Source: a virus. From it: a stretch of 32,513 nt of DNA. Numbering within the stretch: position 1 is the stretch's first letter; the number at the start of each line of letters is the position of its first letter. The notes beneath the pieces were generated by a model. The model worked only from the letters and a program-made list of their open reading frames with translations. It searched no databases and was not told the DNA's origin. Location of the stretch: positions 1-32,513 of IMG/VR virus record IMGVR_UViG_3300034374_011922; one strand, given 5' to 3'. This document shows positions 1-32,513 of this stretch, piece after piece. The position numbers and the translations under genes were made by a program.

Positions 1-795
1 AGAATTGTCATCATATGTAGCTATTTCTCTGGTGTCTTCTTTAGATATTAAATACTTATCGTATTTTTCATAGGTAATAGAAGGAGGAAGCTCTGAGATG
101 TGAACAGTTGACGTATTCTTAACTTCATAAGATCCTTTTAATATCCAAGTAGAAGGGTTTGAAGAGTCCCTCTCGCAGCTTCCTGTGAACCCACGATACC
201 ATGGTTTTGGTTCATCATACCGTCTACCTAATAATTGTTTTAAGCATGCATCTATTAAGTCTATAGGATTTCTATTTAGAATATTAGTAGCAAACCCTAC
301 AGCTATTCCAGATCCACCGTTTAATAACACAGTAGGTATTATAGGTAAAAAGAAACTTGGTTCTATTTCAATACCCTCTTCATATCTAGATTCTAATAAC
401 TCAAAATCTTTATATAGTAATTTAAAGTTTTCATTAAGTTTAGTTGAGATATATCTAGGAGCACCAGCTTCAGGTGATCTTAAAGAACCAAACTGACCTA
501 TCTCATCAAGTAATGGCATAGAGTTCTTAAAAGATTGAGCCATTCCTATAATAGCTGAAGAAAGTGAAGCGTCTCCGTGATGATAATTGGCATCAGAAGC
601 AACTTTACCCCCTAATTGAAATATTTTTAAAGGCTTATCGTTATAACCTTTCCAAACTTTAGACGCTATGTGAATTATCTTACGTTGAGTAGGTTTAAAT
701 CCATCTATAACAGAAGGAATTGCCCTATTTTCAATTACGTATTTAGCATAATTTCCATAGTCTTGATCTAAGTATTCTGTTACCGTTTTTTCCAT
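1..795 (-). CDS. 52: DNA topoisomerase II medium subunit, T4 gp52-like (partial, runs off left edge)
   Basis: This is the DNA breakage-reunion (GyrA/ParC-like) subunit of the phage type II topoisomerase, acting with the large subunit encoded just upstream to relieve topological stress at replication forks. The 265 visible codons begin MEKTVTEYLD and contain the family's opening region (DGFKPTQRKI at about 31-40), the HHGD element (72-75) and the catalytic tyrosine in GAPRYIST (Y115). The reading frame is open to the window edge, so the C-terminal part is missing only because of the cut. The ATG overlaps the stop of the preceding 55-aa gene (TAATG), which implies translational coupling. Family assignment rests on motifs and on the neighbouring large subunit. 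Confidence 0.93.
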   Translation of the reverse strand, partial: MEKTVTEYLDQDYGNYAKYVIENRAIPSVIDGFKPTQRKIIHIASKVWKGYNDKPLKIFQLGGKVASDANYHHGDASLSSAIIGMAQSFKNSMPLLDEIGQFGSLRSPEAGAPRYISTKLNENFKLLYKDFELLESRYEEGIEIEPSFFLPIIPTVLLNGGSGIAVGFATNILNRNPIDLIDACLKQLLGRRYDEPKPWYRGFTGSCERDSSNPSTWILKGSYEVKNTSTVHISELPPSITYEKYDKYLISKEDTREIATYDDNS

Positions 796-962
796 TATTG
801 TTGTTGCTTTTCTGTTAATGCTTTTTCAAACATTTCTGATAATTTTTTATCATCAGGAATAGTGTCTTTTAAAACTGCTCCTGCATGCATATAGCCTTGC
901 TTATATGCCCATATTAATAATTGAACTATTTCTGTAAAATCGTTGTTTTCTTTCTTTTTCAT
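795..962 (-). CDS. Small hypothetical protein (55 aa) between topoisomerase subunits
   Basis: This short gene fits exactly between the two topoisomerase genes: its ATG is one base after the large-subunit stop, and its TAA shares bases with the gp52 ATG (TAATG). The predicted peptide starts MKKKENNDFTEIVQLLIWAY, is charged at both ends, and has a central amphipathic to hydrophobic stretch. I do not recognise a family. The perfect fit and coupled overlaps on both sides are the main evidence that it is translated. It could be a small accessory protein of the topoisomerase, but that is inference from position only. Confidence 0.72.
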   Translation of the reverse strand: MKKKENNDFTEIVQLLIWAYKQGYMHAGAVLKDTIPDDKKLSEMFEKALTEKQQQ

Positions 963-963
963 G

Positions 964-2835
964 TTAGTTTATATTTAAAATTTTTACTTTTCTAGGTGCA
1001 GAATCTTTTCCAAACCAGGTATTTAAGCTTTCTTTGTAGTCTTTATCATTAGTTATCTTAATTACTTTAGGATTTTTAATGATCTCCTCGTATTCTGCGT
1101 CTTCTAGAGAGGCAAGTCCTTTTTTGTACTCTATATTCCATTTGGTTAGAGACTTTTCTTTACTTGCCCATTTCTTATACTCTTCGTCTGTGTAAAACTC
1201 TAAGACTTTATTTGCTCTTTTTGCTACAACAATAGGTGTCATTACTTTATGAATGACCCCTCTGTCAAATAGCTCAGGCCAATATTTATTAAAGAAGTTT
1301 ATTAATAGTGAAGCGATAGAATCACCATCAGGATCAGCATCAGTGTATATGTATATTTTACCATATCTAAGAGCGTTCGGCTCTTCACCTAATTTTAATC
1401 CAAGAGCTGCCATTAAGTCTTTTACTTCGTCATTTTGAATAACCTTTGAATTAGGCAGTTCACTGACATTTAAGAATTTACCTTTTAATGGAAAAGCCCC
1501 TATAGTTTGTGAATCTCTAAACTTACGAACAGCACTCAATGCAGATAATCCTTCATATATTCCTAAGATACAACCGTTTCTATTGCCTTTTTTCTTTGCA
1601 TCTATTAATTTAAGAACTTTACTGCTACTTAGGTTTTTATTTAGCTTTCTAAGTTCTGCTCTTTCTTCTGCTAGTTTTTTTCTTTCAACCCAGTCTAAAA
1701 CAGATTGTATGATTTCAGATTTAAAAACAAGTTTTGCTATTTTTTCACTAACTTCATGACTTGTTTTAAAATATTTCTGTTCAGTTATAAGCTTTTCTTT
1801 AGTTTGAGAAGAGAATGCAGGATTAACTACGGTACTATCAATAAATACATAGAGATGATTTCTAATATCATTAGGTTTAACTTGAACCTTATATTTCTTA
1901 TGAATCATTTCACGTAGATATTTAATCAATTGATCTGTAATATAGTCTACATGCGTTCCTCCATCTTTTGTATGAACTGAATTGACAAAACTAACATTAG
2001 TAAATCCATTCTTTGAATTAGCAAAACCTATTTTCCAATCTTTAGATTCTTCATAGAAATATTCAGATTCACCAGTATATAGTTTAATGTACTCTTCAAA
2101 CTTTCTAAACTTAATTTCTTTTTTAGTTGATTTGCCATCTTTTACAGTTGTGACATTTATCTTAAGCTTAGCATTACACGCAGCAGCGTCCAAACATCTC
2201 TTATATAGAATTAAGTAACTACTTTCATCTATATTTTTCATGTTAAATCGAGACAAGTCAGGAAAATAAACAATTTCTGTAAAACCTCTACTTGCTTTAG
2301 TGATAGAAGCCTTGGTTCTCTTATTCATATTATCAGTAAAAGTCTGAGAGAACTTATTGGTTCCATCGCAAGTTGTAATTGTAAACTTTGTACTAAATAT
2401 GGTAGTAAGAGTAGATCCTACTCCATTTGTACCTGCGACATTTCTGTCCTGAGTATCATCAAAATTACTACCAGCTTTGAGATTAGAGAATATCATTTCT
2501 GGTATCCATTCCTTGTGCTCAGGGTGTTTTTTTACAGGTATTCCTCCATTATCCCATACTGTTATACTGTTATTGTCTAAATCAAATATAACTCGTATTT
2601 CATCTAGTTTAGGAGTTCTTCTATGCTCATCTATTGAGTTAGAGAGTATTTCATCAAACAATTTTATAAAACCAGGGTTATATACCACTTCTTTTAAGTA
2701 AACATTTTCTCCATTAAAGAGAGGTTGCTCACCTCTATGAGCTTTAGTAGAGCCTACATACATATAAGGCCTATGGAGAACATGTTCTATATCAGTTAAT
2801 TTCTGATATTTAGTTGCAATGTCCTTTTTATTCAT
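964..2835 (-). CDS. 39: DNA topoisomerase II large subunit, fused T4 gp39+gp60 type
   Basis: This is the ATPase plus TOPRIM subunit of the phage type II topoisomerase. The N-terminal GHKL ATPase signatures are visible: FDEILSNSIDE (Glu/Asn for Mg-ATP), VWDNGGIPV, and the glycine loop GTNGVGS. The TOPRIM domain follows, with IYEGLSA and the acidic cluster YTDADPDGDS about two thirds along. In T4 these parts are split into gp39 and gp60 (the latter with a translational bypass); here they are one uninterrupted frame of about 623 residues. I chose the ATG at 2835 (MNKKDIATKY, preceded by an A-rich leader). An upstream in-frame TTG at 2853 would add six residues. First gene of the minus-strand topoisomerase operon, divergent from a late island. 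Confidence 0.93.
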   Translation of the reverse strand: MNKKDIATKYQKLTDIEHVLHRPYMYVGSTKAHRGEQPLFNGENVYLKEVVYNPGFIKLFDEILSNSIDEHRRTPKLDEIRVIFDLDNNSITVWDNGGIPVKKHPEHKEWIPEMIFSNLKAGSNFDDTQDRNVAGTNGVGSTLTTIFSTKFTITTCDGTNKFSQTFTDNMNKRTKASITKASRGFTEIVYFPDLSRFNMKNIDESSYLILYKRCLDAAACNAKLKINVTTVKDGKSTKKEIKFRKFEEYIKLYTGESEYFYEESKDWKIGFANSKNGFTNVSFVNSVHTKDGGTHVDYITDQLIKYLREMIHKKYKVQVKPNDIRNHLYVFIDSTVVNPAFSSQTKEKLITEQKYFKTSHEVSEKIAKLVFKSEIIQSVLDWVERKKLAEERAELRKLNKNLSSSKVLKLIDAKKKGNRNGCILGIYEGLSALSAVRKFRDSQTIGAFPLKGKFLNVSELPNSKVIQNDEVKDLMAALGLKLGEEPNALRYGKIYIYTDADPDGDSIASLLINFFNKYWPELFDRGVIHKVMTPIVVAKRANKVLEFYTDEEYKKWASKEKSLTKWNIEYKKGLASLEDAEYEEIIKNPKVIKITNDKDYKESLNTWFGKDSAPRKVKILNIN

Positions 2836-2944
2836 ATTTTTTTGTACTGCCAAAATGTAATTAGTTTTTATATTACAACTATATAATACTAAATAAATAA
2901 CTTATATAAGTACTCTGGTTATAAAAAATTGAAGTCCTTATAGA

Positions 2945-2953
2945 GATAAATAA
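2945..2953 (+). promoter_or_regulatory. Probable late promoter core, GATAAATAA
   Basis: GATAAATAA lies 20 nt upstream of the 77-aa gene. The same nonamer recurs in front of the tail tube, tail sheath, fibre-region and PrkA genes and, on the other strand, before the exonuclease and a putative virion protein. It resembles the T4 late promoter TATAAATA, which is read by a phage sigma factor at the -10 position. Assignment is by recurrence and position only. Confidence 0.65.
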
Positions 2954-2972
2954 CTAAAAATAATACACTAAG

Positions 2973-3206
2973 ATGAAGAAGAATGTTGTAATGAACCACG
3001 CTCAATTCATGGCTGCTGCTAAAGCCGCTGCCGCTAAGTATAGTGCTAAAGGTAATACTGCTCAAAAAGATCAAGGCGGTACTAAAGTTAAGCAAGACCT
3101 TTCTAAAGTTGAAGGAAAAGGAACTGCTTCTATCCAGAAATATACTAAAGAATTTTTAGCTAAAGCAAAAAGCAAGAAAGTAGTAGGTAACGGTAAGAAA
3201 AAATAA
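2973..3206 (+). CDS. Small lysine/alanine-rich late protein (77 aa), unknown function
   Basis: Family not recognised. The product is very basic and alanine-rich: the N-terminal third contains an AAAKAAAAKYSAKG helix-like run, the middle is polar, and the C-terminus ends in a cluster of lysines (KKVVGNGKKK). There is no signal peptide or membrane segment. The composition fits a small DNA-binding or head-interior protein, but this is only inference. It is the first gene after a late-type promoter at 2945 and is followed after 11 nt by the 85-aa gene, upstream of the tail tube, so late expression is likely. No Shine-Dalgarno is present; the leader is A-rich. Confidence 0.75.
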   Translation: MKKNVVMNHAQFMAAAKAAAAKYSAKGNTAQKDQGGTKVKQDLSKVEGKGTASIQKYTKEFLAKAKSKKVVGNGKKK

Positions 3207-3217
3207 ATTCCTTTATT

Positions 3218-3475
3218 ATGAACAGAAAAGTATTAAGTTTTGAAGACTTTGCCATTCTAGAAAAAAAGGGAGCTCTTAAAAAATTAGTTGGAAAAAAACC
3301 AGATGAAGAGCTTACAACTACTGACGCTAAAAAGCTAGGTAAAAAAATAGCTAGGATGGACGGTGAAAAAAAGAGAAAATACGTAGGTATAATCAACTTT
3401 TTAGGTGCATCTTGTGATATTTATAATGAACTTTGGAAAAACTACACCAAAACAAGGGATAGTATTGCCAAGTAA
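3218..3475 (+). CDS. Small late protein (85 aa) with capsid-targeting-like N-terminus
   Basis: Function unknown. The N-terminus MNRKVLSFEDFAILE matches the pattern F-x-x-F-x-I-x-E seen in other proteins of this window and resembles the T4 internal-protein targeting peptide (MKTYQEFIAE), which the prohead protease cuts after the glutamate. Here the predicted cut would follow E15. The remainder is basic (KKLVGKKP, KKLGKKIARM, GEKKRKYVG) with one cysteine and a short C-terminal helix. It lies in the late plus-strand island just before the tail-tube promoter. An internal head protein is a reasonable hypothesis; the family is not known to me. Confidence 0.75.
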   Translation: MNRKVLSFEDFAILEKKGALKKLVGKKPDEELTTTDAKKLGKKIARMDGEKKRKYVGIINFLGASCDIYNELWKNYTKTRDSIAK

Positions 3476-3497
3476 TAAAAACCTTTAGATAAAAAAG

Positions 3498-3506
3498 GAT
3501 AAATAA
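3498..3506 (+). promoter_or_regulatory. Probable late promoter core, GATAAATAA
   Basis: A second copy of the nonamer GATAAATAA, 25 nt before the tail-tube ATG and directly after the 85-aa gene. The leader between it and the start is almost pure A/T with a repeated AAAAT unit. It would give the tail tube its own late transcript. Confidence 0.65.
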
Positions 3507-3531
3507 AATAAAATAAAATAATTATACAATT

Positions 3532-4104
3532 ATGGCAGGCTTACCACATTTTGATAACTCTACAGCGGCTACTAATTATTACGAACCAATATTTTTAAAC
3601 CAGTTTGAGGTAATTATAAATCTACCTTCGGTTATACAAGGAACGAATGATGCTCTATTAGTTGAGCATGTTACAGATATTACAGGACTTCCTGAATTAA
3701 CTGGTGTAGCAACAGTAGATCAATACTATAAATTCGCTAGACGTACTTTTGCGTCAGGTGTACCTAAAAAGACAGACGCTCAGTTAAAAGTTAATTTTGA
3801 AGTTAACTTAAACGAGTCGAACGATGCTTATGTTTACAATATGATGAGAGCATGGGGAGATTTAACGTTTGATCCTTTAAATGGTAGACAAGGTTTAAAA
3901 AAGGATTATATAGGATCTATTAAAGTGGTTTTATTTAATAAAGCACAGGAAATATTTAGAGAATTTAATTTTAATCCAGCTTATTTATATGATACATTAA
4001 CTGTAATGGATTTAGGATATAAGAAAGATGGATTATACAAATTAACAGCAAACTTCCAGTGCGATAGCTACAAAGAAACAAGAATAGGTGCTATTGAAGT
4101 ATAA
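3532..4104 (+). CDS. 19: Tail tube protein, T4 gp19-like
   Basis: The 190-aa product has the length and pattern of the T4 gp19 tail-tube family, which stacks as hexameric rings inside the contractile sheath and forms the channel for DNA. Typical features are the N-terminal segment YEPIFLNQFEVIINLP, a central basic and polar region, and the C-terminal KVVLFNKAQEIFREFNF...LYDTLTVMDLGYKKDGLYKLTANFQCD beta-rich block (shown in pieces). It has its own late-type promoter and is followed 17 nt later by the acidic 320-aa gene. In T4 the sheath gene is adjacent to gene 19; here the sheath lies 13 kb away beyond the replication block. Confidence 0.9.
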   Translation: MAGLPHFDNSTAATNYYEPIFLNQFEVIINLPSVIQGTNDALLVEHVTDITGLPELTGVATVDQYYKFARRTFASGVPKKTDAQLKVNFEVNLNESNDAYVYNMMRAWGDLTFDPLNGRQGLKKDYIGSIKVVLFNKAQEIFREFNFNPAYLYDTLTVMDLGYKKDGLYKLTANFQCDSYKETRIGAIEV

Positions 4105-4121
4105 AAATTAAGAAATTAAGA

Positions 4122-5084
4122 ATGGATATATTTGACGTACATAGAAGAGATGTTTATAATTTTGACCAATACATGGATCTTAAAAAACCAGGTTTTGGAG
4201 GAAACGATTCATTAATATACGATAGAGATAGTAATGGTAAAAAAACATCTGAATCTGATAAATTAAAAGATTACAGAAGAGTAGTTAAACGAGATCCACT
4301 TTTTAAGAATCCTCACTACAATTCAACTTATAAGGCAATGAGCCATGATTTAGTATATAAGCAAGAAGGTGAGGAACCTGTTACATATAAAGATCCATAC
4401 TTAACTGGAATAGCCACAGTTGAGGTTGGAGAATATGAAGATGCAAATGAATCAAAATTAGGTAACTTTACAGATTTTATAAATGAATCAAAAGGTTTAG
4501 AAGGATCTGTAAAATCTACAGTAGAAATAGACGGTAATGTTCAAAAGGCATTAAAAGAAGAAGCAGCTAAATTAGAAGAGCTTAAGAAAGCTAGAGAAAA
4601 AGCAGTTTCAGAAGGTAAATGCAATAACTTTCAAGAATTTAATTCAGTTTCTGAGGCATGGTATGACATGATAGACGATGCAGAAATAGAAACAGAAGAA
4701 GAGGTTGAAACAATGCCAGGTATTGAAACTGAAGAAGGACCTGAAAATCCACCTAGAAGAAGAATTAACCCTAATCCAAAAAACGATGCAGGTTTAAATA
4801 AAGCAGTTGAAGACTTAATGGATTACATGGGAATATCTAGAAAAGAAGCTGAAAATATACTAGCTATAGATATTATTAAAGGTTTAGAAACACCTTATCC
4901 TGAAACAGAAGAAGAGATTGAAGTAGAACCTGAAATTGAGACTGAAGAAGGTCCTGAGAATCCACCAAGAAGAAGAGTTAATCCTAATCCAAAGAATAAA
5001 TTTGATGAATTAGGAGAAATTATTGACAAATATGGAGAAGGTCCGGATTGTTATGGAGAAGGTCCAGAATGTGGAGGATACTAA
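4122..5084 (+). CDS. Acidic repeat-containing late protein (320 aa), unknown function
   Basis: I do not recognise a family. The N-terminal half is polar, with YDRDSNGKK and a KEEAAKLEELKKAREKA coiled-coil-like helix near 145-165. The C-terminal half is strongly acidic and carries a 21-residue repeat at 201-221 and 272-292 (core ETEEGPENPPRRR then NPNPKN), followed by a YGEGP-C tandem at the very end. Internal segments NFTDFINE and NNFQEF resemble the capsid-targeting motif seen at other N-termini here. It is downstream of the tail tube and probably co-transcribed late. It could be a tail-associated or scaffold-like protein. Its stop overlaps the convergent minus-strand gene by 4 nt. Confidence 0.8.
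   Translation: MDIFDVHRRDVYNFDQYMDLKKPGFGGNDSLIYDRDSNGKKTSESDKLKDYRRVVKRDPLFKNPHYNSTYKAMSHDLVYKQEGEEPVTYKDPYLTGIATVEVGEYEDANESKLGNFTDFINESKGLEGSVKSTVEIDGNVQKALKEEAAKLEELKKAREKAVSEGKCNNFQEFNSVSEAWYDMIDDAEIETEEEVETMPGIETEEGPENPPRRRINPNPKNDAGLNKAVEDLMDYMGISRKEAENILAIDIIKGLETPYPETEEEIEVEPEIETEEGPENPPRRRVNPNPKNKFDELGEIIDKYGEGPDCYGEGPECGGY
4722..4997 (+). repeat. Two-copy 63-bp coding repeat inside the 320-aa gene
   Basis: Copies at 4722-4784 and 4935-4997 encode the same 21 residues except Ile/Val at one position, yet differ at many third codon positions. The protein is conserved while the DNA has drifted, which points to an old duplication kept by selection on the peptide rather than a recent slippage event. 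Confidence 0.85.
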
Positions 5085-5479
5085 TCTATAAATTCAAGAG
5101 AAATTTCTTTAAATAAATCTTTATCAAAGTCCTCTTTAGGATCTATTACGTAATAGTTAAAACCTACTTCAGGATATTCCTGATCTAAGAAAGCCATAGT
5201 ATTTGAGATACCTCCAAACGTGATACTAGTATTTAAGAAAACTATTCTATTATACTTTTGATTTTTAATATTTACAGCTTTATCTAATAGTTTCTTTATT
5301 TCATAATTAAGAAGAAAGGATTGCACTGGATTAGGCACTAAGAACTTAGTATTAAATTTGTCTTTTATTATTTTATTAACGTTAAGTAAGTAATCCTCTT
5401 TTTGTTTTTTTTCAAACTTCTTAATAAAAAACTTAAACTCTTTTATAAAGATAACATCTAGTTCTCTTAGTTTATCCAT
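5081..5479 (-). CDS. Hypothetical protein (132 aa), last gene of the nucleotide/recombination operon
   Basis: Family not recognised. The sequence opens MDKLRELDVIFIKEFKFF, is lysine-rich in the first half (coiled-coil-like FIKKFEKKQKED), and has a hydrophobic central strand YNRIVFLNTSITFGG followed by an acidic C-terminus. No catalytic motif is obvious. I prefer the ATG at 5479, one base after the dCMP deaminase stop; a GTG at 5491 in the same frame would overlap the deaminase by 11 nt. The gene ends convergent with the 320-aa late gene, their stop codons interlocking within 4 nt. Confidence 0.75.
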   Translation of the reverse strand: MDKLRELDVIFIKEFKFFIKKFEKKQKEDYLLNVNKIIKDKFNTKFLVPNPVQSFLLNYEIKKLLDKAVNIKNQKYNRIVFLNTSITFGGISNTMAFLDQEYPEVGFNYYVIDPKEDFDKDLFKEISLEFID

Positions 5480-5480
5480 T

Positions 5481-5903
5481 CTATAAATCACTTATTTTTA
5501 ATATTTCTATACCTGCGGTTTTTAATATCTTAATTCCATCTAAATCTCTGTATTCTTCTATATAAATTACTTTCTTAATACCCGACTGTATAATTAATTT
5601 ACAACATTCTTTACAAGGAGATAAGGTAACATATAAAGTAGATCCACTTATATCTTGAGTAGATCTAGCTGTTTTTAAAATAGCATTAGCCTCTGCATGT
5701 AATACATACCAGTGAGTATTTCCATCAATGTCTTCACAGTCATTAGGAAAACCTGTAGGTGTTCCATTATAACCATCAGAAATAATTACTCCATTTTTTA
5801 CAACTAATGCTCCTACTTTTTTACGCTTACTTTTACTTAAAGTGGCCCATACTAGAGCCATCTTTAAATAGGTTATATGATATGCTTTTTCTTTATTTGT
5901 CAT
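5481..5903 (-). CDS. cd: Deoxycytidylate (dCMP) deaminase, T4 Cd-like
   Basis: Zinc-dependent conversion of dCMP to dUMP, feeding dTMP synthesis. The 140-aa protein has the cytidine-deaminase-fold signatures: HAE at 69-71 (zinc histidine and catalytic glutamate) and PCKECC at 96-101 (two zinc cysteines). The segment GYNGTPTGFPNDCED before them is typical of dCMP deaminases rather than free-base enzymes. It is shorter than T4 Cd (193 aa) but complete. It overlaps the upstream 67-aa membrane-protein gene by 11 nt and sits in an operon with the gp42-like enzyme, so both dCMP-consuming enzymes are co-expressed. Confidence 0.92.
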   Translation of the reverse strand: MTNKEKAYHITYLKMALVWATLSKSKRKKVGALVVKNGVIISDGYNGTPTGFPNDCEDIDGNTHWYVLHAEANAILKTARSTQDISGSTLYVTLSPCKECCKLIIQSGIKKVIYIEEYRDLDGIKILKTAGIEILKISDL

Positions 5904-6096
5904 TGTTCTTCATGCTTACTGTTACAAGTATAACTATCTGTAATATTATTGCGTATATTCCTAAAAAGTTTACAAAACTAAGAGATCTATCGCTAAAAGT
6001 GATATAATAAGTAACATATCCTAGTAGACAAGCAGCAAAATAAAATATTGCCATCCCTAGTATTATTTTCATTATTTTACCTAGTCTCTGTTTCAT
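5893..6096 (-). CDS. Small two-helix membrane protein (67 aa), unknown function
   Basis: The peptide MKQRLGKIMKIILGMAIFYF begins with a basic cap followed by a hydrophobic helix (about 10-33). A second hydrophobic segment follows at about 42-60 (FLGIYAIILQIVILVTV), and the tail MKNNDK is charged. This predicts two transmembrane helices with both ends in the cytoplasm. Its start overlaps the gp42-like stop by 4 nt (ATGA) and its end overlaps the deaminase start, so it is translationally coupled between two nucleotide enzymes. It could be a small envelope or lysis-related protein. I see no specific family. Confidence 0.75.
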   Translation of the reverse strand: MKQRLGKIMKIILGMAIFYFAACLLGYVTYYITFSDRSLSFVNFLGIYAIILQIVILVTVSMKNNDK

Positions 6097-7007
6097 ACTA
6101 AATGATTCTTAAATAAATTATAGTATATAAAAGACAACATATCATCTTCTTTAAAATAACTTAATCTATTAGATATCTTATAAGGATCTTCTAAATTATT
6201 TTCTATGTCTTCTTCAATCTCTTTTAAATATGGAGATGGCATAGAAGCAGCATTAATTAGATGCTTTTTTATAGTAGGTAATTGAAAAGGTATAAATTCA
6301 TGTTGTAACATAGAATCTACTTTTTCAAAATCTCTACTATAGATATGCATAGAGTCTACAATATGAGAATAGGACCCTAGTTCAAGATCAGGATAGGCTA
6401 CTTCTTTAAGATGAAGCAACGTCTGTTGTTGTAATGCAGTAAAGAAAGCAATATCAGTTGGTAATCCCAATACTACATCGTTACTTCTCATCTTAACAGA
6501 CATTCTAAGTTTATTATTTCTTATTAAGAAACTTGCATACATTGTACATACAAAGTCTTTATTAGTAAGAGATTGATGACATGGTAAATTAAAATGAAGA
6601 ACGGCTTGTCTAGAATCTTTATCTTTTAAAAGAGACTTAAGAGCCCATTCATATTGAGTGAAACCATGTTCATTTCTAGTATTAAATAAAAGGTTTCCGT
6701 ATGAAGAGTTTACGGTTCCATCTGGATTCTGTATAGTTTCCCAAAACTTAGCGTATCTACTTATAAACTTAACGTCATTTCTACCTAAGAAATACCACAT
6801 AAATTCAGCTGCGATATACTTGCTTTGAGATGATCTAATCTTATTCTTATATAAACTAAGCATAGGATTCTGTATCTCTATACATACATCTACTATTTCT
6901 TTAGTAGAACTAGACCTAGGGTTACTTTCGTGTCCCTCTGGTCCCATTAAATCTGCTAACACTGCCTGATAGGCTTCTGCAAATGTTTCTTTTGAGTAAA
7001 CTTTCAT
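6093..7007 (-). CDS. 42: Thymidylate synthase-superfamily enzyme, probable dCMP hydroxymethylase (T4 gp42-like)
   Basis: The enzyme family methylates or hydroxymethylates C5 of dUMP or dCMP using methylene-tetrahydrofolate. Recognisable elements are E68 in AAEFMWYFLG, NSSYGN near 100-104, DSRQAV at 131-136, the nucleophile region KDFVCTM (C154), MRSNDVV at 173-179, and HIYSRDF at 221-227. Two points favour dCMP over dUMP. The cysteine context and MRSNDVV match T4 gp42 as I recall it. The residue after GLPT is Asp185, where thymidylate synthases have the dUMP-binding Asn (GLPFN) and T4 gp42 has Asp179. At 304 aa it is longer than T4 gp42 (246). A gp56-type dCTPase is encoded in the same block, which supports the call. 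A true thymidylate synthase remains possible. Confidence 0.8.
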   Translation of the reverse strand: MKVYSKETFAEAYQAVLADLMGPEGHESNPRSSSTKEIVDVCIEIQNPMLSLYKNKIRSSQSKYIAAEFMWYFLGRNDVKFISRYAKFWETIQNPDGTVNSSYGNLLFNTRNEHGFTQYEWALKSLLKDKDSRQAVLHFNLPCHQSLTNKDFVCTMYASFLIRNNKLRMSVKMRSNDVVLGLPTDIAFFTALQQQTLLHLKEVAYPDLELGSYSHIVDSMHIYSRDFEKVDSMLQHEFIPFQLPTIKKHLINAASMPSPYLKEIEEDIENNLEDPYKISNRLSYFKEDDMLSFIYYNLFKNHLV

Positions 7008-7042
7008 AAAATATTATACAATAAACAATTAATAGGTTTTAC

Positions 7043-8719
7043 TTATACTTCTGTGGCTGAAGTTATAGTCATTTCAGAGAAAAAATTATTCTTCTCTATA
7101 CTTATCTTCTTGTGAAATAACTCCTCAGGTAGAGGATCGTGTGAAATAACAAAAACGGTTAATCCATGTTGCTTAGAGAACTCTTTTAGTATCTCAATAG
7201 TTTTATATATGCTATCTTTGTCTAATGAGCTAAAGATTTCATCTAGAAACAGTACATTTATCTGATGATTTTTCATTTTTATCAATTCTAGCATAGCAAG
7301 TAGAACTATAAGGTTCATTTTCTTTTGTTCACCTGTTGATAAGCTATCTGGTGAAATTTCTTCACCTAAATGTGAAATTAAGGGGTTAAAATTGTTATCA
7401 AACTCAAAACTAAACTTAAAATCTAGTTTTTTACTGATACTTAGTATCTTTGAATTTAAAACAGGCATTACTTTATTCATTAGGGCCTGTTTTACACCTG
7501 AATCGGACAAAAACTCTAACATATCGGTAAAAATCTGCTGTTTCTTATTGATTTTCTCTAATTTATCAGTAGACTGTTCTATTTTATCTTTGATATTTGT
7601 TATTATGTTATTTAAAGCGTTTGTTTGCTTGCTATTGTCCTTTGTTTTTAAGGATTCTATAGCTTCTTGAAGATTTATTATCTCTAAACCTATTTTTGAG
7701 ACATCTGATTGATTATTTTCGTAATCTTCTTTAATAGATTTTTTACCTGCCTCTAAATCGTCTATATTTTGTTGTAAAATAGGGGTTTTTTCGCTAAAAA
7801 TACTCTGTTTTTCAAGTATCGCATCCTTTATTTCAGCATGTTTATCGTCAGTTAAGTCACTTAAGCAATGTGGACACTTATTAAGCTCATAGATATCTAA
7901 TTTTTTAGCTATTTCAGCTAAGGCTGCTTTATTTTTATTGAAAATAGCATTAGCTTCCTTTATTTTATCGTTAAGTCCAGATACCTCTTCTTTTAATTTA
8001 GTAGAAATAGCTTTATATTTATCTAATTCTATATTCTTATCCTCTATTTCAGTATTTTTAGCTAAAATTTCATTGGTTTTTTCCTCAGTTATGCTATTTT
8101 CTAGTAAATTAAGCTGCTCTTTAGATTTTGTTAGAGTTTCACCGCTGCTTTCTATGTCTGATTCAAGGAGAAGTATACTAGATTTATTATCTTTAGAGTC
8201 TTCTTTAACTTGATTTGACATTTCGGTTAAAATATCAGTACCAAATATTCTATCTATTATTTTTCTCTTATCTGTAGGTGTTAATTTTATAAAAGACTTA
8301 AAATCCTCAAAAGAAAGACTTATAGTATTTGAAAAAACAGAGAATGGAAAGTTTATAAGCTCATCCTCAACAAACTGATCTACTTTTCTTTTATCAGGAA
8401 GATTATGAGCTTCGCCATTAATAGTTAGATTAGTAAAATTAGGGTCAATTCCTCTCTCAATCTTAATACGATCACCTGTAGATGAAATAAATTCATTACA
8501 AGTATACGCATTTTTATTAACCCTATTTGGAATATCTTTTGTTTTTCTAACAGCAGATTTTCCATATAGTGAAATTGTTAAAGCCTCCTTTATAGATGAC
8601 TTTCCACTACCATTTTTACCTTCAACGAGTATTAATTCAGGTTTATCTGAAAAAGTAAACTCTTGAAGTTTGTTTCCATAAGAACATATATTTCTCCAAC
8701 TTAATTTTAATAATCTCAT
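7043..8719 (-). CDS. 46: Recombination endonuclease subunit gp46 (SbcC/Rad50-like ATPase)
   Basis: With gp47 this forms the Mre11-Rad50-type complex that resects DNA ends for recombination-dependent replication. The 558-aa protein shows, in order: Walker A GKNGSGKS (34-41), a long coiled coil with a zinc hook CPHC at about 281-284, a returning coiled coil, the ABC signature LSTGEQ at about 458, and Walker B LFLDEIFSSLDKD at about 490. The length is close to T4 gp46 (560). In the same operon, gp47 lies upstream, separated by an SNase-like gene. An AT-rich gap of 35 nt precedes the gp42-like gene downstream. Confidence 0.95.
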   Translation of the reverse strand: MRLLKLSWRNICSYGNKLQEFTFSDKPELILVEGKNGSGKSSIKEALTISLYGKSAVRKTKDIPNRVNKNAYTCNEFISSTGDRIKIERGIDPNFTNLTINGEAHNLPDKRKVDQFVEDELINFPFSVFSNTISLSFEDFKSFIKLTPTDKRKIIDRIFGTDILTEMSNQVKEDSKDNKSSILLLESDIESSGETLTKSKEQLNLLENSITEEKTNEILAKNTEIEDKNIELDKYKAISTKLKEEVSGLNDKIKEANAIFNKNKAALAEIAKKLDIYELNKCPHCLSDLTDDKHAEIKDAILEKQSIFSEKTPILQQNIDDLEAGKKSIKEDYENNQSDVSKIGLEIINLQEAIESLKTKDNSKQTNALNNIITNIKDKIEQSTDKLEKINKKQQIFTDMLEFLSDSGVKQALMNKVMPVLNSKILSISKKLDFKFSFEFDNNFNPLISHLGEEISPDSLSTGEQKKMNLIVLLAMLELIKMKNHQINVLFLDEIFSSLDKDSIYKTIEILKEFSKQHGLTVFVISHDPLPEELFHKKISIEKNNFFSEMTITSATEV

Positions 8720-8722
8720 AAA

Positions 8723-9082
8723 CTATCTTTTACCACCGTGATATTCTACAGCGTGACCTTCATTTATCATCATTTGATTTGCACTTACTTCAGTATCTTT
8801 TAAAAAAATTTCACCTAAGCATCTTCCATATTTACCTACTCCATGTGATTTTAAGATAAACATAGACTCGTTTGATTTTATTAAATCTATGAGATATTTT
8901 TTAGCTGCTAATCCTCTCTTCTTTTCTTCTTTATCTCTTGTTCTAGATTCAGGAGCATTTATACCCATCATTCTAATTCTTACTTTTTTCCAAGTATCAA
9001 AACCAAGATCTACTAAAGCATCTACCGTGTCCCCATCTACTACTCTGTCCAATTTAGCGTTATATGTGTATAGATTACTCAT
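8723..9082 (-). CDS. Staphylococcal nuclease-like (SNase/thermonuclease) protein
   Basis: The 119-aa protein has the core SNase fold motifs: VDGDT (15-19) with calcium-binding aspartates, RIRMMGINAPES (35-46) containing the catalytic arginine and glutamate, and the second catalytic arginine in GKYGRCLGEI (R87). The final part (ANQMMINEGHAVEY) matches the family's last helix. There is no signal peptide, so a cytoplasmic or DNA-bound role is likely. Such enzymes hydrolyse phosphodiester bonds in DNA or RNA with Ca2+. It sits between gp47 (8-nt overlap) and gp46 (3-nt gap), so all three are coupled. A function in end processing or host DNA degradation is inferred from position. Confidence 0.88.
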   Translation of the reverse strand: MSNLYTYNAKLDRVVDGDTVDALVDLGFDTWKKVRIRMMGINAPESRTRDKEEKKRGLAAKKYLIDLIKSNESMFILKSHGVGKYGRCLGEIFLKDTEVSANQMMINEGHAVEYHGGKR

Positions 9083-10211
9083 AATCTTTTTCTTTATTTT
9101 TTACTTTATCATTTAGCCTATTAAAATATTGCTTCATAATATTATTGTATGATTCAGGGTATTCCCTCTCAGCTAGACAGTTTAAGAATATCTCATATAT
9201 ATCATACTCTTTTATTTCTTCAATGTTTTCCTGTACCTCCTTTGTTTCTCTTACTTCAGGGTTATATGTAAAAAATTCTACTTTTTTATAATCGTAGTTT
9301 TCTATCATTTCCATAAAACGAGTAACAGGAAAAGCCGATGCTTTGTCTATTCTCATCATTATATCTACGTAGTTATTACTAAATAGATTTTTAATTTCAC
9401 TAAGTTTCATCTCTATTAAATCAAGAGCATCTACTTTTATAAATTTAGGAGAAAAAGTATTTTCTTCAAATGTTTCTACTATTTTACTAGAGCCTGAGTC
9501 GTTAATTAGATCTATTACGTAGAACCCTTTTGGATTGCCTCTATCGCCTCTGTCCAGTTCAAAAGGTGTTCCAGTGTATAAAACATTACCGTCTTCCTGA
9601 TGGATATGAATGTGACCAGAAAAGACCCGTTTGAAGTTACTTAATAGTTTAGTATCAAGCCCTGAATGAAGTTTAACCCACTTATTAAGTTTGAAATTTT
9701 TAATATCAGCATGGCATACTACATAGTCAGCTTTTCCAATATAAGACTCAACTTCTTTTGTTATCTTTTTCTCATCTTCTATCCAAGGTAACATTAAGAA
9801 ATTATGAATACCGTCTAAACTCAATATTTCGGGTTTTTCAAATACATGAACATTATGAAATATTTTTTCTATACCCTTTAAAGAGTGTATACTATTATTG
9901 TCTTTATAGTAAACATCATGATTTCCTAAGATAATGTATATTCCTCTTTTAAACTTTTTAGAAAGAGCTGAAAATATTTCTAAAGAATCGTTCCATATTC
10001 TATTATTGGTATGTTCTCTATTATGAAACCAGTCACCTTCCTGAATAAGGATATCTGTTTCTGGATTAAATCCCTGCTCCTCTATTTTATTTAAAAAATG
10101 ATCTATTAAAAAAGCTTTTTGAGAAGAAGCCCATTCAATAGAGTTATTTCTAACACCTAAATGTAAATCACCTAATAAAAATATTTTATTTATACCTTCT
10201 AATGATACCAT
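9075..10211 (-). CDS. 47: Recombination nuclease subunit gp47 (SbcD/Mre11-like)
   Basis: This is the metallophosphoesterase nuclease partner of gp46. The 378-aa protein carries all metal-binding blocks in order: GDLHLG (14-19), EGDW (58-61), GNHD (96-99), CHAD (166-169) and SGHIH (198-202). The remaining C-terminal part is the capping and ATPase-contact region. It starts one base after the stop of the 175-aa gene and overlaps the SNase start by 8 nt. T4 gp47 is 339 aa, so this one is somewhat longer at the C-terminus. It acts in the cytoplasm on double-strand ends that UvsX then uses for strand invasion. Confidence 0.95.
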   Translation of the reverse strand: MVSLEGINKIFLLGDLHLGVRNNSIEWASSQKAFLIDHFLNKIEEQGFNPETDILIQEGDWFHNREHTNNRIWNDSLEIFSALSKKFKRGIYIILGNHDVYYKDNNSIHSLKGIEKIFHNVHVFEKPEILSLDGIHNFLMLPWIEDEKKITKEVESYIGKADYVVCHADIKNFKLNKWVKLHSGLDTKLLSNFKRVFSGHIHIHQEDGNVLYTGTPFELDRGDRGNPKGFYVIDLINDSGSSKIVETFEENTFSPKFIKVDALDLIEMKLSEIKNLFSNNYVDIMMRIDKASAFPVTRFMEMIENYDYKKVEFFTYNPEVRETKEVQENIEEIKEYDIYEIFLNCLAEREYPESYNNIMKQYFNRLNDKVKNKEKDYE

Positions 10212-10212
10212 G

Positions 10213-10740
10213 TTAAAACATTTTATTGTTTTTATTCATTTTCCAATCTAGGAATTTATATTTTTTATTAAGCTCAGAGAGGAGTATTTCCTTATATGAA
10301 TATTCTAAAAAGTCAAATATTTTTTTGTAATCCATAGCAGTAATATTAGATATAGCTTCTAATATGTAAATAGGATTTGAAAAGGTCTCATACTCTTTGT
10401 CGTTCTCCAGTAAAGCGTTTATTTTTTCAAAGATAAAGTTAATCTCATCTTTATTGAATTTATTTCTAGTACCGTCTTTTTCAGAGATCATCTCATCAAG
10501 TTCTTTATCCTGTTTAATGATCTTAAAGATATGCTCTAGAAATATCTTGTACTCTACATTATTTTCATAATCATAAAGATCGTTTAAATAACTTTTAGAG
10601 TAACCTGCGTCAACTTGAATGTTTCTACTATATTCATATTCGTCAGGGTCTTTTAGTCCATCTCCCTGATTGTATCGATTATTGAATATCTTGTCCTCTC
10701 TTTTTTCGTTAACTTCATGTTCATTTTGTGAATCTTTCAT
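10213..10740 (-). CDS. Hypothetical protein (175 aa) between helicase and gp47
   Basis: Family not recognised. The first 60 residues are polar and probably disordered (NEHEVNEKREDKIFNNRYNQ). The rest alternates charged and hydrophobic residues and looks all-helical (YKIFLEHIFKIIKQDKELDE, KIFDFLEYSYKEILLSELNK). There are no cysteine pairs, nucleotide-binding motifs or membrane segments. It is coupled to gp47 by a one-base gap and follows the gp41 helicase after 16 nt. The position could suit a replisome accessory protein such as a helicase loader, but I see no sequence evidence for that. Confidence 0.75.
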   Translation of the reverse strand: MKDSQNEHEVNEKREDKIFNNRYNQGDGLKDPDEYEYSRNIQVDAGYSKSYLNDLYDYENNVEYKIFLEHIFKIIKQDKELDEMISEKDGTRNKFNKDEINFIFEKINALLENDKEYETFSNPIYILEAISNITAMDYKKIFDFLEYSYKEILLSELNKKYKFLDWKMNKNNKMF

Positions 10741-10756
10741 TTACAATTAGGTTTTT

Positions 10757-12259
10757 TTAGATATCATTCAATAAGCTAGTGTAATCATCGTTTTGAATAT
10801 TCATAGTTTGATTATTACCATCTAATCCAAAACTGTCATTGGAATTTATAGATTTATACGAATCTCTAAGTTCGGTTTCCATTTTTCCTACATCTTCGTC
10901 ATCGCTATAATATTCACTATTTTCTCCAATAGATTCATCTAGTCTCATATAATCTTTTTTCATGTCAAAGAACTTATAACTTTCTTCATAACCGTTATCT
11001 CTATTGGCTATCAATTTAATCTTCATTCTTTGTTCAAGAGGACCTCTCATTAATCCATATAAAGCATCAACTGTATGAATTAATCCAAAAGATTCAGCAA
11101 CAGAATCCATTCCTAAATCAAAGTCATCGATAGCGTCTCTTTTAATTTGAGTAGCAGTTATTATGCACCATTCATTTCTCATTGCTACACCTCTAAGTTC
11201 TTCAGAGATAACTTTAATTTTTTCATAAAGACCGCCTTGTTCAGTAATAGGTCTCATTAAGTTAATATAGTCAACAACTATAACATGAAACTTTTTATTC
11301 ATTTCTTTTTCTTGACGAATAAAATAATTTTCTACGTCTATGGCAGTTGCACTTCCGGTTGCAAATTCTTTAATAAGAAGTTCGCCTCTCTTTTTTCCAG
11401 ACTTTTCTAATTCGTCTAGTTTTTGGGTTATTTTTCCAAGCTTTTCTTCTGAAGTAAATGTATCATAAAGACTTGTTTCTATACCTAGAACATTTGAACC
11501 TAATCTTTTCATGTATTTAGATTCAGATAATTCTACAGTAACTACACCTGTATTGTTTCCAGCAAGAAAAGCTCGGGTTGCTACATTACCTAAAACAATT
11601 GATTTACCAACTTTAGGTCTACCTTGAAATACAATTAATGTTTTTGGATTCCAACCTCCTCCTTGTGTTTTATCAAAAAATGTAAAACCAGTAGGCTGAC
11701 CTTCTTTAGATACTTGAATGTGGTGTTGTGGATTCATTATATTAAGTCCGCTTCTACCATTTTCAAAATTAATAGAGAGTTTATCGTTCATTTTGTTTCT
11801 AACACTCTCTATTACCTGTTCTATATTCTCAGGGTTTATATTAGTAGTCTTGATAGTAGTTAACATATCTATTAAGAGTATATTAAAACCTCTAAGTAAA
11901 ACAAATGCTTTAACGTACTTATATAGGAAACTATAATTATGCTCAGATAGGTTGTAATTGTATATCTCGTCTAAAACTATTTCGTCTATTTCTTGATTTT
12001 TTAATCCTAAGAATATTTTTAGCTCTTTTTTGCTAGGTATTTTACCGTGATCTGTGTAGTATAAAGTAGCGTATTTCCAAGTAACTTGTAAGTCTTCGTT
12101 AGTAAAAAACTTAGATTTTATTTTTGATATTAAATCTTTTTTATCTAAATACTCTTCAGAGTTAGATGGTTTTAATAAATCCTCGTCGGCATTTGGATTT
12201 AGAACAAAGTTCCATACCATTTTTTCTAAGAGTTCTATATTTTCAATGAAGTCTATCAT
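10757..12259 (-). CDS. 41: Replicative DNA helicase, T4 gp41-like (DnaB family)
   Basis: Hexameric 5'-3' helicase that unwinds DNA ahead of the polymerase and works with primase. The 500-aa protein has a helical N-terminal domain followed by the RecA-like motor: GGGWNPKTLIVFQGRPKVGKS contains Walker A (GRPKVGKS, 213-220); Walker B is IVVDYINLMRP near 330; and the ATQIKRDAID sensor segment follows. The C-terminal 60 residues are acidic and asparagine-rich. The length is near T4 gp41 (475). Its ATG overlaps the preceding small gene by 4 nt (ATGA). The gene order uvsX - small gene - 41 matches T4. Confidence 0.94.
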   Translation of the reverse strand: MIDFIENIELLEKMVWNFVLNPNADEDLLKPSNSEEYLDKKDLISKIKSKFFTNEDLQVTWKYATLYYTDHGKIPSKKELKIFLGLKNQEIDEIVLDEIYNYNLSEHNYSFLYKYVKAFVLLRGFNILLIDMLTTIKTTNINPENIEQVIESVRNKMNDKLSINFENGRSGLNIMNPQHHIQVSKEGQPTGFTFFDKTQGGGWNPKTLIVFQGRPKVGKSIVLGNVATRAFLAGNNTGVVTVELSESKYMKRLGSNVLGIETSLYDTFTSEEKLGKITQKLDELEKSGKKRGELLIKEFATGSATAIDVENYFIRQEKEMNKKFHVIVVDYINLMRPITEQGGLYEKIKVISEELRGVAMRNEWCIITATQIKRDAIDDFDLGMDSVAESFGLIHTVDALYGLMRGPLEQRMKIKLIANRDNGYEESYKFFDMKKDYMRLDESIGENSEYYSDDEDVGKMETELRDSYKSINSNDSFGLDGNNQTMNIQNDDYTSLLNDI

Positions 12260-12603
12260 GCTTTATAATTTTCATTTATTTGATAAAATTTAGATATTCC
12301 TTTCTCTGTTATGTGAAAAGTTTTTGATCTAACATCTATGCATTTATCTGTTATTAGTTCTTTAATTAGTGTCACTATATTTTCTTTGTAATCTTCATCA
12401 TTGAAAGAATCTCCAAAGATATATTTTAAAGTCTTACTAGAGAACTTTACGTTCTTATAAGTTATATCTTTGTCTTTACCTTCGATGTTATTAGAAATAA
12501 TATAGTTTATTATTTCATATAGAACTGAATATTTACAAATAGTTCCACTTAAATGAACATTTAGATAATATTTTAATTGAAGGTCCTGTTTTAATTTAAT
12601 CAT
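12256..12603 (-). CDS. Small protein (115 aa) at the T4 gene 40 position, possible winged-helix
   Basis: I cannot assign a family from sequence. It lies between uvsX and 41, where T4 has gene 40 (114 aa), and its length is the same, so a positional counterpart is plausible. The N-terminus (MIKLKQDLQLKYYLNVHLSG) is basic with a beta-like pattern. The C-terminus reads RSKTFHITEKGISKFYQ, a pattern seen in wing segments of winged-helix proteins. I chose the ATG at 12603, which overlaps the uvsX stop by 8 nt as at several other junctions here; an in-frame ATG at 12621 would add six residues. Confidence 0.75.
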   Translation of the reverse strand: MIKLKQDLQLKYYLNVHLSGTICKYSVLYEIINYIISNNIEGKDKDITYKNVKFSSKTLKYIFGDSFNDEDYKENIVTLIKELITDKCIDVRSKTFHITEKGISKFYQINENYKA

Positions 12604-13804
12604 TAGACGCAGAATTTTCAAAAGAGTCCTCTAATTCTTCTAATTCATCTTTAAGAACCTCAGATATAGAACTATATTTAAATTTAGGCTTAATTACATT
12701 CTCGTCAAGCTCATCTATAACTTTATCAGTAAAGACTTTATCAGAGAATATTTCTCTCCAAGGAATAGCTTCTCCTGTCCATTTGTTAATATAGTTTCTA
12801 GCGGTTTTCTTAGGTTGGAAATACACTGTTTTACCTTCTCTTTCAAATTCTCTACATTCTGCCTTGTCTGAATCAGATAATTTAGAATAATCTTTTTCTG
12901 AAATGACGCTTCCTCTACCTACTCCACATGCATCCCAGCTAATGTAATCTTGTAAGCCAACATACGGATTCATTCCTTTATGGAAACTAATATGAAATTC
13001 TATTCTTTCAGGTTTAGCTAAACGGTTTTTATCAGTATTAGATCTAACTATTACTCCGGTTTTCTTTTTTTCGTCTTGGTCATCGTCTTTTAAATGACCT
13101 TTAGCTAGCATCATTACAACAGAAGCAGCATATAAAGGACCTCCTCCGCCACTCATTGTTTTACCAGCGTATTGGTCTTGACCTGCGTAGTTATGAGCAG
13201 TAAATATCAATGGAATTTTAAGATTAGAAAGATCTAAGGTAAATGATTTGAATAAAGATCTAAGCTCTTTTGCTCTAAGACCCATGTCTTGTGCGTTATT
13301 TCCTTTATCTAAATCGTTTACTTCTTTATCAGTTAATAAGTGAGTTAGTGAATCTACGATTACCATGATTTTTAAACCAGGATTGGCTTCAGCTGTTTTG
13401 ATAATATCATTAATAAAGAATTTTACCTCTGATATTTTAGCCATTCTTTTGTAATTAAGAAGATCCATGTTAATACCGAAGTTTTCAAAATCTTTTGAAT
13501 CTAGAGCTCCCTCTGAATCTATATAGAATGCAACATATCCTTGCTTTTGTGCATTATATACTGCGTTCATGGCTAAGAAAGTTTTACCGGTACCTGAGTC
13601 ACCTGATACTCCTAAACTTCTAGCGTTTGGATAACCTCCTCTTAAAGATCCAGACATTTGAGCGTTTAACAGATAATTACCTGTGTGTATAAACTCATCT
13701 ATATCGGAAAAGCCTCTTAATTTTACTCTTCCTTTTGTTTCTTTTTCTAATTTGTCGTTGAATTTGCTAAATGCTGCAAGCGTATCTGCTGTACTTTTAC
13801 TCAT
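12596..13804 (-). CDS. uvsX: UvsX, RecA-like recombinase
   Basis: Strand-exchange protein that forms filaments on single-stranded DNA and drives recombination-dependent replication. The 402-aa protein shows Walker A SGDSGTGKT (67-75), the aromatic/acidic YIDSEGALD segment (94-102), Walker B IMVIVDSLTH (146-154) and the DNA-binding loop around MSGGGGPLYAASVV. The length is close to T4 UvsX (391). The C-terminus is acidic (DELEELEDSFENSASND), typical of regulatory RecA tails. The start codon lies inside an inverted repeat that could form a leader hairpin. It heads the long recombination operon uvsX-41-47-46. Confidence 0.95.
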   Translation of the reverse strand: MSKSTADTLAAFSKFNDKLEKETKGRVKLRGFSDIDEFIHTGNYLLNAQMSGSLRGGYPNARSLGVSGDSGTGKTFLAMNAVYNAQKQGYVAFYIDSEGALDSKDFENFGINMDLLNYKRMAKISEVKFFINDIIKTAEANPGLKIMVIVDSLTHLLTDKEVNDLDKGNNAQDMGLRAKELRSLFKSFTLDLSNLKIPLIFTAHNYAGQDQYAGKTMSGGGGPLYAASVVMMLAKGHLKDDDQDEKKKTGVIVRSNTDKNRLAKPERIEFHISFHKGMNPYVGLQDYISWDACGVGRGSVISEKDYSKLSDSDKAECREFEREGKTVYFQPKKTARNYINKWTGEAIPWREIFSDKVFTDKVIDELDENVIKPKFKYSSISEVLKDELEELEDSFENSASND

Positions 13805-13834
13805 AGTATATTATTTTTTATTTTTGTACTATGA
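13801..13834 (-). promoter_or_regulatory. Inverted repeat enclosing the uvsX start codon
   Basis: The minus strand reads TCATAGTA, 18 nt of A/T-rich loop, then TACTATGA, a perfect 8-bp stem whose right arm contains the uvsX ATG. In mRNA this would bury the start codon; in DNA it could equally be a protein-binding dyad. A similar arrangement is found at the histone-like gene (28532-28571). Confidence 0.5.
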
Positions 13835-13893
13835 AATGCAGAACGGTTTTCGTTTTTTTGTAGTAAAAAACGTTATAAATAGCGGTAAAAAAA

Positions 13894-14460
13894 TTATGAT
13901 AGGTAAGAAAGAAGAAGCATGCAGCTAGATAACACTAATGAATCTTGACACTCACCTTTAATAACTCTAGAAAATTTCATTTTTTCAAGTGAGTATTTTT
14001 TTCCATCTATAACTTCTTCTGGAATATCTAATTTAAATCCATCTGGGGATTTTATATAATCATTTAGACATAATGCGTAACATGAATATGTCTTTTTAAA
14101 AGGAATGTTGTGATTAATTTTTCCAAGATAATAGCATGAATCTATATTTGGATCTTTTATGTCTAAATCTTTTTCTACACATCTTAAAAAAGTATCGTAG
14201 GCATCATCATCTACGTTAGAGTTAACATCTTCGATTAAGCAAGATTTACAAGATTCACCATTTGAATAATCCTGTTGTTTAAGCAGATATATGTTGTTTA
14301 TCTTCATACTATCTGTTAAATCAAAAAGAAGTATAGAAACTGCTTGTTTAGAATCTACGCTTCTTTGAAATCCATTTTCTCCGTCTGATATCCAATTTAT
14401 TTCTAAATTGTCATCATTTGAATATAATAATTGCTTAACTTGTTCTTTTTTATTATTCAT
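13894..14460 (-). CDS. Hypothetical protein (188 aa) upstream of uvsX
   Basis: Family not recognised. The sequence has a beta-rich start (EINWISDGENGFQRSVDSKQ), a strand AVSILLFDL, a cysteine pair in ESCKSCLIED, an acidic middle, and the C-terminal half PDGFKLDIPEEVIDGKKYSL ending in a hydrophobic helix (SLVLSSCMLLLSYLS). The alternation of strands and helices hints at a compact alpha/beta fold, perhaps a phage-specific Nudix-like or structural domain, but no diagnostic motif is present. It overlaps the preceding 254-aa gene by 8 nt. An 89-nt gap to uvsX follows. Confidence 0.7.
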   Translation of the reverse strand: MNNKKEQVKQLLYSNDDNLEINWISDGENGFQRSVDSKQAVSILLFDLTDSMKINNIYLLKQQDYSNGESCKSCLIEDVNSNVDDDAYDTFLRCVEKDLDIKDPNIDSCYYLGKINHNIPFKKTYSCYALCLNDYIKSPDGFKLDIPEEVIDGKKYSLEKMKFSRVIKGECQDSLVLSSCMLLLSYLS

Positions 14461-15217
14461 TATCTTCCTTTATTTCCGTAACCACTACTTCTGAAGAAGC
14501 CGGTTTAACCGTTGCTTTTCTTCTCTGTGTAGGGACTAGAGTTTTTTCAAGAGATTCTCTAACTATATTGTTATTTATCTTTGAATAAACGTATTTAGAA
14601 AGATCTAATAAAAACTTTTCTTTATCGTCAGCGTTTTCATACATCATCTTTAAAAGCTTTTTATTAGGTAGCTTTATATTAACATTAACGTTTAGGTTAG
14701 TCTCTTCTGCGTTAAACATACTAAACATATTAGACGTATCTTCCTCTTTAGGACCTTCTAGCGTTGAAGTTGGTGTAGCCGATTTAACATTTGTTTCTAC
14801 CGGGTTAACCTTTCTCTCAGATGGAGGAGTTTGAAACTGTTTTAATTCATCTGGCATTTGGATAGGTCCGCTTCCGGTTGGACCGGTTTGAGCCTGGGTA
14901 GAAGGCGGAACCTGAGGTCCATTTATAGATAACACTTCAGCTTTAGTTAAAGGGTTCATTCCATCTGTTATCATCATTAAATTTCTATTTAATAGATCTG
15001 TTGAAATAGTTGAACCATCATTAAATATGGCCATAAAGCCTCTACCTTTTGGTTCTATATCCCTACATTTAACAACTTTTCCTAATAATTCTTGTTTTGG
15101 AGTTTTTATCCATTGAAATTTTTGACCTGTAAAGTGTTCCTTTAAGCTTATTAATCTTTCAGTATCCATTTTGTTTTTGTTTTTTTTATTGAAATATTTT
15201 TTGATAAAACCTAACAT
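14453..15217 (-). CDS. Hypothetical protein (254 aa) with proline/threonine-rich linker
   Basis: Family not recognised. Three parts are visible. The basic N-terminus (MLGFIKKYFNKKNKNK) leads into a small beta-rich module ending FMAIFNDGSTISTDLLNRN (about 60-85), which looks SH3-like. A disordered linker rich in Pro, Thr, Gly and Gln follows (about 105-165). A helical C-terminal domain (KKLLKMMYENADDKEKFLLD) has a charged tail. Such modular layout suits an adaptor or clamp-associated protein. It is translated from an ATG that overlaps the end of the 35-aa cysteine-rich gene, directly downstream of the polymerase fragment. Confidence 0.75.
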   Translation of the reverse strand: MLGFIKKYFNKKNKNKMDTERLISLKEHFTGQKFQWIKTPKQELLGKVVKCRDIEPKGRGFMAIFNDGSTISTDLLNRNLMMITDGMNPLTKAEVLSINGPQVPPSTQAQTGPTGSGPIQMPDELKQFQTPPSERKVNPVETNVKSATPTSTLEGPKEEDTSNMFSMFNAEETNLNVNVNIKLPNKKLLKMMYENADDKEKFLLDLSKYVYSKINNNIVRESLEKTLVPTQRRKATVKPASSEVVVTEIKEDNE

Positions 15218-15318
15218 GTTTCTATAAATTCATAATTTATTATAATATCCTCACGTGTACAACTTGAGACGTATGTATTAGTGTAATCAGTACATGTATA
15301 GTTGCAAAAATATTCCAT
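15211..15318 (-). CDS. Cysteine-rich microprotein (35 aa) after the polymerase fragment
   Basis: A short frame starts with an ATG that shares bases with the polymerase TAA (TAATG) and ends in a TAG within the first codons of the 254-aa gene. It fills an otherwise 100-nt gap exactly. The peptide begins MEYFCNYTCTDYTNTYVSSC and has four cysteines in 35 residues, with Tyr and Thr enriched. It does not resemble the missing polymerase palm domain. The coupled overlaps on both sides support translation; the function is unknown. A non-coding spacer is the alternative. Confidence 0.5.
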   Translation of the reverse strand: MEYFCNYTCTDYTNTYVSSCTREDIIINYEFIETC

Positions 15319-16733
15319 TATAGGTTTTTCATTTTTTTCTTTGTTTCAACTCGTTTATTATATAATCTATTTAATATTACACGAGTAACTGAATCTTTTT
15401 TACCAGAAAAAAGAGTGTTGTTTTTTGTAGGTATCTCAGTTCCATCTCTTTTAATATTTCCTTTTCCTAAAAAGGAATCTGGTGAAATATTAAATTGCAT
15501 TTGAACGTTAGGATACATAGAAGCAAAATCATAACAGGCCACATAATCATAGTGTCCAGGAATAGGTGGCATTACAAAAGCTCCAGTATATGTACCTGAC
15601 TTATTTGCATTTTCAGGTTTTCCATCTTTAGCCATTCTCAAGCCATTAGATAAAAATTCATTGCATATTAAAGTTTCTGTAATATGAACAGGGTTAAATA
15701 CTTTATTGATCTCAACTCTTGCAACTTTAGACAAACTTAAAGCTACGTCTAATAGCTCATGTTTATCATCTAGCATTTTAACTAGTAAAACGTCAATAAT
15801 ATTATACATCGTAAACTCAGATACAAATTTCTGAGCTTCTCTCATTGATTTGTGTTGACTTTTTAATTTAGTTACTTTTAAAGATAGATTTGCAAAATAA
15901 TCTAATTTATAGTTCTCGATTACTTTAAATGGTTTCATTTGCATAACCATATCCATGTAATCTAATACGGCTGTATGTATTGGAATCTTATTGTGCTTAG
16001 AAACTACTCTTTCACTAGGAAGATTTAAAAAAGGGTCTATCCCTATTTTTTTACATCTATTCATCATGTAAACCCAGTCAAAGTTAATTACGTTCCAGCC
16101 TGTTATAACAGGTATTTTAGGCAGTATTTTATGAAAGAAGCATGACATCATCTCTTCTTCAGTGTTAAAATACATGTACCTTATATTAAATTGCTGATCT
16201 AATATTTTTCTATCGCTTTCTTTGTCATTGTCTACTTTTTTGAAGTAGTCATGAACAAATTCATTCATATTAGATTCATCGTCTTTAGTTAAGAAAGTAC
16301 CAGTGTTAGGATCCTTCATAGTGCTTAATACGTAACAATCGTTATTACTATTACAGAACGTTATAAGATTGATTGGCATTGCTGCTTTTTCAGGCTCAGG
16401 AAAATCATCACTTATTAACTCTATCTCAATATCTAAATAGGCTTTACTTGGCGTAAAGTCAGATTCATATACAAGATCAAGCTCCTGTTTTGAGAATTTG
16501 TTTTGAATAAGTTCAAATATTCTCTCTTTACTTAACCATTTACCTGAAGAAGGGGTTCTCTTAATGTATCTTCCGTCCCAGTTTTTATCAACCGTAGGAG
16601 TCTTTGAAATAGTCCAATTAAATAGTTCTGATTTATGTAATTTCTTTTGTATGTAAGATATTTTACCGTTCTCTGCTATGTAAGAAACAAGTAAGGATTG
16701 AATTTTTTCATTATATTCACTAGCTACTATCAT
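15318..16733 (-). CDS. 43: DNA polymerase family B, N-terminal portion only (split gp43)
   Basis: This 471-aa protein contains the exonuclease half of a T4-type replicative polymerase and only the start of the polymerase domain. The 3'-5' exonuclease motifs are intact: YLDIEIE (D101, E103), GWNVINFD (N214, D219) and YNIIDVL (Y310, D314). Palm motif A is present as YDFASMYPN (D402). The frame then stops at KRVETKKKMKNL, before motifs B (KxxxNxxYG) and C (DTDS), so it cannot be a complete polymerase. Neither the next small frame nor the following gene supplies the rest. A second subunit encoded elsewhere is expected, as in some T4 relatives with gp43A/gp43B. A damaging nonsense mutation is less likely given the clean end. 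Confidence 0.9.
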   Translation of the reverse strand: MIVASEYNEKIQSLLVSYIAENGKISYIQKKLHKSELFNWTISKTPTVDKNWDGRYIKRTPSSGKWLSKERIFELIQNKFSKQELDLVYESDFTPSKAYLDIEIELISDDFPEPEKAAMPINLITFCNSNNDCYVLSTMKDPNTGTFLTKDDESNMNEFVHDYFKKVDNDKESDRKILDQQFNIRYMYFNTEEEMMSCFFHKILPKIPVITGWNVINFDWVYMMNRCKKIGIDPFLNLPSERVVSKHNKIPIHTAVLDYMDMVMQMKPFKVIENYKLDYFANLSLKVTKLKSQHKSMREAQKFVSEFTMYNIIDVLLVKMLDDKHELLDVALSLSKVARVEINKVFNPVHITETLICNEFLSNGLRMAKDGKPENANKSGTYTGAFVMPPIPGHYDYVACYDFASMYPNVQMQFNISPDSFLGKGNIKRDGTEIPTKNNTLFSGKKDSVTRVILNRLYNKRVETKKKMKNL

Positions 16734-16739
16734 ATATGC

Positions 16740-16988
16740 TTATAGTTTAGGTAACATGTCCTCATTGACGTGACCGCATGACATACAAGCTATAACTGGC
16801 ATAGGAGCGATACTGTCTCTTTCAGATCCTGTTAAAAATTTTGATATTTTTTTTATGTGCATTGCTTCTACAAAAGTTTTGCTTCCGCACTCTTCACATA
16901 CTAACCATTCTGCATCCTTTAAATGAGCTGAAGTTAAAGGATTTGATTGATTAGGTTGTGGATTTTGATTGTCATTTACAATATTCAT
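16740..16988 (-). CDS. Small zinc-ribbon protein (82 aa)
   Basis: After a polar Asn/Gln/Pro-rich N-terminus the sequence carries two CxxC pairs, CEEC (31-34) and CMSC (68-71), separated by 33 residues, a classic zinc-ribbon spacing; the second is followed by GHVNEDMLPKL. Zinc ribbons of this kind bind nucleic acid or mediate protein contacts, but the specific partner is unknown. It sits 6 nt before the polymerase fragment and 15 nt after the gp56-like gene, so it is part of the replication operon. Confidence 0.8.
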   Translation of the reverse strand: MNIVNDNQNPQPNQSNPLTSAHLKDAEWLVCEECGSKTFVEAMHIKKISKFLTGSERDSIAPMPVIACMSCGHVNEDMLPKL

Positions 16989-17003
16989 AATATTATATTT
17001 TTT

Positions 17004-17465
17004 TTAGTAACCTCTTTCTTGCCTAGAGATATTTTCTTTCTGCTTAGCCATGTATAGATTTACTATGTCATCACTAGTCATTCCTATTGCTATTGCAAAA
17101 TTCATATAGAAATGTAACCCGTCTATCCATTCATAATAAAGTTCTAATTTATCAGCTTCAGATAGATCGTTAATAGTCATTTTACTTGATTTGGAATGAT
17201 CCTGTTTCCAATATTTCCAAGCAGCTGATCCTATACCGTCATTTATGCCACCTAGGGCATCAAACATCTCATTTAGTTCATCACTCATTGCGTGCTTATT
17301 TACCATCCAGGTTTCTGCAATCTGTTTAAGAGTTAGGTTACTATAATCTAAACCTAATCTTTCTTGTAATTCTTTCTGCTTATTGTAAATCATTCCAAAC
17401 GTATCTTTTACGTCAGTATAATCTTGAACTTCTAATTTTGCGCATTGATTGTCTGAATTTGCCAT
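17004..17465 (-). CDS. 56: dCTP/dUTP pyrophosphatase, T4 gp56-like
   Basis: All-alpha NTP pyrophosphatase that converts dCTP and dUTP (and the diphosphates in T4) to monophosphates, keeping unmodified cytosine and uracil out of phage DNA. The 153-aa sequence matches T4 gp56 closely along the C-terminal two thirds as I recall it: DELNEMFDALGG, AAWKYWKQ, INDLSEADKLELYYEWIDGL (acidic metal-binding helices), HFYMNFAIAIGM, and the ending RQERGY, which is almost identical to the T4 end RQDRGY. It is first in the minus-strand replication block, divergent from the tail sheath. Together with the gp42-like enzyme it forms the hydroxymethylcytosine pathway. Confidence 0.88.
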   Translation of the reverse strand: MANSDNQCAKLEVQDYTDVKDTFGMIYNKQKELQERLGLDYSNLTLKQIAETWMVNKHAMSDELNEMFDALGGINDGIGSAAWKYWKQDHSKSSKMTINDLSEADKLELYYEWIDGLHFYMNFAIAIGMTSDDIVNLYMAKQKENISRQERGY

Positions 17466-17558
17466 ACTATTTATTTTTTTTCAACTATATAGTCTTTTAC
17501 TGAATATTTGCAAAAGGTTTATTTTTTTGCATTTTTAATTTTGTTAGTATAAATATTG

Positions 17559-17567
17559 GATAAATAA
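17559..17567 (+). promoter_or_regulatory. Probable late promoter core, GATAAATAA
   Basis: The nonamer lies 20 nt before the tail-sheath ATG in the 122-nt divergent spacer between the gp56-like gene and the sheath gene. A TATAAATA octamer sits 11 nt further upstream (17548) and could be an alternative or tandem core. Confidence 0.68.
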
Positions 17568-17587
17568 TTAAAAATATAGTATCAGAA

Positions 17588-20524
17588 ATGGCCGAAAAAG
17601 TATTAAACTTAAACAATTTCAAATCTTCCGGAGTATATACTGTTGAGATAGACCAAAGTCAAGGTCTAGCTTTGCCGCTTACTACAGGAAGATTAATTAT
17701 AGGATCTAGTAGAAAAGGTCCTTTTAATACAGTGGTTTTAATAAACGATTTACGTACATTAAACGCCGTGTATGGAGATAGAGATACTCAATTAGAAAAG
17801 CAAGGTAGTTATTTTCACAGAACAATAGAAGTTGCATTAAGGGAAGGTCCTGTGTTTGCAATGAATGTTTTACCTTTAGATACAGATACAGACGTAGTTG
17901 CTAATTTAGACAAATCCTATTTTACAACATTTAATACTGAATCTTCATCTAATAATGAAGACTCAACACCTTATCAATATCCTCTAGTTGAATTCTTTAA
18001 TAGGAGAAAACTATGGTTTGCAGATGACGAAAGCCTTAATAAATCAAAAAACATAGCATTAGGAGATGATTATATCGTTAACCCTAGTGCATTTGGTAGC
18101 GCGTCAATTGCATCTAACAAGATATTAAGCTTTGCTAACACTGGAAGTAATAACATGACAGTTTGGGTTAGAAAAGCAACCGTTACGGGATTTGATGTAA
18201 CTGCAAAAGAATGGTACGCTAGCTTTGGAGAAACAGTTGATTTTCCAAATTTTGTTAGTCCAGATGATTTCATATCTGATTATTTCGTAGAAGTAATTAT
18301 AGTAGAAGGAGACTGGTCAAACAATATAAGATTATCTAAAGATGCTGTGTATGGTCAATATTTTGACGAAAGCGGTTTAATTGATAGTCAAATTCCTTCT
18401 TTTATAGCTTTACAAGAAGTTAAAGCAATTGCTAGAGTTACAGGATGTTTAATTCCAGAATTTAAAGATCAAAGTGGAACTATTGCATCAATTGACTCAT
18501 TAGTTAATAGATTATTTGCAACAACTGGTTTATTATGCGCATTAGATGCAGATAAATTAGATTTAATTGATCTTGAAGATGATTCATTTAGCGATATTAA
18601 CATGCAAACGCATAGAGTTGATACCATAGGCCATGGATATGATGAATTAGATTCAGATAACACTTATTCTATAGATGACGGTGGATTTGAACCAAGTGGA
18701 GCCGTTGCTGATAGCACTCCTTTAATAGACTTACTAAGTTATAGTAAACCTGCAGATAAAGAGTTAATTTATAAAATTGATTTAACTTTACCTGAAGGAG
18801 ATTTCACAGGCGCAACCACAGCAAGTTTAATTAAATGGACTGCAGCTGATGATTATCTTATAGCTTTTGAAAATAGTAAGACTTATAAAGCTTATGAAAA
18901 CGGTTTCTTAAAAACAGGAGATGAATCATTGGATGTAGCTAACACATACTATACTAAAATAGAAGACGGTTTTGTAGCAGATTTAGGAGGAACTGATTAC
19001 AAATACATTAAATTATATACATACCAAGATTCTAGCCTTTTAAATAGAATTGGTGTAAACTCATACGTAAATGTTGATGAATATGTAAAATATTCTTTAG
19101 ATTCTGGATCAGATTTTAAAAAGGTATTTGATCTTACTGATACCGACTATTTCACGGATTATCAAGTACAACAGCCTAATAAATTAGTATTAGGAATAAA
19201 TACAGCTAATGTTGCTGAAAAAGCTGAAATTGATGAGTTCTTAAAAGTAAATCATTACATTAAAGCTAGATTAGTTGGTGATTCTAGACCTAGATTACTT
19301 AAAATAATTTCTATTACATCAGTTGAAGAATTAAGTCCTTATAGATTAGAATATACAGTTACCACTATGGTACCTAGTATTGAAGAAGTAGATGGATTAG
19401 ATACTACTGGAAATACATTATCAGTTTATAAAGGAATTTCTAATTTCATAGGAACTTTAAAAGGACAAGCCTTAAAAGGATTTAAGATAAGAAATGGATT
19501 ACTTCCTAATTCAACTTCTGCTAGACAAAAAGAAATTTTACAATACTTATTTGATTATACAGCTATTCCATCTGCTTTAGCAGACAGAGAAACTATAGAT
19601 TATAGATATATCGTAGATTCTTATGAAGGAGATTTATCACAATCTTCTAAATATCATTTAGGAAAAATAGCTGCGATGAATGGTAAAGTAATGGCAATCT
19701 TAAACGATCCATCATTTGAACAATTTGAGAAATCAGTTGATCCTAGTTTTGTAAATACTATTAATAAATTAGTTTCAACGGAATATATTTCTAAAGGAGG
19801 TGATTTAAGTTTAAACCCTAGCTATACTTTTAAATTTGCAGATGAAGATATCAATGGAGTTCCAATGTCTTCTTATGAATATTTCGTAATGCCTAATTTA
19901 CTAATTAGAGAAGGTGGTAAAACTAAGTCAGTTCCGCCAGCTGCATATGTTTCTAATGCATATGTTAGAAAGTTCAAAAATGGAACTCCTTTCTTAATTA
20001 CAGCAGGTAAAAGAGCGATTATCACTGATCCAGAAGTAGTTGGATTAGAGTATGATTTAAGCAACGAAGACAGAGATTTCTTAGAGCCAGTTGGACATAA
20101 CCTAATAGTTAAACGTAGAGGTTTTGGAATAACTGTATTTAGTAATAATACTGCTTATCAGAGAGTTAAATCAGCTCTTAATAATGCTCATATTAGAGAT
20201 AACCTATCTACTATTGAAAGAGATATTGAACAAATCTTAGTTAACTTCTTATTTGATTTTAACGATGAAATAACAAGATTGAGAGTAAAAGGATTATTAG
20301 ACAACTACATGGACTCAGTTGTTAACGCAAGAGGTCTTCAAGGTTATACTGTTCAGTTTGATACAGAGAATAATACAAATGAAGTAATTGAAGCTAACAC
20401 CGCTATAGTTGATATTAGTGTAGACTTCCCAAGAGGAATTCACAAATTCATTAATAGAATTACTATCACAAGAGTTGGTGGAGGATTAAGTTCTGAATCT
20501 ACAGGATTTACGCCTAGTTTCTAA
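17588..20524 (+). CDS. 18: Tail sheath protein, T4 gp18-like (enlarged)
   Basis: Major contractile sheath subunit. The N-terminal segment (NLNNFKSSGVYTVEIDQSQG) and the C-terminal third (ILQYLFDYTAIPSALADRET, YHLGKIAAMNGKVMAILNDP, RRGFGITVFSNNTAYQR, DNLSTIERDIEQILVNFLFD, final IDISVDFPRGIHKFINRITI-like strands) follow the gp18 pattern. At 978 aa it is much longer than T4 gp18 (659). The extra length lies in the middle (about 150-620), which should form surface-exposed domains, as sheath insertions do in other phages. It has its own late-type promoter and is followed by a strong hairpin terminator, so it is probably a monocistronic late transcript. Confidence 0.94.
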   Translation: MAEKVLNLNNFKSSGVYTVEIDQSQGLALPLTTGRLIIGSSRKGPFNTVVLINDLRTLNAVYGDRDTQLEKQGSYFHRTIEVALREGPVFAMNVLPLDTDTDVVANLDKSYFTTFNTESSSNNEDSTPYQYPLVEFFNRRKLWFADDESLNKSKNIALGDDYIVNPSAFGSASIASNKILSFANTGSNNMTVWVRKATVTGFDVTAKEWYASFGETVDFPNFVSPDDFISDYFVEVIIVEGDWSNNIRLSKDAVYGQYFDESGLIDSQIPSFIALQEVKAIARVTGCLIPEFKDQSGTIASIDSLVNRLFATTGLLCALDADKLDLIDLEDDSFSDINMQTHRVDTIGHGYDELDSDNTYSIDDGGFEPSGAVADSTPLIDLLSYSKPADKELIYKIDLTLPEGDFTGATTASLIKWTAADDYLIAFENSKTYKAYENGFLKTGDESLDVANTYYTKIEDGFVADLGGTDYKYIKLYTYQDSSLLNRIGVNSYVNVDEYVKYSLDSGSDFKKVFDLTDTDYFTDYQVQQPNKLVLGINTANVAEKAEIDEFLKVNHYIKARLVGDSRPRLLKIISITSVEELSPYRLEYTVTTMVPSIEEVDGLDTTGNTLSVYKGISNFIGTLKGQALKGFKIRNGLLPNSTSARQKEILQYLFDYTAIPSALADRETIDYRYIVDSYEGDLSQSSKYHLGKIAAMNGKVMAILNDPSFEQFEKSVDPSFVNTINKLVSTEYISKGGDLSLNPSYTFKFADEDINGVPMSSYEYFVMPNLLIREGGKTKSVPPAAYVSNAYVRKFKNGTPFLITAGKRAIITDPEVVGLEYDLSNEDRDFLEPVGHNLIVKRRGFGITVFSNNTAYQRVKSALNNAHIRDNLSTIERDIEQILVNFLFDFNDEITRLRVKGLLDNYMDSVVNARGLQGYTVQFDTENNTNEVIEANTAIVDISVDFPRGIHKFINRITITRVGGGLSSESTGFTPSF

Positions 20525-20545
20525 TTGGTCTTATAAAATAATTTA

Positions 20546-20574
20546 AAAGGGAATATTAAGTATTCCCTTTTTTT
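20546..20574 (+). terminator. Rho-independent terminator after the tail sheath
   Basis: AAAGGGAATA pairs with TATTCCCTTT across a 5-nt loop, followed by a run of seven T. It begins 22 nt after the sheath stop. Its AAAGGGAA/TTCCCTTT arms are the same as those of the terminator of the structured RNA at 22970-23005. Confidence 0.9.
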
Positions 20575-20581
20575 GTATGGC

Positions 20582-20674
20582 ATGTTTAGTGATGTATATA
20601 TAACATATTTCATAATACTATCTATCGTTCTTTTATCAGTATATGTTGATAAAGGAAAAGGAAAAAATAGATAA
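20582..20674 (+). CDS. Possible 30-aa single-span membrane peptide
   Basis: A short frame after the sheath terminator encodes MFSDVYITYFIILSIVLLSV then a basic tail ending KGKGKNR: one hydrophobic helix of about 17 residues with a positive C-terminus. Its stop lies inside the next late promoter core. The shape is that of a real small membrane protein, but there is no dedicated promoter and it starts right after a terminator, so chance cannot be excluded. Confidence 0.35.
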   Translation: MFSDVYITYFIILSIVLLSVYVDKGKGKNR

Positions 20675-20678
20675 ATAA
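20670..20678 (+). promoter_or_regulatory. Probable late promoter core, GATAAATAA
   Basis: A further copy of the nonamer, 17 nt before the 120-aa gene and downstream of the sheath terminator. It would drive the three-gene fibre-region transcript at 20.7-22.06 kb. Confidence 0.65.
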
Positions 20679-20694
20679 TAAAAAATAGTTTCTA

Positions 20695-21057
20695 ATGCAA
20701 TTATTTTTAAGTCAAATAAAAGACATAGACAACATCCCTGCGTATCTAAAGAAGTTGGGTGAACTATCCCTAGAAGATAATAATATAGTCTTTAATTATA
20801 GAAGTGATGAAGAGACTAATGATACGTATCTTGGTTCAGGAATAACTATACACCACGGAGATGGAGTAGACAAAGATGTTACTTTTAAAACAATAGATTT
20901 AGGAGAACTCTATATCTCAGGAGGATACACTGCATCAACAGGGTATGAGAACCTAGCCTTTTCAACTGAATTAGAAGAAATAGTTATTAGAAATAGATAT
21001 AGCGATGGCGTAAGGCTTGTAGCAGAGTCAGACGTTATACGAGGAGGAACTTTTTAA
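20695..21057 (+). CDS. Hypothetical late protein (120 aa), fibre-region
   Basis: Family not recognised. Starts MQLFLSQIKDIDNIPAYLKK, then becomes beta-rich with many Gly, Asp and Thr residues (YLGSGITIHHGDGVDKDVTF, LYISGGYTASTGYENLAF). There are no cysteines and no membrane segment. The composition and the position between the sheath and a fibre-like gene fit a small virion or fibre-attachment protein. It has a late promoter just upstream and ends 2 nt before the next ATG, so the two are co-translated. Confidence 0.72.
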   Translation: MQLFLSQIKDIDNIPAYLKKLGELSLEDNNIVFNYRSDEETNDTYLGSGITIHHGDGVDKDVTFKTIDLGELYISGGYTASTGYENLAFSTELEEIVIRNRYSDGVRLVAESDVIRGGTF

Positions 21058-21059
21058 TT

Positions 21060-21830
21060 ATGTCAGATAAGTACAATACTATAGTTTTAAAGAGCTCAGA
21101 AGAGCCTGGAAAGGTACCCAGTGTAACAGATCTTTTACCTGGAGAACTGGCTATTAATATAGCTGATGGAAAATTATATACCTTAAAATTAACTGAAGGA
21201 CAATATGAAGTAATTCAGATAGGTGCCGCACAATCTGTAGAAGGAGGAGGATCCAGTGGAGGAGGCGCGACAACTATACAAAACCTTGTATGGCAGAGTC
21301 CTGAAGGAACATCTAATGAAGATCATTATCCAGCAGAGGGGTATTATGATTACGGACAATCAATGATTATCATAAGAGCAAGTGAATTAGGAACAGGTGC
21401 TAAAATGTTACACGGATTAGAGATAGAGGTAAACGGTTATACTCCAGGTTATACTTTTAATAATCAAACTCTTAAATTAGCACATACTAGTGATTTAGAA
21501 TTTGGGTCTAATGTTAAAACAGATTTAACAAATATAAACGGCGTAGCTGATTTAACAAGTGTTAAAGCCGACTTTACATGGACAATTAATTCAAGTGGTT
21601 ATCAAACTATAGATTTTGATACTAATTTTGAATATAATGGAACAGATAGTTTATTGATTATTTGGGAAAACAGAGACGGTTCATGGAACCCTGGATTTGG
21701 TTGGGCTGAATGTCACTTTGATAATACATATGCAGATTCTTGGTATAAACATCAAGATGATTCATATCCAAGCTCAAGTTATGGAACAGCTGATCAGTCA
21801 TATAGACCAAACATAAGATTAAAATATTAA
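21060..21830 (+). CDS. Tail fibre/adhesin-like protein with Bacteroidota-type beta-sandwich
   Basis: The N-terminal 60 residues (VPSVTDLLPGELAINIADGK, then LYTLKLTEG) match the common phage fibre or head-fibre attachment motif GELAINxADGKLY. A glycine-serine linker (EGGGSSGGGA, about 60-70) leads to a beta-rich C-terminal domain with YYDYGQSMIIIRASELGTGA, YTFNNQTLKLAHTSD and FDTNFEYNGTDSLLIIWEN. That pattern is like a domain found in many Bacteroidota surface and secreted proteins, from memory of that family. The likely role is an adhesive tip on the virion. It may have been acquired from a host gene. Co-transcribed with the flanking small genes. Confidence 0.75.
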   Translation: MSDKYNTIVLKSSEEPGKVPSVTDLLPGELAINIADGKLYTLKLTEGQYEVIQIGAAQSVEGGGSSGGGATTIQNLVWQSPEGTSNEDHYPAEGYYDYGQSMIIIRASELGTGAKMLHGLEIEVNGYTPGYTFNNQTLKLAHTSDLEFGSNVKTDLTNINGVADLTSVKADFTWTINSSGYQTIDFDTNFEYNGTDSLLIIWENRDGSWNPGFGWAECHFDNTYADSWYKHQDDSYPSSSYGTADQSYRPNIRLKY

Positions 21831-21834
21831 AATT

Positions 21835-22056
21835 ATGAACGAAGATACCTTAAAAACAGAATTACAGTCTCATGGAACTATTAGAGAATGTAGACAAAAT
21901 AATAGTAGATCCTATATAGTAGCATTAGATAACGTAACTGCAGAAGAATCAGTTATATTGCAGATAACTAATAATCATATATCTCAAGAATATCCTAGAT
22001 TAGAGCACCACGTTCTAGAAAATGGAAGTTTTAAGTGTATATATTTTAATGATTAG
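21835..22056 (+). CDS. Hypothetical small protein (73 aa)
   Basis: Family not recognised. MNEDTLKTELQSHGTIRECR begins a short alpha/beta protein; the second half has NHISQEYPRLEHHVLENGSF. It carries two cysteines and no membrane segment. It follows the fibre-like gene by 4 nt and ends 32 nt before the convergent exonuclease stop, so it is the last gene of the late island. It could be a fibre chaperone or an unrelated small late protein; nothing in the sequence decides. Confidence 0.7.
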   Translation: MNEDTLKTELQSHGTIRECRQNNSRSYIVALDNVTAEESVILQITNNHISQEYPRLEHHVLENGSFKCIYFND

Positions 22057-22088
22057 TGGTAGCTATCTTCACCATAGCCCCTTTCTAT

Positions 22089-22916
22089 TTAGTCATCGAA
22101 CCTAGACTTTTTTCTATTCATTCTACGTTTTTTATCAAAATATCTTTTTCTGCTAATCCATTTTTCTTGAGAAGGCCTAATGTCTAATCCTTCTCCAGAT
22201 TTAGACTCTAACCAATTTTGAATAGTCTTAAACATTTCAATCATCATTTTAACATCTGCATCGGCTTGGTGCCAATTTTCCGTATCAATATCAAGAGCTT
22301 TTGAAATTCTTCCCATTGAGCTGCTAGGTAGACCTGTTCTTCCGCTTTTAGGAAGCTTATCTAATACTTCGATTGCCCATTCATCTCCAGCATTGGAAGC
22401 TGCAATTACTGCTGGTAAAAATATGATTTCAATAATATCTTTTGTATCAACAGCGTTGTAATTAGAAAGAGACCTGCCTTTTACTCTTGAAGTAAATCTC
22501 ATATCAAAGACTGCATTTTGAGCAACTAGTACTGCATTGTCAAAACTATCTACCCATTCCCAAAATGCTTCTAATGATTCTTGTTCATCTTCATAAGTAT
22601 CTTTATCATTCCAATATCCAGACCCTTTAAGGAGTCCTTCAGCTCTGGGTCTTCTGTCTAAAATTCCTGGATTTAATTCTAGTTTTTTTCTAAAAGATCC
22701 AAGTTCTTCACCGTCCTGTCCAATTGCGATTGCTGCTATTTCAGTTACTTGATCGTTTTGATGATGTAAGCCCGTGGTTTCAGTGTCAAAGAAAATAAGA
22801 TTTTTTCCTGCAAATTTGCTATTCCATTCTTCAACGTATTCTTCGATAGATTTACCGTGCCATCTATTAGCTTCTGATATATTCCAATCTTGAAAGTTTT
22901 TAATCCAACTTGACAT
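22089..22916 (-). CDS. DEDDh 3'-5' exonuclease, DexA/DnaQ-like
   Basis: The 275-aa protein carries the exonuclease motifs FFDTETTGL (D44, E46), NAVFDMRF (D138) and HQADAD (H216, D221), the DEDDh set of DnaQ-like and T4 DexA-type enzymes, which remove nucleotides from 3' ends. Its first residues, MSSWIKNFQDWNISE, match the F-x-x-W-x-I-x-E capsid-targeting-like pattern seen in other late proteins here, so it may be packaged and trimmed after E15. A late promoter core lies 24 nt upstream. The C-terminus is strongly basic (RKRYFDKKRRMNRKKSR), suiting DNA binding. RNase T-like activity is an alternative. Confidence 0.88.
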   Translation of the reverse strand: MSSWIKNFQDWNISEANRWHGKSIEEYVEEWNSKFAGKNLIFFDTETTGLHHQNDQVTEIAAIAIGQDGEELGSFRKKLELNPGILDRRPRAEGLLKGSGYWNDKDTYEDEQESLEAFWEWVDSFDNAVLVAQNAVFDMRFTSRVKGRSLSNYNAVDTKDIIEIIFLPAVIAASNAGDEWAIEVLDKLPKSGRTGLPSSSMGRISKALDIDTENWHQADADVKMMIEMFKTIQNWLESKSGEGLDIRPSQEKWISRKRYFDKKRRMNRKKSRFDD

Positions 22917-22939
22917 ATTGTAAATGTTTTTAGGTAATA

Positions 22940-22948
22940 TTATTTATC
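22940..22948 (-). promoter_or_regulatory. Probable late promoter core, GATAAATAA (minus strand)
   Basis: The nonamer on the minus strand lies 24 nt before the exonuclease start, downstream of the structured-RNA terminator. It suggests late expression of the exonuclease. Confidence 0.6.
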
Positions 22949-22969
22949 TATAGAAGAATATGCACTAAT

Positions 22970-23005
22970 AAAAAAAGGGAAAACTATATAGATAGAATTC
23001 CCTTT
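22970..23005 (-). terminator. Rho-independent terminator of the structured RNA
   Basis: Read on the minus strand, AAAGGGAA and TTCCCTTT form an 8-bp stem with an inner CUAU/AUAG stem separated by a UU:UU mismatch, followed by seven U. It begins 15 nt after the 3' end of the closing stem of the RNA at 23020-23438. It also separates that RNA from the exonuclease transcript. Confidence 0.88.
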
Positions 23006-23019
23006 AAGTATATTGAAAA

Positions 23020-23438
23020 GTGAAAGATGATATGAGAGGATTAAAGATTACCTCTAACATAATCGTTTACTACAAATTATCGTTGCTTTCTGTATCTTTT
23101 GTCAAAGACTAACTCATTTTAAACTTGTACTCATTTAAAACATTATTAGGACCACTATAGTCTTGGAAACACCTTACCACGCAAACGTAATGGTTATTCA
23201 GTCATTAAATGGGATTTTTGTATTACCCATAAACGATTTGCGAATCTTTTAGATTCTTAATATATCATGCACCTGTATTCTAAGAGCTATCTTAGTTCAA
23301 CATTCTCATTAGAGTAGGCCTTTTTATCCGGCCCTGTTGCGATCCATCGATCTAATACATTCCATTATAGGCTTCGCTAAACCTATTATTCTGGCACATA
23401 TCAATGTCATCCACCCGTCGGCTTTTGACACCTTTCAC
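23020..23438 (-). ncRNA. Large structured non-coding RNA (about 419 nt), family unknown
   Basis: This fills most of a 578-bp gene-free stretch and is transcribed on the minus strand between its own promoter-like element and terminator. The ends pair: GUGAAAG (23438-23432) with CUUUCAC (23026-23020). Just inside, UGAUAUG (23403-23397) pairs with CAUAUCA (23034-23028). Between the 5' arms lies a hairpin GUGUCA/UGACAU (23431-23404), and the 3' arm abuts hairpin AGAGG/CCUCU (23055-23035). Further perfect stems: AUAGGUUU/AAGCCUAU (23386-23367), CUAAGA/UCUUAG (23295-23280), GAAUCU/AGAUUC (23256-23242), GCAAA-CGU/ACG-UUUGC (23241-23233 with 23188-23181), AAGACUA/UAGUCUU (23164-23158 with 23111-23105), UUUUAAA/UUUAAAA (23140-23117). 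No coding frame of interest. It does not match tmRNA, RNase P or group I intron signatures I know. Confidence 0.78.
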
Positions 23439-23462
23439 AATTATTATCAAAGAACGTTTTTC

Positions 23463-23471
23463 TTATTTATA
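23463..23471 (-). promoter_or_regulatory. Promoter-like element TATAAATAA for the structured RNA
   Basis: On the minus strand TATAAATAA, identical to the T4 late core TATAAATA plus A, lies 25 nt upstream of the first paired base of the RNA. It is embedded in a TTCTTAT/ATAAGAA inverted repeat. A TATAAT hexamer sits 6 nt further upstream (23482-23477), so an ordinary -10 box is the alternative. Confidence 0.5.
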
Positions 23472-23494
23472 AGAATATTATACTAACTTTTTTA

Positions 23495-23716
23495 TTAAAG
23501 TTTAACTTGCTGAGGGTAATTTTTTTCTAAACATTCAAGTTTATCTTGAGCTTCAGCCAGTTTAGTTAAAGCTTCATCAGCATTCTTATAAAAATCCTCT
23601 GTTGAATGATCTCCTATTCCAGCAGGATGTTCCCCTAACAGAGTTAAGGTCATCTTGGCTTTAGCAACCTCGGCTTCAGCCATTGATTTTAGCATTGTAT
23701 ATAATTCTTTGTTCAT
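23495..23716 (-). CDS. Hypothetical small helical protein (73 aa)
   Basis: Family not recognised. MNKELYTMLKSMAEAEVAKA and ADEALTKLAEAQDKLECLEK are strongly helical with heptad-like spacing, separated by a short loop (GEHPAGIGDHS). This predicts a helical hairpin or coiled-coil dimer. There is no membrane segment. It follows the ClpP-like gene by 2 nt and is probably translated with it, which might suggest an adaptor, but this is position only. The next feature downstream is the structured RNA with its own promoter. Confidence 0.75.
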   Translation of the reverse strand: MNKELYTMLKSMAEAEVAKAKMTLTLLGEHPAGIGDHSTEDFYKNADEALTKLAEAQDKLECLEKNYPQQVKL

Positions 23717-23718
23717 AA

Positions 23719-24291
23719 TTATTCTATTATTTCGTCAATTACTCCATAAGAAAGCGCTTCTTTAGAATCCATGTACCAATCCTGTTTGGTTTTTAAAATA
23801 TCTTTTAATTTAGCTTTAGATATCTTAGTAAGATCTAGAGTTATGTTTTCAAATTTCTGTTGAAGTCTTTTTGTTTCTTTATAGCTCTCTTCCATATCTT
23901 GAGTTTTACCCCAAAATCCAGTAGAAACTTGATGATACATTGGAGTAGCATGTTTATATGCAAATCTTTTATGACCAGAGATAAGAATCATAAAGCCACA
24001 AGACATTGCTGCTCCTGTAGCATACGTATGAATAGGGGTAGTGGACTTTTCCATTATTCCAAGCAATCCCATACATTGATATACGTATCCACCGTAACTA
24101 TCAATCATTATCTTAATAGGTTTTCTAACGTAGTCTATATCATACACTCCGTATAATTTTTCTAGATGATCATCATCTTCATTTATTCTAAGAATATTTC
24201 TAGATAATAATTCAATTGATTCTAGATTTACATCCTTTGCAAAAAACAATGTTCTATCCAAAGGAAGAGGTAAACTGTTCATGTCTGCCAT
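23719..24291 (-). CDS. clpP: ClpP-like serine protease
   Basis: The 190-aa protein has the ClpP fold markers: a beta strand and turn PIKIMIDSYGGYV (glycine-rich oxyanion region), the catalytic serine in ATGAAMSCGF (S97), the histidine in TPMYHQVSTG (H120) and the aspartate in KQDWYMDSKEALSYGVID (D171). Length and spacing match host ClpP, which forms a barrel that degrades unfolded proteins with a Clp ATPase. A phage copy could act with host ClpX or process phage proteins such as head precursors; no ATPase gene is seen next to it. It follows the GMP reductase-like gene after 30 nt. Confidence 0.9.
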   Translation of the reverse strand: MADMNSLPLPLDRTLFFAKDVNLESIELLSRNILRINEDDDHLEKLYGVYDIDYVRKPIKIMIDSYGGYVYQCMGLLGIMEKSTTPIHTYATGAAMSCGFMILISGHKRFAYKHATPMYHQVSTGFWGKTQDMEESYKETKRLQQKFENITLDLTKISKAKLKDILKTKQDWYMDSKEALSYGVIDEIIE

Positions 24292-24321
24292 ATATAATTG
24301 ATTTTTTTAATAATTTAGGTT

Positions 24322-25350
24322 TTATTTTTTAAACCTTTTATAAGAGTTATCTGTAATATTTAAAATATCGCAACCTCCAATAAAAGATTCTAGAGATCTT
24401 GAATCAGTATAACTCATAGCAGATCTTAGATAATGTTCAAAATTATCTACCCAACTTGATAGAGTATATTCTACTTTTCTAATCTCTGAAATGCCTTCTG
24501 AAGTTTTAATTTCTTCCCTTCCCCATTTTCGTTGAACCTCTTTAGTGGACATGCCTCTAAACTTTTTAAATATAGAAATACCTGAGTTAAATTTCTCCAA
24601 TGCCTCTGCGTGGGTTAGTTCATTTAAATCTAGATGTTTTCCAAATTGAGATTCATACATACAAGTTGCACAACTTTCCAATGCTTTATTAAAAATAGAA
24701 CCCAACATAACAAAGTCGGCACCTAAAGCTAAAGCTTTTATTATATCAGAGTATGTTTTCATTCCTCCATCTGCAACTATCTTAGCAGGAGTATCGAGAT
24801 TCATGGATTCTTGATAACATTCTTGAATAAGTGAAGCCATGGGGTAGCCCACGCCTGTTTGTTGAGTAGTTAAACAACCTGCTCCGTTACCTATTCCTAT
24901 TCTAATAGCATCAGCTCCAGCTTCAGACAATAATCTATATGTTTTTGGGTGAGCAACATTACCAACCATTAGATAAATATCTTCTCCATATTCATTTTTA
25001 ATGATTCTGGTGATGCTTTCTAAATCTTTGATGTGACCATTAGCAGTATCTATTAAGTAACCTGAGTGTCTCTTAATGTTACCACTTTTAACCAGATTTA
25101 TCATACCGGAAAGAGAATATGATTCTATTCCATCATGACTTGTTTTTTCACCCCTAGGTAAACATGATATTATTCTATTGCTAGTAAAGAAGTGTTCATT
25201 TTCACTAGAAATAACAGTATCCATAGGTGCAGTTATAAGAGGTAATTTTCCATCTTTATAATAGATGTCTATATCTCCCCTTGAAGTAACGTTAGTTTGA
25301 ATACTAGGACTTATTAATATATCATTAAAGTCTACTTTATTTCTATTCAT
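24322..25350 (-). CDS. guaC: GMP reductase / IMP dehydrogenase-family enzyme
   Basis: TIM-barrel purine enzyme. It carries the N-terminal FNDILISPS element, the phosphate/NAD region VADGGMKTYSDIIKALALGA followed by DFVMLGSIF, and the catalytic cysteine loop GIGNGAGCLTTQQTGVGYP. The TGVGYP and GADFVMLG wording and the absence of CBS domains favour GMP reductase (GMP + NADPH to IMP) over IMP dehydrogenase. FRGMSTKEVQ matches the later flap segment. I chose the ATG at 25350, which overlaps the GroES-like stop by 8 nt; an in-frame ATG at 25377 would overlap by 35 nt. It would shift the guanine/adenine nucleotide balance during infection. Confidence 0.86.
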   Translation of the reverse strand: MNRNKVDFNDILISPSIQTNVTSRGDIDIYYKDGKLPLITAPMDTVISSENEHFFTSNRIISCLPRGEKTSHDGIESYSLSGMINLVKSGNIKRHSGYLIDTANGHIKDLESITRIIKNEYGEDIYLMVGNVAHPKTYRLLSEAGADAIRIGIGNGAGCLTTQQTGVGYPMASLIQECYQESMNLDTPAKIVADGGMKTYSDIIKALALGADFVMLGSIFNKALESCATCMYESQFGKHLDLNELTHAEALEKFNSGISIFKKFRGMSTKEVQRKWGREEIKTSEGISEIRKVEYTLSSWVDNFEHYLRSAMSYTDSRSLESFIGGCDILNITDNSYKRFKK

Positions 25351-25642
25351 ACTCATCAAGCTTAACTTCATTAACATCGTCTAATACTGCGATTACTTCA
25401 TTAGACATAATGACATAATGAGGAGTATCATTATAAACTATATCTATTCCAGCGTATCTATTACATAGAACAATGTCACCAGGTTCAACTTTCATTGGAT
25501 TATGAGTAGTTCCTTCTCCACAAGCAATAACTGTTCCAATATTAGGTCTTTTTACGGCTTTACCGGGTAAAAGGATTCCTGATTTTGTTTGAGTTTCCTT
25601 TTCAATAGGTTTAATTAAAATTCTTTCGTATAATGGTTTCAT
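25343..25642 (-). CDS. groES: GroES-like co-chaperonin
   Basis: The 99-aa protein has the full GroES pattern: MKPLYERILIKPIEKETQTK, the mobile-loop region GILLPGKAVKRP that contacts GroEL, IGTVIACGEG, VEPGDIVLCNRYAGIDI, and the final strand EVIAVLDD. T4 uses its own co-chaperonin gp31 to fold the capsid protein with host GroEL, and this is probably the equivalent here, though much closer to bacterial GroES than gp31 is. No GroEL gene is in the window. It overlaps the RNase H stop by 4 nt (ATGA). Confidence 0.93.
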   Translation of the reverse strand: MKPLYERILIKPIEKETQTKSGILLPGKAVKRPNIGTVIACGEGTTHNPMKVEPGDIVLCNRYAGIDIVYNDTPHYVIMSNEVIAVLDDVNEVKLDEYE

Positions 25643-26751
25643 ATTAGTACTGAATTATTTTTTATTTCTATTAACTTTGTATAGTTAAACTTTTTATAGG
25701 TCCTATCTGATGAAATAACTTCATAGTCAGTTGTTTTAACAGAATCAGGTAACAATGAAGTAGACAATCTAATGAGTTTAATGTTAAGAGATATGTTGCT
25801 CTTTAAAGAAGATATTATACTATCATCTTTAATTTTATTAAGCTCTACTACTTTATCTACACATTCTTGTAAAAAAGACTCTTCCTGTTTGTAGTTATCT
25901 AATTTTTCAAATATAGTTTCTCCGTATTTTTCTAAAAGATAAGTATTCATCTTTTTTACTTTAGACGGGGTCATTTTATGTATTCTAGGAATATTATCTG
26001 ATTTATCTCCTTCAAATATCTTTGTTAAAAGACTCTCTTTAGGATCTATTTCAAATTTAGAATAACCTTTCTTCTCAAATTTAGATATGATAGTGTCTAC
26101 ACCTCCAGTTAAGTCAGTTCCACTTAAACTAAAAAAATCAGAGCTAGATGCATTATTAGCTTTAGCGTAAAATAATTTTTTAGTTTTTGTCATCATTTTA
26201 GGCATAACCATTATAACGTAATTTCCACTATTTTTTACAAGTTGTATCATGTCTTTATCAACAGTGTAAATAATAGTATTTTTATTACGCTCAGTTAGCG
26301 TTGCTATGATGTCATCTCCTTCCATTCCATTTATTCTATGGAAATTAATACCCGGTTCTTTTTCTAGATGAGGTTGAATAGTGTTTTGAAAATACTCAAA
26401 GAAAAGATGTATCATTTCATCTTTTTTTCTACCTGACTTATATTGAAAATCATCAGTAGAGTCTTCTTTTTCAAAAAAAGATTTAACGTATTCTTTTCTC
26501 CAACTCTTGGAATCAAATACTATATGAACTTCTCTAGTTTCAGAGTAAACAGGAGAAATCAATGAAGACAAATAATTTAGACAAAAATCTCTAAATCTAA
26601 TTCTAGAGGTTTCTTTTAAAACATATTTGCCTTCATTGAATATATCTTCCATATAATAGTCTTCGCTACTAGACTTATCATTAAAAAGCATTCTTTTTAT
26701 GACATTTAGTGCTACGTTTATATATGCATTTCCGTCTATTAGGTAAACCAT
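25639..26751 (-). CDS. rnh: RNase H / flap 5'-nuclease, T4 Rnh-like
   Basis: FEN-family 5'-3' exonuclease that removes RNA primers from lagging-strand fragments. The metal-binding motifs are present: MVYLIDGNAYI (first aspartate), VFDSKSWRKEY, NGMEGDDIIATL, YTVDKDMIQL and the helix-hairpin region FEGDKSDNIPRIHKMTPSK. At 370 aa it is longer than T4 RNase H (305), with an extended middle and C-terminal helical region. It lies upstream of the GroES-like gene and downstream of gp32 with one unknown between; T4 also keeps rnh and 32 in the same neighbourhood, and gp32 interacts with RNase H there. Confidence 0.9.
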   Translation of the reverse strand: MVYLIDGNAYINVALNVIKRMLFNDKSSSEDYYMEDIFNEGKYVLKETSRIRFRDFCLNYLSSLISPVYSETREVHIVFDSKSWRKEYVKSFFEKEDSTDDFQYKSGRKKDEMIHLFFEYFQNTIQPHLEKEPGINFHRINGMEGDDIIATLTERNKNTIIYTVDKDMIQLVKNSGNYVIMVMPKMMTKTKKLFYAKANNASSSDFFSLSGTDLTGGVDTIISKFEKKGYSKFEIDPKESLLTKIFEGDKSDNIPRIHKMTPSKVKKMNTYLLEKYGETIFEKLDNYKQEESFLQECVDKVVELNKIKDDSIISSLKSNISLNIKLIRLSTSLLPDSVKTTDYEVISSDRTYKKFNYTKLIEIKNNSVLI

Positions 26752-26771
26752 TATACTCTATTAAGATACTT

Positions 26772-27128
26772 TTATTTTTTCTCAACTTTAGCTTTAGGAG
26801 TAGTAGTCTCTTTAGCGGCAGTAGTATCAGTAGAATTATTCTTGATAGCTCTAATTGCAGAAGAGATTAACTCAGATTCAGCTAAATTGTACACACCTTT
26901 TGCTTGTGAAAAATTTGCACTAGCAACTAATACAAATATAGCTTGACTTGCGTCCATTTTACTTAGCCAATCCATATACTCGCTTTCGTTAGTGTATGAA
27001 ATACTTCCAAGTAAAACAACTTTATTTGGATCATTTTCAGGTGTAGCTGTTTCAGCACCTGTTGCAGTTGTTGTAGTATCCTGTGTTTGGTCTACTGTTT
27101 CTGTTGTTGTTGTCGTTTCTTTAGACAT
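26772..27128 (-). CDS. Threonine-rich protein (118 aa) downstream of gp32
   Basis: Family not recognised. The N-terminal 35 residues and the C-terminus are low complexity, rich in Thr, Glu and Ala (ETTTTTETVDQTQD; TDTTAAKETTTPKAK). A central folded part of about 60 residues reads VVLLGSISYTNESEYMDWLS and QAIFVLVASANFSQAKGVYN. I chose the ATG at 27128, 19 nt after the gp32 stop; an ATG at 27179 in frame would overlap the gp32 end by 32 nt. The position next to gp32 suggests a replication role, but nothing else shows it. Confidence 0.72.
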   Translation of the reverse strand: MSKETTTTTETVDQTQDTTTTATGAETATPENDPNKVVLLGSISYTNESEYMDWLSKMDASQAIFVLVASANFSQAKGVYNLAESELISSAIRAIKNNSTDTTAAKETTTPKAKVEKK

Positions 27129-27147
27129 AATTTTTGATTTGTTTTTT

Positions 27148-28215
27148 TTAAAGATTTTTGAAGATATCGTCGTACTCATCTCCTTCTAAACCTGAATCAG
27201 TTGAATCACCTGTGGTAGGTTCTCCTAAATTAATATCCGATTGGTTCTGATCAGTGTAAGTAGTTACGTTATTCTCAGTAGTTCCTCCAAATGAAAGATC
27301 ATTTACTGAATTAGTGTTAGAGCTAGTAGCAGCAGTTGTTGTTGCAGTAGAACCTTCACTTAATAATTCTTTCATTTTTTCGTCTCTAGTTTCACTAATT
27401 AGCATGTCTAAAACTTGTTTATAAGGAATAGCTGCTTTTAAAGCTTCTGCTACTTGCTTATAAGTGTCATCTGTCCATGAAACGTGTCTGTATTCATCTA
27501 AAGACGGCGCTGTTTTATCAAAAAACTGTTGTAGTAATTGAATTGCACCTGGATCATCTTTCATAACTACTTCAGTACCTTTGATATTAAATCTAAAAGG
27601 TTGTGTTTCGTCCATGAATTTACATTTAGTCCAGTCTCTCCATGTTTTGGTTTTTTTACCTACTACACATAAAAAGTCTTTACCATGTAATAAATGAAAA
27701 GGATTAACTGAGCTTACTCCATCCACTAAACCATCCTCTTCAGGATTAAGCTGATGTTCAATTAGGTCGTTAATCTGAGCTCTATATTTAAAGATCTTAA
27801 TCTTTCCATCATTAGCAGGAACTGTTGGATCTTTAGAAACATATACGTAAGAATGATGAGTATACCATCTAGAGAAATTCTCATTGATTTCTTTAACAAT
27901 AGTAGGCTCTTCTTTGTATAATCTTCCTAAAATAGTACTTAATGTCCATAAAACCGAAGGTTTATTTTCGTTAGAAGGACAATCAACTACTATAGATCTT
28001 CTAGCTACTGGATTCCAAATCTTAGCACTGTATTTAGTGTATTTAGATTCAGCTTGATTTCTAAGATTAGGTATAAATCTAATAACAGATTTGTATACAC
28101 CTCCACTTAAATCAGGATTAGGATCGTATAGATTCTCATCTACCTTTTTTTCGTATTCTTTGTTTTGATTGTTTGACGATACCGCGTCTTCTGGTAAATT
28201 AAAAAAGTCATTCAT
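27148..28215 (-). CDS. 32: Single-stranded DNA-binding protein, T4 gp32-like
   Basis: Coats single-stranded DNA in replication and recombination and recruits other replisome proteins. The 355-aa sequence shows the gp32 core order: an N-terminal cooperativity segment, GGVYKSVIRFIPN, a basic/aromatic OB-fold part (FSRWYTHHSYVYVSKD, KIKIFKYRAQINDLIEHQLN, NPFHLLHGKDFLCVVGKK) and a flexible, acidic C-terminal tail ending GDEYDDIFKNL, typical for partner binding. Unlike T4 gp32, no CxxC pair is present, so the structural zinc site appears lost. It is co-oriented with the histone-like gene upstream and rnh downstream. Confidence 0.9.
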   Translation of the reverse strand: MNDFFNLPEDAVSSNNQNKEYEKKVDENLYDPNPDLSGGVYKSVIRFIPNLRNQAESKYTKYSAKIWNPVARRSIVVDCPSNENKPSVLWTLSTILGRLYKEEPTIVKEINENFSRWYTHHSYVYVSKDPTVPANDGKIKIFKYRAQINDLIEHQLNPEEDGLVDGVSSVNPFHLLHGKDFLCVVGKKTKTWRDWTKCKFMDETQPFRFNIKGTEVVMKDDPGAIQLLQQFFDKTAPSLDEYRHVSWTDDTYKQVAEALKAAIPYKQVLDMLISETRDEKMKELLSEGSTATTTAATSSNTNSVNDLSFGGTTENNVTTYTDQNQSDINLGEPTTGDSTDSGLEGDEYDDIFKNL

Positions 28216-28270
28216 AATAATGTAAATTTATTTAAGTTATTTTTATTGGTAATTGTTATACCCTATGTAA

Positions 28271-28534
28271 TTATTTAGTTTCAGAAATAGTTGTTCTCAA
28301 AGTCTTAGCTGCCTCTTCAATCTTAACCATTTGTTTTCTAATAGATGGATGATGAATTTGCTTTCTAATTAATTGAGCACTTTTTCTAATTCTAGTACCT
28401 GCGCTTTTGTTTCCTTTTTCATAAAACTTGTCAGCGTCTTCTTCGCATGTAGCGATTAATTCCTCTATTTCTGCGAAAAGAGATTCTTTCACATCATAGA
28501 CTGTTTTTCTAAGTTCTTCAAATTGATTACTCAT
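28271..28534 (-). CDS. Histone H1-like / Hc1-family protein (87 aa)
   Basis: Small, helical protein. The central segment YEKGNKSAGTRIRKSAQLIR matches the GNKAAGTRARK signature of Hc1/histone-H1-like proteins widespread in Bacteroidota, from memory of that family. The N-terminal helix (FEELRKTVYDVKESLFAEIE) is acidic and the later part is basic (RKQIHHPSIRKQMVKIEEAA). It would bind DNA or RNA and could help organise phage or host nucleoid. It lies upstream of gp32 and probably shares its transcript. The start codon lies in the arm of a long inverted repeat, hinting at post-transcriptional or operator control. Confidence 0.82.
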   Translation of the reverse strand: MSNQFEELRKTVYDVKESLFAEIEELIATCEEDADKFYEKGNKSAGTRIRKSAQLIRKQIHHPSIRKQMVKIEEAAKTLRTTISETK

Positions 28535-28571
28535 ACTTATTTGATTTTTTTATCTTCTACAAATAAGTATA
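28532..28571 (-). promoter_or_regulatory. Long inverted repeat enclosing the histone-like gene start codon
   Basis: The minus strand reads ATACTTATTTG (28570-28560), 16 nt of spacer, then CAAATAAGTAT (28543-28533): a perfect 11-bp stem that continues by G-U and A-U pairs through the G of the start codon. In mRNA the AUG would be buried; as DNA it could be an operator. Compare the inverted repeat at uvsX. Confidence 0.6.
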
Positions 28572-28580
28572 AAAAAGGTT

Positions 28581-29339
28581 TTAAATATTATCTATTATAT
28601 TGCTATATTTTTCACTTAAAATAGCATTGGGGTAAAACTTTAGGGTATGATGAAGCCATTTTCTTATGACTTCTAGTTTTTCAGATTCTTTCATAAACCC
28701 AGATTCAACAAAAGGTTCTAAATGTTTATCGAATAGAGTATCTATAGGAACTTTTTGTGATATAGATTGTTTGTTCATTCCATAAACCATTGATTCTATC
28801 TCTTCAGGCAATAGAAAATACGAGTAACTTTTATTATTCTTTTTTCTGTGTTCTTGAGATGAAGGGTCTATGCTATGGAAATCTTTATTCCAGCCCTTCT
28901 GTTTTAAATGATTTAGTTCATGGGAAATGGTATTCTTTAAGTTGAAATATATCTTCTTAAACATCTCTCCATTTAATCTATCTGAATCAATGGCTATTAT
29001 TATTTCTATCTCAGGTATATTGCCCTTTGTCATAAATACATTTCCAGTAACAACATATCCATGATCTTCTAATTTTTCATGTTGCCAATTCATTTTTGAA
29101 AAATAAGAATCCTGGGTTAAATCTAGTCGAGGCATCTTTTTCAATAAGAATCTAATATCTACGTCTATAAAAGGTTCAGTTACCTCTAGTTCTTGGACTA
29201 TTATATACTCGTCACCTGTTTCACCATGGGATTCCACAGTGCTTAAAGCTAAGTCAGAAAGGGTTTTTATTAGACTATCCAATTCGTCACCTCCTGAGTG
29301 TTCAAGTATGTATTCAGAGTATTTTTTTAAGACCTTCAA
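28581..29339 (-). CDS. Putative zinc metallopeptidase (HExxH) with capsid-targeting-like N-terminus
   Basis: The 252-aa protein contains HELNH (140-144) inside FNLKNTISHELNHLKQKGW, the HExxH zinc site of metallopeptidases, with a possible third ligand in LPEEIESMVYG (179-182). The N-terminus MKVLKKYSEYILE closely parallels the T4 capsid targeting peptide (Y-x-x-F-I-x-E), with a predicted prohead-protease cut after E13. The start is a TTG; no ATG is available in frame before that motif. It follows the 179-aa gene by 14 nt, downstream of a late promoter core. A packaged peptidase injected with the DNA is one hypothesis; the specific family is not identified. Confidence 0.78.
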   Translation of the reverse strand: MKVLKKYSEYILEHSGGDELDSLIKTLSDLALSTVESHGETGDEYIIVQELEVTEPFIDVDIRFLLKKMPRLDLTQDSYFSKMNWQHEKLEDHGYVVTGNVFMTKGNIPEIEIIIAIDSDRLNGEMFKKIYFNLKNTISHELNHLKQKGWNKDFHSIDPSSQEHRKKNNKSYSYFLLPEEIESMVYGMNKQSISQKVPIDTLFDKHLEPFVESGFMKESEKLEVIRKWLHHTLKFYPNAILSEKYSNIIDNI

Positions 29340-29353
29340 AGTAAAATATATTT

Positions 29354-29893
29354 TTATACGTCTATAAAGGTAACTTCTAATTCTGTAGTTAATGGCATTC
29401 CATTTTTATCAAACTCAACTGTTATTGTTTCTAGTGAATTAAAAGAGTCTTTATTGTTTTTATCTTTGTAATGTTGAACTGAGTCTGTTCCTTCTATTAG
29501 ACCAGCTTTAACGTCAGCTTTAAATTTTTCAAGAAACGATTCGTCTAATTGAGATATTGAAAATCTTTCTCCTATAATAGCGTTCTTTACGTCTAATTTA
29601 ACTTTTTCTATTTCGGTTTTAGATGAATCTGATAATCTTTCTTTTTTTGAACTGATATTTTTATCAATCCACTCATCTAGTTCTGTTTCTTTTATTTTAT
29701 AAAGATTGTATCTTTTTTCAAGAGGACCTACTGTTGATATTTTTTTACCATCTTTTAAAAATATGAATGAATAAAAATTTATCTTTTTAGCAGGTTTAGG
29801 TGCCTCAGCTTCTGCGCCTACTCCTAAATCTAAACCCATGTCCTGTTCGTTCAGTATAAAACTATTAAAATCTTTAACGTATTTTCGTATCAC
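29354..29893 (-). CDS. Putative virion protein (179 aa) with capsid-targeting-like N-terminus
   Basis: Family not recognised. The N-terminus MIRKYVKDFNSFILNE follows the F-x-x-F-I-x-x-E pattern and would be cut after E16. A short acidic and Ala/Pro linker follows (GVGAEAEAPKPAKK). The body is beta-rich with a lysine-rich middle (KNISSKKERLSDSSKTEIEK). There is no membrane segment. The start is GTG, 22 nt after a minus-strand late promoter core. It is the first gene of a late two-gene unit with the metallopeptidase, so the two may be packaged together or form a substrate/inhibitor pair, but that is inference. Confidence 0.72.
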   Translation of the reverse strand: MIRKYVKDFNSFILNEQDMGLDLGVGAEAEAPKPAKKINFYSFIFLKDGKKISTVGPLEKRYNLYKIKETELDEWIDKNISSKKERLSDSSKTEIEKVKLDVKNAIIGERFSISQLDESFLEKFKADVKAGLIEGTDSVQHYKDKNNKDSFNSLETITVEFDKNGMPLTTELEVTFIDV

Positions 29894-29914
29894 TGCGTTG
29901 TTGATTAATTTGAT

Positions 29915-29923
29915 TTATTTATC
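29915..29923 (-). promoter_or_regulatory. Probable late promoter core, GATAAATAA (minus strand)
   Basis: The nonamer on the minus strand lies 22 nt before the GTG start of the 179-aa gene. Together with the plus-strand copy at 29964 it forms a divergent late-promoter pair in the 120-nt spacer before PrkA. Confidence 0.6.
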
Positions 29924-29963
29924 TAAATATATTGTTTATTCTTTTTAGTTTATAAGATTTAAA

Positions 29964-29972
29964 GATAAATAA
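29964..29972 (+). promoter_or_regulatory. Probable late promoter core, GATAAATAA
   Basis: The nonamer lies 42 nt before the PrkA ATG, a longer leader than at the other late genes. It is the only promoter-like element in front of PrkA-YeaH, implying late expression of that pair. Confidence 0.6.
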
Positions 29973-30013
29973 AAAAAAGTATTGAATTTATATTATAAAA
30001 AAAACGGATTAGT

Positions 30014-31936
30014 ATGAGTCTTTTGAAGAAAATTAAGAGCGGATTTGAATCAAATTCTGAAGATATTAAAATTACAGAATATTTAAGCCTTTGTAAAAAA
30101 GATAAAGCGGTGTATTCAACACCAGCGGAGAGAATGTTAGAAGCGATAGGAGAGCCTGAGTTAGTAAACACTAAAGATGATCCTAGATTAAGTAGAATAC
30201 ATTCAAATAAAAAAATTAAAAGATACCCTTCATTTAAGGACTTCTATGGTATGGAAGATACTATTGAACAGATTGTATCATTCTTTAAGCATGCAGCACA
30301 AGGACTAGAAGAAAAGAAACAAGTTTTATATTTATTAGGACCTGTTGGTGGTGGTAAATCCTCGTTAGCAGAGAGACTAAAGCAATTAATGGAAAATAGC
30401 CATATTTATGTTTTAGTAGCAGATGGAGAAATGTCACCGGTGCTAGAAAATCCTTTAGGTTTATTTTCTTCTTATAAAACAGAATTAGAAGAAGAATATG
30501 GTATCTCAGGAAGATATATTCCATCATGTGCTTCACCTTGGGCAACCAAGAGATTAGCCGAGTTTGGAGGAGATATTACTAAATTCTCAGTTAGAAAAAT
30601 TAAGTTATCAATTGCATCTCAATTAGGTATTTCAAAAACTGAACCTGGTGATGAAAACAACCAAGATATTTCAGCTTTAGTTGGTAAAGTAGATATTAGA
30701 AAACTGGCTGAATACTCACAAGATGACGCAGATGCTTATAGCTATTCTGGTGCGTTATGTAAGTCTAATCAAGGTTTAATGGAATTCGTTGAGATGTTTA
30801 AAGCACCGATTAAGGTATTACACCCATTATTGACTGCAACACAAGAAGGAAACTTTAATGGTACAGAAAACCTACCAGCAATTCCTTTCCAAGGTGTTAT
30901 ATTAGCACACTCAAATGAATCAGAATGGGAGACATTCTCAAACGATAGAAAAAACGAAGCATTCCTAGACAGGGTTTATATTGTAAGAGTTCCTTATTGT
31001 TTAAGAGTAGATGAAGAAGTTAAAATCTATGAAAAACTATTAAATCATTCTTCATTATCTGAAGCACCGTGTGCTCCTAAAACATTAGAGTTATTAGCTC
31101 AATTTTGTATTATGACAAGATTGATTGATCCTGAAAACTCAACAATGTTTTCTAAAATGAGAATATACAACGGTGAGAACTTAAAAGAAGTTGACCCTAA
31201 AGCTAAATCACTTCAAGAATATAAAGACTTTGCTGGAATCACAGAAGGTATGGACGGTATTTCAACCCGTTTTGCATTTAAAGTATTATCTAAAGTATTT
31301 AACCATGATTCTGATGAGATTGCAGCTAATCCAGTACATCTTTTTTATGTATTGGAACAAGAAATTATTAAACAACAATTGCCAGCAGATTTACAAGATT
31401 ATTATTTAAGTATTCTTAAATCTACAATCTCTTCTAAATACGCTGAGTTTATTGGAGATGAAATTCAAAAAGCTTATGTTGATTCATATCAAGAATATGG
31501 TCAAAATCTTTTTGAAAGATATATAACGTATGCAGACCACTGGTGCCAAGACAACGACTACAGAGATCCTGAAACCGGTCAACAATTCGATAGAGGTTCA
31601 CTTAATGAAGAGCTAGAAAAAATTGAAAAACCAGCAGGAATAGCTAATCCAAAGGATTTTAGAAATGATTTAGTTCAATTCTATTTAAGACATAAAGCTA
31701 AACATGGAGAATCTCCTAAATGGGAATCTTATGAAAAGATCAAGAATGTTATTGAAAAAAGAATCTTTTCTAAAACTGAAGATTTGATTCCAGTTATATC
31801 TTTTTCTACAAAAACATCTAAAGATGAAGAGAAGAAACACTCTGAATTTATTGAAAGAATGAAAGAAAGAGGATACACTAATAAACAAATTAAATTATTA
31901 ACAGATTGGTATTTAAGAGTTAGAAAAAGCAATTAA
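30014..31936 (+). CDS. prkA: PrkA-family serine protein kinase (YeaG-like)
   Basis: AAA+-related serine kinase. The 640-aa sequence is close to E. coli YeaG (644 aa) over its whole length as I recall it: AERMLEAIGEPELV, DFYGMEDTIEQIVSFFKHAA, Walker A GPVGGGKS (109-116), KTEPGDENNQDISALVGKVD, FVEMFKAPIKVLHPLLTATQ, LAHSNESEW, EAFLDRVYIVRVPYCLR, PVHLFYVLEQE, EKIEKPAGIANPKDFRN and the ending WYLRVRKSN. All segments expected for activity are intact. In bacteria PrkA is induced by starvation or sporulation and works with YeaH/YhbH and SpoVR. Here it is in a late unit with yeaH 14 nt downstream. It was probably acquired from a bacterial genome. The phage role is unknown. Confidence 0.95.
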   Translation: MSLLKKIKSGFESNSEDIKITEYLSLCKKDKAVYSTPAERMLEAIGEPELVNTKDDPRLSRIHSNKKIKRYPSFKDFYGMEDTIEQIVSFFKHAAQGLEEKKQVLYLLGPVGGGKSSLAERLKQLMENSHIYVLVADGEMSPVLENPLGLFSSYKTELEEEYGISGRYIPSCASPWATKRLAEFGGDITKFSVRKIKLSIASQLGISKTEPGDENNQDISALVGKVDIRKLAEYSQDDADAYSYSGALCKSNQGLMEFVEMFKAPIKVLHPLLTATQEGNFNGTENLPAIPFQGVILAHSNESEWETFSNDRKNEAFLDRVYIVRVPYCLRVDEEVKIYEKLLNHSSLSEAPCAPKTLELLAQFCIMTRLIDPENSTMFSKMRIYNGENLKEVDPKAKSLQEYKDFAGITEGMDGISTRFAFKVLSKVFNHDSDEIAANPVHLFYVLEQEIIKQQLPADLQDYYLSILKSTISSKYAEFIGDEIQKAYVDSYQEYGQNLFERYITYADHWCQDNDYRDPETGQQFDRGSLNEELEKIEKPAGIANPKDFRNDLVQFYLRHKAKHGESPKWESYEKIKNVIEKRIFSKTEDLIPVISFSTKTSKDEEKKHSEFIERMKERGYTNKQIKLLTDWYLRVRKSN

Positions 31937-31950
31937 AAAGATTTATACAT

Positions 31951-32513
31951 ATGGGTATTAACATTGTAGATAAAAGAAATAATCCCAAAGGTAAATCTTC
32001 ACCAAATAGACAGAAGTTACTTAAAAGAATTGGGCATAAGATTAAAAAAGCTATGCCCAATATTATTAAAAATAATAATGTTAAGGATTTAACTTCATCT
32101 AAGAAAGGTGTTAAAATACCTGTTAAGGGAATAAATGAACCGGAATTTAGCTATGACGGTAAAACAGGTGATAAAAAACACGTCCACCCTGGTAACAAAG
32201 AGTATGTTCCAGGAGATACTATTAGAAAGCCATTATCCGGAGAAGGAGGAGGTCGTGGTCAAAAAGGATCTAACGACCCAACTGTAACAGAAGACGATTT
32301 TACTATAACAATAAGTAGAGAAGAATTTTTAGATTATTTCTTTGATGATTTAGAACTTCCTAATATGGTAAAAAAACATTTAAATACTGTTGTAGATTGG
32401 AAACAAAAAAGAGCAGGTTTTACCAATGCAGGTTCTCCAAATAGATTAAATGTTGTCAAGTCTTATAAAAACTCAATGAGTAGAAAAATGGCTACAGGAA
32501 TCTTCTTTGATAA
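31951..32513 (+). CDS. yeaH: YeaH/YhbH (UPF0229, DUF444) family protein, partial at right edge
   Basis: The 187 visible codons follow E. coli YeaH as I recall it: IVDKRNNPKGKSSPNRQKLL (YeaH: [20 protein letters not shown]), VKIPVKGINEPEF, KKHVHPGNKEYVPGD, a glycine-rich stretch GEGGGRGQKG, FTITISREEFLDYFFDDLEL, and KRAGFTNAGSP. The C-terminal von Willebrand A-like half lies beyond the window. In bacteria this gene is next to prkA and often spoVR, and the products are thought to act together in stationary-phase or stress signalling. It starts 14 nt after PrkA, in one operon. A SpoVR gene would be expected next but cannot be seen. Confidence 0.93.
   Translation, partial: MGINIVDKRNNPKGKSSPNRQKLLKRIGHKIKKAMPNIIKNNNVKDLTSSKKGVKIPVKGINEPEFSYDGKTGDKKHVHPGNKEYVPGDTIRKPLSGEGGGRGQKGSNDPTVTEDDFTITISREEFLDYFFDDLELPNMVKKHLNTVVDWKQKRAGFTNAGSPNRLNVVKSYKNSMSRKMATGIFFD

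Follow-up and report, generated by a model that had tools for sequence, protein, structure and literature searches.

A 419-nt structured RNA with two manA-type cores in a marine phage related to huge phages

Comparison with homologues shows that the minus strand of a phage genome fragment (IMG/VR record IMGVR_UViG_3300034374_011922; the whole stretch of 32,513 nt that was analysed is referred to as the window) encodes a real structured RNA at 23438-23020, and that this RNA consists of two consecutive cores, each homologous to manA RNA (RF01745), enclosed by one set of closing helices. We read it, with a probability of about 0.6, as a free-standing phage RNA, untranslated and about 420 nt long, in which two manA-type domains are fused; it would be transcribed from its own promoter with the assistance of Nus factors and would act in trans as a bivalent scaffold. 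The manA family is known. The literature searched contained no description of a tandem manA RNA, and to that extent the two-core architecture and the likely free-standing role are new.

Two manA-type cores within one set of closing helices

The RNA occupies the gap between a gene of 73 aa (23716-23495, minus strand) and an exonuclease gene (RNase_T; 22916-22089, minus strand). As the original prediction had claimed, the gap is gene-free, holding no ORF of at least 60 aa. The minus strand folds more stably than its dinucleotide shuffles (z -2.89, 0/100), and the plus strand displays no excess (z -0.23). Five distinct versions of the RNA are available, from the window and from L124, L125, L140 and L244 (L-numbers are the labels of the compared loci); they measure 414-423 nt, are about 60-92% identical, and constitute alignment A5. 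Three of them are about 90% alike, and the covariation therefore counts few events. When the structure was guided by manA (86 pairs), 97.4% of the alignment cells are paired and 45 pairs have changed on both sides, compared to 20.8 ± 3.0 in shuffles and 4-10 in slid structures. The full structure of 106 pairs is 97.5% paired, and 54 of its pairs have changed on both sides (shuffles 25 ± 3.3, slid structures 6-12). The original prediction of a discrete structured RNA had been staked on covariation in homologues; the 54 of 106 pairs, together with the folding signal of the minus strand (z -2.9), bear it out.

The two ends of the RNA are joined by P0, in which GUGAAAG (23438-23432) pairs with CUUUCAC (23026-23020), followed by a run of four to six U in all five versions. 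Inside it P1 pairs UGAUAUG (23403-23397) with CAUAUCA (23034-23028), and three of its pairs have changed on both sides. Both 7-bp helices had been predicted, as a closing stem (GTGAAAG/CTTTCAC) and an inner exact helix (TGATATG/CATATCA), and both are present and supported by compensatory versions in L244, where P0 reads GTGGAAG/CTTCCAC, with one A-U to G-C change on both sides, and P1 reads TGGTGTA/TACACCA. Between the 5' strands of P0 and P1 stands a 5' hairpin (PA/PAb, 23431-23404) with five pairs changed on both sides, which the alignment with canonical manA identifies as the counterpart of the manA hairpin located before P1. Comparison shows that P0 and P1 enclose both cores. In core 2 the hairpin P5b covaries strongly in A5 and carries an invariant loop, GAGUACAA (23132-23125).

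Rfam was scanned twice, at gathering thresholds and permissively. At the gathering thresholds the RNA has no match. In the permissive scan RF01745 matches core 1 (23396-23209, minus strand) with 47.3 bits (E 5.2e-11) and core 2 (23204-23035, minus strand) with 25.9 bits (E 1.1e-4), both under the family's gathering score of 55.2 bits; the range of 25.9-47.3 bits covers the window phage and its sister contigs. Each match spans model positions 23-182 of 192, and two consecutive matches to the same model positions make the RNA a tandem of two manA cores with one closing set. The claim of an unknown family without a match consequently does not hold. The Rfam check that had been proposed with it returned no match to tmRNA or RNase P and a sub-threshold match to a known family, manA. 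The models of GOLLD, ROOL and OLE matched in neither scan, and a weak match to RAGATH-22 was judged to be chance.

In both cores helices P2-P8 follow in order with conserved sequence motifs, and the helices covary; GAAUAA, UAAGGUG and GGUA...AAUCC are common to the cores and to manA. The homology was also approached from the opposite direction, with covariance models built from the five phages, R1 from core 2 alone and R2 from core 1 alone, and searched over 36 sources. R1 finds canonical manA at the exact positions in 31 of the 33 non-training sources and otherwise nothing up to E 1; its E-values are modest (0.004-0.34), yet the positions coincide with manA. R2 does so in 20 of the 33, with one additional chance match in the window. 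Neither model detects the other core, which indicates more divergence between the cores than would be expected after a recent duplication. Several features that define RF01745 are lacking, and we therefore regard the RNA as a variant derived from manA rather than as an ordinary member of the family. In manA, P1 closes one core after the 5' hairpin; here the hairpin is present, but P1 spans two cores. The 5' UTR position of manA is likewise lacking, as the downstream neighbour varies and is convergent in L125 and L140.

Pseudoknots and apparently exchanged P7 strands

The unpaired columns of A5 were scanned for helices present in all five sequences, which gave an equivalent pseudoknot in both cores and two helices between the cores. 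The comparison supports a pseudoknot kept in each core, formed between the P2a loop and sequence on the 3' side of P7b. In core 1 the loop sequence GCGAA (23377-23373) would pair with UUCGC (23244-23240), and in core 2 UUGC (23184-23181) with GUAA (23070-23067); both are 100% paired and covarying. The core 1 pseudoknot has, in addition, a covarying alternative partner within core 2 (columns 62 x 378). The 3' strands overlap the P7b hairpins by 2-3 nt, so that pseudoknot and hairpin cannot both form fully. The original description of manA marks a P2a-loop pseudoknot with a question mark.

The two inter-core helices point to an exchange of P7 strands. In SW1 (7 bp) the 5' strand of core 1 P7 (23270-23264) pairs with the 3' strand of core 2 P7 (23063-23057); over the five sequences it is 94% paired, with three pairs changed on both sides. 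SW2 (4 bp) joins the remaining strands, the 3' strand of core 1 P7 (23235-23232) and the 5' strand of core 2 P7 (23084-23081), and is 100% paired with three of its four pairs changed on both sides. Taken together the exchanged P7 is 96.4% paired, and 6 of 11 pairs have changed on both sides. P7 drawn within each core was rejected, being 82% paired with 2/9 pairs changed on both sides and little excess over shuffles. When the unpaired columns were permuted 300 times, a helix with three double-changed pairs arose in 0/300. One swapped helix is nested within the other, and together with the two P7b arms they would form a four-way junction. Folded singly, none of the five versions has the intact swap in its minimum-energy structure; L140 and L244 show part of it, and the window, L124 and L125 none. 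Covariation supports P7 strands that appear to be exchanged between the cores and, with P0 and P1 around both cores and a pseudoknot in each, the RNA looks like a covalently fused, intertwined manA dimer.

Predicted transcription signals, neighbouring genes and relatives

Upstream of P0 the five versions share a promoter-like block, with a -10 element TATAAT (23482-23477, minus strand) in four of them and TATTAT in L124, ending 36-49 nt before P0. A weak -35-like sequence, TTAAAC (23505-23500), lies 17 nt before the -10 and overlaps the end of the 73-aa gene. The promoter of the original prediction, TATAAATAA with its likeness to T4-type late promoters, is present at 23471-23463, but it is degraded in L125 and was for that reason rejected as a conserved promoter; what is conserved is the TATAAT just upstream of it. 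Just before P0 stands a boxA-like box, GTTCTTTGATA (23455-23445), conserved in all five versions a few nucleotides before the helix (ACGTTCTTTGA, ACGTTCTTTAA or ATGTTCTTTGA). Compared with the boxA consensus GYTCTTTAANA (PMC5725501), the L140 box, GTTCTTTAAAA, is perfect and those of the window, L124, L125 and L244 have one mismatch each; the box is short, and 0.25 chance matches to AYGTTCTTTRA are expected in the window. The L140 box is identical to the boxA of the CRISPR array of L. pneumophila Lens, which raised the expression of that long untranslated array about tenfold (PMC7862264). Both the TATAAT block and the box are retained even where the upstream gene differs, in L140 and L244.

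Downstream of P0 a hairpin with a T-run resembling an intrinsic terminator occupies 23005-22970 (minus strand, -12.3 kcal/mol); a simple terminator scan, which allows only short loops, misses it. L124, L125 and L140 carry a hairpin and T-run of unrelated sequence at this position (-12.3 to -16.5 kcal/mol, the window included). In L244, T6 follows P0 and there is no clear hairpin terminator, so that the predicted terminator stands for four of the five versions. By comparison among the versions we infer the promoter, the boxA, the terminator (4/5) and the swap.

The neighbouring genes are not constant. Upstream the window and L125 have IMPDH, ClpP and the 73-aa gene, L124 has ClpP and the 73-aa gene plus a further ORF of 109 aa, and L140 and L244 have the IMPDH gene directly; ClpP and the 73-aa gene are missing from the corresponding place in these two. 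Downstream lies the co-directional RNase_T exonuclease in the window, a co-directional tRNA (anticodon TGC; by its sequence a tRNA-Ala, truncated where the contig ends) in L124, a convergent sheath gene in L125 and L140, and in L244 a possible ORF of 39 aa followed by a convergent gene of 416 aa. Comparison shows that no gene is fixed on either side of the RNA, which is what a free-standing RNA gene predicts. As a separate observation, the window carries consecutive phage-borne genes for GroES (Cpn10), an IMPDH/GMP-reductase-like and a ClpP-like protein at 23719-25642 (minus strand).

The relatives were reached through the upstream ClpP-like protease (L124, 89% identical over the region, and L125/L126, 88%), through the junction pattern (L139/L140, 63% identical) and through the IMPDH-like protein (L244). 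A further contig, that of L129 and L123, comes from the window phage itself and is nearly identical (99.6% over 8.8 kb). All five versions come from a single clade of marine phages, which are relatives of huge phages. Judged by its proteins the window phage is itself such a relative; the PrkA-like protein shares 81-83% identity with its counterparts in the huge uncultured phages LR756502 and LR745206, and for the sheath the closest relatives are LR756500, Flavobacterium phage MaF61 and Lak phages. The PrkA-type serine kinase gene (30014-31936, plus strand) is also 65% identical to that of Enterobacter phage LAU1. Among 77 loci of more distant relatives R1 and R2 gave weak matches only (E at least 0.2) and no convincing copy; two whole huge-phage records likewise held no convincing copy of the tandem RNA, and a DNA search of phage records returned no tandem manA. 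Pattern matches in L138, L142, L143, L150 and L179, and a weak match inside a CDS of MaF61, were judged to be chance.

Canonical manA loci were surveyed for comparison. With a cut-off of at least 10 of 12 consensus bases, a near-perfect sigma-70 promoter was found in 70 of the 78 canonical loci (L003-L122) with enough upstream sequence, its -10 ending 5-16 nt before manA; random windows gave 22/780. This spacing suggests that these RNAs start their own transcripts, and position 1 of canonical phage manA appears to lie about at the transcription start. A terminator-like hairpin is found in ten of 81 canonical loci, and a boxA-like box within 90 nt of manA in 0/81. In many, among them L015, L063, L092 and L099, the -35 TTGACA lies in the loop of the upstream gene's terminator-like hairpin, as in GAGGGTGCTTGACACCCTCTTTTTTT, a fused terminator and promoter. 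Four loci (L025, L102, L060 and L007) have a tRNA 0-14 nt after manA on the same strand, tRNA-Gly (gap 0) or tRNA-Asn (gap 3 and 14). In P-TIM68 the gene after canonical manA is on the opposite strand. L097 holds two canonical manA RNAs (124-314 and 3643-3835) that are 3.3 kb apart and not in tandem. L176 and L178 are short contigs with canonical manA, binned to Flavobacteriales and to a gammaproteobacterial MAG, and are possibly phage contigs.

A probable free-standing RNA and its alternatives

According to our hypothesis the RNA would be transcribed from its own TATAAT promoter. The leader boxA-like site, predicted from sequence, probably recruits host NusB/NusE, which would protect the polymerase from Rho termination while it crosses a long, structured and untranslated stretch, comparable to the situation in rRNA operons. 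Transcription would stop at the RNA's own terminator in most versions. P0 and P1 would then close the two ends and the intertwined two-core fold, a manA dimer on one chain, would form. The folded RNA would most likely act in trans as a bivalent binding scaffold with two manA pockets, each taking one partner; the putative partner could be a protein, a metabolite or an RNA, and a protein or RNA seems as likely as a metabolite. We infer the function of the box, the action in trans and the nature of the partner. The RNA suggests that the manA fold can function as an RNA in its own right, beyond a role as a switch ahead of genes.

Three alternatives have to be weighed against this reading. Since manA is classed as cis-regulatory and as a possible riboswitch (Rfam; Weinberg et al. 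2010), the RNA could be a tandem leader in which two ligand-sensing manA aptamers control the terminator and hence the exonuclease gene. For canonical manA a cis-regulatory view is possible, because many of these RNAs precede particular genes; gp32-like and transaldolase-like families (by sequence) are each downstream of 16 of 76 canonical loci. In the window a terminator and a co-directional gene do follow, and with the exonuclease there and the tRNA in L124 both co-directional, a leader role could be envisaged in these two. However, the next gene is convergent in L125 and L140, a tRNA in L124, and in L244 the possible 39-aa ORF with a convergent gene behind it. Moreover, the terminators share no sequence, and inspection by eye shows no conserved stretch in which they overlap P0 or P1 and from which an antiterminator could form. 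We consider such a leader unlikely, and a riboswitch acting on the terminator was rejected for want of a fixed downstream gene.

Less probable again is an element in the 3' untranslated part of the upstream operon's mRNA, where it would serve to stabilize or process that mRNA. Such a role would fit the location of the RNA at the end of a co-directional gene run, as well as canonical manA lying directly after the major capsid gene gp23 in five, and after pstS in three, of the annotated cyanophages (L157-L169). Against it, the promoter-like block and the boxA-like box remain where the upstream gene changes from the 73-aa gene to IMPDH, and canonical manA, standing 5-16 nt after its own -10 in 70/78 loci, tends to start its own transcripts. 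Finally, a structured RNA of a new family that resembles manA by convergence or chance would agree with two scores below the curated cut-off and with cores that do not find each other in R1 and R2, but it is very improbable given two independent matches in order and register, identical helix order, common motifs, an equivalent pseudoknot position in both cores, and reciprocal models that match canonical manA and almost nothing else.

The free-standing, two-core reading can be extended, and we do so tentatively, as we hold the extension to be rather doubtful. It would take manA to be a domain that works as a dimer, of which the phage RNA is a fused, strand-swapped, stand-alone and Nus-assisted form, and canonical manA may then dimerize in trans by P7 exchange. 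If canonical manA does dimerize, the family would be placed with RNA-only complexes such as GOLLD and ROOL. Since 2010 manA has been listed as a riboswitch candidate, and the mix of downstream genes fits no obvious ligand; two intertwined cores without a fixed gene argue for a function of the fold's own. If our reading is true, the phage RNA would exemplify covalent RNA dimerization through strand exchange, and also the expression of a non-coding RNA by a phage with the help of a boxA-like site; it offers a compact target of 420 nt for cryo-EM, pull-down and deletion.

Among known systems manA itself is closest. Each core has P2, P2a, P3, P4, P5, P6, P7 and P8 in order with the conserved motifs, a 5' hairpin precedes P1, and a pseudoknot leads from the P2a loop to the P7 region. 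Unlike manA, the phage RNA has two cores in one P1, an extra outer helix P0 and a P7 that appears exchanged; it scores below the Rfam cut-off, is without a fixed downstream gene, and has a boxA-like leader and, mostly, its own terminator. The phage that carries the tandem RNA is a relative of huge phages rather than of cyanophages. The tandem glycine riboswitch also consists of two copies of one fold in a row, and the phage RNA shares this arrangement; in the phage RNA, however, the versions have no common downstream gene, the copies appear intertwined and the closing stems are shared.

As in boxA-led rRNA operons and some CRISPR arrays (PMC5725501, PMC7862264), a boxA-like leader site comes before a long untranslated RNA and next to a helix that joins its ends, although in the phage RNA the box would have its function on the evidence of sequence only; the rRNA leader-trailer helix is the stated subject of PMC10250234. 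GOLLD and ROOL occur in phages or prophages, frequently close to tRNAs, and the likeness to them in the original prediction stands for the setting, a phage with a tRNA adjoining in one relative, and fails for sequence, where no Rfam match links them. The phage RNA differs from GOLLD, ROOL and OLE in architecture as well, and it is shorter than GOLLD. Like them it is a large and elaborate RNA, and the RNA-only homo-oligomers that all three form by cryo-EM (PMC12286853) resemble the fused dimer that we propose here.
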